Of a stretch of DNA of 64,000 nt, positions 1 to 64,000 are shown one piece after another. The stretch covers positions 1-64,000 of the forward strand of contig BLLX01000004.1 in NCBI GenBank assembly GCA_011959405.1, written 5' to 3'. The first letter of the stretch is position 1. The number at the start of each line of letters is the position of its first letter. A model generated the notes under the pieces. It saw nothing but the letters and a program-made list of their open reading frames with translations, made no database searches and was not told the origin of the DNA. A program made the translations under genes and the position numbers. The DNA comes from Muribaculaceae bacterium (GTDB taxonomy: Bacteria > Bacteroidota > Bacteroidia > Bacteroidales > Muribaculaceae).

Positions 1-121
1 ACGGGTAAGGGCAGGTATACACTTTATTTTATCTTAAATGAAAAAGCCGTGTATAATCATGTGAATTCTTCACTATTTTCAGGCCGTAGGCTATTTTTTT
101 GAAATTAGACGATAAAAGCAT

Positions 122-129
122 TAACTTTG
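122..129 (+). promoter_or_regulatory. Bacteroidetes-type promoter -7 element (TAACTTTG) with TTTG -33 element at 98-101
   Basis: TTTG (98-101), 20-nt spacer, TAACTTTG (122-129), immediately upstream of ATG at 139. Confidence 0.7.
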
Positions 130-138
130 TGGATTATT

Positions 139-459
139 ATGAACGCAGAAGAAAAACTCAATGTTGAGACGCGCGCAGTGGAACTGCTGCGCACGGTATT
201 CGACCCGGAAATCCCGGTCGACATCTATTCTCTCGGCCTTATCTACCGGATAGAAGTGACTGATGACGACGTACTCCAGATCGACATGACCCTGACAGCC
301 CCCAACTGTCCGGCTGCCGACTTTTTAGTGGAAGACGCGCGATATAAACTCGAGACCATCGCCGGAATCAGATCAGTGGAGATCAACATCGTATTCGAGC
401 CGGAATGGACCAAGGACATGATGAGCGAGGAAGCCAAGCTGGAACTCGGATTCCTGTAA
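139..459 (+). CDS. DUF59/MIP18-family (SufT-like) iron-sulfur assembly protein
   Basis: ORF 127..459; ATG at 139 preferred because the upstream codons overlap the promoter; motif VDIYSLGLIYRI...TLTAPNCPAAD typical of DUF59. Confidence 0.8.
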   Translation: MNAEEKLNVETRAVELLRTVFDPEIPVDIYSLGLIYRIEVTDDDVLQIDMTLTAPNCPAADFLVEDARYKLETIAGIRSVEINIVFEPEWTKDMMSEEAKLELGFL

Positions 460-469
460 GCATTAACCT

Positions 470-1252
470 ATGAGGAAGATCGACTATTTCATATCCGACC
501 TGCATCTGGGCGCCGCATATTTTATTGAACCGCGCGCGCACGAGAAGGCTGTGGCCGATTGGCTCCGGTCAATCGGGCCGACTGCCCGGCGGCTGTATCT
601 GGTAGGCGATATTCTCGACTATTGGTATGAATACCGCCATGTGGTGCCACAGGGCTATGTAAGGTTTTTTGGCGCGTTGGCAGAACTGGCCGACTCCGGG
701 GTGGAGGTGACGTGGATTATCGGCAACCACGACATCTGGATATTCGACTATCTTCCTTCGGAACTCGGCATAAGAGTGGTCGACGGCATTCTGGATGAAA
801 CCATCGACGGAAAAAGATTCATCATAAGCCACGGCGACGGCCTTGGGCGGATAGGCCCAGGCATGAGAGCTATCCGCACTTTGTTCCGCAACAGACTGTG
901 TCAGATACTTTTCGCCGCCATTCATCCACGCTGGACAGTAGGATTCGCCCATTGGTGGAGTGCATACAACAGACGACGCCACCACACCGGTCCGGCAGCC
1001 CGCCCTCTGCCCGTGGAGCCACTCGTGCAATGGGTTGAAGAGAATCAACTCACCCGTCCGGTACCTCCGGTCGATTTTTATGTGTTCGGACACTACCACA
1101 CCGTGGTCGACCGCAAGGTGGAAGGAGCGCGAATGATAGTGCTCGGAGACTGGATCACCAATATGAGCTACGGCACGTTCGATGGCACGAAATTCACCAT
1201 GCATCGGGTGGATTTAGAGGTAAAAAACGATCTTTCCAACACCGGGAAGTAA
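470..1252 (+). CDS. UDP-2,3-diacylglucosamine hydrolase-like metallophosphoesterase (LpxH family)
   Basis: Motifs SDLHLG, GDILDYW, GNHDIW, SHGDGLG, GHYHT of calcineurin-like phosphoesterases of the LpxH type. Confidence 0.85.
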   Translation: MRKIDYFISDLHLGAAYFIEPRAHEKAVADWLRSIGPTARRLYLVGDILDYWYEYRHVVPQGYVRFFGALAELADSGVEVTWIIGNHDIWIFDYLPSELGIRVVDGILDETIDGKRFIISHGDGLGRIGPGMRAIRTLFRNRLCQILFAAIHPRWTVGFAHWWSAYNRRRHHTGPAARPLPVEPLVQWVEENQLTRPVPPVDFYVFGHYHTVVDRKVEGARMIVLGDWITNMSYGTFDGTKFTMHRVDLEVKNDLSNTGK

Positions 1253-1368
1253 ATACAGGCGCCATGCAACGGCAGGCATAAGACACACAAACAGCTGATA
1301 TAACGCAAATTACCTCACATGCGATTAAACATAGTTATTAAACGATGTTAAATAACATATAAATAAAG

Positions 1369-1486
1369 TTGCACGCACGGATAAAAACAGCCACCTTTGC
1401 ATCAGAAACCTGTAACAATCTTTTTTACCTTAGAAATTGTACCTATTGGAAACCTATTGAAAAGGAGCTCAGTGATGAGCTCCTTT
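1369..1486 (+). ncRNA. Candidate orphan small transcript (promoter-like elements plus intrinsic terminator, no ORF)
   Basis: TTG (1369-1371), 20-nt spacer, CACCTTTG (1392-1399); downstream perfect hairpin AAAGGAGCTC-agtgat-GAGCTCCTTT (1461-1486); no plausible CDS between. Confidence 0.4.
1461..1486. terminator. Bidirectional hairpin terminator
   Basis: 10-bp perfect stem, 6-nt loop, between converging units (+ to 1252, - ending at 1494). Confidence 0.75.
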
Positions 1487-1493
1487 CTCTTAT

Positions 1494-3473
1494 TCATGCA
1501 TAACTGTGCAGACCGCCCAATATGAAATTCACCCCGAAATAGGTCATGACCACACAAGTGAAAGCCGCCACACACCATATAGCATAAGCCCTGTCGTCCG
1601 CAAGCCACGACAACGAGCGTCGGTGTAACGGCAAGGAATATACAAGCATGGTTATCAGTGCCCAGACCTCTTTCGGATCCCAGCCCCAATAGCGCCCCCA
1701 CGACATATTTGCCCACACAGCGCCAATGAATATACCTGCGGCAAGCAAAAACACCGCCGGTCTGAGCATACGCCGGCTTTCGGCAAGAAGATGGCGCCTA
1801 CCGAAAAGCCACGCCACACCGCACAGCGCCATCAACGCCAGCAGAGCGTAGGCAAGCATCACAGCCAGAACATGTACGCTCAGCAGCGGCGACCGCAACA
1901 CGGGCATTATCTGTGTGACCTGAGGGTTCCGCAATCCTATCATGGCTACCATCAGCGACAGTCCAGCCACCATGAGCCCCAAAGCAAGCAACTCCGGAGT
2001 GCGCCGTGCGCCCAAAGCGGCAGCCACACATGCGCCCACGGCCATCCATTGCATGGTCTCATATCCGTTGGCCATAGGAACCCGTCCTGCCGCCACAGCA
2101 TTCAGCGAGATGAGAAACAGAACATAGCCGGCCGACAAACCTACCGCCGCCCATGCCACCCGGCGGCACGGACAGACAAACAGCGCCACCGCTGCAACCA
2201 CCATGACAGCCGCGGGCCACGACGAAGCCGACAAATCCACAAACATACGCTCGGCCCACGTCCTTGCGGCCGACGGCAACACCTCCGGCACCACCGCATG
2301 CTGATAGCTCGCTATCTTGTCCACAGTCCGGGCCACGCCCTCCCAGTCGCCGACGGCCACCAACTCCGCCACATAGCCGAGACTATGCCGGGCCATGCGC
2401 CATGAATCCACGTCCATCGCATCAGGCATATCGTCCACAGGCGAATACCATACCATATTCCCCGATCCTGTATAAGGAAATATTTTCCAGAGCGATCCGG
2501 CCGACGCCATTGACGCCAGCGAGAATTTTTCATTTTCCTCCTCATGGCCCATATCCGAAAAGCGATAACGGCCACTCTCATCAAAAAAGTCGGCAAGCGA
2601 CGCACGGTCTCCGCCATCAGACGCCACACCTTTTATATATATACACGGCTCGTCCTTCCAGGAGTCATAATAAAACAGCCATCCCGACAGTACCTGCTCA
2701 GGATTCATCCCCCGATACGTCGCCGACCCCGTCAGCCTTACTGTGAAATCGCGCGCAAGCGATGAAAAAGGGGCCACACGTCCGTTATTATACACAAACA
2801 GATTTCCGAACCGTTCAGCCACATCGGCCGGAACCACCGATGGCGCGGCATTGAGAGCCGGCGAACAAAAGCCGATAACCGCGACGACCGCCGCCACTGT
2901 TTTCCGTCTTTTCTCCGGCACACATATCCATATCATGGACACCAGTAGCATCAAATATCCTGAATATGTCACCCCGATGCCCCACGGATCATGGGTGACA
3001 GTAAGCACAGAGCCAAGAGAGTCGGCATCATAGCCCGACTGATAAAAACGGTAACCGTCCGCCGTCACCACTTTATTCATCGCTACGGTCTCCTTTGTGC
3101 CGTCCACCGTAATATGGCTCACAAAGTCCGAAGGCGCCTGTGTGCCAGGATAATATTCCACAACGAACTCATCGAGAGTCACAGGCAACGCTCCTACAAA
3201 CACCGTATCCCCCACCCTCAGATGCACCTTCTCGGACGTGCCGCAGCAATGCGTGACCAATGCCCCGGCAAGTATGACCAGAAATGAGACATGAAGCATA
3301 AACACGGCAGGACGCACATATAGTCTGCGTCTCACAATGACACACAACGACCACGCGGCCAATACAGCCCACCCCGCCACAAAGACCGGAGAGGTATAAA
3401 TCCTCTCCGCATCAGGCAAAAAACTCACGGCGGCCAAAGCCACCACCATCAAGGCCAATATAATGAAAGGCAT
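1494..3473 (-). CDS. Cytochrome c maturation protein, ResB-like N-terminus fused to CcsA-like C-terminus (System II)
   Basis: 659 aa, multiple TM segments, tryptophan-rich heme-handling motif WGRYWGWDPKEVWAL near the C-terminus. Confidence 0.85.
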   Translation of the reverse strand: MPFIILALMVVALAAVSFLPDAERIYTSPVFVAGWAVLAAWSLCVIVRRRLYVRPAVFMLHVSFLVILAGALVTHCCGTSEKVHLRVGDTVFVGALPVTLDEFVVEYYPGTQAPSDFVSHITVDGTKETVAMNKVVTADGYRFYQSGYDADSLGSVLTVTHDPWGIGVTYSGYLMLLVSMIWICVPEKRRKTVAAVVAVIGFCSPALNAAPSVVPADVAERFGNLFVYNNGRVAPFSSLARDFTVRLTGSATYRGMNPEQVLSGWLFYYDSWKDEPCIYIKGVASDGGDRASLADFFDESGRYRFSDMGHEEENEKFSLASMASAGSLWKIFPYTGSGNMVWYSPVDDMPDAMDVDSWRMARHSLGYVAELVAVGDWEGVARTVDKIASYQHAVVPEVLPSAARTWAERMFVDLSASSWPAAVMVVAAVALFVCPCRRVAWAAVGLSAGYVLFLISLNAVAAGRVPMANGYETMQWMAVGACVAAALGARRTPELLALGLMVAGLSLMVAMIGLRNPQVTQIMPVLRSPLLSVHVLAVMLAYALLALMALCGVAWLFGRRHLLAESRRMLRPAVFLLAAGIFIGAVWANMSWGRYWGWDPKEVWALITMLVYSLPLHRRSLSWLADDRAYAIWCVAAFTCVVMTYFGVNFILGGLHSYA

Positions 3474-3487
3474 AGTAGTTTTATAAT

Positions 3488-3602
<115 letters not shown>

Positions 3603-3604
<2 letters not shown>

Positions 3605-5294
3605 AAATTGCTTCTAAAAACGCGACCACGGCATCACGGTCTGTTTTTGACAGAGCACGGAAACGGTTCACGGAATATGCCGCATCGCTTTGCTCAGAAG
3701 CTCCATGCCACATGATCGCTTCCAGCGTGGTGCGCGCACGGCAGTCATGAAGACGGTCGGCATACTCCGCTCCGGTCACCTTTTGATGCAGACCACGGCC
3801 CCAAAGAGGAGTAGTCCGGCACCATCCGTTGCGTATATCATTCACCATCATCAATTTATGTTGCACCATATCTGTATAAGGCCATATCTTCTGTTCTGGA
3901 TAGCGCGGAAGATCCCGTCCGCCACTTCCATTGAAAAACTGTGCCGGATCCCTCACTTCATCCTTCCCTGTAGTCCACGAAGGACGGTGACAATAGGCAC
4001 AGCCTATCTCCTGAAATAGCTCTTTGCCGCGAGCCACCGACGGATTGTCAATATCACGCACTGCGGGAACGGCCAGCCCCCGGTGCCACACCATCATGTC
4101 TATATAATTCTGGTCTGAAGCCTCGGCTGACAGCGACGTCGAATTGATATATGCCAGAATATCCTTCTCGACATCACCGGAAAACCATTCGGGATGTGTA
4201 CGGTCAGGATCCACTGACTCTATGTAGGCTGGAAAAGCAGCCTGCACTTCCGGATCACGCGAAGCAGCCACGGCATAGAATCCTCCGGCATCCTTATAGT
4301 GGTAACGACGGTCAGAACGTGTCACGTTGGTGATATTCCAGAACGCATTGGCCCCGGCGGCGTCCTGCAGCGGACCGCGCGACAGCGCGTATGTGTAACG
4401 GAACGGATATCCGGCTCCGTCAGAACTCTGTTCCTTCGAGGTGTACAGTCCCGTCCAGTCTCCGCCCTTGAAAACCGCCGGATTCAGTCCGTTTGGCAAA
4501 AATCCGTCCTTCTCCTCCTCTTCATACTGCCTGCGCAGATCCTCGTCAGAGATAGCATCGAGCAAACCTGTCCCGTATATGCCGATGGTCGATTCAAGGC
4601 GCACCTCATAATCACCCATCTGCGACTCCGTAAGCACACCTTGATTATAGGCATAGACAGCAGAAGGCTCCATCGTGACCTCAGGATAACGCAACGCATA
4701 CGTCTCACCGTCATCAAAGCGGTTGCCGAAACGATCGGTATATTCATGCCATTTCAGCATCACGCGGCTCTCGTCAAGCGGAGCTTTGAATGGAGCCACA
4801 GCATGGCCCTGCGGCATACCTGCAAGCCAGTTGACATAGGCCTGGGTCGAGGGATTATACACCACCAGCAGATATCCGTTGCCAGGATCATTAGTGCTGA
4901 ACGGTCCGTCTGGCCGCGACTTGCCATGGCCGTAGCCCGGATGGCAGTGCATGCACGACGAGCGTACGTAGACCGGTCCCAGCCCTCCCCTCACTCCGCT
5001 GTTGTTAGACACATAATTTTTCTCAAACAACTGCTCGCCGCGCTTGAACGAAGCAAGCAGTCCGCCGCGCTCCACACTTTTTGTAGGTTGCTCGAATGCA
5101 GCCGAAGTGGTTATGAACGACGTGCCCAACTCCCCGCCTGCATAATACCACTCTGGGCGTTCGTTCTTTTCCGGATCATGCGTTCCGGAAAGATCGCCGG
5201 GCTTTTCCTCTTCCGCGGAACATGCGGTCACGGCCGTCGCCGCAATGATAACGGCCGGCAGATATAAATACTGTTTCATAATCAACTGTGTCAA
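3603..5294 (-). CDS. Di-heme cytochrome / DUF1111 thiol oxidoreductase-like protein
   Basis: Signal/lipoprotein-like N-terminus (AVTACS), two CxxCH heme motifs (CMHCH, CAYCH), DUF1111-like architecture. Confidence 0.85.
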
Positions 5295-6526
5295 TTATCT
5301 GAGATCAACAATATCACCTCATCAAACACGTCGACAAGATCATTGCAGGCATCCACTGCGGCAAAATTGACATCGTGCATGGACACATCCTGCGAAGTGG
5401 ACGCAAACGGCTCCCTCATGCGCGATATGGCATCGACCGCACTGTCTATGGCCGCTTTCACCCTCAGGTCAAGACCGGGATCCACAGAAGCCACATAATC
5501 GCTGAGAGTATGTGCCGACGGCATGATGTAATCTTCAGTCTCGCCTTCAGCTGGCTGATAACCCATATAGGCATGACGCACCGAGCGGATATTGTCGACA
5601 AAATCCGTAATGGAATTCAACGCGTATGGCGACTCTATATAATCCGGATCCGCCGCCAGACCTGAACCTACCGGATTGCCGATCTTCTGATTGCCCACCT
5701 CGTCGGCTATGTCCTGGGCACCGACAATCAGTTCCTCCACCGCCTGAGCATAACTCACATACATGCTGCCGACTTTTCCGGCATTCTTCATATATGCTCC
5801 GTAATTACGGTCATAGCTAAGTTCAGCATCATCAAGTATCGAGAGTTTTTCGGCCGACACAGTGCCGGGATCGGCCCACGAAGCCTCAAGACGCACGCAA
5901 CAGTTGCGCAAATCATCGGCAACGGCGGCAAGATAATACAGTTCATTCTGTGTAAACCGCTCCACAGGACGTGGCGACGTGACAGCAGCCGACTCCGACG
6001 ACGGCTCGAAAATCATATATTCAATCGCATGAAACCCTAGCAGTCCCTGACCCAGCGACGAACCCACATATTCTCCCGCACTCTCGCGGTCGTGCATCTG
6101 CGCCATCTGCGACGGATTACCGAGCATGGCTTCCATAGCGGTCCTGTCGAGCGGCCATGTGTCGATATGCGGATCAATGTTATAGTCGGCAGCTGCGCCG
6201 AAAAGCCACGCTTCACTCAGCTCCCAGTAGCGTCGGGCTTCGATCCATAGCCTGCCGGCTTCAGCTACCATGTCCGGCGTCAGATTGCCAACGCCGGCCG
6301 CACACATCTCATCGCATTTCGCCGCCAGACGGAGCGACGCATCGGCCAGACCCCGGTAGGTAGGCACCACCGTATTGTTCACATAATCCTCCACCACAGG
6401 GCGCAAAGCGATCTCCTGTGCGTCGGCCGCATACGATCCTCCATCCGCAGGATCATCCTGAGAGCATGACACAAGCATTGCTGCCGACATCGCCGCAGCC
6501 AGGACAAAATAATGATTCTTTACCAT
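5291..6526 (-). CDS. Imelysin family (peptidase M75-like) lipoprotein
   Basis: Lipobox LVSCS; GFHAIEYMIFE matches the GxHxxE imelysin motif; 4-bp overlap with the downstream DUF1111 gene. Confidence 0.85.
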   Translation of the reverse strand: MVKNHYFVLAAAMSAAMLVSCSQDDPADGGSYAADAQEIALRPVVEDYVNNTVVPTYRGLADASLRLAAKCDEMCAAGVGNLTPDMVAEAGRLWIEARRYWELSEAWLFGAAADYNIDPHIDTWPLDRTAMEAMLGNPSQMAQMHDRESAGEYVGSSLGQGLLGFHAIEYMIFEPSSESAAVTSPRPVERFTQNELYYLAAVADDLRNCCVRLEASWADPGTVSAEKLSILDDAELSYDRNYGAYMKNAGKVGSMYVSYAQAVEELIVGAQDIADEVGNQKIGNPVGSGLAADPDYIESPYALNSITDFVDNIRSVRHAYMGYQPAEGETEDYIMPSAHTLSDYVASVDPGLDLRVKAAIDSAVDAISRMREPFASTSQDVSMHDVNFAAVDACNDLVDVFDEVILLISDN

Positions 6527-6564
6527 AAAAGTATAAAAGTATAAAATATGTTTGGTTATTAAAT

Positions 6565-7809
6565 TTATTTCCGACGAGTGAAAAATCCCGTATAAGCCAC
6601 CCCCACCGATACAGACGGCTCATTGTTGTATGGCCTGCGCATAATCCCGGCCGAATACTCCCCCTTGACCACAATCTGCGGAATAGGATAGTAATTTACT
6701 CCGGCGGCAACGCGATGACGTCCGCACCAGTCATACCGGAGAATACCTCCGGCCGTCCTCAGCATGGAATCATAGAAATCATAGCGGGCAAACAGATAGA
6801 ACTTCTGTTTCCTGACCTTTATTGGAGCAAAAATGTCATAACCGGCTTCCACTCCGGCCGATATGGCATCGGATGCCACATTGGTTTTCGGCGAAGGAGA
6901 GTCGTTGCGCATTTTCTTATTGTAGGCGGTGATCCTGTCAGAATTCGACAGATGTCCGTAGATCACCCCGCCGCGCACTATCATGTCATAGCCCGAATAG
7001 TCAAAATCTACCGCTCCGATTGTCAGCAGCCCCTTCACGTCCTCCCAATTGCTGTTAGGCTTTGTCAGAGTATTGCTGAACGTATTGCCGGCATATCCGC
7101 TCACACCGACTCGCAACCCATCAACACGGTAATCCACACGGGCTGCACCCGCTACCGTATTGGCTATTTTGAACTCATAGGGCGACCCGCCACCGGTAGC
7201 TACCCAACCTTCCCGGCCGAAGCGGTCGGAATCAAGGCCGGGCATTATCAAGGCTTCATAGCGCCAGCGTCCGGCGTGTCCCCACAACGATATGCCGGTC
7301 TCATGCCATGTGCAGGGAATGATCTTGGCGTCGCCCTCCGGACGATACACTCCGAAGAATTCCACAGGCATATGTGCACGGTTTGTTGATCCCACCGGCA
7401 CCACAATGTGTCCCACCCGCAGATTCAGTTGCGGCATGAACGATTTCTGAAGCCAGAACTGCTCCAGAGCCACCTCACCCCCACGCTCTACCTCAGTCTC
7501 ATACTCACCACCCTCATCATCCTCCATTTCCACGGCGGTCTCCACCCCGCCATGCTCAAATTCTATCTCCGTACCCATGCTCCAACCTTTGCCGAAATCA
7601 TAGCCGAGATAGACCACTACATGCGGCAGATCCACGCGGCCATGATGCTGACCGGCAAAATTCTGTGGATTTTTATATCTGTTCCATGCGTCCGAAAAAA
7701 AATTATAGGAATAAGTCGCTTCGCCATAGCCGCCCACTGTAAGCTGGGCCGATGCCCCCAGAGCGCACGCCGATGCTCCGATCAGGAGCGATGTGATTTT
7801 ACTGTTCAT
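6565..7809 (-). CDS. Outer-membrane porin-like beta-barrel protein
   Basis: Signal peptide, AQLTVGGYGEATYSYNFF N-terminus, alternating beta-strand pattern, aromatic-rich C-terminus. Confidence 0.75.
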   Translation of the reverse strand: MNSKITSLLIGASACALGASAQLTVGGYGEATYSYNFFSDAWNRYKNPQNFAGQHHGRVDLPHVVVYLGYDFGKGWSMGTEIEFEHGGVETAVEMEDDEGGEYETEVERGGEVALEQFWLQKSFMPQLNLRVGHIVVPVGSTNRAHMPVEFFGVYRPEGDAKIIPCTWHETGISLWGHAGRWRYEALIMPGLDSDRFGREGWVATGGGSPYEFKIANTVAGAARVDYRVDGLRVGVSGYAGNTFSNTLTKPNSNWEDVKGLLTIGAVDFDYSGYDMIVRGGVIYGHLSNSDRITAYNKKMRNDSPSPKTNVASDAISAGVEAGYDIFAPIKVRKQKFYLFARYDFYDSMLRTAGGILRYDWCGRHRVAAGVNYYPIPQIVVKGEYSAGIMRRPYNNEPSVSVGVAYTGFFTRRK

Positions 7810-7841
7810 TGAAACGTGATGGATATTTGGTTATTCGGCTG

Positions 7842-7849
7842 CAAAATTA
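7842..7849 (-). promoter_or_regulatory. -7 element (TAATTTTG on minus strand) of the porin-imelysin-DUF1111-ccs unit
   Basis: CAAAATTA on + strand 33 bp upstream of the porin ATG; -33 element weak. Confidence 0.5.
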
Positions 7850-7989
7850 CTGCCGCTCCACCATCGCCGAAATACTCAAATCATGGTAAAATCACCGCAT
7901 CCCCGGAGCTGACACACCATCGCTATCTAATCACATCGAAGTATGATGCCATGTTTATAGTTTATGATTTATGGGAATGGTTTATAGAC

Positions 7990-8030
7990 AGACAAAGGTG
8001 CGTGTGTCATAAGACCACGCACCTTTGTCT
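7990..8030. terminator. Hairpin terminator downstream of sdaA
   Basis: 15-bp perfect stem AGACAAAGGTGCGTG / CACGCACCTTTGTCT with 11-nt loop. Confidence 0.8.
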
Positions 8031-8057
8031 AATTTATATGAAGTATATTTCAATCGG

Positions 8058-9254
8058 TCATTTGATCACCGCAAGTCCGCCTTTGGCCGTTTCCTTATAA
8101 AGCGAAGGCAGGTCATGGCCGGTCTGCTTCATGACTTCGACAATACGGTCGAAACTCACCGAATGCCTTCCGTCTGAAAAAGCCGAATAAAGGTTGGCAT
8201 CCAGAGCGCGGGCGGCAGCATAGGCATTGCGCTCGATGCAAGGGATCTGCACAAGTCCGCACACCGGATCGCAAGTAAGCCCGAGATGATGTTCCAGCCC
8301 CATTTCAGCCGAATATTCGATCTGGCGCGGCGTGCCGCCAAAGAGCTGGCTGGCGGCCGCGGCCGCCATGGCGCATGCCACCCCCACCTCGCCCTGGCAT
8401 CCGACCTCAGCGCCGCTCACCGACGCGTTATGCTTGACCACATTGCCGAACAATCCGGCTGTAGCCAGCGCACGCAATATGCGCTTTTCACTGAAATTCT
8501 TGGAATTATGCAGATGATACAGCACGGCGGGCACTATGCCGCACGAACCACACGTCGGAGCAGTGACAATCTTGCCTCCGGCGGCATTCTCCTCGCTCAC
8601 AGCCAAGGCATACGCATATAGCAGACCTCGCGATTTCAAGGAATTATTATAGCCAGCGGAATGAACATAATAGCTGATGGCTTTTCGCGACACTCCAAGT
8701 CCGCCGGGCAACACGCCCTCGGCCTCGATACCGCGTTCCACGGCCTCCTTCATCACTTTCCACACCTCGCTGAGATAGTCCCACACTGAACTGTCCTCGC
8801 ATTGCTCAACATATTCCCAGAAAGCATGACCGGTGGTGTCACACCAGTTCAGGATCTCGGCGATAGTGGTCATGGAATATACCGATTCGGAAGTCTTGCG
8901 CTCCTCGCCGTCGCGGATCACGTCGCCGCCGCCTATGCTGTAGAGAGTCACGTCGTCCATCACGGAGCCGTCGGCCGAATACGCCTTGAAACGCATGCCG
9001 TTAGGATGAAACGGCAGAAAAACGTCAAGCTGCCACTCAATCTCTGTGGGCGCGGCAGGCGAAAGCACATCGAGGATAGCCTTGTCTGTAAGGTGACCCT
9101 TACCGGTAGCGGCGAGCGCACCGTAAAGCACCACTTCAAAACGAACGGCCCCGGCATTACGCTTCAGAAACATCCCTGCGGCATTGCGCGGACCCATAGT
9201 GTGCGAACTGCTCGGACCGTAACCTATCTTATAAAGTTGCCTGATTGATTCCAT
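8058..9254 (-). CDS. sdaA: L-serine ammonia-lyase
   Basis: GPSSSHTMGPRNAAGMF N-terminus and APTCGSCGIVPAVLY, GCQGEVGVACAMAAAA motifs of iron-sulfur serine dehydratase. Confidence 0.93.
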   Translation of the reverse strand: MESIRQLYKIGYGPSSSHTMGPRNAAGMFLKRNAGAVRFEVVLYGALAATGKGHLTDKAILDVLSPAAPTEIEWQLDVFLPFHPNGMRFKAYSADGSVMDDVTLYSIGGGDVIRDGEERKTSESVYSMTTIAEILNWCDTTGHAFWEYVEQCEDSSVWDYLSEVWKVMKEAVERGIEAEGVLPGGLGVSRKAISYYVHSAGYNNSLKSRGLLYAYALAVSEENAAGGKIVTAPTCGSCGIVPAVLYHLHNSKNFSEKRILRALATAGLFGNVVKHNASVSGAEVGCQGEVGVACAMAAAAASQLFGGTPRQIEYSAEMGLEHHLGLTCDPVCGLVQIPCIERNAYAAARALDANLYSAFSDGRHSVSFDRIVEVMKQTGHDLPSLYKETAKGGLAVIK

Positions 9255-9346
9255 ATCATTGATTTATGACCGCAAAAGTACTCAAAATCCCAAAAACAGG
9301 CAACTGAAAACCGACAACTGAAAACTTTTTCGTAAATTTGCCGATT

Positions 9347-10567
9347 ATGAAAACAACAATTCTGGCAATAGCCATGGCTATGATACCCGGAGCAATCTGG
9401 GCCGCTCCCGCACGGGTGACTCCGCAGGATGCTCTCAGCGCAGCCAAGGAGGCTTTTGACGATTATAACCCATCGCTGGCACGAAAACATATCGAGGAAT
9501 GCCGGAAAGCGATGAAACGCACCCGTAAAACGGCTCTCACCGAAGCGGCAGACTCACTGGAGGAACGCGTGGACCGGCTTGAATCCATGATGCAGCGCGT
9601 AGAGCAGATAGTGGTGATCGACAGCATCACCGTGGACAAGGAGGCGTTTTTTGAGACATACCGTCTCAGCCCTTCGGCTGGAGGACTCTATTCACCGGCC
9701 ACACTGCCCGAAGAATTCGATGTAGCCGACAACACCGTAGTCTACATGCCTGAAAACGGCCAGTCGATCATCTGGGGATCAAACTCAGGACTGATGGAGA
9801 GCGTCCGTTTCACCGACGGCACATGGGACACTCCCACCCCGGCCGGCGAAATACTGGACCAGGGCGGCACGGCAAATTTCCCGTTCGCGCTCACCGACGG
9901 CATAACTCTCTACTATGCCACCCAAGGCGATGACTCTATGGGCGGCTACGATATCTACATATCGCGGCGCAACGACAACGGAGACTTTCTGACGCCGCAG
10001 AACATGGGCATGCCCTACAACTCGCCTTACGACGACTATCTTCTGGCCATAGACGAGGAAACCGGCACAGGATGGTGGGCCACCGACCGCAACCGCCTTG
10101 GCGACCGCATCACCATCTACGTGTTCATTCCCTCGTCAATGCGCATCAACCATCCTGTCAATGCTCCAGACCTTGCATCAAGGGCACGTCTCGACAACTA
10201 CCGCGCCACATGGCCCGACGGCGCCGACTACGCCGGCCTTCTGGACAGGATCGACAATATAGAGGACTCACACGCCGACAATTCCCCGGATTTCACCCTT
10301 GCCCTGCCCGACGGACGCGTCTACACCCGCTGGAGCGATTTCAAGTCGCCGGTGGCAAGACGGCTCATGGAGCAATATGTCGATGCTCTCGAGGAAGAAG
10401 CCGCCGACTGCCGTATGCTTGAAGACATGCGTGAACGTTTCAAGCCCGGAGACCAGAAATCGGCCACACGCATCCGCCAGATGGAACTTAAGGCAAAACG
10501 TTCGGCAGCGACACTAAAATCACTTATGAACCAGGTGATAATGGCAGAAATTCCGAATGTGAAATGA
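9347..10567 (+). CDS. Secreted protein with TPR-like N-terminus and PD40/WD40-like beta-propeller region
   Basis: ATG at 9347 with signal peptide (ILAIAMAMIPGAIWAAPA); repeats such as NTVVYMPENGQSIIWGSN...GGYDIYISRR. Confidence 0.6.
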   Translation: MKTTILAIAMAMIPGAIWAAPARVTPQDALSAAKEAFDDYNPSLARKHIEECRKAMKRTRKTALTEAADSLEERVDRLESMMQRVEQIVVIDSITVDKEAFFETYRLSPSAGGLYSPATLPEEFDVADNTVVYMPENGQSIIWGSNSGLMESVRFTDGTWDTPTPAGEILDQGGTANFPFALTDGITLYYATQGDDSMGGYDIYISRRNDNGDFLTPQNMGMPYNSPYDDYLLAIDEETGTGWWATDRNRLGDRITIYVFIPSSMRINHPVNAPDLASRARLDNYRATWPDGADYAGLLDRIDNIEDSHADNSPDFTLALPDGRVYTRWSDFKSPVARRLMEQYVDALEEEAADCRMLEDMRERFKPGDQKSATRIRQMELKAKRSAATLKSLMNQVIMAEIPNVK

Positions 10568-12138
10568 TGGACTTTCTGCACAACGCCGACATTGGCATGC
10601 TTATGGCGTTCAACGGGCATCACACCGCATGGCTCGACAGCGCCATGATGTTTGTTTCGGACAGGCATGTGTGGATACCGTTCTATGTCATTCTTGCGGC
10701 ACTCATATTCCACAGATTCGGATGGAAAAAAGCTCTTGTCTACATAGCGGCCATAGGACTTGCCATAACATTCACCGACCAGATATGCGCATCGGTGATC
10801 CGGCCTGCTGTAGCGCGACTGCGCCCATCGAATCTTGACAATCCGCTGTCGGACATGATCACGGTGGTCAACGGCTACCGGTCAGGCTCTTACAGTTTCC
10901 CATCATGCCATGCGGCCAACACCTTCGCACTCGCCACATTCATAAGCCTGCTGTTCCGTCGGCGCACGGCCACAGCAGCTATCCTCACATGGGCCGCCGT
11001 GGTGTCGTGCTCAAGGCTCTATCTTGGAGTACACTATCCGAGCGATCTGATCGCAGGAGCTGTGATCGGGTCTGCCATAGCCGCCGCACTCTATATGCTG
11101 GCCCACATATCGTGCCGCCGATTTTTTGCCGCCGCAATGCTGCTGTTTGCCGCCAACGGCGCCACCGCACAGACCGAATTCAAATGGAACATCGAGCTAA
11201 ACAGCGTATTCGACAACCGCGAATGCGACGCCCGCTACACACCCACGAAAACCTATTTTTTCACACAGCTGGCACCTGAAATCGGAGTGTCGTTCGACTC
11301 CGGACGCCATGCGGTCATGGGCGGCGCCGTGTGGAACCAGCCGATCGGCTGCGAATGGGACGGCCACCGCATATCTCCTACGCTATACTATCTGTACAGC
11401 GGCACCCGATGGCAGTTTGCCATGGGCATGGTGCCGTACAGACATCTGATACGTCCTCTGCCTAACTACATACAGTCGGATTCGACACGATACTTTCAGC
11501 ACAACATCCGCGGAGTGATGACCCGATACCTCGGCGACGAAGGATTCATGCAGGCGTTGGTCGACTGGCGCGGCATGCAGGGCCACGACCGTCGCGAAGC
11601 CTTCGATATAATAGTCATGGGTGAATGGCAACGGCCGCACCGCATATTTCTGGCCGGCGGGCTGATAATGCTCAACCATCTTGCCAAACAGAGCAATCCT
11701 CCGGCCGACCAATATGTAGTGGACAATTTCGTGGCCAATCCTTATATCGGCATAGACCTGTCGGCTCTGAGCCATCCGATAGACAGTCTGACGTTCCGGG
11801 CCGGAACGCTCGCGTCCATGACGCGAGACCGCGCCGACGGACACTGCCACACATCGGCCGGACTATGGGCCGACATAGCCATGAGCTGGTGGCGTCTGAG
11901 CCTGCAGAATACTCTCTACTTATCCGGCAAACCGCTTTTCCCGCTCTACTCACAGTTCGGCAGCCTGCTTCACGAAGGCGAACCGTTCTATGCTTCCGAC
12001 TTCTACAACCGCACAACCATCAAAGGAAATATAATCAACTACAAAAACATGGTCAGTCTGGATGCAGCGCTAGACTTCAATGTGGCTCGCGACAATTTCA
12101 CATTCTATCAGCGGCTGCTCCTGCGCGTGACCATATAA
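10564..12138 (+). CDS. PAP2-family phosphatase fused to a C-terminal predicted outer-membrane beta-barrel domain
   Basis: PAP2 motifs RPAVARLRPS, FPSCHAANTFA, SRLYLGVHYPSDL; internal hydrophobic signal-like segment RRFFAAAMLLFAANGATAQ followed by ~320 aa barrel-like sequence; single uninterrupted ORF. Confidence 0.75.
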   Translation: MMDFLHNADIGMLMAFNGHHTAWLDSAMMFVSDRHVWIPFYVILAALIFHRFGWKKALVYIAAIGLAITFTDQICASVIRPAVARLRPSNLDNPLSDMITVVNGYRSGSYSFPSCHAANTFALATFISLLFRRRTATAAILTWAAVVSCSRLYLGVHYPSDLIAGAVIGSAIAAALYMLAHISCRRFFAAAMLLFAANGATAQTEFKWNIELNSVFDNRECDARYTPTKTYFFTQLAPEIGVSFDSGRHAVMGGAVWNQPIGCEWDGHRISPTLYYLYSGTRWQFAMGMVPYRHLIRPLPNYIQSDSTRYFQHNIRGVMTRYLGDEGFMQALVDWRGMQGHDRREAFDIIVMGEWQRPHRIFLAGGLIMLNHLAKQSNPPADQYVVDNFVANPYIGIDLSALSHPIDSLTFRAGTLASMTRDRADGHCHTSAGLWADIAMSWWRLSLQNTLYLSGKPLFPLYSQFGSLLHEGEPFYASDFYNRTTIKGNIINYKNMVSLDAALDFNVARDNFTFYQRLLLRVTI

Positions 12139-12166
12139 TCAATTACTACACCATCGACACAGAAAT

Positions 12167-12709
12167 ATGAAATCTCTGCACCGACTTCTGGTGGAACGCC
12201 GCAGCATCCGCCGATATACCGAACAGCCCCTTGACCCCGACACCGTAAAAACAATTCTGGAAGCGGCGCTCCTCTCACCCACCGGCAAAAACAGCCGCGC
12301 ATGGCATTTCGTTGTGACCGACAACAAGGACATGCTGGAAAAACTCAGCGAATGTAAGGCTGCGGGCGCCGGCCCGGTGGCGAAATGCGTGATGGCCGTG
12401 ACAGTATGCGTAGACACCACAGCCAGCGAGACATGGGTTGAAGACGGCTCCATCGCCGCATCCAACATGATGCTGCAGGCCCGTGATCTGGGCGTTGGAT
12501 CATGCTGGATAGAAGTCAACGGCCGTCTCACCGCCGACGGCACTCCCGCCGAGGACATCGTGCAGGAACTTCTCGGCATCCCCGAGCATATCCAGCCGCT
12601 GTGCATAGTGACCTTCGGCTATCCCGACGAGACCCGCCAGCCGCAGAACTGCGACAAACTGCTGTGGGAACGGGTGCATATAGGCTCATTCCGCCACGAG
12701 CAATGCTGA
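12167..12709 (+). CDS. Nitroreductase family protein
   Basis: LLVERRSIRRYTEQPLDPDTVKTILEAALLSPTGKNSRAWHFVVT is a classic nitroreductase N-terminus. Confidence 0.9.
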   Translation: MKSLHRLLVERRSIRRYTEQPLDPDTVKTILEAALLSPTGKNSRAWHFVVTDNKDMLEKLSECKAAGAGPVAKCVMAVTVCVDTTASETWVEDGSIAASNMMLQARDLGVGSCWIEVNGRLTADGTPAEDIVQELLGIPEHIQPLCIVTFGYPDETRQPQNCDKLLWERVHIGSFRHEQC

Positions 12710-13491
12710 CAGTCGACTTCATCGGCGCCGGCAATGTCGCCACAAGAATGGCCACAGGCCTTCACCGGTCCGGAGTCAAGGTGCGCCATATAGCATCACG
12801 CAGCACGGAGAGCGCGCGGACACTCGCCGGCGCCACCAAAGCAACGGCCGTGCCGATCGATAGCATAGGCCGGGGAGCGTCCATGGTCATAGTGGCTGTC
12901 AACGACGACGCCATCCGGACGATTCTCGACATGGCGCAGCCACAGGATAATGACACCGTGTGGGTCCACACGTCCGGTTCTGTGAGCATGGACGTGTTTG
13001 ATCCTATGAAATTCCCGCGTCACGGCGTATTCTATCCGTTGCAGACCATGAGCCGCGGACTTGATGTAGACTGGAGCCGGGTGCCGCTGTTCACCGAAGG
13101 CTCCTCGGCTGAAACCGAGAGCATGATCACGGATACCGCCCGCCTTCTCACCCCACGGGTAACTCACCTCAGCTCTGACAAACGCAGGCAACTGCATGCC
13201 GCAGCCGTGATCGGCTGCAACATGGCCGTGTATCTCTGGTCTCTTTCGGAAACGGTGATGCGGGAAGCAGGACTCGATTTTGAAATGATGCGCCCGCTGC
13301 TTGAAGTGACACTCGAAAGAACCCGCTCACTTCCGCCCACCGAAGCCATGACCGGACCCGCCCGGCGCGGTGACCTGCATACAATCGAGGGCCACATGCG
13401 CTCGCTTCCGCCACAGATAGCCGGAGTGTACGGATTTCTGTCGTGGGAAATACTTAAAATATATCACCCTGAACTGACCGACAGAATATAA
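12703..13491 (+). CDS. DUF2520 / Rossmann-fold NAD(P)-binding oxidoreductase-like protein
   Basis: ATG at 12703 (LTVDFIGAGNVATRMATGL, Rossmann GxGNxA); ORF longer than the likely gene. Confidence 0.8.
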   Translation: MLTVDFIGAGNVATRMATGLHRSGVKVRHIASRSTESARTLAGATKATAVPIDSIGRGASMVIVAVNDDAIRTILDMAQPQDNDTVWVHTSGSVSMDVFDPMKFPRHGVFYPLQTMSRGLDVDWSRVPLFTEGSSAETESMITDTARLLTPRVTHLSSDKRRQLHAAAVIGCNMAVYLWSLSETVMREAGLDFEMMRPLLEVTLERTRSLPPTEAMTGPARRGDLHTIEGHMRSLPPQIAGVYGFLSWEILKIYHPELTDRI

Positions 13492-13495
13492 ATAT

Positions 13496-14020
13496 ATGAG
13501 CAGAATTGACTATGATCTCAGCCGTATAAAGGCATTTGTGTTTGACGTGGACGGAGTGCTGTCGCCCGACGTGGTGCCAATCGACGCCAACGGCGCGCCG
13601 GCACGCATGGCCAACGTGAAAGACGGATATGCCATACAGCTTGCCGTGAAGCACGGCTACAAAATCGCTATTATCACAGGCGCCGACACCGAAGTGGTAA
13701 GGCTGCGCTACGAACTTCTGGGCATACGCGACATATACCTGAAAGCGTCACACAAAATCAACATATTGAAGGAATGGATGCGGCAAAACGGACTCACGCC
13801 CGACCAGGTGGCCTATGCCGGCGACGACGTGCCCGACATCGAATGCCTGCAGGCCGTCGGCCTGCCCGTAGCCCCGGCCGACGCATCGGATGACGCGAAA
13901 GAACATGCCCGCTACATCAGCCCTTGCCGCGGCGGTCACGGAGTGGCACGCGACCTCATCGAACAGGTAATGCGCGTACAGGGCCATTGGCTCCATAAGG
14001 ATACGGCATTCGGATGGTGA
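13496..14020 (+). CDS. kdsC: HAD-family 3-deoxy-D-manno-octulosonate 8-phosphate phosphatase (KdsC-like)
   Basis: KAFVFDVDGVLSPDV, AIITGADTEVVRLR, YAGDDVPDIECLQAVG motifs. Confidence 0.85.
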   Translation: MSRIDYDLSRIKAFVFDVDGVLSPDVVPIDANGAPARMANVKDGYAIQLAVKHGYKIAIITGADTEVVRLRYELLGIRDIYLKASHKINILKEWMRQNGLTPDQVAYAGDDVPDIECLQAVGLPVAPADASDDAKEHARYISPCRGGHGVARDLIEQVMRVQGHWLHKDTAFGW

Positions 14021-14086
14021 TCGTGCACTTATTGCCATAATTGAAACAGCAAACTACATCAGCATCATAAAATATCCCGAATACAC

Positions 14087-14674
14087 ATGAAATTAATACT
14101 GGCAAGCGGATCGCCGCGACGCAGGGAACTGCTGGCGATGCTTGACATCGACTTCAGAGTCGACACATCGCGCCCGGTGGAAGAAACCGTGCCTGCCGGC
14201 ATGGCGCCGGAGGAAGTGCCTGCCTATCTTTCGCGGCTCAAAGCCGGACCCTACACCGCCACACTGGCCCCCGACGAAGTCCTCGTCACGGCCGATACGG
14301 TTGTGATACTCGACGGAGAGGTGATCGGCAAGCCCCGTGATGCCGCCGAAGCCAAATCCGTGCTGTCGCGCCTGTCCGGACGTGTCCACACCGTAGTGAC
14401 CGGCGTGTCTCTCACCCTTCCAGGCAGAACGCCGCACACGTTTTCAGAAACAACCCATGTCGAATTCTCCGCTATCTCCGCTGAGGAGATAGACTACTAC
14501 GTCAGACGGTATTCCCCGCTCGACAAGGCCGGGGCATACGGAATACAGGAGTGGATCGGAGCTGCCGCCGTAAAAGGAATGACCGGCAGCTTCTACAATG
14601 TGATGGGGCTGCCGGTCAATCGGTTGTATCGTGAACTGAAGCAGTTACTTCAGCGAGATTTCATCCACAAATAA
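14087..14674 (+). CDS. maf: Maf family nucleotide pyrophosphatase
   Basis: LILASGSPRRRELLAMLDIDF and DTVVILDGEVIGKPRD motifs. Confidence 0.93.
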   Translation: MKLILASGSPRRRELLAMLDIDFRVDTSRPVEETVPAGMAPEEVPAYLSRLKAGPYTATLAPDEVLVTADTVVILDGEVIGKPRDAAEAKSVLSRLSGRVHTVVTGVSLTLPGRTPHTFSETTHVEFSAISAEEIDYYVRRYSPLDKAGAYGIQEWIGAAAVKGMTGSFYNVMGLPVNRLYRELKQLLQRDFIHK

Positions 14675-16981
14675 AAATCCGGGATTTCCGGCGGCACCGT
14701 GCCATGCCGGAATATTATGCTCGGACAGAGCGGTAACCTTCGCATAGCGCGCCTTCACCGGCTCAAACGTCAGAGTGAACGTCTCTATGCCTTTAGGGGA
14801 GTCGGCGGTTGCCGGCTCCATTGTTTTTGACGCCACCTCGGTGTAGTTCACACCGTCAGACGACACGGCAATCGCCACGCCGCGCGCATTGAACACCCAG
14901 TCGTCACGGTCAACAAACGTGCGTAGCTCCATTTCCGACAGTTCCTGCTCCGCACCGAGATCTATCACCGCTTCCATGTCATTGCCGCTGAATCCGAGCC
15001 AGCGTCCGGTACGAATGTTGCCCACACCGCGCAGGCCGTCCACCAGAGTGCCCGGGCCTTTGTAAGTATAATTGGAATGAGTAGGCTGCAGCAAAGTCAC
15101 CGAACGGTTGGTGGCCTTGTTGAAACTGAATGTCTCCGATATGGGTCTGGTCTTGATGCCTGATTCAGGAAAAGCCGCCGCTGTGAAAGTACAGTCCGAC
15201 GAGATCGACAGCGGTCTGGTATAGAGCGCCGACTGTCTGGTCGGCTCGGTGCCGTCAAGAGTGTAGTGTATCGGCGAGCCGTCCACACTGAACAGCTTCA
15301 CCACCACCGCACCAGTGGCATGGTCGGGAGTGAACTCACCCCTGACATTGAAGAGATGGCGGGCATAATTGTAGCCTTCATGGTCATAGAGTTTCATAAA
15401 CCGACGCAGACGAGTGGTGAAATCGGTGTAGTCCTTTGATTCCGGATCGGTCCACTGCACCTCGCTCAGAGCGGCCATGCGCGGCAACACCATATATTCC
15501 ACATGGCAGAAATTAGGTATATATTCCGTCCAGAGGTTGGCCTGCACACCAAGCACATGTGACTTTTCCTCATCGGTCAGACCTTTCATGCGGGGATTAT
15601 AAGAATAGACATGTTCGGTGGTGACACATCCGCCTATGGCAAGCGGCTCGCCGTCGGTGTCCTCAGTCTGATAATAGTCGAAATAGAGATAATTGTTGGG
15701 CACCATAATGGCGTCATGGCCCTGACGCACGGCCTCACGGCCGCCATCCTCGCCGCGCCACGACATCACTGTGGCGTTAGGGCTTAGGCCACCCTCCAGA
15801 ATCTCATCCCAGCCGATCATCTTGCGGCCACGCTCATTTAGAAAACGTTCGGCCCGGTTGATCACATAGCTTTGCAAATACTCCTCAGCAGTGTGCTTGT
15901 CATCGCCCTTGATACCGAGAGACTCTATGCGGGCCTGACATTTGGGACAATCTTTCCAGCGCACTTTAGGACATTCGTCACCGCCAACGTGGATATACTC
16001 CGAAGGAAACAGGTCAAGCACCTCGGTGAGCACATCGTCAATAAGCTCGAAAGTGGCATCATTGCCCACACACAGCACCTCGTCGCTCACACCCCATGTG
16101 GACCACACTTCATACGGTCCGCCGGTGCAGCCCAAATGAGGATATGCGGCAAGTACGCCCTGCATGTGTCCGGGCAGATCTATCTCGGGAATGATGGTGA
16201 TCTGACGGTCTGCCGCATACCGGACAATGTCGCGCACCTGCTCCTGAGTGTAGAAACCTTCATGGGGAATGTTGTCAAACGTGCCCCAGTTCTTGCCTAT
16301 CACGGTCTTGGAACGCTTGGAGCCCACTTCGGTCAGCTTAGGATGCTTCTTGATCTCCAGACGCCAGCCCTGGTCATCGGTAAGATGCCAATGAAACTTG
16401 TTGATGTTATGAAGCGCCAGAATGTCGATATAGCGCTTCACTGAGTCGGCAGATATGAAATGACGGCTCACATCAAGGTGCATTCCGCGGTATCCGAACT
16501 CCGGACGGTCTGCGATCTCGGCAGCAGGAAACGTCAGCGTCTCACCCCCGGCCACAGGCTCGCCTATGGACTTGCGGAGCGTCTGCACACCTCGGAAAGT
16601 TCCGGTCGGAGTCGCCCCGTTGATCTTTATCATACGGTCTGTGACTGTCAGGGCATAAGCCTCGGGATTCTCCCCGGCCAAGTCGGCGCTGAGCACAATG
16701 GCATTGGCCCGCGGCATCTTGGTGGTGATCTGCAACTTCAGGCCGGTGAGTCCGCCGATATATTCCGCCAGCAGTTCAGCATTCTTTTTCTGCTGCTCAT
16801 CGCCCTTGCTATAAGCGATTTTAGTTGTGGGCAACAACTTGAATCCTTCGGCAGCAGCCGTCATGGTGATTTCGCGCGGCAAAGGCACCACACGGTAGTC
16901 GGCGGTCTGCATGGCCGACAGCTGACCTCCGGACATTGCTGCGCCGGCAATCAAAGTGACAAGAAATTTATTCATAAGCAT
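14645..16981 (-). CDS. Beta-N-acetylhexosaminidase (GH20) with C-terminal accessory domain
   Basis: RGMHLDVSRHFISADSVKRYIDILALHNINKFHWHLTDDQGWRLEIKKHP and HVGGDECPK motifs. Confidence 0.93.
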   Translation of the reverse strand: MLMNKFLVTLIAGAAMSGGQLSAMQTADYRVVPLPREITMTAAAEGFKLLPTTKIAYSKGDEQQKKNAELLAEYIGGLTGLKLQITTKMPRANAIVLSADLAGENPEAYALTVTDRMIKINGATPTGTFRGVQTLRKSIGEPVAGGETLTFPAAEIADRPEFGYRGMHLDVSRHFISADSVKRYIDILALHNINKFHWHLTDDQGWRLEIKKHPKLTEVGSKRSKTVIGKNWGTFDNIPHEGFYTQEQVRDIVRYAADRQITIIPEIDLPGHMQGVLAAYPHLGCTGGPYEVWSTWGVSDEVLCVGNDATFELIDDVLTEVLDLFPSEYIHVGGDECPKVRWKDCPKCQARIESLGIKGDDKHTAEEYLQSYVINRAERFLNERGRKMIGWDEILEGGLSPNATVMSWRGEDGGREAVRQGHDAIMVPNNYLYFDYYQTEDTDGEPLAIGGCVTTEHVYSYNPRMKGLTDEEKSHVLGVQANLWTEYIPNFCHVEYMVLPRMAALSEVQWTDPESKDYTDFTTRLRRFMKLYDHEGYNYARHLFNVRGEFTPDHATGAVVVKLFSVDGSPIHYTLDGTEPTRQSALYTRPLSISSDCTFTAAAFPESGIKTRPISETFSFNKATNRSVTLLQPTHSNYTYKGPGTLVDGLRGVGNIRTGRWLGFSGNDMEAVIDLGAEQELSEMELRTFVDRDDWVFNARGVAIAVSSDGVNYTEVASKTMEPATADSPKGIETFTLTFEPVKARYAKVTALSEHNIPAWHGAAGNPGFLFVDEISLK

Positions 16982-17075
16982 AAAAAACGGTTATTAGATT
17001 TTTCCATTGTCAAAGTTAGTGATTATCGCCGAAACAACCTATATTTGCAGCAAAAAAGCCACAATTTCACACATT

Positions 17076-17810
17076 ATGACACTTGAAATCTGCGCAGGAT
17101 CCATCGACTCCGCCATCGCAGCCGCCCAAGGCGGCGCCCAACGTATAGAATTATGCTCAGCCCTGGCCGACGGAGGAATCACCCCATCGGCTGGCCTGAT
17201 ACGCCGTGCCATGGCCATAGGCGGCATCGACGTCAACGTGCTCATCCGCCCGCGCGAAGGCGATTTTCTCTATACCCCCGAAGAAGTAGAGGTGATGGAA
17301 CACGACGTGCGGCTGTGCGCGTCGTACGGATGCAACGGAGTGGTGATAGGCGCCCTCACCCCACAGGGCGACGTGGACGTTGACGCCTGCCGCAGGCTCG
17401 TGGCCGCCGCAGGCTCGATGGAAGTAACTTTCCACCGCGCGTTTGACCTCTGCCGCGACCCATTCGATGCTCTGGAAACGATAATATCTCTCGGATGCAC
17501 CCGCATCCTCACCTCAGGCCAGGCCCCTTCTGCCCTGGAAGGAGCCGAAATGCTCTCTCGGCTTGTAGAGAAAGCCGCAGGCAGAATCATCATCCTTGCC
17601 GGAGGAGGAGTGTCGCCCGACAACGCCGGCTCCATAGTCCGCCGCTGCAGAGTCACCGAACTCCATGCATCGGCCCGCACCACCGTGGCATCATCCATGG
17701 CTTTCCGCCGCGCCGACGTGGCAATGGGTGCTCCCGGATCCGACGAATATTCGCGCAAAACCACCTCTCCGGAAATCGTGGCCGCAATATTGAAAAGCAT
17801 GGCCGGATAA
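17076..17810 (+). CDS. cutC: Copper homeostasis protein CutC
   Basis: LEICAGSIDSAIAAAQGGAQRIELCSALADGGITPSAGLI; ATG at 17076. Confidence 0.92.
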   Translation: MTLEICAGSIDSAIAAAQGGAQRIELCSALADGGITPSAGLIRRAMAIGGIDVNVLIRPREGDFLYTPEEVEVMEHDVRLCASYGCNGVVIGALTPQGDVDVDACRRLVAAAGSMEVTFHRAFDLCRDPFDALETIISLGCTRILTSGQAPSALEGAEMLSRLVEKAAGRIIILAGGGVSPDNAGSIVRRCRVTELHASARTTVASSMAFRRADVAMGAPGSDEYSRKTTSPEIVAAILKSMAG

Positions 17811-17829
17811 GTAAAAATGGTAAATTAAG

Positions 17830-18066
17830 ATGCTTGTGGGCGTGGCAGGCCGTGGATGGTATCAGGAAGAAGGCCGACCGGCACAACAGACACTTCCGGG
17901 CACAATCATACACATCCCGGCCAATGTGAAACACTGGCACGGAGCCGCGGCCGACAGCTGGTTCGCACACCTGGCATTTGAAATCCCGGGCGACAACACC
18001 TCCAACGAATGGCTCGACCCCGTAACCGATGCTGAATACAACACTCTCGACTCCACAAAACCATAA
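17830..18066 (+). pseudogene. Truncated cupin (C-terminal part of a carboxymuconolactone decarboxylase/cupin protein)
   Basis: VGVAGRGWYQEEGRPAQQTLPGTIIHIPANVKHWHGAAADSWFAHLAFEIPGDNTSNEWL resembles the C-terminal cupin portion only; N-terminal domain missing. Confidence 0.6.
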
Positions 18067-18101
18067 TCCTGACCATCTTCCTACCAACAGACAGCCACTG
18101 C

Positions 18102-18323
18102 ATGACAATCAATATCCGACAGGAACAAAGCGGCGACAGCCTCGCAATCAGCAACCTGGTCAAAACCGCTTTCGCAAACGTAGCCGAAAGCGACCACCGC
18201 GAACACTTTTTAGTCGACCGGCTCCATCGGTCGGAATCATTCGTTCCTCAGCTGTCAACAGCACCGTCCGCTATACCGACACATTTTTCGAATGACCTCC
18301 GCCTGCACCCATCCGTAAAATAA
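18102..18323 (+). pseudogene. Truncated GNAT acetyltransferase fragment
   Basis: TINIRQEQSGDSLAISNLVKTAFANVAESDHREHFLVDRLHRSESFVPQLS resembles a GNAT N-terminus, then homology-like sequence stops and the frame ends. Confidence 0.55.
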
Positions 18324-18343
18324 TCCATCCTACAAATAAACAA

Positions 18344-18375
18344 CCGGGCCGCATGTTTTCCACATTGCGGCCCGG
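18344..18375. terminator. Hairpin terminator downstream of the response regulator gene
   Basis: CCGGGCCGCATG ... CATTGCGGCCCGG, stem with a single bulge. Confidence 0.7.
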
Positions 18376-18406
18376 ACAGTATATTTCTGTGTATAAGACA
18401 ACCTGA

Positions 18407-19108
18407 TCAGTCCTCCACCACCGGAGCTATGAGTTTATAGCCCTTGCCGTGGATATTGATGATCTCAATCTCGGGATCCTCACGCAGATGCTTGCGCAGC
18501 TTGGTGATGTAGACGTCCATGGAGCGGGCGTTGAAATAGTTGTCGTCGATCCAAATGGTCTTCAGCGCATAATTGCGTTCAAGTATCTCGTTGACGTGCG
18601 CACACAGCAGACTCAGCAGCTCCGACTCCTTGGTGGTGAGCTTGGTCGACTTATCGCCGATCATCAGCGTCTGGTTCTGAGTGTTGAATGTGAATTTGCC
18701 GAGCTTGTACATGGTCACGTCACGGTCTTTCTTGCCTTTCACGCGGCGCAATATAGCCTCGATTCTCATCACCAGCTCCTCCATGGAGAAAGGTTTGGTG
18801 ATATAGTCGTCGGCACCGATCTTGAATCCCGACAGAATATCCTCCTTCAGCGAACGCGCCGAAAGGAAAATAATCGGAATTTCGGAATTCACGGTACGGA
18901 TCTCCTGAGCCACGGTAAAACCGTCTTTCTTAGGCATCATCACATCCAGCACCACAAGATCGTATTTACCTTTGGCAAAAGCCTTATAGCCGGCATCGCC
19001 GTCGGGATAGAGATCGGCGCTGTAGCCCTTGGCCTGCAGATACTCACGCAGAAGCATGCCAAGATTTTCGTCGTCTTCGCAAAGTAGGATTCTAAGTTTT
19101 TCTTCCAT
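18407..19108 (-). CDS. rprY: OmpR-family response regulator, RprY-like
   Basis: RILLCEDDENLGMLLREYLQAKGYSADLYPDGDAGYKAF...VVLDVMMPKKDGF; winged-helix C-terminus. Confidence 0.85.
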   Translation of the reverse strand: MEEKLRILLCEDDENLGMLLREYLQAKGYSADLYPDGDAGYKAFAKGKYDLVVLDVMMPKKDGFTVAQEIRTVNSEIPIIFLSARSLKEDILSGFKIGADDYITKPFSMEELVMRIEAILRRVKGKKDRDVTMYKLGKFTFNTQNQTLMIGDKSTKLTTKESELLSLLCAHVNEILERNYALKTIWIDDNYFNARSMDVYITKLRKHLREDPEIEIINIHGKGYKLIAPVVED

Positions 19109-19170
19109 ATCGGTTATGAGTTGGGAAAAAGGATTATAAATTTCGTTGATTATGATAAAACAGCCGCCGC

Positions 19171-20727
19171 CTATTCCTGATCAGGCGCCAACGGTAGTGT
19201 CAGTGTAAAGGTGGTGCCGCGGCCGAATTCCGATTCGGCCGTGATTTCTCCGCCGAATTCCTCCACCATCTTCTTCACATATGCCAGACCGAGACCGAAA
19301 CCCTTCACATCATGACGGTCGCCGGTAGACACTCTGAAAAATTTGTCGAAAATCTTGCGCAGATCGTCTTTCCTGATTCCTATGCCCGTGTCGGTCACAG
19401 TGATCTGAAGTTTATTGTGGGGAAGATCCTCGGTGGCTATCTTCAGGATGAGAGGATGCTCCTCGCTGCGATACTTCACGGCATTGTCGAGCAGATTGGT
19501 GATCAGATTGGCAAAATGCATCTCATCCACCTTCACCAGTGAACGCCCGGCGGCAAGATCCAGTTCAATGCGTCCTCCCACCTTCTCCACGCGGAGCTTG
19601 ACCGAGTGGGCCGACGCCGCTATCACCTTGTTGGCGTCAAGGGCCACAAGATTCAGCACCGACTTCTGATTGTAGTAAAGCGACATCTGCAGGACTTTTT
19701 CAACCATGAAACGCAGTCTCTTAGTGTCGTCATTGATCACTTCCGCGATATGGCGCATCATCGTGTCCGATTTGCGCACCGAAGCGTCTCCGAGCATCTG
19801 GCCGGCCAGCGACAGTGAGCTTATGGGAGTTTTCAGCTCATGGGTCATATTGTTGATGAAGTCGTTTTTCATCTCGTTCACCTTTTTCTGACGGAAAGCG
19901 ACCATAATCGCATATATGAATATCAGCAGAAGAATAAATGTGAACGCAAAAGACGGTATCATGAACCTGATCGAGCTGAACAGATAGTCGGCTTTGGTCG
20001 GAAAATACACTTCAAGATAATTGATCTTGTTGATAGGATCGTTGGGAAACAGCGGCTGTGTGTACACCTCCTTGCGCTCCTCCTGCCGCGACACTCCCGA
20101 GGGAAATCCCGCCGTATGGTAGATCAGAGCGCCGTTACGGTTGGCCACAGCAAACTCAAACGGTATCTTCAGCCCGTTGTTTTCCAGTTCGAAACGCAGG
20201 AAATTACGCACCATCAACGAGTCGGCGCGCTGAGCTATGGGGCGATTGCTGCTGCGGGCAATGATATTTAGGATCACTTCGTCTATGAGTCCGCGCTGGT
20301 AAAGATAGCGCCCTCTCAGAGTTTCCTGAAGAGTTCTCGAACGCTGTTCGAGGTTGCCGCCGGCCTTCGGAGTAAGCGACGACGGCACCGGCGATGATCC
20401 CGGGAGCTTGTCGAGAGCATCCTCTATTGTAAGATTACCCCGGCGTCCGCTCGGAGTGGTGAAACTCATCGACACCCCCTCTGTAGAGGGTGTGACCTTA
20501 TATCTCTGGCAATTGTCCACCTGAGCCAGATTCTCTTCAAGAAAATGGCGGGTCTCCTCCTGCTCGAGCATCGACGATACGGCATACAGCGAACGGCGCA
20601 CACTTTCTTCAAACTGATCGTCGCGCATTCGCACCATATTATTCATGTACAGAAACTGCACATATATCAGACCGGCAAATGTAACGGCCATGATTATGGT
20701 GATAAACCAGATTGTGGATTTTTTCAT
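19171..20727 (-). CDS. rprX: Sensor histidine kinase, RprX-like
   Basis: Two TM segments; H-box MTHELKTPISSLSLAGQML, N-box LLDNAVKY, G-boxes DTGIGI and GFGLGLAYV; adjacent to RprY-like regulator. Confidence 0.85.
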   Translation of the reverse strand: MKKSTIWFITIIMAVTFAGLIYVQFLYMNNMVRMRDDQFEESVRRSLYAVSSMLEQEETRHFLEENLAQVDNCQRYKVTPSTEGVSMSFTTPSGRRGNLTIEDALDKLPGSSPVPSSLTPKAGGNLEQRSRTLQETLRGRYLYQRGLIDEVILNIIARSSNRPIAQRADSLMVRNFLRFELENNGLKIPFEFAVANRNGALIYHTAGFPSGVSRQEERKEVYTQPLFPNDPINKINYLEVYFPTKADYLFSSIRFMIPSFAFTFILLLIFIYAIMVAFRQKKVNEMKNDFINNMTHELKTPISSLSLAGQMLGDASVRKSDTMMRHIAEVINDDTKRLRFMVEKVLQMSLYYNQKSVLNLVALDANKVIAASAHSVKLRVEKVGGRIELDLAAGRSLVKVDEMHFANLITNLLDNAVKYRSEEHPLILKIATEDLPHNKLQITVTDTGIGIRKDDLRKIFDKFFRVSTGDRHDVKGFGLGLAYVKKMVEEFGGEITAESEFGRGTTFTLTLPLAPDQE

Positions 20728-20897
20728 TCGCTGTTTAGACTCGGAAAATTCCGTTTAGTTTAATAATTTAACACTTTTAGAGCAATTTTGTTTAATTTGC
20801 CAAGATGCAATAAAAACACAATGCCGCAAAAACGTTTTAACATTTCAGTGCAAAATTAACTAAACCGGGCTTACCAACCAAAGAATTAACGGCTTTT

Positions 20898-20929
20898 TTT
20901 GGATATGAAAGGCAAAAAACGTAACTTTG
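20898..20929 (+). promoter_or_regulatory. Promoter of the etfBA-acyl-CoA dehydrogenase unit
   Basis: TTTG (20898-20901), 20-nt spacer, TAACTTTG (20922-20929). Confidence 0.75.
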
Positions 20930-20988
20930 CAAGAGTTTTTTCTCACTACCGAATAAGTAACTAATTATTATATAACAATTTACAAAAT

Positions 20989-21861
20989 ATGAGCTTGAAT
21001 ATCATCGTGCTCGCCAAGCAGGTGCCCGACACCCGCAACGTGGGCAAAGATGCAATGAAAGAAGACGGCACCATCAACCGCGCAGCGTTGCCTGCCATCT
21101 TCAATCCCGAAGACCTCAACGCTCTCGAGCAGGCTCTTCGACTCAAAGACGCCAATCCCGGCTCCACAGTCACCATGCTCACCATGGGTCTTCCCCGCGC
21201 CTCTGAAATCATCCGCGAAGCAATCTATCGCGGCGCCGACCGCGGAGTCGTGCTCACCGACCGTGCACTCGGCGGTGCCGACACCCTGGCTACATCCTAC
21301 TCTCTGGCACAGGCCGTGAAGAAAATGACCGGCTACGACATCATCCTCGGCGGCCGCCAGGCAATCGACGGCGACACCGCACAGGTAGGTCCTCAGATAG
21401 CCGAGAAACTCGGTGTGCCGCAGGTCACATACGCTGAAGAGATCCTCGGTGTGGCCGAAGGCCATGTCACCGTAAAACGTCGTCTGGAGCATGGCGTGGA
21501 AACCGTGAAAGCTCCCCTGCCCTGCGTTGTCACCGTGACCGGATCGGCCGACGAATGCCGCCCGCGCAACGCACAGCGTGTCATGAAATTCAAATATGCG
21601 GCATCGCCCACTGAGCGCACACAGCTCTCCGACGAGCTGGCTCAGAGAGCCGACTCCCGCTGTCCGGAAATCATTCAGGAATGGAGCGCCGCCTACGTAG
21701 AGGCCGACCCCGAGCAGATCGGCTTCCCCGGATCTCCCACAAAGGTAAAGAGCATCGAGAACGTGGTGTTCACTGCCAAGGAAAGCCGCTGTCTCGACAA
21801 CGACGACGCCCAGATCGAGGAACTCATAAAGGAACTCATCACCAACCACACCATCGGTTAA
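20989..21861 (+). CDS. etfB: Electron transfer flavoprotein beta subunit
   Basis: LNIIVLAKQVPDTRNVG; DIILGGRQAIDGDTAQVGPQIAEKLG. Confidence 0.93.
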   Translation: MSLNIIVLAKQVPDTRNVGKDAMKEDGTINRAALPAIFNPEDLNALEQALRLKDANPGSTVTMLTMGLPRASEIIREAIYRGADRGVVLTDRALGGADTLATSYSLAQAVKKMTGYDIILGGRQAIDGDTAQVGPQIAEKLGVPQVTYAEEILGVAEGHVTVKRRLEHGVETVKAPLPCVVTVTGSADECRPRNAQRVMKFKYAASPTERTQLSDELAQRADSRCPEIIQEWSAAYVEADPEQIGFPGSPTKVKSIENVVFTAKESRCLDNDDAQIEELIKELITNHTIG

Positions 21862-21892
21862 TCATCACCCACTCCTATTTATATTATAGATT

Positions 21893-22924
21893 ATGACCAA
21901 CGACAAAAACAACCTCATCGTCTACTGCGAGTGGGACGAAGACCATGTGGCCGACGTCAGTCTCGAACTGCTCACCAAAGGCCGCGTGCTCGCCGACAAA
22001 CTCGGAGTGAAGCTGGAAGCCCTCGTAATAGGCCACAACCTCGGTGACGTGGAAAAGACGCTCATGCCATACGGCGCAGACGTGGTCTACAAAGTGGACG
22101 ACGCCCGCATGTATCCTTACACCACCAATCCCCATGCGGCCGTACTCATCAACCTGTTCCGCGAAATCGAACCCCAGATATGCCTTATGGGCGCCACCTG
22201 CATAGGCCGCGACCTCGGTCCCCGCGTAAGCTCATGCCTGCACAGCGGACTCACGGCCGACTGCACCTCACTGGAGATCGGCGACCACAAAGACGCTAAA
22301 TCAGGCAAGGAATACACCCACCTGCTGTATCAGATACGTCCGGCGTTCGGCGGCAACATCGTGGCCACGATCGTCAACCCCGACTGCCGTCCGCAGATGG
22401 CCACCGTGCGCGAAGGCGTGATGAAAAAAGAGATCTTCGACCCCGCCCACAAAGGTGAGGTGGTCACTCTTGACGTCGACAAATACGTAAAACCCGAGGA
22501 TTTCGTGGTAGAGATTCTCGACCGCCATATCGAAAAATCAAAGATCAACATCAAAGCCGCTCCCATCATCGTGGCCGGCGGCTACGGCGTAGGATCCAAA
22601 GAGAATTTCGACATGCTTTTCGAACTTGCCGAAACCCTTGGCGGTGAAGTCGGCGCCACACGCGCCGCAGTCGACGCCGGATGGGTTGAACACGCCCGCC
22701 AGATCGGACAGACCGGCACCACCGTACGCCCGAAACTCTACATCGCCTGCGGCATCTCCGGACAGATCCAGCACATCGCCGGCATGCAGGAAAGCTCGAT
22801 CATCATCTCGATCAACAATGATCCTGCGGCACCCATCAACGCCATTGCCGACTACGTGATCACCGGCAATGTCGAAGACATCGTGCCCAAGCTGATCAAA
22901 TATTACAAGAAAAACTCCAAGTAA
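21893..22924 (+). CDS. etfA: Electron transfer flavoprotein alpha subunit
   Basis: C-terminal FAD motif: GATRAAVDAGWVEHARQIGQTGTTVRPKLYIACGISGQIQHIAGMQ. Confidence 0.93.
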   Translation: MTNDKNNLIVYCEWDEDHVADVSLELLTKGRVLADKLGVKLEALVIGHNLGDVEKTLMPYGADVVYKVDDARMYPYTTNPHAAVLINLFREIEPQICLMGATCIGRDLGPRVSSCLHSGLTADCTSLEIGDHKDAKSGKEYTHLLYQIRPAFGGNIVATIVNPDCRPQMATVREGVMKKEIFDPAHKGEVVTLDVDKYVKPEDFVVEILDRHIEKSKINIKAAPIIVAGGYGVGSKENFDMLFELAETLGGEVGATRAAVDAGWVEHARQIGQTGTTVRPKLYIACGISGQIQHIAGMQESSIIISINNDPAAPINAIADYVITGNVEDIVPKLIKYYKKNSK

Positions 22925-22941
22925 GCCCCGCTTTCAAGATT

Positions 22942-24651
22942 ATGGCTAACTTTTATACTGACAATCCAGACCTTAAGCATCACCTGAGCCATCCGCTGAT
23001 GCAAAAAATAGTCGCCTTGAAAGAACGCGACTATTCCGAAGCCGACAAGTACGACTACGCGCCCTACAATTTCGAGGATGCCATGGACAACTATGACAAA
23101 GTCCTTGAAATCGTCGGCGAACTCTGCGGCACCACCATCGCCGACAATGCCGAAGACGTGGACCATCAGGGTCCGCGCGTGGAAAACGGCCGGGTGATCT
23201 ATGCCGACGGCACCAGCCAGAACCTCGAAGCCTGCCGCAAGGCCGGACTGATGGGCATGGCCATGCCGCGCCGCTTGGGCGGTCTGAACTTCCCCATCAC
23301 ACCCTACATCATGGCCGCCGACATCGTGAGCCGTGCCGACACCGGTTTCGAAAACCTCTGGGGACTGCAGGACTGCGCCGAGACAATCTACGAATTCGCC
23401 TCCGAAGAGCAGAAACAGAAATACATTCCCCGCGTATGCGCCGGCGAAACCATGTCGATGGACCTCACCGAGCCTGACGCCGGATCCGACCTCCAGTCGG
23501 TGATGCTGAAAGCCACCGAACAGCCCGACGGCACATGGCTTCTCAACGGCGTGAAACGCTTCATCACCAACGGCGACAGCGACATCCACTTGGTTCTCGC
23601 CCGCTCTGAAGACGGCACCAAGGACGGACGCGGTCTGTCCATGTTCATCTACGACAAACGCGACGGCGGTGTCACCGTGCGCCGCATCGAGAACAAAATG
23701 GGCATCAAGGGTTCTCCCACATGCGAACTCGTCTACAAAAACGCCAAAGCCGAACTCTGCGGAAGCCGCCGCATGGGCCTGATCAAATACGTAATGGCCC
23801 TGATGAACGGAGCACGTCTCGGCATCGCCGCCCAAAGCGTAGGTGTCAGCGAAATCGCCTACCGCGAGGCTCTGGCATATGCCAAGGACCGCAAACAGTT
23901 CGGCAAGGCCATCATCGAATTCCCCGCTGTATTCGAGATGCTCGCCACCATGAAGGCCAAACTTGACGCATCGCGCTCGCTGCTGTATGAAACCTCACGC
24001 TATGTGGACCTCTACAAGGCTTACGACGACATCGCCAAGGAACGCGCGCTCACTCCGGAAGAGAAAAAAGAATCCAAACTCTACTCCAAACTGGCCGACG
24101 CATGCACTCCTCTGGCCAAAGGTCTGAGCAGCGAATACTGCAACCAGAACGCCTACGACTGCATACAGATCCACGGCGGCTCGGGCTTCATGAAAGACTA
24201 TGCCTGCGAACGCGTGTACCGCGACGCCCGCATCACGTCCATCTACGAAGGCACGACCCAGCTGCAGGTAGTGGCCGCCATACGCCACGTCACCACCGGC
24301 ACCGTAAACCTGCTCATCGACTCCTATCGCGAGCAGCTCGCAGCCGGAATCAAGCCCGCACTTGAAACCGCCAAGGCCAACCTTGAGCAGATGACCGAGA
24401 AATACAACGCCGCCATAGCATCCGTACTGGAAGCCAAAGACACCGCATACGTTGACTTCATGGCACGCCGTCTGGTGGAAATGGCCGGCAACATAATCAT
24501 GAGCTACCTGCTCCTGCTCGATGCACAGCGCAACGACAGCTTCATCCGCTCAGCACAGGTCTACAACAAGATGGCGCAGGCTGTGGTCAACACCCACTCC
24601 GACTTCATCGCCAACTTCACTCCCGACCAGATCGAATTCTACAAGGCCTGA
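22942..24651 (+). CDS. Acyl-CoA dehydrogenase family protein
   Basis: MDLTEPDAGSDLQSV, RKQFGKAIIEFPAVFEMLATMKAKLDASRSLLYE, CIQIHGGSGFMKDYACERVYRDARITSIYEGTTQLQ. Confidence 0.93.
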   Translation: MANFYTDNPDLKHHLSHPLMQKIVALKERDYSEADKYDYAPYNFEDAMDNYDKVLEIVGELCGTTIADNAEDVDHQGPRVENGRVIYADGTSQNLEACRKAGLMGMAMPRRLGGLNFPITPYIMAADIVSRADTGFENLWGLQDCAETIYEFASEEQKQKYIPRVCAGETMSMDLTEPDAGSDLQSVMLKATEQPDGTWLLNGVKRFITNGDSDIHLVLARSEDGTKDGRGLSMFIYDKRDGGVTVRRIENKMGIKGSPTCELVYKNAKAELCGSRRMGLIKYVMALMNGARLGIAAQSVGVSEIAYREALAYAKDRKQFGKAIIEFPAVFEMLATMKAKLDASRSLLYETSRYVDLYKAYDDIAKERALTPEEKKESKLYSKLADACTPLAKGLSSEYCNQNAYDCIQIHGGSGFMKDYACERVYRDARITSIYEGTTQLQVVAAIRHVTTGTVNLLIDSYREQLAAGIKPALETAKANLEQMTEKYNAAIASVLEAKDTAYVDFMARRLVEMAGNIIMSYLLLLDAQRNDSFIRSAQVYNKMAQAVVNTHSDFIANFTPDQIEFYKA

Positions 24652-24693
24652 TCCACACACCATCCACTGCGGCATAAGCCTTACACAACAAAG

Positions 24694-24724
24694 CAGACGC
24701 CCGACCGATTCCGGCCGGGCGCTG
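24694..24724 (+). terminator. Hairpin terminator after acyl-CoA dehydrogenase gene
   Basis: CAGACGCCCGACCG-att-CCGGCCGGGCGCTG followed by TATTTTTATATA. Confidence 0.7.
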
Positions 24725-24753
24725 TATTTTTATATACACAGAGGAAGATCCAC

Positions 24754-25728
24754 TCAACGATAAAACGGGAGAACGCGCCGCATCACGCGCCCGGCAAAAT
24801 AACCGCCCACACACGCTGCCACAACTTCGGCAACCACCGTCAGCGCCAGCCAATCCTCCGGCACAAACCTCACACAGACACGCCAGGCAAGACCGATGAA
24901 TATCAACTGCAGGCCAAACACCGTCAGCGCCTGCGCGTTCAGTTTCTCAACCAACGGCACACGCCGACCAGACTGCTCCAGCCAACGGCACACAGCCAGA
25001 AGCCCTGCCGAGCCTGACACTCCGGCCGCAAACGTCAAAATCAGCGAATCGCCGAAATCGCGCACCGAATAATTGGTCATTCCCGTGATACAGAACAGCA
25101 CGCCATACACAACAAACAGCCCCGATGCCGCCGGCAATCCCACACACGCCAGAGTGTCACGCGCTCTCATCCTGAAGCCGCACCACATCATCGGAGCGAA
25201 AAAAAACGCCGAATCCAGACTCCACGGCAACAACACCGGCAGAAAATCCGCCATGCCGGCCACCACAAGACTCCCCGATGCCATCAAGGCCTGCCGTGAC
25301 ACGGAATCAGGCAACAGAATCAGGCGCAACACAACGTACGATGAAAACAAAGCCGTCAGAAACCACAGCACACTGTTGTTAAGCGTCATGAGCACCACCT
25401 GCCCCGGAGCATCCGTCCCCGGATACAGGCAAAACCTCGAATATGCGATACCGGCCAAAGACTGCGGCGTCACCTCCCTCCCCACTGCCAGAGAATACAG
25501 CAGACACACGGCACTCAGCGTCACATAAGGCACCACAAGCCCTCTGAACTTGCGCCGCAACGACAGCGAACCGGCCGATGTGGTGAAACCCGCGCAAACA
25601 AAAAACACGGCCAACGAAAAATTATCGAAAGGCACAGCCCACATGGCCCCGTCGGTATGGCTCAGAATCACCATCACAAGGGCCAACCCCTTGGCCATAT
25701 CCACATATCTTATACGCCGTACTGTCAT
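24754..25728 (-). CDS. Acyltransferase 3-family membrane protein
   Basis: N-terminal RRIRYVDMAKGLALVMVILSHTDG, ~10 TM segments. Confidence 0.8.
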   Translation of the reverse strand: MTVRRIRYVDMAKGLALVMVILSHTDGAMWAVPFDNFSLAVFFVCAGFTTSAGSLSLRRKFRGLVVPYVTLSAVCLLYSLAVGREVTPQSLAGIAYSRFCLYPGTDAPGQVVLMTLNNSVLWFLTALFSSYVVLRLILLPDSVSRQALMASGSLVVAGMADFLPVLLPWSLDSAFFFAPMMWCGFRMRARDTLACVGLPAASGLFVVYGVLFCITGMTNYSVRDFGDSLILTFAAGVSGSAGLLAVCRWLEQSGRRVPLVEKLNAQALTVFGLQLIFIGLAWRVCVRFVPEDWLALTVVAEVVAACVGGYFAGRVMRRVLPFYR

Positions 25729-25738
25729 AATCTACACG

Positions 25739-25776
25739 CAAAGTAACGAATTTTTAGCGTTTTTTCGTAACTTTGC
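25739..25776. promoter_or_regulatory. Divergent promoter/pseudo-palindrome between acyltransferase and ABC-F genes
   Basis: CAAAGTAACGAA ... TTCGTAACTTTG inverted arms; each arm contains a TTACTTTG/TAACTTTG -7-like element. Confidence 0.55.
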
Positions 25777-25805
25777 AGACGGTTTCCAATAAATTTACAA
25801 TCTAA

Positions 25806-28793
<2,988 letters not shown>

Positions 28794-28797
<4 letters not shown>

Positions 28798-29567
28798 AAG
28801 CGATGATCTATGCCGCCGGACTCGGCACCCGACTGCGTCCGCTCACCGACGACCGTCCGAAAGCACTCATTGAAGTGGGCGGCAAGCCAATGCTCCAGCA
28901 TGTCATCGAAAACATAAAAAAGGCAGGAATCACCCGTGCGGTGGTCAACGTTCACCATTTCGCCGGTAAAGTGATCGACTTTCTCGACCGCAACGGCAAT
29001 TTCGGCATCGACATTGCCATTAGCGACGAAAGCGACCGACTGCTCGACACCGGCGGAGGGCTGCTGAAAGCACGTCCGCTGCTTGACGGCGATGAACCGA
29101 TATTGCTCCACAACGCCGACATCCTCACCGATCTCGACCTGCGGCTCATGAAGATGCGCGGAGACGCCACGCTGCTTGTAGGCTCGCGCGGATCATCACG
29201 CCGTCTTGTCTTTGACCACAACGACGGCAACAACGGATCTGCTGACGGCAGCGATATGATGCAGTTGTGCGGATGGATCGACACCGCAAGCGGCGCCACT
29301 CGTCCAGACGGGTTCATATATGACCCCTCCCGACACACAACCAGATCGTTCAATGGCATACATCTGTTTTCGACGGCACTCTTCCCCGCCCTCGAAGACT
29401 ACAGCCGCTCGGCAGGCTCCGACGCATTCTCCATAACACCTTTTTATGTGGCCGCGTCCGGCACACACAGTATCTATGCCACCGAACCCGACGGCTACAG
29501 CTGGTTTGACATAGGCAGGCCGGAAACTCTTGCCGCGGCCGACAGACATCTGCGCGACAGGAACTGA
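28794..29567 (+). CDS. Sugar-phosphate nucleotidyltransferase, MurU-like
   Basis: KAMIYAAGLGTRLRPLTDDRPKALIEVGGKPMLQHVIENI; 4-bp overlap with kinase gene. Confidence 0.85.
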
Positions 29568-29579
29568 CCCGACTGTTTT

Positions 29580-32500
29580 TCAGCTCACAGGCAATTCCAG
29601 AATATCGGAAAGGATGGCCACGGCTGTCTCCACAGTATCCACATGTGCCACCGACATCGACCTGCGACCGTTACGGTCACGCAACTGACAACGGCGGAAA
29701 TTCTGCTGCAGATACGTGAGCATACGCCCGAACATAGGACTCTGATAATAGGCCACATTCGTCTCGTCGACAAAAAACAGATACATCTGTCCCTGCTTGA
29801 GCGACACTTTCTCCACACCGAGTTTACGGGCTATGCGACGCAATCTGGGCACCCGCAACAACTCTGCCGCCACATCCGGAATGCGGCCGAAGCGGTCCTC
29901 AAGCCTTGACGCGAACGCCTGCAGATCCAGCTCCCGCTCAATCCCGTCCAGTTCCTGATACAGGGCTATGCGTTCACGATCCTGCGGCACATAATCCGAC
30001 GGCAGCAGCAGTTCCATGTCGCTCTCGATCGAACAGTCGGCCACATAATCCTGCTCAGACTCATCCTGATCGGCAAACGTGTCGGCGAACTCTTCCGTTC
30101 GCAGTTCCGTCACTGCCTCCTTGAGAATACGCTGATAGGTCTCATAGCCGAGATCGGCGATAAATCCGCTCTGTTCGGCACCGAGCAGATTGCCTGCGCC
30201 GCGGATGTCAAGATCCTGCATGGCTATGTGTATGCCGCTGCCCAGATCGCTGAAACTCTCTATGGCCTGCAGACGGCGACGCGCCACCGGACTGACAGAC
30301 GCTCCCGGCGGCACCGCCATATAGCAGAAAGCCTTGCGGGCACTGCGTCCCACCCTTCCGCGCAACTGATGCAGCTCGCTCAATCCGAAATTCTGCGCAT
30401 TGTAGATGATAATGGTGTTGACATTGGGCATGTCTATACCGCTTTCCACTATGGTGGTGGCCAGAAGAACATCATAATCGTGGGCGGCGAAATCTATTAT
30501 CGACTTCTCCAGTTTTTCCGGCGGCATCTGCCCGTGTCCCACCACAGTACGAGCATCAGGCACCAGACGCCGCACCATATTCTCGATGTCATACAAGCCC
30601 TCTATCCTATTGTTGATGATGAACACCTGACCACCCCTCGACAGTTCGAAATTAACGGCATCGGCCAGCAGAGCGTCGGTCATGGAGCACACTGTGGTGA
30701 GAATCGGATAACGGTTGGGCGGAGGAGTGGTGATGGCACTGAGATCACGGGCGCCCATAAGCGAGAACTGCAGAGTGCGCGGAATCGGGGTGGCACTCAT
30801 GGTGAGCGTGTCGACATTCACTTTCATCTCTTTCAGTTTCTCCTTCACCGCCACACCGAACTTCTGTTCCTCATCGACCACCAACAGTCCGAGATCCTTG
30901 AATTTCACCGTCTTGCCGATCAGCTTGTGGGTGCCCACAATAATATCTATTTTTCCGGCCGCAAGATTTTCCAGAATCTCGCGCACCTGCTTCGGCGTAC
31001 GTGCACGCGACAGATAGTCCACTTTCACCGGAAAATCCTTCAGACGCTCCCTGAACGTGCAGTAATGCTGATAGGCAAGCACCGTGGTCGGCACGAGCAC
31101 CGCAGTCTGCTTGTTGTCGGTCGCAGCCTTGAACGCGGCGCGTATGGCTATCTCCGTCTTGCCGAAACCCACGTCACCGCATATCAGACGGTCCATAGGC
31201 CGCGGCGACTCCATATCGGCCTTCACGGCCTTGGTAGCCGTAAGCTGGTCCGGGGTGTCCTCATATATGAACGATGCCTCCAACTCATGCTGCATATAGC
31301 TGTCAGGCGAGAACTGGAATCCCTGCTCCTGCCGGCGGCGTGAATAAAGGCTGATAAGATCACGGGCTATATCCTTGAGCTTGGACTTCGTGCGCTCCTT
31401 CATCTTGTTCCACGCACCCGTGCCAAGTTTGTTGATACGCGGCTCCACCCCCTCCTTGCCGCGATACTTCGACAATTTATGCAGCGAATGCAGCGACACG
31501 AAAATAGTGTCGCCGTTGAGATACGTCAGCTTGATCATCTCCTGCATGCGTCCGTTTATGCCGGCCGAACGCACCAGCCCGGCAAAACGCCCCACCCCAT
31601 GGTCTATATGGACTATATAATCACCCGGCTCAATCGCCGCCAGCTCCTTAAGCGACAGGGCCACCTTGCCCGAACGCGCACGTTCGCTCTTCAGGCTGTA
31701 TTTATGGAAACGGTCGAATATCTGATGATCCGTAAATACGCACACACGCGACAGATGGTCCACAAATCCCTCATGAAGCGTGGAATCCACCGGTGTAAAC
31801 TCGATTTTATCCCCACGTTCGGCAAAAATCTCTTTCAGACGTTCATGCTGCTTCGGGCTGTCGGAAAGAATGAACAGCCTGTAGCCCTCTGATGCAAGCC
31901 GCAAGAACTCACCCGAGATAAGCTCAAAATTCTTATGATAAATGCCCTGCGGAGAGCAATTGAAATCAATAGCGGCATCCGACTCCGGATCCGTAGCGGC
32001 ACCTGCGGTAAATGTCAGGCGCCTGAATCCGGCCAGCCGTGCCGAGAAGTCATCCGGATCCACCACATGGGTCATGGCCGACCTGTCGCCCTCATCGGCT
32101 ATCGCCGCCGAATCGCTGAAACTCTCCGACGCTATCGAAGTCACACGTGAGGTCAGAATGGACACATCGTCGCGCACAGCCACCACGGTGGCCGGATCAA
32201 TGAATTCCAACAGCGATGACCCGCGCGACTGAGAAGCCACATTGGAAGATATATCCACCTGGTCGAGCTTACGCTCCGACAACTGAGTCTCAACGTTGAA
32301 CTCACGTATCGAATCCACCTCATCGCCGAAAAAGTCTATGCGGTAAGGCAGTTCATTACTGTAGCCGTAGATATCGAGAATCGAGCCGCGCACGGCAAAA
32401 TGTCCGGGTTCATAGACATAATCCTGCTCTTTGAATCCCTTTTCCCGCAACCATTTCTGCGTTTCAAAGAGATCCGTATCCTTGCCCACGGCAATGTGTA

Positions 32501-32921
32501 TCGTATGGTCGCTCACAGTCACCGGCGAAGCCACCCGCTCGGCCAAAGCGTCGGGATAGCTCACCACAAAGCGCAGCCTTCCGCCATGACCGTAGAGCCT
32601 GTTCATCGCCTCCTGTCGCAATATCTGCTGCGGAGCGTCGGGCTGACCGTACTTTATATGTCTCTTATATCCGGATGGCAGCATGACCACAGCATCGTCA
32701 CCGCAAAGCCTGCACAGATCGTGATACAGATACCCGGCATCGTCGGCCGAATCACCCACCACGAGCAACGGCGCCCGGGTTTTCAACAACGAAAGCATCA
32801 GCGCAGCCGACGATCCCGCCGCATTGGTCACACAGACACGCCGGCCGCCCTTGACGGCGGCCGACAGCGCATCTCCACGGACCGCGGCCGACAGCCGCGG
32901 CATAAGTTCTTCAAACGTCAT
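29580..32921 (-). CDS. mfd: Transcription-repair coupling factor
   Basis: 1113 aa; KxL RNAP interaction region, RecG-like helicase motifs GDVGFGKTEIAIRAAF, VDEEQKFGV, QLRGRVGRS. Confidence 0.95.
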   Translation of the reverse strand: MTFEELMPRLSAAVRGDALSAAVKGGRRVCVTNAAGSSAALMLSLLKTRAPLLVVGDSADDAGYLYHDLCRLCGDDAVVMLPSGYKRHIKYGQPDAPQQILRQEAMNRLYGHGGRLRFVVSYPDALAERVASPVTVSDHTIHIAVGKDTDLFETQKWLREKGFKEQDYVYEPGHFAVRGSILDIYGYSNELPYRIDFFGDEVDSIREFNVETQLSERKLDQVDISSNVASQSRGSSLLEFIDPATVVAVRDDVSILTSRVTSIASESFSDSAAIADEGDRSAMTHVVDPDDFSARLAGFRRLTFTAGAATDPESDAAIDFNCSPQGIYHKNFELISGEFLRLASEGYRLFILSDSPKQHERLKEIFAERGDKIEFTPVDSTLHEGFVDHLSRVCVFTDHQIFDRFHKYSLKSERARSGKVALSLKELAAIEPGDYIVHIDHGVGRFAGLVRSAGINGRMQEMIKLTYLNGDTIFVSLHSLHKLSKYRGKEGVEPRINKLGTGAWNKMKERTKSKLKDIARDLISLYSRRRQEQGFQFSPDSYMQHELEASFIYEDTPDQLTATKAVKADMESPRPMDRLICGDVGFGKTEIAIRAAFKAATDNKQTAVLVPTTVLAYQHYCTFRERLKDFPVKVDYLSRARTPKQVREILENLAAGKIDIIVGTHKLIGKTVKFKDLGLLVVDEEQKFGVAVKEKLKEMKVNVDTLTMSATPIPRTLQFSLMGARDLSAITTPPPNRYPILTTVCSMTDALLADAVNFELSRGGQVFIINNRIEGLYDIENMVRRLVPDARTVVGHGQMPPEKLEKSIIDFAAHDYDVLLATTIVESGIDMPNVNTIIIYNAQNFGLSELHQLRGRVGRSARKAFCYMAVPPGASVSPVARRRLQAIESFSDLGSGIHIAMQDLDIRGAGNLLGAEQSGFIADLGYETYQRILKEAVTELRTEEFADTFADQDESEQDYVADCSIESDMELLLPSDYVPQDRERIALYQELDGIERELDLQAFASRLEDRFGRIPDVAAELLRVPRLRRIARKLGVEKVSLKQGQMYLFFVDETNVAYYQSPMFGRMLTYLQQNFRRCQLRDRNGRRSMSVAHVDTVETAVAILSDILELPVS

Positions 32922-34591
32922 TACCTTAAATTGAGTATGCGGCAGTACTCCTCCCTGTTCTCAAGCAACTTCAGCGCCTGATGCAACGCCTTATTATAAC
33001 GCATGGAGTTGGCCACGGCGCCTTTCTGATAATAATATCGGCGCACTATGGCATCGCTGATCAGTTCATTGAGAATCTCACGGTTCACGTCGAGATCATG
33101 CTCCAGATCATGATGCAGCATGGTCTCAAGAGCATCAATCTGTCCGTCGACCTCCGGAGTCTTGTAACCCTCCACCTCCACGGCTTCGCGCAACTGCTTC
33201 AGAATCGAGTCGCACGCCCTGTCGTAGGCAAACTTGTCAGGATCAATGAAGCGCTTGAACCCGGCGAATATCGAATCGGTCACCACAAACTCCGTAGCCG
33301 CAGGAATCGAATCGTGCGACGCGGCATACATAGTGGCGAAATCATTATCCCAATTGTCACGCCTGATGTTGTAAAGCAGACGATTGATTTTCGGCGACTC
33401 CACCACCACGTCGGGGGTTATGCCGCCGCCGTCTCTCACCGGGCGGCCATGCACAGTATTATAGACTGTGGTCAGACTGTCGGGCATACGCGCCACAGAG
33501 CCGTCCTCATTGCGCCGCGAATAGTCGATGGCCTGGATCAGACGACCCGAAGGTATATAATATTTGGCTGTGGTCAGTTTAAGCACTCCATCGAAAGGAA
33601 GCGTGCGTGAAGACTGCACAAGCCCCTTTCCGAACGACCGTGCACCGACAATCACCGCCCTGTCCAGATCCTGCAGCGATCCGGCCACAATCTCCGAACT
33701 CGACGCCGATCCGCCGTCGATCAGCACTGCCAACGGCATATCCGGCGCCACCGGCTTGCGGATAGTCTTATAGACCCTTTCCGACAAAGCCCCGCGGCCG
33801 CGCGTACGCACTATCTCCGTGCCCTTGGGCACAAACAGACCGGCAATCTGCACAGCGCTTTCAAGCAGTCCGCCGGGATTCCCCCGAAGGTCGAGCACAA
33901 GCGACGTCACACCATGATTCTCCATCAGATCCACCAAAGCATCGCGCACCTCGCCGGCCGCCTTGTCTGTAAACGCAGACAGAGCTATATATCCCGTCTT
34001 GCCGTCAGTTCCGGCCGTACCGTAGTATGTCACCGCCGGATTTACTATCTTGGCGCGCTCGATCTCAAAAGTCACTATCGAATCCGCCACATACGGCCGC
34101 ATGGCCCTCACCTTGACCACCGTACCGGCCGGACCGCGCAGTTTTTCCGACGTGCGCGCCACATCCCACTTCGTGGACAAAGTGTCGGAGTCTATCTGCA
34201 GGATCACATCACCGCCGCGCACTCCGGCACGCTGCGACGGAGTGCCCTCGTAAGGCTCCGCAAAATATATACGCCCGTCGCGGCCCTTGGTGATCACGCA
34301 CCCGATGCCGCCATACTCGCCGGTAGACAGCATGTTGAACTGTTCCTGATCGTCGGAAGAATAATACTCCGTATATGGATCTATCTCGTCAAGCATATAG
34401 AAAATAGCCGTATTTATCGACTTCTTGGCATCGATCGTATCAACATAATTCAGTTGAAGCTCCTTGACCAGCGCATTAAAGATGTCGAGATTGCGCGCCA
34501 CTTCCGTCTTGTTGCTGCGTGTCGCCGCCGACATTCCGGTCACACCGGCCAATGCCAACAGACACACTGTAACGATTTTCTTCATACCCAT
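32921..34591 (-). CDS. S41 family C-terminal processing peptidase with PDZ domain
   Basis: GIGCVITKGRDGRIYFAEPYEGTPSQRAGVRGGDVILQ and LVLDLRGNPGGLLESAVQIAGLF, GGSASSSEIVAGSLQD; start MGMKKIV at 34591 likely. Confidence 0.92.
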   Translation of the reverse strand: MGMKKIVTVCLLALAGVTGMSAATRSNKTEVARNLDIFNALVKELQLNYVDTIDAKKSINTAIFYMLDEIDPYTEYYSSDDQEQFNMLSTGEYGGIGCVITKGRDGRIYFAEPYEGTPSQRAGVRGGDVILQIDSDTLSTKWDVARTSEKLRGPAGTVVKVRAMRPYVADSIVTFEIERAKIVNPAVTYYGTAGTDGKTGYIALSAFTDKAAGEVRDALVDLMENHGVTSLVLDLRGNPGGLLESAVQIAGLFVPKGTEIVRTRGRGALSERVYKTIRKPVAPDMPLAVLIDGGSASSSEIVAGSLQDLDRAVIVGARSFGKGLVQSSRTLPFDGVLKLTTAKYYIPSGRLIQAIDYSRRNEDGSVARMPDSLTTVYNTVHGRPVRDGGGITPDVVVESPKINRLLYNIRRDNWDNDFATMYAASHDSIPAATEFVVTDSIFAGFKRFIDPDKFAYDRACDSILKQLREAVEVEGYKTPEVDGQIDALETMLHHDLEHDLDVNREILNELISDAIVRRYYYQKGAVANSMRYNKALHQALKLLENREEYCRILNLR

Positions 34592-34616
34592 ATCATTTAT
34601 AATACATTCGTATTTC

Positions 34617-35468
34617 TCACCTTTTAACCACAGAATTGAGGGAATGCCCCTCGGCATCTGTCCAGTCCGCCCAACCATTGCTCGGCCGACCGAGAACAAG
34701 CCCGGATGCTCCGCTGGGAGAATCAACGGCCACATCATGCCAGAGAACAATCTCTCCGTTCACAATGCGGCAATGCTCACTGATAAACTTCGGCCGGCCG
34801 GCATTCTTATAACTTGCCACAACGTCCAGAGCAAGCCGGCTGCCTTTCATAAGAACAAACTTTCTGTTAGTCTCGTCATAATACCCCACACCATCCGCAT
34901 GACGTTCCGCAGCCTTCACATAAAAAAGATGTCGTTCGCTCGCCGACACCTGCCGTCTTTCGAATATCCGGCACCCGTAAAACCGTGTGAGCAGCTCAAT
35001 GTCGCGGAAAAACACCTCCATATCATTCACACGAAACGGCGCTATGTTAGGTTTTCGCGGATTGGAGCCATTCAACAACTCAAACGAATCGGTCTCCTGG
35101 GCGGCTTTCACCCCTATATATTCCAGAAACCTCACGTCGTCACCATATATCTTGTGGTTATCGGAAATGAAAACAAGAGCCGTGTCCCACCAATCTTTTT
35201 TCTGCATGTGGTCATTCTTGCGGTTTGCAAAATCGGTGGTCTGGCCGATATATGCCTTTGCCCGGTCATCCGGCCCTTCGCCTTCCCCAAGCAAAATATA
35301 AAACGCCGGCTGGCCAGAGATGTCAGACAAAGTGTTGGCCAGAGAAATTTCGCCACGAGGAATCACATAAAGGTGACATGTGGAATTCGCACCCATATAT
35401 ATATTGCGTGCACCTTCCAGAGTGCCGTCAAGCAGTTCGGTGTGGATGGTAAAAGACTTAGCGTTCAT
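34617..35468 (-). CDS. GIY-YIG nuclease-domain protein with C-terminal DUF4357-like region
   Basis: AFYILLGEGEGPDDRAKAYIGQTTDFANR (GIY-YIG-like), C-terminal WHDVAVDSPSGASGLVLGRPSNGWADWTDAEGHSL; ATG at 35468. Confidence 0.75.
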   Translation of the reverse strand: MNAKSFTIHTELLDGTLEGARNIYMGANSTCHLYVIPRGEISLANTLSDISGQPAFYILLGEGEGPDDRAKAYIGQTTDFANRKNDHMQKKDWWDTALVFISDNHKIYGDDVRFLEYIGVKAAQETDSFELLNGSNPRKPNIAPFRVNDMEVFFRDIELLTRFYGCRIFERRQVSASERHLFYVKAAERHADGVGYYDETNRKFVLMKGSRLALDVVASYKNAGRPKFISEHCRIVNGEIVLWHDVAVDSPSGASGLVLGRPSNGWADWTDAEGHSLNSVVKR

Positions 35469-35529
35469 ACATGATCCTTTTTCTTTAGGAGGGGGAAGCA
35501 CACTTTTCAGTATGCCATAATTTAACAAA

Positions 35530-35560
35530 CCCCTTGAAAATCAGTTGATTATCAAGGGGT
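35530..35560 (-). terminator. Hairpin terminator after tRNA-Leu
   Basis: ACCCCTTGATAA...TTTTCAAGGGG hairpin directly 3' of the tRNA on the minus strand. Confidence 0.65.
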
Positions 35561-35565
35561 CGCGG

Positions 35566-35646
35566 TGCCCAGAACAGGACTCGAACCTGCACGCCTCGCA
35601 GCACTCGCACCTGAAACGAGCGCGTCTACCATTCCGCCACCTGGGC
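35566..35646 (-). tRNA. tRNA-Leu(CAG)
   Basis: Reverse complement GCCCAGGTGGCGGAATGGTAGACGCGCTCGTTTCAGGTGCGAGTG...GGTTCGAGTCCTGTTCTGGGCA; 7-bp acceptor stem, long variable arm, CAG anticodon; CCA not fully encoded. Confidence 0.93.
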
Positions 35647-35656
35647 TTTTGCGCTG

Positions 35657-35688
35657 CAAAGTTATGCGTTTTTTCGCGACTGTGCAAA
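35657..35688 (-). promoter_or_regulatory. Promoter of tRNA-Leu
   Basis: Minus-strand TTTG (35688-35685), 20-nt spacer, TAACTTTG (35664-35657). Confidence 0.75.
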
Positions 35689-35751
35689 TAATTTCGCAAT
35701 TTTTTATCGATAAATTTATTTATCTCCGCATAATCAGCGCTTTACAGATAT

Positions 35752-37146
35752 TCAAAAAATCATTTTTTCAATCACATAGACCCCGATACCGGCCATATAG
35801 CCAATAAACGCGAGCCATGTGAAATTTTTCATATACCATCCGAAACTGATTTTTTCCAGTCCCATGGCTATCACACCCGCAGCCGAACCGATAATCAGCA
35901 GGCTTCCGCCCACTCCCGCGCAGTAGGAAAGCAGCTCCCAGAACGTTCCGTCCACAACAAACTCAGCGGCATAGCCCACCGATCCGGGATCTGCCACAGG
36001 ATACATGCCCATGACTCCGGCCACCAGCGGCACATTGTCGACGATCGACGACAGCACTCCGAGCATAGTGTTTATGGCATATACATTGTGCACCTCGTTG
36101 TCAAGCACCTGCGCCATCCATGTCAGTACTCCGGTGGACTGAAGCACGGCCACGGCCATCAGAATGCCGAGGAAAAACAATATCGAGGGCATGTCGACCC
36201 GCTGGATCACCTTGGGAATGCGATGCTGCTTGGCTTTCTCGAGCATCGTTTTCGAGTTATAGAACACTTCTGTAAAAACCCACAGCGCCCCGAGCACAAA
36301 CAGTATGCCCACAAAAGGCGGCAGATGTGTGACAGATTTGAACACCGGCACGAATATAAGTCCGCCCACTCCCAAAAAGAACATGGCATTCTGTTCTCCT
36401 CGGGTGATGGACATGTCGGTGGCTGCAAAGGGCAGCACCGGATCCAGCTCGCCGTGAAGCCTGCGTGACACAAAAAATATCGGCACTACCATCGACACCA
36501 CGCTCGGCAACAGCACATAGCTCAGCAGAGCCGGAGCCGTTACATTTCCTTTGACCCAGAGCATTATGGTGGTCACGTCACCGATGGGCGACCATGCGCC
36601 GCCACTGTTTGCCGCAATGACTATAGCCGCCGCATAGAGCCACCGCTCCTGCTGCTGGGCTATCAGTTTCCTCAGCAGCATGATCATCACAATCGTGGTG
36701 GTCAGGTTGTCGAGTATGGCCGACATGAAAAATGTAGTGAAACTCAATATCCACAGCAACCTGCGCTTGCGGCGTGTGGTGATCCGCTCGGTGATGATGC
36801 GGAATCCTCCGTGCACGTCGATAAGCTCCACTATGGTCATGGCTCCTATCAAAAAAAACAGCGTCTGGGTGATGTCACCCAGATGCTCCACTATGTCAAC
36901 GTTAAGTACGTATGCCAGAGCCTGCTCGGCCACAGACTTCGATCCCAGGGCAGGATTGTCGGCCACGAAACGCTGAAAATGCTCACCCTGCACCGCAGGC
37001 ACTATCGACTCTGCACCCAGAGCATAAAGAATCCACATGAGCATGCCCAGCAACAGGGCGGATGCGGTTTTATCGACCTTGAGCGGATGCTCCAGCGCAA
37101 TAGCCAGATAGCCGATTACAAAAATGACAAGCAACGTTGACAACAT
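35752..37146 (-). CDS. nhaD: NhaD-type Na+/H+ antiporter
   Basis: LSFTTFFMSAILDNLTTTIVMIMLLRKLI, NSGGAWSPIGDVTTIMLW, LSSIVDNVPLVAGVMGMYP. Confidence 0.9.
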   Translation of the reverse strand: MLSTLLVIFVIGYLAIALEHPLKVDKTASALLLGMLMWILYALGAESIVPAVQGEHFQRFVADNPALGSKSVAEQALAYVLNVDIVEHLGDITQTLFFLIGAMTIVELIDVHGGFRIITERITTRRKRRLLWILSFTTFFMSAILDNLTTTIVMIMLLRKLIAQQQERWLYAAAIVIAANSGGAWSPIGDVTTIMLWVKGNVTAPALLSYVLLPSVVSMVVPIFFVSRRLHGELDPVLPFAATDMSITRGEQNAMFFLGVGGLIFVPVFKSVTHLPPFVGILFVLGALWVFTEVFYNSKTMLEKAKQHRIPKVIQRVDMPSILFFLGILMAVAVLQSTGVLTWMAQVLDNEVHNVYAINTMLGVLSSIVDNVPLVAGVMGMYPVADPGSVGYAAEFVVDGTFWELLSYCAGVGGSLLIIGSAAGVIAMGLEKISFGWYMKNFTWLAFIGYMAGIGVYVIEKMIF

Positions 37147-37319
37147 AAATTAAGACCAAGAAAAAGTATGTGATAAATATTCTCCTGCACAAATTTACAG
37201 AATTTATTCCATGCAACGCCTATAAAAAGGTCGATTTTCTAAAATTAACCATATTTATCAACATTGTTCTGAAATCGGCCACAAATCAGCCGACCGACCG
37301 GCCCGCTGTCTCCGTCCGA

Positions 37320-38651
37320 TCAGGCTTCCTGTCCCGTAGAGCTGCCTTCGGTCTGGGAAGGCCGTGGCCCTTTGTTGCCGCGGCGTCTGCCACCTTCACG
37401 GCGCCTGCCGCGCCCGCTCTCCTTATCCTTGCCGGCATTGACATTCCTGTTTCGGCCGCCGCGTCCACGCCTTTTGCCCTCGGGCTTTCCTCCGACCGAA
37501 GGCAACGTGGCAGACGGAGCATCGCCCAACCCGGCCGGCAGCTCCTCCCTACGGACCTGATATCCGAGAAACTGCTCTATCTGGGCAAACTTGCGCCTGT
37601 CGCGGTCGCTTACAAGCGTCACGGCCACACCGTCGGCATTAGCCCTGGCCGTACGGCCTATACGGTGCACATAGTCCTCATTGTCGTGCGGCACGTCATA
37701 GTTAACCACCATACTTATATCGTCTATGTCGATTCCACGGGCCACTATGTCCGTGGCAACCAGAATGTCTATATGTCCGTTGCGGAAATCATTCATCACC
37801 ACCTCACGGTAGTTCTGGTCAAGATCAGAGTGCATCTCGCCGGCTTTCAGTTTCAGTTTGCGCAACTCGCGTGCCAGCTCCTTGACTTTGAGTTTGGATG
37901 ATGCGAACACAATCACGCGCCTGCCGTTCACCGAATTGAACAGATGGGTCAGAATCCCGGTTTTCTGAGGTTCATGACAGATGTAGACACTCTGTTCAAC
38001 CTTATCGGTAGGCTTCGACACTGCAATCTTCACCTCGACCGGATCATTCAGCAGAGCCTTGGCCATTTTCTGTATCTTTGGCGGCATCGTAGCCGAAAAC
38101 ATCAGCGTCTGACGCTCCTTGGGCAGTCGCGCCGCTATCTGCATGATGTCGTCATAGAAACCCATGTCGAGCATACGGTCTGCCTCGTCAAGAATAAAAA
38201 ATTCCACCTGACTGAGATCCACATATCCCATGCTCAGATGGGCGAGCAGACGTCCGGGAGTGGCTATGATCACCTCGGCTCCCATTTTCAGCGCACGCTG
38301 CTGCTGGGCATATCCGGCACCGTCCGTGCCGCCATACACCGCCGTGGAACTTATAGGCAGAAAATACGAAAATCCCTCAAGCTGACGGTCAATCTGAAGA
38401 GCAAGTTCACGTGTAGGGGTCATCACCACGCATTTCACCGAATCGGAAGGCTCACGCATGCCGAGCTGGTCGATCACAGGCAGCAGGAAAGCGGCGGTCT
38501 TGCCCGTGCCGGTCTGGGCCACGGCTATAAGGTCACGGCCACGCAGAGCCACCGGAATGGCCTGTTCCTGAATAGGCGTACATTCATCGAAATTCATCGC
38601 GTCCAACGCGTCAAGCACATCATAGCTCAGATCCAGCTCGTCAAATTTCAT
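37320..38651 (-). CDS. DEAD-box ATP-dependent RNA helicase (RhlE-like) with basic Gly/Arg-rich tail
   Basis: AQTGTGKTAAFLLP, PTRELALQ, DEAD, SAT, HRIGRTARA motifs; RRGRGGRNRN tail. Confidence 0.93.
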   Translation of the reverse strand: MKFDELDLSYDVLDALDAMNFDECTPIQEQAIPVALRGRDLIAVAQTGTGKTAAFLLPVIDQLGMREPSDSVKCVVMTPTRELALQIDRQLEGFSYFLPISSTAVYGGTDGAGYAQQQRALKMGAEVIIATPGRLLAHLSMGYVDLSQVEFFILDEADRMLDMGFYDDIMQIAARLPKERQTLMFSATMPPKIQKMAKALLNDPVEVKIAVSKPTDKVEQSVYICHEPQKTGILTHLFNSVNGRRVIVFASSKLKVKELARELRKLKLKAGEMHSDLDQNYREVVMNDFRNGHIDILVATDIVARGIDIDDISMVVNYDVPHDNEDYVHRIGRTARANADGVAVTLVSDRDRRKFAQIEQFLGYQVRREELPAGLGDAPSATLPSVGGKPEGKRRGRGGRNRNVNAGKDKESGRGRRREGGRRRGNKGPRPSQTEGSSTGQEA

Positions 38652-38696
38652 CTATATCTCAGATTTTTAGAAAATTATTACAAAAATTTTTCCACA

Positions 38697-39215
38697 TCAC
38701 AGATCCAGCAGACCCTCGGGCAGGTCCATGACCACTTTTCTCTGCTGCTCGTCAATCCCGCAGATAAGATCATCGGCCACCGGCACCAGACGCTCCTGCG
38801 CCTGTCCGCCCACTACAAAATACCAGCATCCGGGCCCCACTTCCATTATGTCGTCTATGCGTCCCACACACACGTCGTTGTCCCACAGGTCATAGCCCAC
38901 CAGGTCTCCGGCCGTCATATCGCCGTCATCTCCCTCCGAATCCTCATCAGTGTACACGAAAACGGTATGCCCCACAAACTGAAGGGCATCAGTCTCCGAC
39001 TCCACTCCGTCAAACATTAGCAGAATGCTGTCCGCACCGCGGCCGCGCACCGACGACACAAAAAACGGCACATCCAGTCCGTCAATCTCCATGATCACAG
39101 CATCTCCCGGTTCCAGAGCCGGATCGGCATCCAGAGCCACCGCCATCTCGCCTTTAACACCGTGGGTCTTGATCACAGTCCCCACAGCCACTTTCACTAC
39201 ATCAGGCAATAGCAT
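38697..39215 (-). CDS. rimM: Ribosome maturation factor RimM
   Basis: VAVGTVIKTHGVKGEMAVALDADPA N-terminus; PRC-barrel-like C-terminus. Confidence 0.88.
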   Translation of the reverse strand: MLLPDVVKVAVGTVIKTHGVKGEMAVALDADPALEPGDAVIMEIDGLDVPFFVSSVRGRGADSILLMFDGVESETDALQFVGHTVFVYTDEDSEGDDGDMTAGDLVGYDLWDNDVCVGRIDDIMEVGPGCWYFVVGGQAQERLVPVADDLICGIDEQQRKVVMDLPEGLLDL

Positions 39216-39216
39216 A

Positions 39217-39810
39217 TCAGCGGCGTTTCTTTTTCTTTGCGGCCGACATCACGGCGGGCACCTCGAATTCCAGCAGCGGAGTCTCCTCAGGATTGAGTAT
39301 CAGCTCCCCGTCCGACAGCATGGCCAGATCCTTGCACACACGCGCATCCTCCACTCCGTCGGGATTCACGGCGAGCATCAGTTTCTTCATGTGATTGGCT
39401 ATCATCATCACAAATTCCCGGCGTTCAGGATCATCGGCGGCCATAGCACGGGCCGCGGCTATCATCTGCACCACATTATTGCCGTACTGACGCAGACGTA
39501 TGTCATGGCCGGGCAACGGCAGCCGCTCCGGACACGACTCCAGATCCTCCCGGGCCGTCACCTCACGCGGATAATCTATATCCAGTTTAAAATCCGACAT
39601 TATGGCCAGATGGTCCCAGAGCTTGTCGCGCCACTCCGGACTGGTTTTCTGCTGAGGAAAGAGATTGCATATCGTCGCCACGATCCCGGCGGCAAAAGCA
39701 TTGCGCTCGTCGCGGTCCTCGATAGTGACGCACTTGTCCACCAACTGCTGCACATACCTTCCGTATTCGGGCATAGGCAACCTGGTGTTGTGTGTATTGT
39801 ACTGAAGCAT
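39217..39810 (-). CDS. DUF4290-like conserved Bacteroidetes protein
   Basis: MLQYNTHNTRLPMPEYGRYVQQLVDKCVTIEDRDERN; start chosen at 39810. Confidence 0.75.
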   Translation of the reverse strand: MLQYNTHNTRLPMPEYGRYVQQLVDKCVTIEDRDERNAFAAGIVATICNLFPQQKTSPEWRDKLWDHLAIMSDFKLDIDYPREVTAREDLESCPERLPLPGHDIRLRQYGNNVVQMIAAARAMAADDPERREFVMMIANHMKKLMLAVNPDGVEDARVCKDLAMLSDGELILNPEETPLLEFEVPAVMSAAKKKKRR

Positions 39811-39930
39811 CCTTAAAAGATGGTATAAATATAAAACGGTTTTTGAAAAGTGTGCGGCGCACAATTGTCCACATGACACGCACGCCGCACACCTGTGTAT
39901 TTGTTCAGGATTGTCGGTCAGCGCGCAGAA

Positions 39931-40677
39931 TCACATGTTCATGCCGCCGTCCACCTGAATCACCTGACCGGTCACATACGAGCTCATGTCGGAAGCCAGG
40001 AATGTGGCCACGTCGGCAATATCCTCGGGCTTGCCGCCACGACGCAGGGGAATCTTCTTGCACCAGTCCTCGCGCACTGCATCGGGCAGAGCGGCGGTCA
40101 TGGCCGTCTCGATAAATCCGGGAGCGATGGCGTTGGCACGTATGCCGCGAGAGCCAACTTCCTGCGCTATGCTCTTGGCCAGAGCTATAAGGCCTGCTTT
40201 CGACGATGCATAGTTTGCCTGTCCGGCGTTGCCGTGCACACCCACCACTGAAGCCATGTTGATGATCGAGCCGCTGCGCTGCTTCATCATCACGGGCAGA
40301 ACAGCCTTGATGAAATTAAACGCGCTCTTGAGGTTGACGTTGATCACGGCATCCCACTGAGCCTCGGTCATGCGCATCATCAGTCCGTCCTTGGTGATGC
40401 CTGCGTTGTTGACCAGAATGTCTATGCGGCCAAAATCCTCAGCCACCTGCTTCACCACTTCCTGTGTCTGCTCGAAATCAGCTGCGTTCGACGCATAGGC
40501 CTTGACCTTCACTCCGTATGCCGCGATCTCGCTCTCGGTGGCCTTGCCACCTTCGTCGATCACGAGGTCGGTAAAAGCGATGTTGGCGCCCTCCTGCGCG
40601 AAGCGCAGAGCCAGAGCCTTGCCGATGCCACGTGCTGCACCGGTGATCAAAGCGGTTTTTCCTTCAAGTAATTTCAT
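39931..40677 (-). CDS. fabG: 3-oxoacyl-[acyl-carrier-protein] reductase
   Basis: TALITGAARGIGKALALRFAQEGA, NNAGITKDGLMMRM, YASSKAGLIALAKS. Confidence 0.93.
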   Translation of the reverse strand: MKLLEGKTALITGAARGIGKALALRFAQEGANIAFTDLVIDEGGKATESEIAAYGVKVKAYASNAADFEQTQEVVKQVAEDFGRIDILVNNAGITKDGLMMRMTEAQWDAVINVNLKSAFNFIKAVLPVMMKQRSGSIINMASVVGVHGNAGQANYASSKAGLIALAKSIAQEVGSRGIRANAIAPGFIETAMTAALPDAVREDWCKKIPLRRGGKPEDIADVATFLASDMSSYVTGQVIQVDGGMNM

Positions 40678-40727
40678 TTTGATCTTGAAATTTTAATTGA
40701 TGAATTAGTTATAAAATTTGGTTTATA

Positions 40728-41354
40728 TCACATTTTTCTAACGGCAAGACCGTCCATTATAAAATCCAGCGACGTGGCAAAACGCACCCGGCGCGACGGC
40801 GGCTCTGACTGAGCCTGTTCGGGCTCACGCATAAGTTCCCAGTCGCAACCCTGCACCAGCACCGTAAGCAGATACTTTACCCGTCCGGCCTGTTCGGTGT
40901 CAAACACTCCGTCGGCCACTCCGTCGGATATAATCCCGCCGATCATTTCATATATACATCCACGCACCATATTCCGCATCCGGTCCGCACGGTCCACATC
41001 GCGGCTGAAAAGCGACCGGAACCACACTTCCGGACGGCGGCCGGAACTTACGGCCAGATCCATGCGCAGCTCCATCAGCCGGCGCAACTTCTGCTCCGGA
41101 GTGTCCATCAGGCCCACCTCCCTGCGGAGCAGGTCACGCACCTGACGGCTCTCGTCCTCGATCACCGCCTCATATATCTCACGCTTGGTGCGGAAATAGG
41201 AATATACGGTCCGGCGTCCTTTCTCGGAAGCATTCGCAATATCGTTCATGGTCGTGTTCTTCAGCCCGTTGCGGGTGAAGAGCTGACGTGCCACGTCAAT
41301 AAGCCGTTCTCGAGTGTTTGTAGCCGTAACCGTAAGTTTTTTACTGTTGTCCGT
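40728..41354 (-). CDS. TetR/AcrR-family transcriptional regulator
   Basis: HTH ...TRERLIDVARQLFTRNGLKNTTMNDIANASEKGRRTVYSYFRTKREIYEAVIE; no ATG/GTG/TTG upstream of helix 1, so start is uncertain (ORF-track GTG at 41294; frame open to at least 41354). Confidence 0.75.
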   Translation of the reverse strand, partial: TDNSKKLTVTATNTRERLIDVARQLFTRNGLKNTTMNDIANASEKGRRTVYSYFRTKREIYEAVIEDESRQVRDLLRREVGLMDTPEQKLRRLMELRMDLAVSSGRRPEVWFRSLFSRDVDRADRMRNMVRGCIYEMIGGIISDGVADGVFDTEQAGRVKYLLTVLVQGCDWELMREPEQAQSEPPSRRVRFATSLDFIMDGLAVRKM

Positions 41355-42744
41355 CTCCTTTAGCCGCGCGCAGAATCAGTCGCGGCAGATCCGTATTGTC
41401 CACCATCCCGCTTATCAGTTCCGACCCGACACCCACGGCAAACACCGACACCGGATTACCCGAATGGTTGCCCGTGGTGAATCCGAAACCACACCGGCGG
41501 TTGACCACGTCATAGACCTCCTGTGCGAATTCCGGAAAATCATTGTAGAGACTGTGGCTGACTGAACCGTCGCGGGTCACAAACGTCTTTGTAAACTTGC
41601 TCTCGAGCACTCGTTCCATCTCCTCGCTCACCGGAATCATCTCCCAGAATCCGAGATTCTCACGCAGATACGACTTCATCTGCACCCATGAATACGGCAC
41701 ATTGCCGCGTATCATATCCCTGCACCAGTTGGTGAAAAACTCCTTCGACACCTTCTGGCAGTCCACATATTCCGTATAGCAGTTATATCCGGTCGACGCC
41801 TGCCCCACCGACATGCCGCCCGTCTCATGGTCGGCGGTCACCACGATAAGGGTCTCGTCAGGATGCTGCTCATAGAACTTGTATGCACGCTCCAGAGCCT
41901 GATCGAAACAAATCACTTCCTTGACAGCCGTTGCGCCGTCGTTGGCATGGCCGGCCCAATCTATATTGCCGTTTTCCACCATCAGGAAAAAACGGTCAGG
42001 CGTATGCTTCATCAGATGCCCGATGGCCACATCCGTCACCGCCGGCAGAGCATTTTCCTTTTTCAGTGAATCTATGGCATGACCGGTCTGGGTGCTCAGA
42101 GTGTCCGAATCCAGCAGCAGCACTTTGCGCGACAGGCTTCCGCGTGCGCCGTCAAGACTGCGGACCACATCCACCCCGTTGGCAGCAAACCGCTCATACA
42201 GACCGTTATAAATGCCGTTACCGTCACGCGTGCCCCTGAGGTTCGAACCGGCAAGAAAATCCACACCGGACTCCGCCGCCTGACACCCTATCTCATAATA
42301 CATGCCGCGATACGGCACATGGGCATAAAACGCCCCTGGAGTGGCATCGTCGGGAGCCACATTCGTGATCAGACCTATTCCATAGCCCATCTCTTTCAGA
42401 TCCACGGCAATCGAGTTCACCGCTACGGAATCGGGTCCCATGCCCAGCATGCTGTTCTTGGTTTTCACCCCTGCGGCCAGAGCGGTGCCGGCAGCAGCCG
42501 AATCAGTCACCGGCGACGATGCCGACCACGTGGTGCACATGGCGTTCACCGGCAAACGCATCATCAGCAACTCCGTGTCACTTCCGCGAGTCATCCGGTT
42601 ATACGTCTCAGCGGCCATCACCTGTCCGGGCCCCATGCCGTCGCCTATGAAATAGAATATATATTTAGGTGCCGCGGCCACAGCCGTAACGGCCGTCAGC
42701 CCCATCACGGCAGAAAACACCGCCTTACTGAAAAAACTGGTCAT
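41341..42744 (-). CDS. Alkaline phosphatase
   Basis: FYFIGDGMGPGQVMAAE, VTDSAAAGTALAAGVKTKN, VTADHETGG motifs; ATG at 42744 preferred. Confidence 0.92.
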   Translation of the reverse strand: MTSFFSKAVFSAVMGLTAVTAVAAAPKYIFYFIGDGMGPGQVMAAETYNRMTRGSDTELLMMRLPVNAMCTTWSASSPVTDSAAAGTALAAGVKTKNSMLGMGPDSVAVNSIAVDLKEMGYGIGLITNVAPDDATPGAFYAHVPYRGMYYEIGCQAAESGVDFLAGSNLRGTRDGNGIYNGLYERFAANGVDVVRSLDGARGSLSRKVLLLDSDTLSTQTGHAIDSLKKENALPAVTDVAIGHLMKHTPDRFFLMVENGNIDWAGHANDGATAVKEVICFDQALERAYKFYEQHPDETLIVVTADHETGGMSVGQASTGYNCYTEYVDCQKVSKEFFTNWCRDMIRGNVPYSWVQMKSYLRENLGFWEMIPVSEEMERVLESKFTKTFVTRDGSVSHSLYNDFPEFAQEVYDVVNRRCGFGFTTGNHSGNPVSVFAVGVGSELISGMVDNTDLPRLILRAAKGDGQQ

Positions 42745-42760
42745 ATCTTCGCTATCAGAC

Positions 42761-43867
42761 TTACTTAAAATACTTTTCCACTGCCGCGACCACGCCGTCA
42801 GGGCTGTCCACACGCTCCTTTATCTCGCCGTCGGCTATGATGAAAACAGTGGGCAACTCCGCCACCGCATACTGATTCAGATGCACCTGAGATGCACCTT
42901 CCGACTGATACACGCTCACCCACGGCAGATTACCCGCCACGGCGCTCCATGAATGCTGGTTGGTGTCAAACCCCACCTGATAGATCTCAAGCCCCTGACG
43001 GTGACGCTTCTCATACAGATCGCCCAGAGCCATGTTGAACAGCCCAGTGCCCTCATTTGCAAAATTCACGAAACTCAGCACCACCACGCGGTTCGAGTCC
43101 ACCGACTCCGAAAGACGTCGTTCCCTCCCGTTGCAGTCTCCGAGCGCGATCTCGAAATAACTGATTTCAGGAGCATAAATCACACCTGTGCGCGGCTCCA
43201 CACCTGCAGCCGACCTTCTTGTGGCCTCTATCCTGCCGAACTCCTCCACAAGCTGACGTGTACGTGGATCCTCCGGGCGAAAACCGCTGAAAGAATTCAC
43301 CACAGCACGGAAAAGTTTGTAGTCCATACTGCCCGTCAGCGGCGACAGCAACGGACGGCCGCCCACATTTTTCCTCACCACATAATATGCCGCCTGACTG
43401 TCGTAATGACCAGAAAGCATGCCAAGAAGCCTGCGTTTAAGCAACGAATCGGCTTCAGCCGTCATCCAGGGAGTGAAATCCGCCCTTATCAGTGAGTCCA
43501 CCGACGAAAACAGCGCGGCCTTGCCACTGCCGCCCACCGTGCCGCTGACCGGATCATACGTCAGAGACTCCGTACTGTCCACCGGAAAATACAGCACATG
43601 GGCCGATGTCCTAAGCCTGTACACCGTCTCATGCGGCATGGCCGGCAACTCCATACGAAACCTGCTGCCTGCATCGGCCGACACCGAATCTACCGCCCGC
43701 CACGCACCGCCGGCGGCCGGAGCATCCACATAGACTGTGCCGCCGGTCTCAGGCACGGACCCATTCAGAGTCCAGACGTCATGCCCCGGGCCGCCACTGC
43801 AGCCGCATGCCAGCGCCAAGACTCCGGCGGCACACCACACGCCATTGATAAACTTCACCATAGACAA
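42761..43867 (-). CDS. Lipoprotein with DUF4369-like N-terminus and thioredoxin-like C-terminus
   Basis: Lipobox LACGCS; WTLNGSVPETGGTVYVDAPA; C-terminal thioredoxin-fold-like VVVLSFVNFANEGTG...ELPTVFIIADGEI lacking CxxC. Confidence 0.65.
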   Translation of the reverse strand: MSMVKFINGVWCAAGVLALACGCSGGPGHDVWTLNGSVPETGGTVYVDAPAAGGAWRAVDSVSADAGSRFRMELPAMPHETVYRLRTSAHVLYFPVDSTESLTYDPVSGTVGGSGKAALFSSVDSLIRADFTPWMTAEADSLLKRRLLGMLSGHYDSQAAYYVVRKNVGGRPLLSPLTGSMDYKLFRAVVNSFSGFRPEDPRTRQLVEEFGRIEATRRSAAGVEPRTGVIYAPEISYFEIALGDCNGRERRLSESVDSNRVVVLSFVNFANEGTGLFNMALGDLYEKRHRQGLEIYQVGFDTNQHSWSAVAGNLPWVSVYQSEGASQVHLNQYAVAELPTVFIIADGEIKERVDSPDGVVAAVEKYFK

Positions 43868-43880
43868 CGGACCTTTACGT

Positions 43881-45569
43881 TTATTCCATCAACTTGCGGT
43901 AACGACGGCGCCGCGGCTCCTTGCCGTCGGGCGTATGGGCCTTCTTATACTCCTCGTAATCGGAATACGATCCCTCGTAATACACCACTTCGCCGTTGCC
44001 CTCAAACGAAAGGATATGGGTGCAGATCCTGTCCAGAAACCACCGGTCGTGGCTCACCACCACCGCACATCCGGCAAACTGCTCCAGACCTTCCTCCAGC
44101 GCACGCAGAGTGTTCACGTCAATATCATTGGTCGGTTCGTCAAGCAGCAGCACATTGCCCTCCTGCTTCAACGCCATGGAAAGATGCAGACGGTTGCGCT
44201 CTCCGCCGGAAAGCACACCCACTTTTTTCTCCTGATCGGCTCCGCTGAAATTGAATTTCGACAGATATGCGCGGGCATTGACATCACGTCCGCCCATCCT
44301 GAACGAATCCACACCCTGCGATATTACCTCATAGACCGACTTCTCCGGCAGCAGATCGTGATGGTTCTGGTCCACGTATGCGATCTTCACGGTCTCGCCC
44401 ACGTCAAACGTGCCCGCATCAGGACTCTCCAGCCCCATTATCAACTTGAACAGAGTGGTTTTGCCGGCTCCGTTCGGACCGATCACGCCCACGATACCAT
44501 TAGGCGGCAACGAGAAATTCAGATCCTTGAACAGCTGCTTGCTGCCGAAAGCCTTGGCCAGACCTGAAGCCTCGATCACCTTATTGCCAAGACGCGGACC
44601 GTTGGGAATGAATATCTCCAGCTTCTCCTCGCGTTCCTTCTGGTCCTCGTTGAGCAGACGGTCATACGAGTTCAGACGGGCCTTGCCCTTGGCCTGACGG
44701 GCCTTGGGTGCCATGCGCACCCACTCCAGCTCGCGCTCGAGGGTCTTGCGGCGCTTGCTCGCCTGCTTCTCCTCCTGCGCCATGCGTTTGGTCTTCTGCT
44801 CAAGCCACGAAGAATAATTGCCCTTCCACGGAATTCCCTCGCCGCGGTCCAGCTCCAATATCCATCCGGCCACATGATCCAGGAAATACCTGTCGTGGGT
44901 AATCGCTATCACCGTGCCGGGATACTGCTGCAGATGCTGCTCCAGCCAGTCTATGGACTCGGCGTCGAGATGGTTGGTAGGCTCATCGAGCAGAAGCACG
45001 TCGGGTTGCTGAAGCAACAGACGGCACAAGGCCACACGGCGACGCTCGCCGCCAGAGAGTGTGGTCACCGGCTGATCGTCCGGCGGACACTGCAGGGCGT
45101 CCATGGCCCGCTCGAGCTTGGAGTCTATGTTCCAGGCGTCGGCTGCGTCCAGACGGTCCTGAAGTTCGGCCTGACGCGCTATCAGCGCATCCATCTTGTC
45201 GGGATCCTCAAGCACGTCGGGATCGCCGAAAGTCTCATTCACGCGGTCAAACTCAGCGAGCATGTCCATGACAGGCTGCACGCCCTCGCGCACCACCTCA
45301 ATCACGGTCTTCTGCGGATCGAGCTGCGGGTCCTGCTCCAGATATCCCACCGAATAGCCGGGCGAGAACACCACCTCGCCCTGATAGCTCTTGTCTATGC
45401 CGGCTATGATCTTCAGCAACGAGGACTTACCCGAGCCGTTCAGACCTATTATACCGATCTTGGCGCCATAGAAAAACGAGAGATATATGTTTTTAAGCAC
45501 CTGCTTCTGCGGGGGATAGATCTTGCTCACCCCCACCATTGAAAAAATTATCTTCTTATCGTCTGCCAT
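43881..45569 (-). CDS. ettA: Energy-dependent translational throttle protein EttA (ABC-F)
   Basis: IFSMVGVSKIYPPQKQVLKNIYLSFFYGAKIGIIGLNGSGKSSLLKIIAG; two intact NBDs; KAHTPDGKEPRRRRYRKL C-terminus. Confidence 0.93.
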   Translation of the reverse strand: MADDKKIIFSMVGVSKIYPPQKQVLKNIYLSFFYGAKIGIIGLNGSGKSSLLKIIAGIDKSYQGEVVFSPGYSVGYLEQDPQLDPQKTVIEVVREGVQPVMDMLAEFDRVNETFGDPDVLEDPDKMDALIARQAELQDRLDAADAWNIDSKLERAMDALQCPPDDQPVTTLSGGERRRVALCRLLLQQPDVLLLDEPTNHLDAESIDWLEQHLQQYPGTVIAITHDRYFLDHVAGWILELDRGEGIPWKGNYSSWLEQKTKRMAQEEKQASKRRKTLERELEWVRMAPKARQAKGKARLNSYDRLLNEDQKEREEKLEIFIPNGPRLGNKVIEASGLAKAFGSKQLFKDLNFSLPPNGIVGVIGPNGAGKTTLFKLIMGLESPDAGTFDVGETVKIAYVDQNHHDLLPEKSVYEVISQGVDSFRMGGRDVNARAYLSKFNFSGADQEKKVGVLSGGERNRLHLSMALKQEGNVLLLDEPTNDIDVNTLRALEEGLEQFAGCAVVVSHDRWFLDRICTHILSFEGNGEVVYYEGSYSDYEEYKKAHTPDGKEPRRRRYRKLME

Positions 45570-45602
45570 AAATCAAACGGTTGTTCCTTCTACTTTATCT
45601 GT

Positions 45603-46172
45603 TCATTTCCTCTTTTTCGGAGCGGTGCGCACCGGATAATCACACCGCACCTTGCCCTCTATGATATTGCGCAGTTTGGCGCGCAACAGCATACGGCGCG
45701 TGCCCGACACATGATCCATATAGAGCTTTCCGTCCAGATGATCACACTCGTGCTGCACTATGCGCGCCAGAAATCCGCCGATCTCCTCCGTGTGACTCTG
45801 CATATTCTCGTCGGTCCACGTCAGGCGTATGTGCTCCACTCGGTTCACATTCTCGCTCAGACCGGGCAGGCTCAGACACCCTTCAGGGCGACAGACCTCC
45901 TCGCCGTCGAGCACCTCCACCACAGGATTCACAAGTGCCATCCTGCGGCCGGCACACTCCGGATGGTCATCCTTGAAAACATCGGCGTCAATCACCACTA
46001 TGCGCTCGTTCCGGCCTATCTGCGGCGCGGCAAGGCCACACCCGTCAGAAGCATACATCGTCTCAAACATATCGGCTATCAGCTGCTTCAGCTCAGGATA
46101 ATTCACGGCATCCACCGCCGCCGACTCCGCACGGAGCACCGGGTGCCCGTAGAGATATATAGGTAATTTCAT
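45603..46172 (-). CDS. def: Peptide deformylase
   Basis: GCGLAAPQIG, EGCLSLPG, QHECDHLDG motifs. Confidence 0.95.
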   Translation of the reverse strand: MKLPIYLYGHPVLRAESAAVDAVNYPELKQLIADMFETMYASDGCGLAAPQIGRNERIVVIDADVFKDDHPECAGRRMALVNPVVEVLDGEEVCRPEGCLSLPGLSENVNRVEHIRLTWTDENMQSHTEEIGGFLARIVQHECDHLDGKLYMDHVSGTRRMLLRAKLRNIIEGKVRCDYPVRTAPKKRK

Positions 46173-46591
46173 AAATCTTTATACTGACTTTGCAAATAAT
46201 CGTTCAATATTATAGTGGCGGCCATGCGGTCCACCAGAGCCTTGTCGCGCCTGGCTTTCTGACGCAGCCCCCCGTCTATCATAGCCCTGTGGGCCAGAGC
46301 CGATGTGAAACGCTCGTCATAGAAACGAACGGGCATGTCCGGCAGAGCACGCTCGAGCGACCGCACGAACGGCACGATATAGGCCATCGACTCCGACGGC
46401 TCTCCGCCCATAGTCGTCGGCTTGCCCACGATTATGGCGTCCACACGGTTCGCGCTCACATAATTCTTGATAAACGCGAGCAACTCTCCGGCAGGCACCG
46501 TGGCCAGCCCTGTGGCCACAATGCGCAGTTCGTCGGTCACGGCCACGCCGCACCGTTTGCGCCCATAGTCAATGCACATCAATCTGCCCAT
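46169..46591 (-). CDS. ruvX: Putative pre-16S rRNA nuclease / YqgF-RuvX family
   Basis: MGRLMCIDYGRKRCGVAVTD; ATG at 46591 preferred. Confidence 0.88.
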   Translation of the reverse strand: MGRLMCIDYGRKRCGVAVTDELRIVATGLATVPAGELLAFIKNYVSANRVDAIIVGKPTTMGGEPSESMAYIVPFVRSLERALPDMPVRFYDERFTSALAHRAMIDGGLRQKARRDKALVDRMAATIILNDYLQSQYKDL

Positions 46592-46714
46592 AGTTCGCTG
46601 CAAAGTTACGAAAAAAAGTTGAACCTCCACCCCTGGCGCACCCGAATAATGACTGCCCGGGAACGGCACACCGCAGGCAAAAATGTGCAGATGGTTAACT
46701 TTGTGTTAAAAAAG

Positions 46715-46743
46715 TTGCTTTTAAGAATTTTTGTTTAAATTTG
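46715..46743 (+). promoter_or_regulatory. Promoter of the 2-oxoacid:ferredoxin oxidoreductase operon
   Basis: TTG (46715-46717) and TAAATTTG (46736-46743) upstream of ATG 46795. Confidence 0.6.
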
Positions 46744-46794
46744 CGTTCAAATAATAAACTTCACTCAAGTCAACACCTGAACGAATAAAAAATT

Positions 46795-47031
46795 ATGGCT
46801 AAAATTTTCGGTGCTGTCGAAATAGACACAAACCGCTGCAAAGGATGCAACCTGTGTGTGGTGGCATGTCCCGCCGACGTGCTCTCCCTGCAGCCCAAGG
46901 AAGTCAACGACCGTGGCTATCACTTCGCCTACGCTGTGAGCGAGGAAAAATGCGTCGGATGCGGATCATGCGCCGCCGTGTGTCCCGATGCGTGCATCGA
47001 AGTCTACAGAGTCGTGAAAAAAGACGCATGA
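46795..47031 (+). CDS. 4Fe-4S ferredoxin subunit of 2-oxoacid:ferredoxin oxidoreductase
   Basis: CKGCNLCVVACP and CVGCGSCAAVCPDAC clusters. Confidence 0.92.
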   Translation: MAKIFGAVEIDTNRCKGCNLCVVACPADVLSLQPKEVNDRGYHFAYAVSEEKCVGCGSCAAVCPDACIEVYRVVKKDA

Positions 47032-47076
47032 TCCGGCAGCCGCCACTAAACAACAAAATCATCATCCCCCACTGAT

Positions 47077-48171
47077 ATGGAAGACGAAATAAAACTGATG
47101 AAAGGCAACGAAGCCCTCGCCCACGCAGCCATACGCTACGGCACCGACGGATACTTCGGATACCCTATCACCCCTCAGTCAGAAGTGCTCGAGACCCTTG
47201 AAGCCCTCATGCCATGGGAAACCACCGGCATGGTCGTGCTTCAGGCCGAAAGCGAAGTATCCGCCATCAACATGATCTACGGCGGAGCCTCATGCGGCAG
47301 AGCGGTAATGACATCATCATCCTCGCCGGGCGTCAGTCTCAAACAGGAAGGCATAAGCTACATAGCCGCGGCCCAGCTCCCCGCCCTCATCGTCAACGTG
47401 ATGCGCGGAGGTCCCGGTCTCGGCACCATCCAGCCCTCGCAGGCCGACTATTTTCAGGCCACCAAGGGCGGCGGCCACGGCGACTACCACCTGATAGTCC
47501 TCGCGCCCAACTCCGTTCAGGAGATGGCCGACTTTGTCGGTCTCGGATTCGACCTGTCGTTCAAATACCGCACCCCGGCCATGATTCTGGCCGACGGCGT
47601 CATAGGCCAGATGATGGAAAAAGTGGTTCTGCCCCCGTCACGCCCGCGCCGCACCCAGCAGCAGATCATCGACCAATGCCCATGGGCCGTCACAGGCAAA
47701 CGCGGCCGCGACCACCGCAACGTGTCCACATCGCTCGAGCTGCAGCCGTCCGAAATGGAGAAAAACAACAAACGTCTCCAGAACACCTACGCCGCCATAA
47801 CCGCCAACGAGGTCCGCTATGAAGAATTCATGACAGACGACGCCGAATACCTCATAGTCGCCTTCGGATGCACATCGCGCATCTGCCGCAAGGCCATCGA
47901 GAACGCACGCGAACAAGGCATCAGAGTAGGCATGCTGCGTCCCGTCACCCTCTGGCCCTTCCCCACTCAGGCCATAGCCGGACTGGCCGAACGCATGAAA
48001 GGCATACTCGTGGCCGAGCTAAACGCCGGACAAATGGTTGAAGACGTCAGACTCGCCGCCGGAACCCACTGCGGCAAAGTACGCCACTTCGGACGCACCG
48101 GCGGCATAGTCCCCAACCCGCAGGAAATCATTGATTCGCTCACCTCTCACTTCCCCGAAGCTAAAAACTGA
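47077..48171 (+). CDS. 2-oxoacid:ferredoxin oxidoreductase alpha subunit (VorB/KorA-like)
   Basis: KGNEALAHAAIRYGTDGYFGYPITPQSEVLETL. Confidence 0.92.
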   Translation: MEDEIKLMKGNEALAHAAIRYGTDGYFGYPITPQSEVLETLEALMPWETTGMVVLQAESEVSAINMIYGGASCGRAVMTSSSSPGVSLKQEGISYIAAAQLPALIVNVMRGGPGLGTIQPSQADYFQATKGGGHGDYHLIVLAPNSVQEMADFVGLGFDLSFKYRTPAMILADGVIGQMMEKVVLPPSRPRRTQQQIIDQCPWAVTGKRGRDHRNVSTSLELQPSEMEKNNKRLQNTYAAITANEVRYEEFMTDDAEYLIVAFGCTSRICRKAIENAREQGIRVGMLRPVTLWPFPTQAIAGLAERMKGILVAELNAGQMVEDVRLAAGTHCGKVRHFGRTGGIVPNPQEIIDSLTSHFPEAKN

Positions 48172-48179
48172 ACCACGCC

Positions 48180-48950
48180 ATGACCCGCGAAGACATCATA
48201 AAAACCGAAAACAAGGTCTACAGCCGCCCGAAGCTGCTGCTGGACAACACCATGCACTACTGCCCCGGATGCTCCCACGGCGTGGTGCACAAAATCGTGG
48301 CGGAAGTCATCGACGAACTCGGTCTTGAACACAACGCCATCGGAGTAGCCCCCGTAGGATGTGCGGTATTCGCCTACAACTACATAGACATCGATTGGAT
48401 CGAAGCGGCCCACGGACGCGCCCCCGCGGTGGCATCGGCCGTTGCCCGCCTGCAGCCCGACAACGTGGTGTTCACATACCAGGGCGACGGCGACCTCGCA
48501 GCAATCGGCACCGCAGAATCCATCCATGCCTGCAACCGCGGCGAAAACATCGTCATCATCTTCATCAACAACGGCATCTACGGCATGACCGGAGGACAGA
48601 TGGCCCCGACCACCCTCGAAGGCATGAAAACCTCCACCACCCCCTACGGACGCCGTGCTGATCTCAACGGCTATCCGCTCAAAATCACCGACATGATCAC
48701 GCTGCTCGACGGCACATGTCTGGTAAGCCGGCAGGCTGTCCACACGCCGGCCGCCGTGCGCAACGCCAAAAAAGCCATAAAGCAGGCGTTCATCAACGCA
48801 CGCGAAAAACGCGGCACATCCTTCATCGAGATAGTCTCCACCTGCAACAGCGGATGGAAAATGTCGCCCGAAAAGGCCAACAAATGGATGGAAGAAAACA
48901 TGTTTGCCAAATACCCCCTCGGCGAACTGAAAAACACCGTAAAGGAATAA
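48180..48950 (+). CDS. 2-oxoacid:ferredoxin oxidoreductase beta subunit (TPP-binding)
   Basis: YCPGCSHGVVHKIVAE, YQGDGDLAAIGTAESIHACNRGENI. Confidence 0.92.
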   Translation: MTREDIIKTENKVYSRPKLLLDNTMHYCPGCSHGVVHKIVAEVIDELGLEHNAIGVAPVGCAVFAYNYIDIDWIEAAHGRAPAVASAVARLQPDNVVFTYQGDGDLAAIGTAESIHACNRGENIVIIFINNGIYGMTGGQMAPTTLEGMKTSTTPYGRRADLNGYPLKITDMITLLDGTCLVSRQAVHTPAAVRNAKKAIKQAFINAREKRGTSFIEIVSTCNSGWKMSPEKANKWMEENMFAKYPLGELKNTVKE

Positions 48951-48952
48951 AA

Positions 48953-49501
48953 ATGAAACACGAAATCATCATAGCCGGTTTCGGCGGACAAGGCGTCCTG
49001 TCAATGGGCAAGATTCTCGCATACTCCGGACTCCTCGACGGTCTGGAAGTCACATGGATGCCCAGCTACGGACCCGAACAGCGCGGCGGCACCGCCAACG
49101 TCACCGTGATCCTCAGCGACTCCATGATCAGCTCGCCGGTGCTCGACACCTACGACATAGCCGTGATCCTCAACCAACAGAGTCTCGACAAATTCGAAAG
49201 CCACATTAAACCCGGGGGCACACTCATCTACGACCCTTACGGCATACACCGGCAGCCCGCACGCACCGACATACGCTGTCTGGCCATCAACGCCACCGAC
49301 GCTGCCGTGGAGATGGGCAACTCGAAGGCCTACAACATGATCCTGCTCGGAGCACTGCTCGAAACCGTACCCATGGTCACACCTGACACCGTGATCAAAG
49401 GCCTGCAGAAAACACTGCCCGAACGCCACCACCACCTGATTCCGCTAAACCGCGCCGCAATCGACCGCGGCGCCCTACTCGCCAAAGAAGCCATTAAATA
49501 A
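48953..49501 (+). CDS. 2-oxoacid:ferredoxin oxidoreductase gamma subunit
   Basis: MKHEIIIAGFGGQGVLSMGKILAYSGLLDG...GPEQRGGTANVTV; ATG at 48953. Confidence 0.92.
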   Translation: MKHEIIIAGFGGQGVLSMGKILAYSGLLDGLEVTWMPSYGPEQRGGTANVTVILSDSMISSPVLDTYDIAVILNQQSLDKFESHIKPGGTLIYDPYGIHRQPARTDIRCLAINATDAAVEMGNSKAYNMILLGALLETVPMVTPDTVIKGLQKTLPERHHHLIPLNRAAIDRGALLAKEAIK

Positions 49502-49506
49502 ACCCA

Positions 49507-49884
49507 ATGACCAACGACGAAAAGAAAACCCTTCAGGCAGACCCCGACGGACTGCTCACATACGAATACATAGCCAACCACATCGGACAGCCCGAAATGG
49601 ACCTGCCATGGCTCGTGGACAACATGATCAGAACCGACGGCAAAGGCCAGTTCACGGCCAGCGCCGCACGCTACCTCTCGGCAATCGACCCCAAAGGCTA
49701 TGCCGCCGAAATATCCGAACTGATCTCGGCCACCATCCACAAAGACCGCGAACACTCCTACCTGCCCTCCCTCCTGCGCGGCATTTACGGTCCCGACTAC
49801 GGCGAACATGTCGAAGAACTCTCCGCTTCCGACAACAACTTCCGCCGTATCTACAAACGGCTGTATCCCTCCGCCATAATCTAA
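49507..49884 (+). CDS. Small conserved-looking hypothetical protein in the ferredoxin oxidoreductase operon
   Basis: 125 aa ORF, starts 6 bp after the gamma subunit stop; no recognised domain. Confidence 0.7.
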   Translation: MTNDEKKTLQADPDGLLTYEYIANHIGQPEMDLPWLVDNMIRTDGKGQFTASAARYLSAIDPKGYAAEISELISATIHKDREHSYLPSLLRGIYGPDYGEHVEELSASDNNFRRIYKRLYPSAII

Positions 49885-49906
49885 AAACATAACCCACGCG
49901 ACACCC

Positions 49907-50773
49907 ATGCGCAAACTAATCCTTTCACTCCTGCCCATGCTCGGACTCATAGCCGGATCATGCGGCGGCAAAACCGATGCCAAAACCATTGACATGAAAT
50001 CCGAATCCGCATCCACAGGAGCCACTGCTCTCAACGAAAATCCCGCCGACACATCATCCGTCAAAGTCGCAGTCAAAACCACCGAAGGCGACTTCGAGAT
50101 CCTTCTCTACGGAGACACCCCCAAACACCGCGACAACTTCGTCAAACTCGTCAAAGAAAACTACTACGACGGCACCCTATTCCACCGCGTCATCAACGAA
50201 TTCATGGTACAGGCCGGCGACCCCGAGTCGCGCAACGCTCCCGCAGGCAAACACCTCGGAGCCGGAGGACCCGGCTACCAGATCGACGCCGAATTCGTCT
50301 ATCCCGCCCGCTTCCACAAACGCGGAGCACTTGCTGCCGCCCGCACAGGCGACCAGATGAACCCCGAACGCAAATCCTCCGGATCGCAATTCTACGTGGT
50401 CACAGGCAAGACCTACACCCCCGCCGAACTCGACCAGATGGAACAGCAGATGATACAGCAGCAATTCTACTCACTCGCACAGAAACGCCGCAACGACATC
50501 ATGCGCATGCAGAAAGCCAACGACGAAGCCGGACTCAACGCACTGCAGGAAGAACTCATTGCACAGGCCACCGAACTGTCCAAATTCACCCCGCAGCAGC
50601 GCGAAGCCTACACTACTGTCGGCGGCACACCCTTCCTCGACGCCCAGTACACAGTGTTCGGCGAAGTCCTCTCCGGCATGGACACCATTGAAAAGATCGA
50701 GAAAACCCGGACAGACCGCAGCGACCGTCCTGCATCCGACATCAAGATCCTGTCGATGAAAATCATCGAATGA
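49907..50773 (+). CDS. Cyclophilin-type peptidyl-prolyl isomerase lipoprotein
   Basis: Lipobox AGSCG; DNFVKLVKENYYDGTLFHRVINEFMVQAGDPESRNA. Confidence 0.9.
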   Translation: MRKLILSLLPMLGLIAGSCGGKTDAKTIDMKSESASTGATALNENPADTSSVKVAVKTTEGDFEILLYGDTPKHRDNFVKLVKENYYDGTLFHRVINEFMVQAGDPESRNAPAGKHLGAGGPGYQIDAEFVYPARFHKRGALAAARTGDQMNPERKSSGSQFYVVTGKTYTPAELDQMEQQMIQQQFYSLAQKRRNDIMRMQKANDEAGLNALQEELIAQATELSKFTPQQREAYTTVGGTPFLDAQYTVFGEVLSGMDTIEKIEKTRTDRSDRPASDIKILSMKIIE

Positions 50774-51720
50774 CCAAAGTCGCCATAATCATACCGATAT
50801 ACAATGTCGAGACATACCTCAGGGCATGTCTCGACTCTGTATTATCCCAGACCGAACCCGACTGGCTCTGCCTTATGGTCGACGACGGCTCCACCGACTC
50901 ATCCGCATCCATAGCCGGCGAATACGCCCGACGCGACCCACGCTTCCGGCTCATGTCCATGCCATGCAACTCCGGACAATCGGCCGCCCGCAACCTCGCG
51001 CTCGACCACATCTGCGGCGATCAATGCCGCTGGATCTCCTTCATCGACAGCGACGACACCGTCCACCCCCGCTACCTCGAGACAATGCTCGCACAGGCCG
51101 CCATGACCGGCGCCGACATAGCCATGACCGGTGTCACATCCAAGAAATTCACACTACGCATCGGCTCCACCCCCGTAGTGGCCACCGCGACCGACACCAT
51201 AGCCCGCGGACTCTACCAGACAGGTGGCATCACCCCTTCCGTCTACGGCAAACTCTACAAAGCCCATCTCTTCCGCGACATCCGCTTCCTCGAAGGCATC
51301 ATCTACGAAGACCTCGAACTCATGCCGCGGCTCTGGGAAAAAGCATCAACCATATCAAGCCGCGACGACCGGCTCTACCGCTACACCCGCCGACCCGACA
51401 GCAGCATCAACACATTCTCCGACAAGCGTCTCGACGTGCTCCGCGTCACCGACTTGATCACGCAGCGCTACAGCGCCCACCCCTCCCTGCGGCGCGCCGC
51501 ACTCGACCGGAGCCTGTCGGCCTCATTCAACATCTTTCTGCTACTGCACCGCCACGGACTCGGCCACACGGCCCGGGCCGACGAATGCTGGTCGCGCATC
51601 CGCCGCCTGCGCCGCCCCTCACTGATGAATCCTGAAGTGCGCATCAAAAACAAAATCGGCATCATCGCATCCTTCCTCCTCGGCCGAAGTCTTTTTGCTC
51701 GGCTCGGATTTTTAATGTAA
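50770..51720 (+). CDS. Family 2 glycosyltransferase
   Basis: VAIIIPIYNVETYLRACLDSVLSQTEPDWLCLMVDDGSTDSS. Confidence 0.92.
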   Translation: MTKVAIIIPIYNVETYLRACLDSVLSQTEPDWLCLMVDDGSTDSSASIAGEYARRDPRFRLMSMPCNSGQSAARNLALDHICGDQCRWISFIDSDDTVHPRYLETMLAQAAMTGADIAMTGVTSKKFTLRIGSTPVVATATDTIARGLYQTGGITPSVYGKLYKAHLFRDIRFLEGIIYEDLELMPRLWEKASTISSRDDRLYRYTRRPDSSINTFSDKRLDVLRVTDLITQRYSAHPSLRRAALDRSLSASFNIFLLLHRHGLGHTARADECWSRIRRLRRPSLMNPEVRIKNKIGIIASFLLGRSLFARLGFLM

Positions 51721-51725
51721 CTTTG
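51692..51725 (+). promoter_or_regulatory. Promoter of SulP transporter gene, embedded in the end of the upstream CDS
   Basis: TTTTTG (51692-51697), 20-nt spacer, TAACTTTG (51718-51725) whose TAA is the upstream gene's stop. Confidence 0.7.
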
Positions 51726-51760
51726 CGGCTCCAATTATTACATTTCTAAAGACAGAAAAG

Positions 51761-53437
51761 ATGAAACTTTCAGGAGCAATCTCGTTCCGGCCGAAACTAT
51801 GGTCTGTTTTCGGCCACTATTCCATGTCAGGATTCAAGGACGACCTCGTGGCCGGCATAGTTGTGGGCATCGTGGCGCTTCCTCTCGCCATAGCATTCGC
51901 CATAGCATCCGGAGTAAGCCCGACCATAGGCCTGATCACAGCCATCATAGGCGGATTCATCGTGTCGGCCTTCGGCGGCAACTCCGTGCAGATCGGCGGT
52001 CCCACAGGCGCCTTCATCGTCATAGTCTACGGCATCATAGGCCAGTTCGGACTCGAAGGCCTTGCCATAGCCACACTGATGGCCGGACTCATCCTGATCA
52101 TGATGGGACTGTTCCACCTCGGCACCGTCATCAAATTCATCCCCTATCCCATTGTCGTAGGATTCACCGCAGGCATAGCGCTCACCATATTCTCCACCCA
52201 GATGAACGACTTCTTCGGACTCGGTCTCAAGGACCTTCCCGGAGAATTCATCCCCAAATGGGGCGTCTACTTCCGCAACTTCACCCGGATCGACCCCGTC
52301 ACTCTGGCCGTGGGACTTGTGTCGCTGCTTATCATCGTCATCGCTCCCAAAATATCAAAAAAACTCCCCGGAGCCCTGCTCGCCATCCTGATAGTCACCC
52401 CTGTGGTCTACTTCTGCGGTCTCGACGTCGAGACCATCGGCGCCCGCTTCGGCAAGCTACCCACCGACATACCCCTGCCCCACGGCTTCGAGCTCAACAT
52501 GGCCACCATCAATATGCTCCTGCCCTCGGCATTCACCATCGCCATACTCGGAGCCATCGAGTCCCTGCTGTCGGCCACCGTGGCCGACGGTGTCACGGGA
52601 TCACGCACCGACTCCAACACCGAACTCATCGGCCAGGGCCTTGCCAACGTTGTTGTGCCCCTGTTCGGCGGCATTCCGGTCACAGGAGCCATAGCCCGCA
52701 CCATGACCAACATCACCAATGGCGGACGCACCCCCGTAGCCGGCATAGTCCACGCCCTCGTGCTCCTCGCCATATTCCTGCTGCTCATGCCGCTGATCAA
52801 CCTCGTGCCCATGGCATGCCTGGCGGCTGTGCTCATCGTCGTGTCCTACAACATGAGCGGATGGCGCACCGTACGCGGCATATTCAAAAACCCCAAGAGC
52901 GACATCTCCGTCCTCATCGTCACCTTCCTCCTCACCGTCATCTTCGACCTCACCATCGCCATCGAGATCGGACTGCTGCTGGCCATGGTGCTCTTCCTGC
53001 GCCGTGTCATGGAAAACACCGAAATCAAAGTCTACAGCAACCAGCTCGACGTGGCCGACGGCACCGACATGTCGGGCCACGAAGTCCTCAATGTGGCATC
53101 CGGCGTCGAAGTCTACGAAATCGACGGCCCGTTCTTCTTCGGTGTGGCCACAAAATTCGATGAACTCATGCGCAACTCCATGTCGGCCAAGCCAGCGGTG
53201 CGCATCCTGCGCATGCGCAAAGTCCCCTTCATCGACTCCACCGGCATCCACAACCTCGAGATACTCATCAACTCATCGCAGGCCGACGGAATCCACGTGG
53301 TGCTCTCCGGCGTCCGCCCCGAAGTCTCAACCGTGCTCCACAACGCCGGCATCGACCGTCTCATAGGCGCGGACCACATCTGCGACCACATCGACAAAGC
53401 CATACTCATGGCCAATGCCATCGCCGAAAAAAAATGA
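51761..53437 (+). CDS. SulP-family anion transporter with STAS domain
   Basis: DDLVAGIVVGIVALPLAIAFAIASGVSPTIGLITAIIGGFIVSAFGGN; C-terminal STAS (FIDSTGIHNLEILI). Confidence 0.93.
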   Translation: MKLSGAISFRPKLWSVFGHYSMSGFKDDLVAGIVVGIVALPLAIAFAIASGVSPTIGLITAIIGGFIVSAFGGNSVQIGGPTGAFIVIVYGIIGQFGLEGLAIATLMAGLILIMMGLFHLGTVIKFIPYPIVVGFTAGIALTIFSTQMNDFFGLGLKDLPGEFIPKWGVYFRNFTRIDPVTLAVGLVSLLIIVIAPKISKKLPGALLAILIVTPVVYFCGLDVETIGARFGKLPTDIPLPHGFELNMATINMLLPSAFTIAILGAIESLLSATVADGVTGSRTDSNTELIGQGLANVVVPLFGGIPVTGAIARTMTNITNGGRTPVAGIVHALVLLAIFLLLMPLINLVPMACLAAVLIVVSYNMSGWRTVRGIFKNPKSDISVLIVTFLLTVIFDLTIAIEIGLLLAMVLFLRRVMENTEIKVYSNQLDVADGTDMSGHEVLNVASGVEVYEIDGPFFFGVATKFDELMRNSMSAKPAVRILRMRKVPFIDSTGIHNLEILINSSQADGIHVVLSGVRPEVSTVLHNAGIDRLIGADHICDHIDKAILMANAIAEKK

Positions 53438-55455
53438 AAACAGGACTCCTCTCTCTTCTGATCCTCATCACGTCATTCCTGCCTGCACACGGCCAGCTCA
53501 ACACTGACCGTGTGCTCACGGTAGGACGCAACGCGCTCTACTTCGAGGACTATGTCCTCTCGATCCAGTACTTCAACCAGGTCATCCGCACAAAGCCCTA
53601 CATGGCCCAGCCATACCTGCTCAGGGCGCTTGCCAAATACAACCTCGACGACTTCGAAGGCGCCATTGCCGACGCCACACTCGCCATCGAGCGCAACCCC
53701 TTCCTGCCCGACGCATGGGAAGTACGCGGCGTGTCCCGCCAGTGCATCGGCGACAACCGCTCCGCCATAACCGACTATGCGGGAGCGCTGCAGCTGCTTC
53801 CTCACAACCGTCACTTGCTCTTCAACATGGCCATAGCGCAGTCGGAATCCTCCGACTACGAAGCTGCCGACTCCACATTCGCCGAACTCATAAGACTCTA
53901 CCCCCGGTTCGACAACGCCTACGTCGGACGCGCCCAGCTCCACCTCACCCGCGGAGACACCCTGGCCGCCAACGCCGACCTCACCCGCGCGCTGGAAATC
54001 AACGCCAACTCATCGCAGGCACTCGTCATGCGCTCGGTCATCACCGCCCAGACAGGCGGCGACCTCCACGACGCACTTGCCGACATGGATCAGGCCATCA
54101 GACTACAGCCCGCACGCACTCCTCTGCGGATCAACCGTGCCGTCATACGCTACCGTCTCGACGACATCAACGGTGCCCTCGAGGACTTCAGCCACGTCAT
54201 CGAATCCGACCCCATGAACACCACCGCGCTCTACAACCGCGCGCTCCTGCGGGCCGAACTCAACGACAACGACCGGGCTCTCGACGACCTCAACCGCGTC
54301 CTCGCCATAACACCCGACGACCACCGCGCCCTCTACAACCGCGCTGTCATCCTCGCCGAAAAACGCGACACCGACGCCGCACTGGCCGATGCCGACGCCG
54401 TCATAGCCGCCTATCCCGACCTCGACGCCGCCTACTCCCTGCGCGCCCACATCCATCAGCTCGCGGGCCACACCGCACAGGCCCGCAACGACAGCCGCAA
54501 GGCCCAGGCACTCATGGCCGCCTACAAGCCCGCCGAGAAAACCGATTCCGGCGACTCCTACACTCCTGCCGACAACGTCACGGCGCGGTTCACCGCTCTG
54601 CTCACCCAGTCCACCGACTCCGACACCGAACCCGATCAGCAGTTCAACAACAGTTCCATTCGCGGCCGCGTCCAGGACCACCGCGGCGACGGAATCGACC
54701 TCCAGCCCATCTACACCTTGTCATACTACGTTGAAGGAACCACCGCCGAAAACAACGGCATGCTCGACCGCACCGTCTACGTACGCGACGTTGCCGACAT
54801 CAACGACGCCCGCACTCTCCGCTATGCCGTCTACATGACCAATGCGCTTCCCGCATTCACACGCGACGAAGAAATCAACCGCCACTTCGAGTCCATCCAG
54901 CGCTACGGATCCATCCTCTCCGCACCTTCTCCCCGCGCCATCGACTACTTCGGACGGGCCATGGACTACGTGACCATACGCAACTACGCGGCCGCCATCG
55001 AAGACCTCGACAAGGCTCTCGCCGTCACACCCGACTTCGCCATGGCCTATTTCCTGCGATCCGTAGCCCGCTACAGGCAGCTCGAAGCCCGCAAAGGCAC
55101 CACCGACGAAGTCAACGAATCCGTCAACGAACAGACCATCAACGCACGCAACCGCATCGCCGTTGAAATGATCCTGTCAGACCTCGACCGCGCCACGGAA
55201 TACTCTCCCCGTCTCGCGCCCGCCTACTTCAACCGCGGCACACTGCTGCTGCAGATGCACGACTACGCCGGAGCCATCGACGCATTCAACAAAGCCATAG
55301 AAATCGATCCCACTCTCGCGCCCGCCTACTTCAACCGCGGATATGCCCACTTCAGCACCGGCAACCGCGACGCCGCCACCGCCGACATATCGCGTGCCGG
55401 GCAACTCGGCATCCACACCGGCTACAGCCTGCTCAAACGCATGCAGCGACAATAA
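53434..55455 (+). CDS. Secreted tetratricopeptide-repeat protein
   Basis: Signal peptide plus many TPR units (e.g. ALYNRALLRAELNDNDRALDDLNRVLAITPDD); 4-bp overlap with SulP gene. Confidence 0.9.
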   Translation: MKTGLLSLLILITSFLPAHGQLNTDRVLTVGRNALYFEDYVLSIQYFNQVIRTKPYMAQPYLLRALAKYNLDDFEGAIADATLAIERNPFLPDAWEVRGVSRQCIGDNRSAITDYAGALQLLPHNRHLLFNMAIAQSESSDYEAADSTFAELIRLYPRFDNAYVGRAQLHLTRGDTLAANADLTRALEINANSSQALVMRSVITAQTGGDLHDALADMDQAIRLQPARTPLRINRAVIRYRLDDINGALEDFSHVIESDPMNTTALYNRALLRAELNDNDRALDDLNRVLAITPDDHRALYNRAVILAEKRDTDAALADADAVIAAYPDLDAAYSLRAHIHQLAGHTAQARNDSRKAQALMAAYKPAEKTDSGDSYTPADNVTARFTALLTQSTDSDTEPDQQFNNSSIRGRVQDHRGDGIDLQPIYTLSYYVEGTTAENNGMLDRTVYVRDVADINDARTLRYAVYMTNALPAFTRDEEINRHFESIQRYGSILSAPSPRAIDYFGRAMDYVTIRNYAAAIEDLDKALAVTPDFAMAYFLRSVARYRQLEARKGTTDEVNESVNEQTINARNRIAVEMILSDLDRATEYSPRLAPAYFNRGTLLLQMHDYAGAIDAFNKAIEIDPTLAPAYFNRGYAHFSTGNRDAATADISRAGQLGIHTGYSLLKRMQRQ

Positions 55456-56305
55456 AAAGCCACACGGAAGCCACGAGCATCACCATCGACGTTATCCCGA
55501 GCAACGGCGTGCATTCAGCACCCGTAAGCCGCCTGCGTCTCACTATCATCACTCCCCCTGCCACAGCCCCGAGCACAGCGGGAAGCACCGCCACAGCCCC
55601 GAAACCGGCCAACAGCAAAGCGGCTCCTGCCCCCATCGCCGCATACAGCGCTCCGGCCACTCCTCGGCCAAACACGGTGACAAGCGTATGCTTCCCCGTG
55701 GCACGGTCAGAAACCATGTCACGGTAATTGTTACACAGCAGCACCATAGCCCCCATCAGCCCAAACGCCACCGACACCTGCGCCACCTCACGCGTAAACC
55801 CGAGAGCCTGCACATAATACGTAAGATTCACCGGCACTATACCGAAAAAAAACACCACGGCCACCTCGCCCAGACAATGGCGCGACAACGGATACGGCCC
55901 GGCAGAATACGCCATAGCGCCAAGAGCGATCACGGCCCCCGCACCGAGCAGCCACCAGCCGCCATATAAAATCAGCAGGCACCCCAGCGCACACGCCACC
56001 GCCAGAGTGATGAGCGTAGCCGCACGCATGGCCCGCGGCGATATATCACCCTCGCTCACCCCGCGACGCGGACCGTCACGGCCCGGGCCGTCAAAACCAG
56101 CCTTATAATCAAAATACTCATTTGCAAAATTCGACGCGATCTGGGCCAGCACAGCAAACGCCAGACAGATCGCCGCCACCGCCACATTCAGCCGACCCGC
56201 ACCGGCCGCCATGGCACACCCGGCCACCACTCCCGCAACCGACACCGGCAGCGTGCGCAGCCGCATGGCCTCAATCCACACACCCGCTTTCCATCTATTT
56301 CCCAT
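55433..56305 (-). CDS. menA: 1,4-dihydroxy-2-naphthoate polyprenyltransferase
   Basis: WIEAMRLRTLPVSVAGVVAG, ANEYFDYKAGFDGPGR, NNYRDMVSDRATGKHTL. Confidence 0.92.
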   Translation of the reverse strand: MGNRWKAGVWIEAMRLRTLPVSVAGVVAGCAMAAGAGRLNVAVAAICLAFAVLAQIASNFANEYFDYKAGFDGPGRDGPRRGVSEGDISPRAMRAATLITLAVACALGCLLILYGGWWLLGAGAVIALGAMAYSAGPYPLSRHCLGEVAVVFFFGIVPVNLTYYVQALGFTREVAQVSVAFGLMGAMVLLCNNYRDMVSDRATGKHTLVTVFGRGVAGALYAAMGAGAALLLAGFGAVAVLPAVLGAVAGGVMIVRRRRLTGAECTPLLGITSMVMLVASVWLFIVAACV

Positions 56306-57395
56306 AGCCTTCTGTTTTACTTACCACCTGAACCTGCTGCCGCACCGACTCCTCGTGTATGGCCCTAAGAAATGTGGTCATAAACTCGGACGAAATGCCC
56401 ATGCGTGCCGCCGCCGCCAACTGCGACTCCATTATCTGATTATGGCGCGTCATCTGCAACACCGCCATATTATGCTTCCTCTTATACTCGCCGATCCTTC
56501 GGCACACACTCATCCTGCGCTCCACAAGTTCGAGCAGATCGCCGTCAATCCCGTCGATCTCACGCCGCAGACGCTCCAGCTCCACATCGGCCCGAGTGCC
56601 GCCCGACAGACATTTAAGCCCGCCGATCAGTTCCGCAAGAGACTCCGGAGTAAGCTGCTGCGCACTGTCGCTCAGCGCCTGCTCCGGACAGCAGTGGCTC
56701 TCCACCATCAGCCCGTCAAAACCCATATCCATGGCCTGACAGGCCACCTGCCCCACCAGATCGCTCCGCCCGGCTATATGACTCGGATCGCATATCACCG
56801 GAAGTCCCGGCTCGCGCCGCCGCAATTCGATGGCTATGTGCCACTGCGGCGGATTCCTGTACAGATGGGTCCCATAGCTGCTGAACCCGCGGTGCACGGC
56901 TGCCAGCCGTCTCACCCCGGCATTATACAGACGCTCCAGAGCGCCGATCCAAAGCTCCACATCCGGATTCACCGGATTCTTCACCATCACCGGCACTTCC
57001 CCGGCAACACCCTCATCGGCAAGCGTATCGGCTATCTCCTGCACGGCAAACGGATTCGCACTGGTCCGGGCGCCGACCCATAGCATGTCCACCCCGCTCT
57101 CCAGCGCCTTCACCACATGAGCGCGCGTGGCCACCTCGGTAGCCGTCGGCATCCCAGTCTCGCGCTTCACTCGCCCGAGCCAAGGCAACGCCCGCTCGCC
57201 CACGCCCTCAAATCCTCCCGGCTTGGTGCGCGGCTTCCACACTCCGGCACGAAACACCGCCACCCGGCCGACGTCAGCAAGCCGGAGCGCCGTATCCATC
57301 ACCTGCTCCTCGCTTTCCGCCGCACACGGACCGGCAGCCACAAACAGCCGCCCGCCCCCGACGTCAGTCAGCGGCTTCAGACCCGTCAGTGGCAT
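56295..57395 (-). CDS. Bifunctional DAHP synthase / chorismate mutase (type II CM domain at C-terminus)
   Basis: FVAAGPCAAESEEQVM, FRAGVWKPRTKPGGFEGVGE, CDPSHIAGR; C-terminal LERLRREIDGIDGDLLELVERRMSVCRRIGEYKRKHN. Confidence 0.92.
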   Translation of the reverse strand: MPLTGLKPLTDVGGGRLFVAAGPCAAESEEQVMDTALRLADVGRVAVFRAGVWKPRTKPGGFEGVGERALPWLGRVKRETGMPTATEVATRAHVVKALESGVDMLWVGARTSANPFAVQEIADTLADEGVAGEVPVMVKNPVNPDVELWIGALERLYNAGVRRLAAVHRGFSSYGTHLYRNPPQWHIAIELRRREPGLPVICDPSHIAGRSDLVGQVACQAMDMGFDGLMVESHCCPEQALSDSAQQLTPESLAELIGGLKCLSGGTRADVELERLRREIDGIDGDLLELVERRMSVCRRIGEYKRKHNMAVLQMTRHNQIMESQLAAAARMGISSEFMTTFLRAIHEESVRQQVQVVSKTEGYGK

Positions 57396-58611
57396 CGTCG
57401 TCGGCAGAATATGTCTGATACAGAAAATCGTTATACGGGAAACGCGACAGATGCACCTCCCGCGCCGCATCATACACACGGCGCTTCAACTCCTCTATGT
57501 TTATCTGCTCTTTGGCCGATATAAACACACAGTCGCCGCCCATCTTCGCCATATATGACTCCCGCAGTTCATCCAGCGTCACATTCTCGCGTGTGCGCGG
57601 TGTCAGGTCGTCCTCATCCTTCGGAGTGAAACTAAAGGCATCTATCTTGTTGAACACCATTATCATCGGCTTACGGGCGGCGCCACACACATCGGCCAGC
57701 GTCTTGTTCACCACCTCGATCTGCTCTTCCCACTGCGGGTGGCTTATATCCACCACATGCAGCAGCACATCGGCGTCGCGCACCTCGTCGAGCGTCGACT
57801 TGAACGACTCCACCAGATGCGTTGGCAGCTTCCTTATGAAGCCCACCGTATCGGTCAGCAGAAACGGCAGATTCTCTATGATCACCTTGCGCACCGTGGT
57901 GTCCAGCGTGGCAAACAGCTTGTTCTCCGCAAACACATCGCTCTTGCTTATCAGATTCATCAGCGTCGACTTGCCCACGTTCGTATATCCCACCAGAGCC
58001 ACACGCGTCAGCTTTCCGCGGTTCTTGCGCTGCATGGACTTCTGCCGGTCAATATCGGCCAGCTCGCGCTTCAGACGCGAAATGCGGTCCAGAATTATGC
58101 GGCGGTCAGTCTCGATCTGGGTCTCGCCCGGGCCGCGCATGCCTATGCCGCCACGCTGACGCTCCAGATGCGTCCACATGCGCGTCAGTCTCGGCAATAG
58201 ATACTGATACTGTGCCAGTTCCACCTGAGTCTTGGCATTGGCCGTCTGCGCTCGCTTGGCAAAAATATCGAGAATCAGACTCGTGCGATCCAGAATCTTC
58301 ACCTGCAGCTCGCGCTCTATATTGCTCACCTGCTTGGTCGACAGATCATCGTCAAAAATCACCATGCCGATCTCATTGTCCTGCACATACTGCCTGATCT
58401 CCTCCAGCTTGCCCTTGCCCACGTATGTACGCGGATTCGGCCACTCCACCTTCTGTGTGAACCGGCACACGGTCTCCGCTCCCGCCGTATCGGCCAGAAA
58501 AGCCAACTCGTCAAGATACTCTTTTGTCTTCACCTCAGGCTGCGACGGGGTGATCAGACCCACCAACACAGCCTTTTCCGTTATTTCCTTATTTATAATC
58601 AGATCTTTCAT
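57364..58611 (-). CDS. hflX: GTPase HflX
   Basis: RQRGGIGMRGPGETQIETDRR, VALVGYTNVGKSTLMN, LLTDTVGFIRKLPTHLVESFKSTLDE. Confidence 0.95.
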   Translation of the reverse strand: MKDLIINKEITEKAVLVGLITPSQPEVKTKEYLDELAFLADTAGAETVCRFTQKVEWPNPRTYVGKGKLEEIRQYVQDNEIGMVIFDDDLSTKQVSNIERELQVKILDRTSLILDIFAKRAQTANAKTQVELAQYQYLLPRLTRMWTHLERQRGGIGMRGPGETQIETDRRIILDRISRLKRELADIDRQKSMQRKNRGKLTRVALVGYTNVGKSTLMNLISKSDVFAENKLFATLDTTVRKVIIENLPFLLTDTVGFIRKLPTHLVESFKSTLDEVRDADVLLHVVDISHPQWEEQIEVVNKTLADVCGAARKPMIMVFNKIDAFSFTPKDEDDLTPRTRENVTLDELRESYMAKMGGDCVFISAKEQINIEELKRRVYDAAREVHLSRFPYNDFLYQTYSADDDATDGSEAAD

Positions 58612-58731
58612 ACAACAAAATTAATGAATTTCTACGTAACTACACAAATAAACCGCCTGATATGACAACTTCCCAGCCCTGCCGTAATGCCTGACGCACA
58701 CCTCACCCCTTGCCGTACGGCCTAAATTTAC

Positions 58732-58739
58732 TAACTTTG
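58732..58739 (+). promoter_or_regulatory. -7 element (TAACTTTG) upstream of ispD
   Basis: TAACTTTG 48 bp before ATG 58787. Confidence 0.55.
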
Positions 58740-58786
58740 CCGTACCAACCAGCAAACCAAGGCAACAGCCCATACCCACCCGATAT

Positions 58787-59443
58787 ATGACACCTCCGCG
58801 TATCATCAACATAATCGTGGCCGCCGGAAGCGGATCCCGGTTCGGCGCCGAAATCCCCAAACAATTCTGCCGTCTCACCGACAGCACCGTCCTCCTTCAC
58901 GCCGTCCGGCGGATCGAAAACGCACTGCCCGGATCACACACAGTCGTTGTCCTCTCCCCGCAATGGGCCGGACAGGCCGGAGACCGCTGCATTGCTCCAG
59001 GCGGCCCCACGCGCTGGCACTCGGTCAAAAACGCGCTCGACGCCTGTGCCGACATCCCTGCCGACATCATCACCGTCCACGACGGCGCCCGTCCCCTGCC
59101 CTCCTCGGCAATGATCCGCCGGGTCATCACAGCCTGTAGCAGCCATCATGGAGCCATACCGGTGATACCAGTCACCGACTCCCTCCGCCACATCGACGGC
59201 CACGCCGTCAACAGAGCCGAATTCCGCGCCGTGCAGACCCCTCAGGCATTCCGCGCCGACCTGCTCCACCGGGCATACAGTCTGCCCTATTCCGACACGT
59301 TCACCGACGACGCATCCGTCATGTCGGCTGCCGGATTCTCCGACATAGCCCTGACCGAAGGCGACCCGATGAACCTCAAAATCACACTTCCCCTCGACCT
59401 TGAGATAGCAAAGCTCTACATCACCCATGGCGCCGGACACTGA
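58787..59443 (+). CDS. ispD: 2-C-methyl-D-erythritol 4-phosphate cytidylyltransferase
   Basis: IIVAAGSGSRFGAEIPKQFCRL, VHDGARPLPS, VQTPQAFRADLLHRAY, TDDASVM. Confidence 0.93.
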   Translation: MTPPRIINIIVAAGSGSRFGAEIPKQFCRLTDSTVLLHAVRRIENALPGSHTVVVLSPQWAGQAGDRCIAPGGPTRWHSVKNALDACADIPADIITVHDGARPLPSSAMIRRVITACSSHHGAIPVIPVTDSLRHIDGHAVNRAEFRAVQTPQAFRADLLHRAYSLPYSDTFTDDASVMSAAGFSDIALTEGDPMNLKITLPLDLEIAKLYITHGAGH

Positions 59444-61511
59444 CATAAAATTCGTCAAAGGCATAGGGCCGGCACGCGCCCTGCTGCTCCGTGACGAACT
59501 CGGCATAAAAACCGTCGGCGACCTGCTGCGGCACTACCCCTCGCACTATGTCGACCGTTCGGCCATCTACCGCATATCCGACCTGCGCGGCTCCGACCTC
59601 CCCGCCGCCGTGCAACTGCGCGGACGCTTCATCTCCATGTCCGTCCAGGGCGAAGGACGCAAATCACGGCTCGTAGCCATATTCTCCGACGGCACCGGCA
59701 CCATCGAGACCGTCTGGTTCCAGCGCCCGCGCCAGGTAGCGCGCGCTCTCAACCCCGACGTCACCTACGTCATCTTCGGCAAACCCGTCGAATTCAACCG
59801 CCACTGGTCCATCGCCCACCCTGAAGTCGACACCGAAAGCGCCGCCACAGACCGTAAAGGGCTGCGCGGAGTCTATCCCCTCACCGAAAAACTCCGCTCC
59901 CGCGGCATCAGCTCCCGGCTGATAGCCGCATGGATAGACGAAATCCTCCCGATAACCGCATCCATTCCCGAAGTACTTCCGCATGAAATCACCGCCGGAC
60001 TCAGTCTCATGCCCCTTGACCAGACCCTCAGGGCCATCCACCGGCCGGCCAACATGCTCGAGCTTGACAAAGCACGCTACAGACTCAAATTCGAAGAACT
60101 CTTCTTCCTCGAACTCAACATACTCCGCTACTCACGCAGCCGCAACAAAGCTCTGCGCGGCCACATATTCGGCAAAATCGGACAATATTTCCACGACTTC
60201 TACTCCCAGTGCCTTCCATTTGAACTCACCGGAGCACAAAAGCGGGTCATAAAAGAAATCCGTGCCGACATGGCCACCGGACGCCAGATGAACCGTCTGC
60301 TTCAGGGCGACGTCGGCAGCGGCAAAACTCTCGTGGCGCTCCTGTGCATGCTCATAGCCATCGACAACGGCACCCAGGCATGCCTGATGGCTCCAACCGA
60401 AATCCTTGCCACACAACACTTCCAGACCATATCCGGACTCGCCGCTGCAATCGGAGTCAACATCCGGCTGCTCACAGGATCCACCCCCGCCAGAGAACGC
60501 GGCGAAATCCATGCCGGACTCCTCGACGGCACCATCCACATCCTCATAGGCACCCACGCCGTCATCGAAGACACCGTGCGGTTCGCCAACCTCGGCTTCG
60601 TCGTCATCGACGAACAGCACCGCTTCGGCGTGGCCCAGCGCGCCAAGCTCTGGAACAAAGCCGCCATCGCCCCCCACGTGCTCGTCATGACGGCCACCCC
60701 TATCCCGCGCACTCTGGCCATGACCGTCTATGGCGATCTCGACGTCAGCATCATTGACGAACTGCCCCCCGGACGCAAACCTGTGCTCACCCTGCTGCGC
60801 TACGACAGCCAGCGCCAGTCCGTCTACGACGGCATCCACCGCCAGCTGCTGCAAGGCCGGCAGGTCTACATAGTCTATCCCCTTATCGACGAAAACGAAA
60901 AAAGCGACCTCCACTCCCTCGAACAAGGCTACGAATTCATCTCACACCTGTTCAAGGACTTCAAGGTAGCCTACGTCCACGGGCGCATGAAACCCGCCGA
61001 AAAAGACCGGCAGATGACCCGGTTCGCTTCCGGCGACGCCCACATCCTTGTAGCCACCACAGTCATAGAAGTAGGAGTCAACGTGCCCAACGCATCGGTC
61101 ATGGTTATCGAAAACGCCGAACGTTTCGGCCTATCGCAGCTCCACCAGCTGCGCGGACGCGTGGGCCGCGGCGCCGACCAGAGCTACTGCATCCTCATGA
61201 GCAAAGAATCCATAGGCAAAGACACCCGTCGGCGCCTGGAAGTGATGACCTCCACCACCGACGGCTTCATCGTCTCCGAAGCAGACTTGAAACTCCGCGG
61301 CCCGGGCGACATTGAGGGCACCATGCAGAGCGGACTGCCAATAGAACTGAAAATGGCGTCACTCGTCACCGACGGACCCGTCATCGAAAGCGCCCGGGCC
61401 GCCGCCATCGGTCTGCTCGACTCCGACCCGTCGCTCGGATCACACCCTGCCGTACGCGCCCGCTGGGCCGAACTCTTCGCCGGCACTCAGGACTGGGCCC
61501 GCATCAGCTGA
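59427..61511 (+). CDS. recG: ATP-dependent DNA helicase RecG
   Basis: LLQGDVGSGKTLVALL, APTEILATQH, VIDEQHRFGVAQR, MTATPIPRTLAMTVYGDLD, QLRGRVGRG. Confidence 0.96.
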   Translation: MAPDTDIKFVKGIGPARALLLRDELGIKTVGDLLRHYPSHYVDRSAIYRISDLRGSDLPAAVQLRGRFISMSVQGEGRKSRLVAIFSDGTGTIETVWFQRPRQVARALNPDVTYVIFGKPVEFNRHWSIAHPEVDTESAATDRKGLRGVYPLTEKLRSRGISSRLIAAWIDEILPITASIPEVLPHEITAGLSLMPLDQTLRAIHRPANMLELDKARYRLKFEELFFLELNILRYSRSRNKALRGHIFGKIGQYFHDFYSQCLPFELTGAQKRVIKEIRADMATGRQMNRLLQGDVGSGKTLVALLCMLIAIDNGTQACLMAPTEILATQHFQTISGLAAAIGVNIRLLTGSTPARERGEIHAGLLDGTIHILIGTHAVIEDTVRFANLGFVVIDEQHRFGVAQRAKLWNKAAIAPHVLVMTATPIPRTLAMTVYGDLDVSIIDELPPGRKPVLTLLRYDSQRQSVYDGIHRQLLQGRQVYIVYPLIDENEKSDLHSLEQGYEFISHLFKDFKVAYVHGRMKPAEKDRQMTRFASGDAHILVATTVIEVGVNVPNASVMVIENAERFGLSQLHQLRGRVGRGADQSYCILMSKESIGKDTRRRLEVMTSTTDGFIVSEADLKLRGPGDIEGTMQSGLPIELKMASLVTDGPVIESARAAAIGLLDSDPSLGSHPAVRARWAELFAGTQDWARIS

Positions 61512-62802
61512 TGGCCTGATCCTTCTCCCACACCGCAAGCAGATCGGCCACCACAAAATTACTGCCGCCCACAAAAATATACTCCCCGTCCACAGCCTCG
61601 CTACAGACGCGGGCCACTGCATCAGCCACAGTCTCCGCCGTCTCCCCCCTCAGTCCGTGTCGGCCGGCCATCCGGGCCAGCTCCGCGGCATCAAGCCCTC
61701 GGTTACCCGACGGCTTCGTAAACAGATAACGGGCGTCACGCGGCATCATAGACAAAATAGTATCCACATCCTTGTCGGCGGCAAACCCGACCACCACCGT
61801 TTTGCGCGGTGCCTTCACACCAGCCAGATGAGCCCCTAAATATTGCCATGCCCCCGGATTATGCCCCGTATCACACACCAGAGTATATGGAGCGCAGCAA
61901 AGAGTCGTGAGCCGTCCGCGCAGACCCGTCAGCCCGCACACTCCGGCAAACCCCGCCCTCACAGCTTCGGCCGTCACCTGCGGCAGCCCCAGCGTCCTCA
62001 CTGCCGCCAGCACCGTCGCCGCATTCCTTGGCTGAAACTCGCCGCCAAGCTCTCCATACACATCACCGCCATCCATGCCGCACCCCTCATACAGCCACCC
62101 GCCATCCATCTCCCGGGCCACCACCGGCACTGCCATCACCAACGGCGATCCGGCTCTCGCCGCGGCATCCTCGAACACCCTCAGCACATCGCCCTCGGCC
62201 TCGCCCACCACCACCGGCACCCCGGGCTTGATTATCCCGGCCTTCTCCACCGCTATCTCCCGAAGCGTATCACCCAAAAAAGCCGTATGATCCTTCGATA
62301 TATTAGTGATCACACTCAACTCCGGCATGATTATGTTTGTGCTGTCAAGCCGGCCGCCAAGCCCCACCTCCACCACAGCTATATCCACCTCCCTCAAGGC
62401 AAACCACTCGAACGCCATGGTCATCGTCAGCTCAAAAAACGAAGGATGCCGGTCCTTCACATCCGGCATCGCCAGATAACGCTCCACAAAATCCACCACG
62501 GCATCCCGTGAAATCATCTCCCCGTCCACCCGTATCCGCTCACGGAAATCGAGCAGATGCGGCGACGTGTACAGCCCCGTACGCAATCCCGCCGAACGGA
62601 AAATTGCCGCAAGCGTATGCGCCGTCGATCCCTTGCCGTTGGTGCCGCCCACATGCACCGCACGATAGCGGCGGTGCGGATCGCCGAACGCCGCCGACAA
62701 AGCCCGTGCCGTGTCAAGCCCCGGCTTATAGGCCGACGCTCCGTCACGCTGAAACACCGGAGTCTGCGTATAAAGATAATCAAGAGTCTCCTGATAAGTC
62801 AT
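61504..62802 (-). CDS. folC: Folylpolyglutamate synthase / dihydrofolate synthase
   Basis: HVGGTNGKGSTAHTLAAIFRSAGLRTGLYTSPHLLDFRERIRVDGE. Confidence 0.95.
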   Translation of the reverse strand: MTYQETLDYLYTQTPVFQRDGASAYKPGLDTARALSAAFGDPHRRYRAVHVGGTNGKGSTAHTLAAIFRSAGLRTGLYTSPHLLDFRERIRVDGEMISRDAVVDFVERYLAMPDVKDRHPSFFELTMTMAFEWFALREVDIAVVEVGLGGRLDSTNIIMPELSVITNISKDHTAFLGDTLREIAVEKAGIIKPGVPVVVGEAEGDVLRVFEDAAARAGSPLVMAVPVVAREMDGGWLYEGCGMDGGDVYGELGGEFQPRNAATVLAAVRTLGLPQVTAEAVRAGFAGVCGLTGLRGRLTTLCCAPYTLVCDTGHNPGAWQYLGAHLAGVKAPRKTVVVGFAADKDVDTILSMMPRDARYLFTKPSGNRGLDAAELARMAGRHGLRGETAETVADAVARVCSEAVDGEYIFVGGSNFVVADLLAVWEKDQAIS

Positions 62803-62817
62803 AACCCTGTACAAAAA

Positions 62818-63387
62818 TCAAAAAATAAAATAACCCGCTACACCCGACGCGACAATCACCACGATCGGATGCACCTTCATGAAAAAAGTGGCGGCAAAAG
62901 CAGCCGCACATATCACCACACTCTTCACCAGATGCTCCGGAGTCTCCCCGAAATTATCGGCATTCATCAGCAACAGAGCCGCCGACGCTATCAGCCCGAT
63001 GGTCACCGGACGCAACCCCTTGAACACACCCTGCACCGCTGCGCTCTCCTTATGTCGCGCTATGAAATGGCTCGTATAAAGCACAAGCAGATACGACGGC
63101 GCCACCACCACAAACGTACACAACACCGAACCCAACAGCCCCCACCACGGCGATGCAAACGCCGGATCCACCGTTCCCGGAGTCACATACCCGATATACG
63201 TCGCCGAATTTATCCCGATCGGACCGGGAGTCATCTGCGAAATGGCCACTATATCGGTAAACATCTTCGACGTGATCCATCCCGGACCCACCACCTCGCG
63301 CTCTATCAGCGACAACATCGCATAGCCGCCACCGAACCCGAAAAGGCCTATCTTCAAATACGACCATATCAGTCTCAGATAAATCAT
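62818..63387 (-). CDS. Chromate transporter half-protein (ChrA family)
   Basis: YLKIGLFGFGGGYAMLSLIEREVVGPGWITSKMFTDIVAISQMTPGPIGINSATYIGY; ATG at 63387. Confidence 0.9.
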   Translation of the reverse strand: MIYLRLIWSYLKIGLFGFGGGYAMLSLIEREVVGPGWITSKMFTDIVAISQMTPGPIGINSATYIGYVTPGTVDPAFASPWWGLLGSVLCTFVVVAPSYLLVLYTSHFIARHKESAAVQGVFKGLRPVTIGLIASAALLLMNADNFGETPEHLVKSVVICAAAFAATFFMKVHPIVVIVASGVAGYFIF

Positions 63388-63983
63388 TCCCTCTCCTTCT
63401 CCTTTCTGCCGCCGCTGCGGCCATACCACAGATAACCGCCCACAGCGCCAAGCACCACATACAGAATCGGGTTTGACACCACAGGCCACCCCGACCATAT
63501 CAGCAGAGCAGCCCCCGCAGGTATCCACGCCGTGCGCCACGAAATCTTCGCCGACCGCGCGCTGGTAATCACCGGAGCTATGATCAGAGCTACCACCGCC
63601 GGACGCATCCCCATGAACACCTTGCTCAACACCGGACTGTTCCGTATCAGATCCGGCGTCAGAAACACAGCTATGGTCAATATGATCAGAAACGAAGGCA
63701 TGATCGTGCCAAGCGCCGCACACAGACTCCCGGCACCGCCGCGTATCTTGTCGCCCACTGCCACCGAAATATTCACCGCCAGAATCCCGGGCATCGACTG
63801 CGCCACGGCAAGCTGATCCAAAAACTCCTCCTCGTCAAGCCAGCCGTGACGATCCACTATCTCGCGCTGCATTATGGAAATCATGGCCCATCCGCCACCG
63901 AAAGTAAAAGCGCCGATCTTCGCAAACGTCAGAAACAGCGACCCCAACAGATGGCGCCCCTTATTGTCACTCGTTCGTTTCAT
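63384..63983 (-). CDS. Chromate transporter half-protein (ChrA family)
   Basis: FAKIGAFTFGGGWAMISIMQREIVDRHGWLDEEEFLDQLAVAQSMPGILAVNISVAVG; 4-bp overlap with the second half-protein. Confidence 0.9.
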   Translation of the reverse strand: MKRTSDNKGRHLLGSLFLTFAKIGAFTFGGGWAMISIMQREIVDRHGWLDEEEFLDQLAVAQSMPGILAVNISVAVGDKIRGGAGSLCAALGTIMPSFLIILTIAVFLTPDLIRNSPVLSKVFMGMRPAVVALIIAPVITSARSAKISWRTAWIPAGAALLIWSGWPVVSNPILYVVLGAVGGYLWYGRSGGRKEKERE

Positions 63984-64000
63984 GGCCGCAAAATTACAAA

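Follow-up and report, generated by a model that had tools for sequence, protein, structure and literature searches.

A conserved fusion of a PAP2 phosphatase and an LpxZ-like outer-membrane barrel in Muribaculaceae as a candidate signal-peptidase-processed polyprotein

A single open reading frame in a Muribaculaceae genome joins a PAP2 phosphatase domain to a 16-stranded barrel across an internal signal peptide, and we interpret it, with a probability of about 0.62, as a two-enzyme polyprotein for lipid A remodelling in which cleavage, localization and both enzymatic activities are predicted. The reading frame, the folds, the homology of the barrel, the history of the gene and the constraint on its junction come directly from the computations described here. 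The window is the whole stretch of DNA that was analysed, 64,000 nucleotides, and the features of the fusion gene within it are the following.

10564–12138, plus strand: PAP2–barrel fusion ORF, 524 aa, uninterrupted and fused in all ten genus genomes that carry the gene
10564–11103, plus strand: PAP2 integral inner-membrane phosphatase domain, residues 1–180 (PF01569; helices in the full-length model)
10801–10827, plus strand: PAP2 motif C1, R80-x6-R87-P88, invariant in ten fused proteins
10900–10911, plus strand: PAP2 motif C2, PSCH (H116), invariant in ten fused proteins
11011–11046, plus strand: PAP2 motif C3, SRLYLGVHYPSD (R151, H157, D161), with R, H and D invariant in ten fused proteins
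11104–11160, plus strand: internal signal peptide with basic n-region (HISCRR) and hydrophobic h-region, assigned from the charge pattern and because separate orthologues begin here
11161–11172, plus strand: predicted signal peptidase I site ATA↓Q, A200-T201-A202↓Q203, assigned from conservation at −3, −1 and +1
11170–12135, plus strand: 16-stranded outer-membrane barrel, LpxZ-like (AlphaFold, porin folds and hhalign to the LpxZ family)

The frame was as an earlier note on this DNA had given it, running uninterrupted from 10564 to 12138 on the plus strand and encoding 524 residues with three PAP2 motifs. Residues 66–179 matched PF01569 (E=1e-22) with 80.7 bits against a gathering score of 27.2, which places the domain in the PAP2 superfamily. 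The protein carries the PAP2 catalytic pattern of K/R-x6-RP, PSxH and SR-x5-H-x3-D, with the usual first lysine of C1 replaced by arginine, and R80, R87, P88, P113, S114, H116, R151, H157 and D161 were unchanged across the ten fused proteins. Basic loops at residues 49–57, 130–137 and 180–188 give a topology consistent with the positive-inside rule, and by charge bias the domain ends on the cytoplasmic side, the side that the following export step requires. The top curated models for the domain were SepP and PgpB, both far below cut-off, and sequence models failed to separate LpxE, LpxF and undecaprenyl-type subfamilies. Since BacA was found in all 11 genus genomes, the PAP2 domain of the fusion is not needed as the only undecaprenyl-diphosphate phosphatase, and we ruled out a role as sole undecaprenyl-diphosphatase. 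The PAP2 half is most likely a lipid A phosphatase that would supply the barrel with its dephosphorylated substrate. LpxF, the Bacteroidales lipid A 4'-phosphatase (BT1854, PG1587), is likewise a PAP2-type enzyme, and the function of BT1854 has been shown by deletion (PMC5850320).

The fusion is real, conserved and derived. The gene was present in 10 of 11 genus genomes, the eleventh being 88% complete, and in all ten carriers it was a single open frame of 521–577 codons with 51%–58% identity to the window. Because the fused form is common to all ten gene-carrying genomes, it is not an accident of assembly, and an assembly or frameshift artefact is ruled out. We searched for the barrel in 60 relatives, 397 family genomes and 295 Bacteroidales genomes, and outside the genus every barrel examined was a separate protein, about 345 aa long and carrying a signal peptide of its own. 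The long open frames examined outside the genus were rejected as fusions, seven as chance extensions of the barrel frame (G091, G163, G196, G227, G392, G603 and G685) and two as separate genes read through a stop (G271 and G304).

Gene context and phylogeny give the direction of the change. The commonest setting of the barrel is gltX–barrel–waaA, found in 32 of 73 distinct loci, with six more adjoining gltX; waaA encodes Kdo transferase. The earlier note had proposed looking for orthologues with the two halves as separate genes, and these occur in two genera (g54 and g7), where a PAP2 gene immediately precedes the barrel gene, with 4-bp ATGA overlaps or short gaps. At three loci (L063, L064 and L082) the PAP2 and barrel genes are in the same frame and separated by stop codons only. 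In the barrel tree the fused set and the PAP2-adjacent set each formed a clade, with SH-aLRT support of 80 and 85, respectively. The two clades lay within the gltX-linked barrels, and all outgroup barrels were unfused. A concatenated tree parted fused from split forms by one branch with 100/99 support. In the PAP2-only tree of 179 columns the fused set was not a clade, although an AU test did not reject the clade (p=0.12). The simplest history is that a gltX-linked barrel moved beside a PAP2 gene and that the stop codon or codons between them were then lost. By this comparison, the predicted signal peptide that formerly led the barrel became the fusion junction. The earlier note missed this split ancestral form, as well as the relationship of the barrel to LpxZ described below.

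The second half of the protein is predicted with high confidence to be a barrel. AlphaFold of residues 204–524, with a 56-sequence alignment, gave 16 strands at a mean pLDDT of 96.5 and a pTM of 0.90, which bears out the earlier expectation of a barrel after residue 200. The best PDB folds for this model by Foldseek were 16-stranded porins, with TM-scores of 0.5–0.6. The 16 predicted strands, the porin matches and the signal peptides on separate orthologues together identify an outer-membrane beta-barrel. The C-terminus, LLLRVTI, had been flagged as a non-canonical barrel end, but this is not a problem, as the last predicted strand (residues 308–320 of the barrel) extends to the LRVTI end. Residues 203–524 had no Pfam or NCBIfam match, so the barrel belongs to a family that neither database names, and PHROGs and viral-structure searches returned nothing useful. 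An LpxR-like barrel was also considered and ruled out, with no solved-structure sequence match and no LpxR in the Foldseek top 50. The sequence search of solved structures turned up no LpxZ relative either.

Profile comparison makes the barrel family a distant homologue of LpxZ (PGN_1123), the enzyme that deacylates lipid A in Porphyromonas gingivalis (PMC11784228). Aligned by hhalign, the two families matched at E=6.6e-9 with a probability of 95.8% across 256 columns, covering residues 2–276 of the barrel at about 14% identity, compared with E=0.14 and E=0.03 for unrelated barrels. The relationship held in both directions: LpxZ genes came up with the barrel profile at 1e-7 to 2e-9 (for example, in G592, G525 and G492), and genes of the barrel family came up with the LpxZ model at 4e-5 to 1e-3. 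The NCBIfam LpxZ model NF052651 was matched by two distant family members (best E=4.8e-5), and the member L026 scored 22.4 bits against the model's cut-off of 460 bits. Seven of 13 invariant barrel columns coincided with invariant LpxZ columns, including E17, W132, E142 and H169 in mature numbering, although the P=8e-6 for this coincidence is flattering because the aligner favours conserved columns. The barrel family thus has both homology to LpxZ and invariant residues in common with it. We note that the window's own barrel had no match to NF052651, and since the link is this remote, its substrate may differ.

The two families are also complementary in their distribution among Bacteroidales. 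Strong barrel matches occurred in 58 and strong LpxZ matches in 84 of 291 genomes, with an overlap of 0 against 17 expected. Shared ancestry inflates this figure, and at family level the exclusion has P=0.026. Six families hold both types, in different genomes. The gene neighbours of the two differ, with neither gltX nor waaA adjoining LpxZ in 30 LpxZ loci, and no PAP2 fusion of LpxZ was seen. In P. gingivalis, LpxF must remove the C4'-phosphate before lipid A is deacylated (PMC11784228), and this order gives a reason to pair the two activities. For the barrel, the most likely function is that of a lipid A deacylase within the LpxZ superfamily.

The best-surviving alternative accepts cleavage but assigns other functions, with the barrel as a porin or other channel, PAP2 as a general undecaprenyl or phospholipid phosphatase, and the fusion serving only to fix their stoichiometry. 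Porins were indeed the top folds, SepP and PgpB were the models against which PAP2 scored best, and PAP2 enzymes of the LpxE type are able to use several lipids as substrates (PMC11784228). Against it stand the reciprocal homology of the barrel family to LpxZ, with matching invariant residues, and the mutual exclusion of the two families. The Kdo and lipid A genes beside these loci (waaA, a KdsC-like gene and, in one genome, lpxA/C/D), on which the lipid A reading draws, and the presence of BacA in all 11 genus genomes likewise argue against this alternative, and we consider it unlikely.

The junction between the two halves is under exactly the constraint expected of a signal peptidase I site. 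All ten fused orthologues have a basic n-region, a hydrophobic core and small residues at −3 and −1, the features of a signal peptidase I substrate. Between the last PAP2 helix and the h-region there were two to five K/R and zero D/E in every fusion. The −1 position was alanine in all ten and was the sole invariant position of the junction, −3 was alanine in seven and serine in three, and −2 held seven different residues. Glutamine occupied +1 in six of ten, following the Bacteroidetes Q-rule; Gln is at +1 in more than 60% of P. gingivalis signal peptidase I substrates (PMC5837995). These positions stand out in a poorly conserved segment, as the mean top-residue fraction across the ten fusions was lowest in the junction (47%), compared with 67% in PAP2 and 73% in the barrel. 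The full-length AlphaFold model showed the PAP2 helix bundle, a single long helix at 159–197 and then the barrel as in the barrel-only model, with pLDDT below 50 at residues 189–201. Since the internal signal peptide looks fully functional, the single chain is probably cut into two enzymes.

The position of the site (codons 200–203 at 11161–11172) and of two in-frame ATGs (11095 and 11137) was correct in the earlier note, which offered two mechanisms for separating the halves: a polyprotein cut by signal peptidase and a barrel translated separately from one of these ATGs. Under the second, the fusion would be nominal, with two initiations. The ATG at 11095 would yield a normal 25-residue signal peptide, and split relatives begin the barrel here, some with ATGA overlaps. 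Most orthologues, however, lack an ATG in the needed stretch. In three (L008, L010 and L012) the segment from the C3 motif to the h-region contains none of the codons ATG, GTG and TTG, which rules out internal initiation as a general mechanism. With at least three of ten orthologues lacking a usable internal start, signal peptidase I cleavage fits better. In addition, all ten genomes have lost every stop between the halves yet kept the cleavage site. Because the start is not conserved among orthologues, we dropped it as the main mechanism and regard it as quite improbable. The pattern of conservation in the ten junctions supports the polyprotein idea well, and the fusion is very probably a signal-peptidase-processed polyprotein.

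Least probable of all is that the chain stays uncut, as an inner-membrane PAP2 tethered to an outer-membrane barrel or as a protein lying wholly in the outer membrane, the location suggested for P. gingivalis LpxE (PG1773), since, although that PAP2 protein with a C-terminal beta-barrel predicted in the outer membrane is already described (PMC12704123), it has an N-terminal signal peptide and a C-terminus of about 200 aa and eight strands that is unrelated to the window barrel (hhalign E=0.14), whereas the window PAP2 lies at the extreme N-terminus and its junction keeps a cleavage motif rather than a linker, with pLDDT below 50 at 189–201 and no periplasm-spanning spacer.

The window fusion and P. 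gingivalis LpxE are alike in being single Bacteroidales proteins with PAP2 followed by a predicted barrel, but the latter has no internal signal peptide. Look-alikes of the P. gingivalis type (L139, L146 and L149) had an N-terminal signal peptide, PAP2 and a shorter barrel unrelated to that of the window. The PAP2 subfamily is divergent as well, with 29% identity to the window PAP2 over 124 aa in one look-alike, and the window genome had no match to a P. gingivalis-type LpxE PAP2. We therefore ruled out that the fusion is a P. gingivalis-type LpxE, as the barrels are unrelated (hhalign E=0.14 with the look-alikes) and PAP2 stands at the extreme N-terminus. Separately, the look-alikes, with their C-terminal barrel of about 200 aa, seem common in Bacteroidales, often alongside a separate LpxZ-like barrel.

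In the polyprotein reading that we favour, residues 1–180 would form a PAP2 lipid phosphatase embedded in the inner membrane, with a periplasmic active site and a cytoplasmic end. The approximately 22 residues that follow, the barrel's original signal peptide, would pass back into the membrane and form the final segment. Signal peptidase I would cut after ATA, leaving Q203 as the first barrel residue, likely turned into pyroglutamate, and the released 16-stranded barrel would reach the outer membrane via the normal barrel-assembly route. The phosphatase would prepare the lipid A substrate and the deacylase would act on lipid A after its transport, with one precursor giving the two in equal amounts. 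In this reading the fusion arose when two adjacent, co-translated genes lost the stop codon or codons between them. We give about even odds to the fuller proposal that one ORF encodes successive lipid A enzymes for two membranes, released by signal peptidase I, and that the barrel founds a second, LpxZ-like deacylase family, Bacteroidales-wide in the gltX–barrel–waaA setting.

Polyproteins are rare in bacteria. The Bradyrhizobium cytochrome b/c1 precursor FbcH joins an integral-membrane protein to an exported one and is split by signal peptidase at an internal signal peptide, and by analogy it is the closest mechanistic precedent for the fusion. Both FbcH products stay in one inner-membrane complex, whereas the barrel of the window fusion would go to the outer membrane, and no other polyprotein known to us would yield an inner-membrane enzyme and an outer-membrane barrel. 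The series from separate to adjacent to fused genes indicates that the two were joined across a signal peptide whose predicted cleavage site was retained. Lipid A acylation sets the strength of TLR4 stimulation by these abundant bacteria, and in gut Bacteroidales without LpxZ the barrel family offers a testable candidate for a lipid A deacylase.

Genes on either side of the fusion were assigned as follows.

9338–10567, plus strand: secreted PD40-like gene upstream of the fusion, overlapping the fusion start at 10564 by 4 bp
12167–12709, plus strand: nitroreductase-like gene (synteny in six genus loci with wide flanks; family read from sequence)
12703–13491, plus strand: DUF2520 Rossmann-type gene (Pfam DUF2520, E=1.6e-30; synteny)
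13496–14020, plus strand: KdsC-like HAD phosphatase of the Kdo pathway (HAD Pfam matches; synteny; the KdsC name comes from size and sequence)
14087–14674, plus strand: Maf-like gene (synteny in the genus; family read from sequence)

The ORF of the PD40-like gene is listed from a TTG, with an ATG at 9347, and it matched the PorE and CHU_0125 models in part, with scores far below their cut-offs. The gene lies on the same side of the fusion in the genus. Its 4-bp overlap with the fusion is as the earlier note described, but the functional coupling suggested there is weaker, as two genus members carry a gene for a CstA-like transporter (L099 3903–5387 and L100 4721–6199) between the PD40-like and PAP2–barrel genes and the PAP2–barrel gene pair occurs without a PD40 gene in other genera. 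At 6565–7809 on the minus strand of the window, two genes ahead of the PD40-like one, is a separate predicted outer-membrane protein of 414 aa with a signal peptide, beta-rich and with no Pfam match.

We also observed several related arrangements in other genomes. In G220, a stand-alone barrel gene (L129 4038–5087) adjoins an opposite-strand cluster of lpxA, lpxC-fabZ and lpxD-like genes (5160–8337), of which lpxA was scanned against Pfam and the others were named from sequence. In G186, a stand-alone PAP2 protein with a signal peptide (L128 2041–2796) is encoded two genes upstream of the barrel gene and resembles the N-terminal half of P. gingivalis-type LpxE. At two further loci (L084 4107–5819 and L090 1403–4068), a stand-alone PAP2 orthologue immediately follows the gene for a membrane enzyme of the sulfatase/LTA-synthase type (PF00884 in L084), possibly a lipid phosphoethanolamine transferase. 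Finally, an LpxZ-family gene and a window-type PAP2 gene are close neighbours on opposite strands in L160 (80–397 and 1453–2514).
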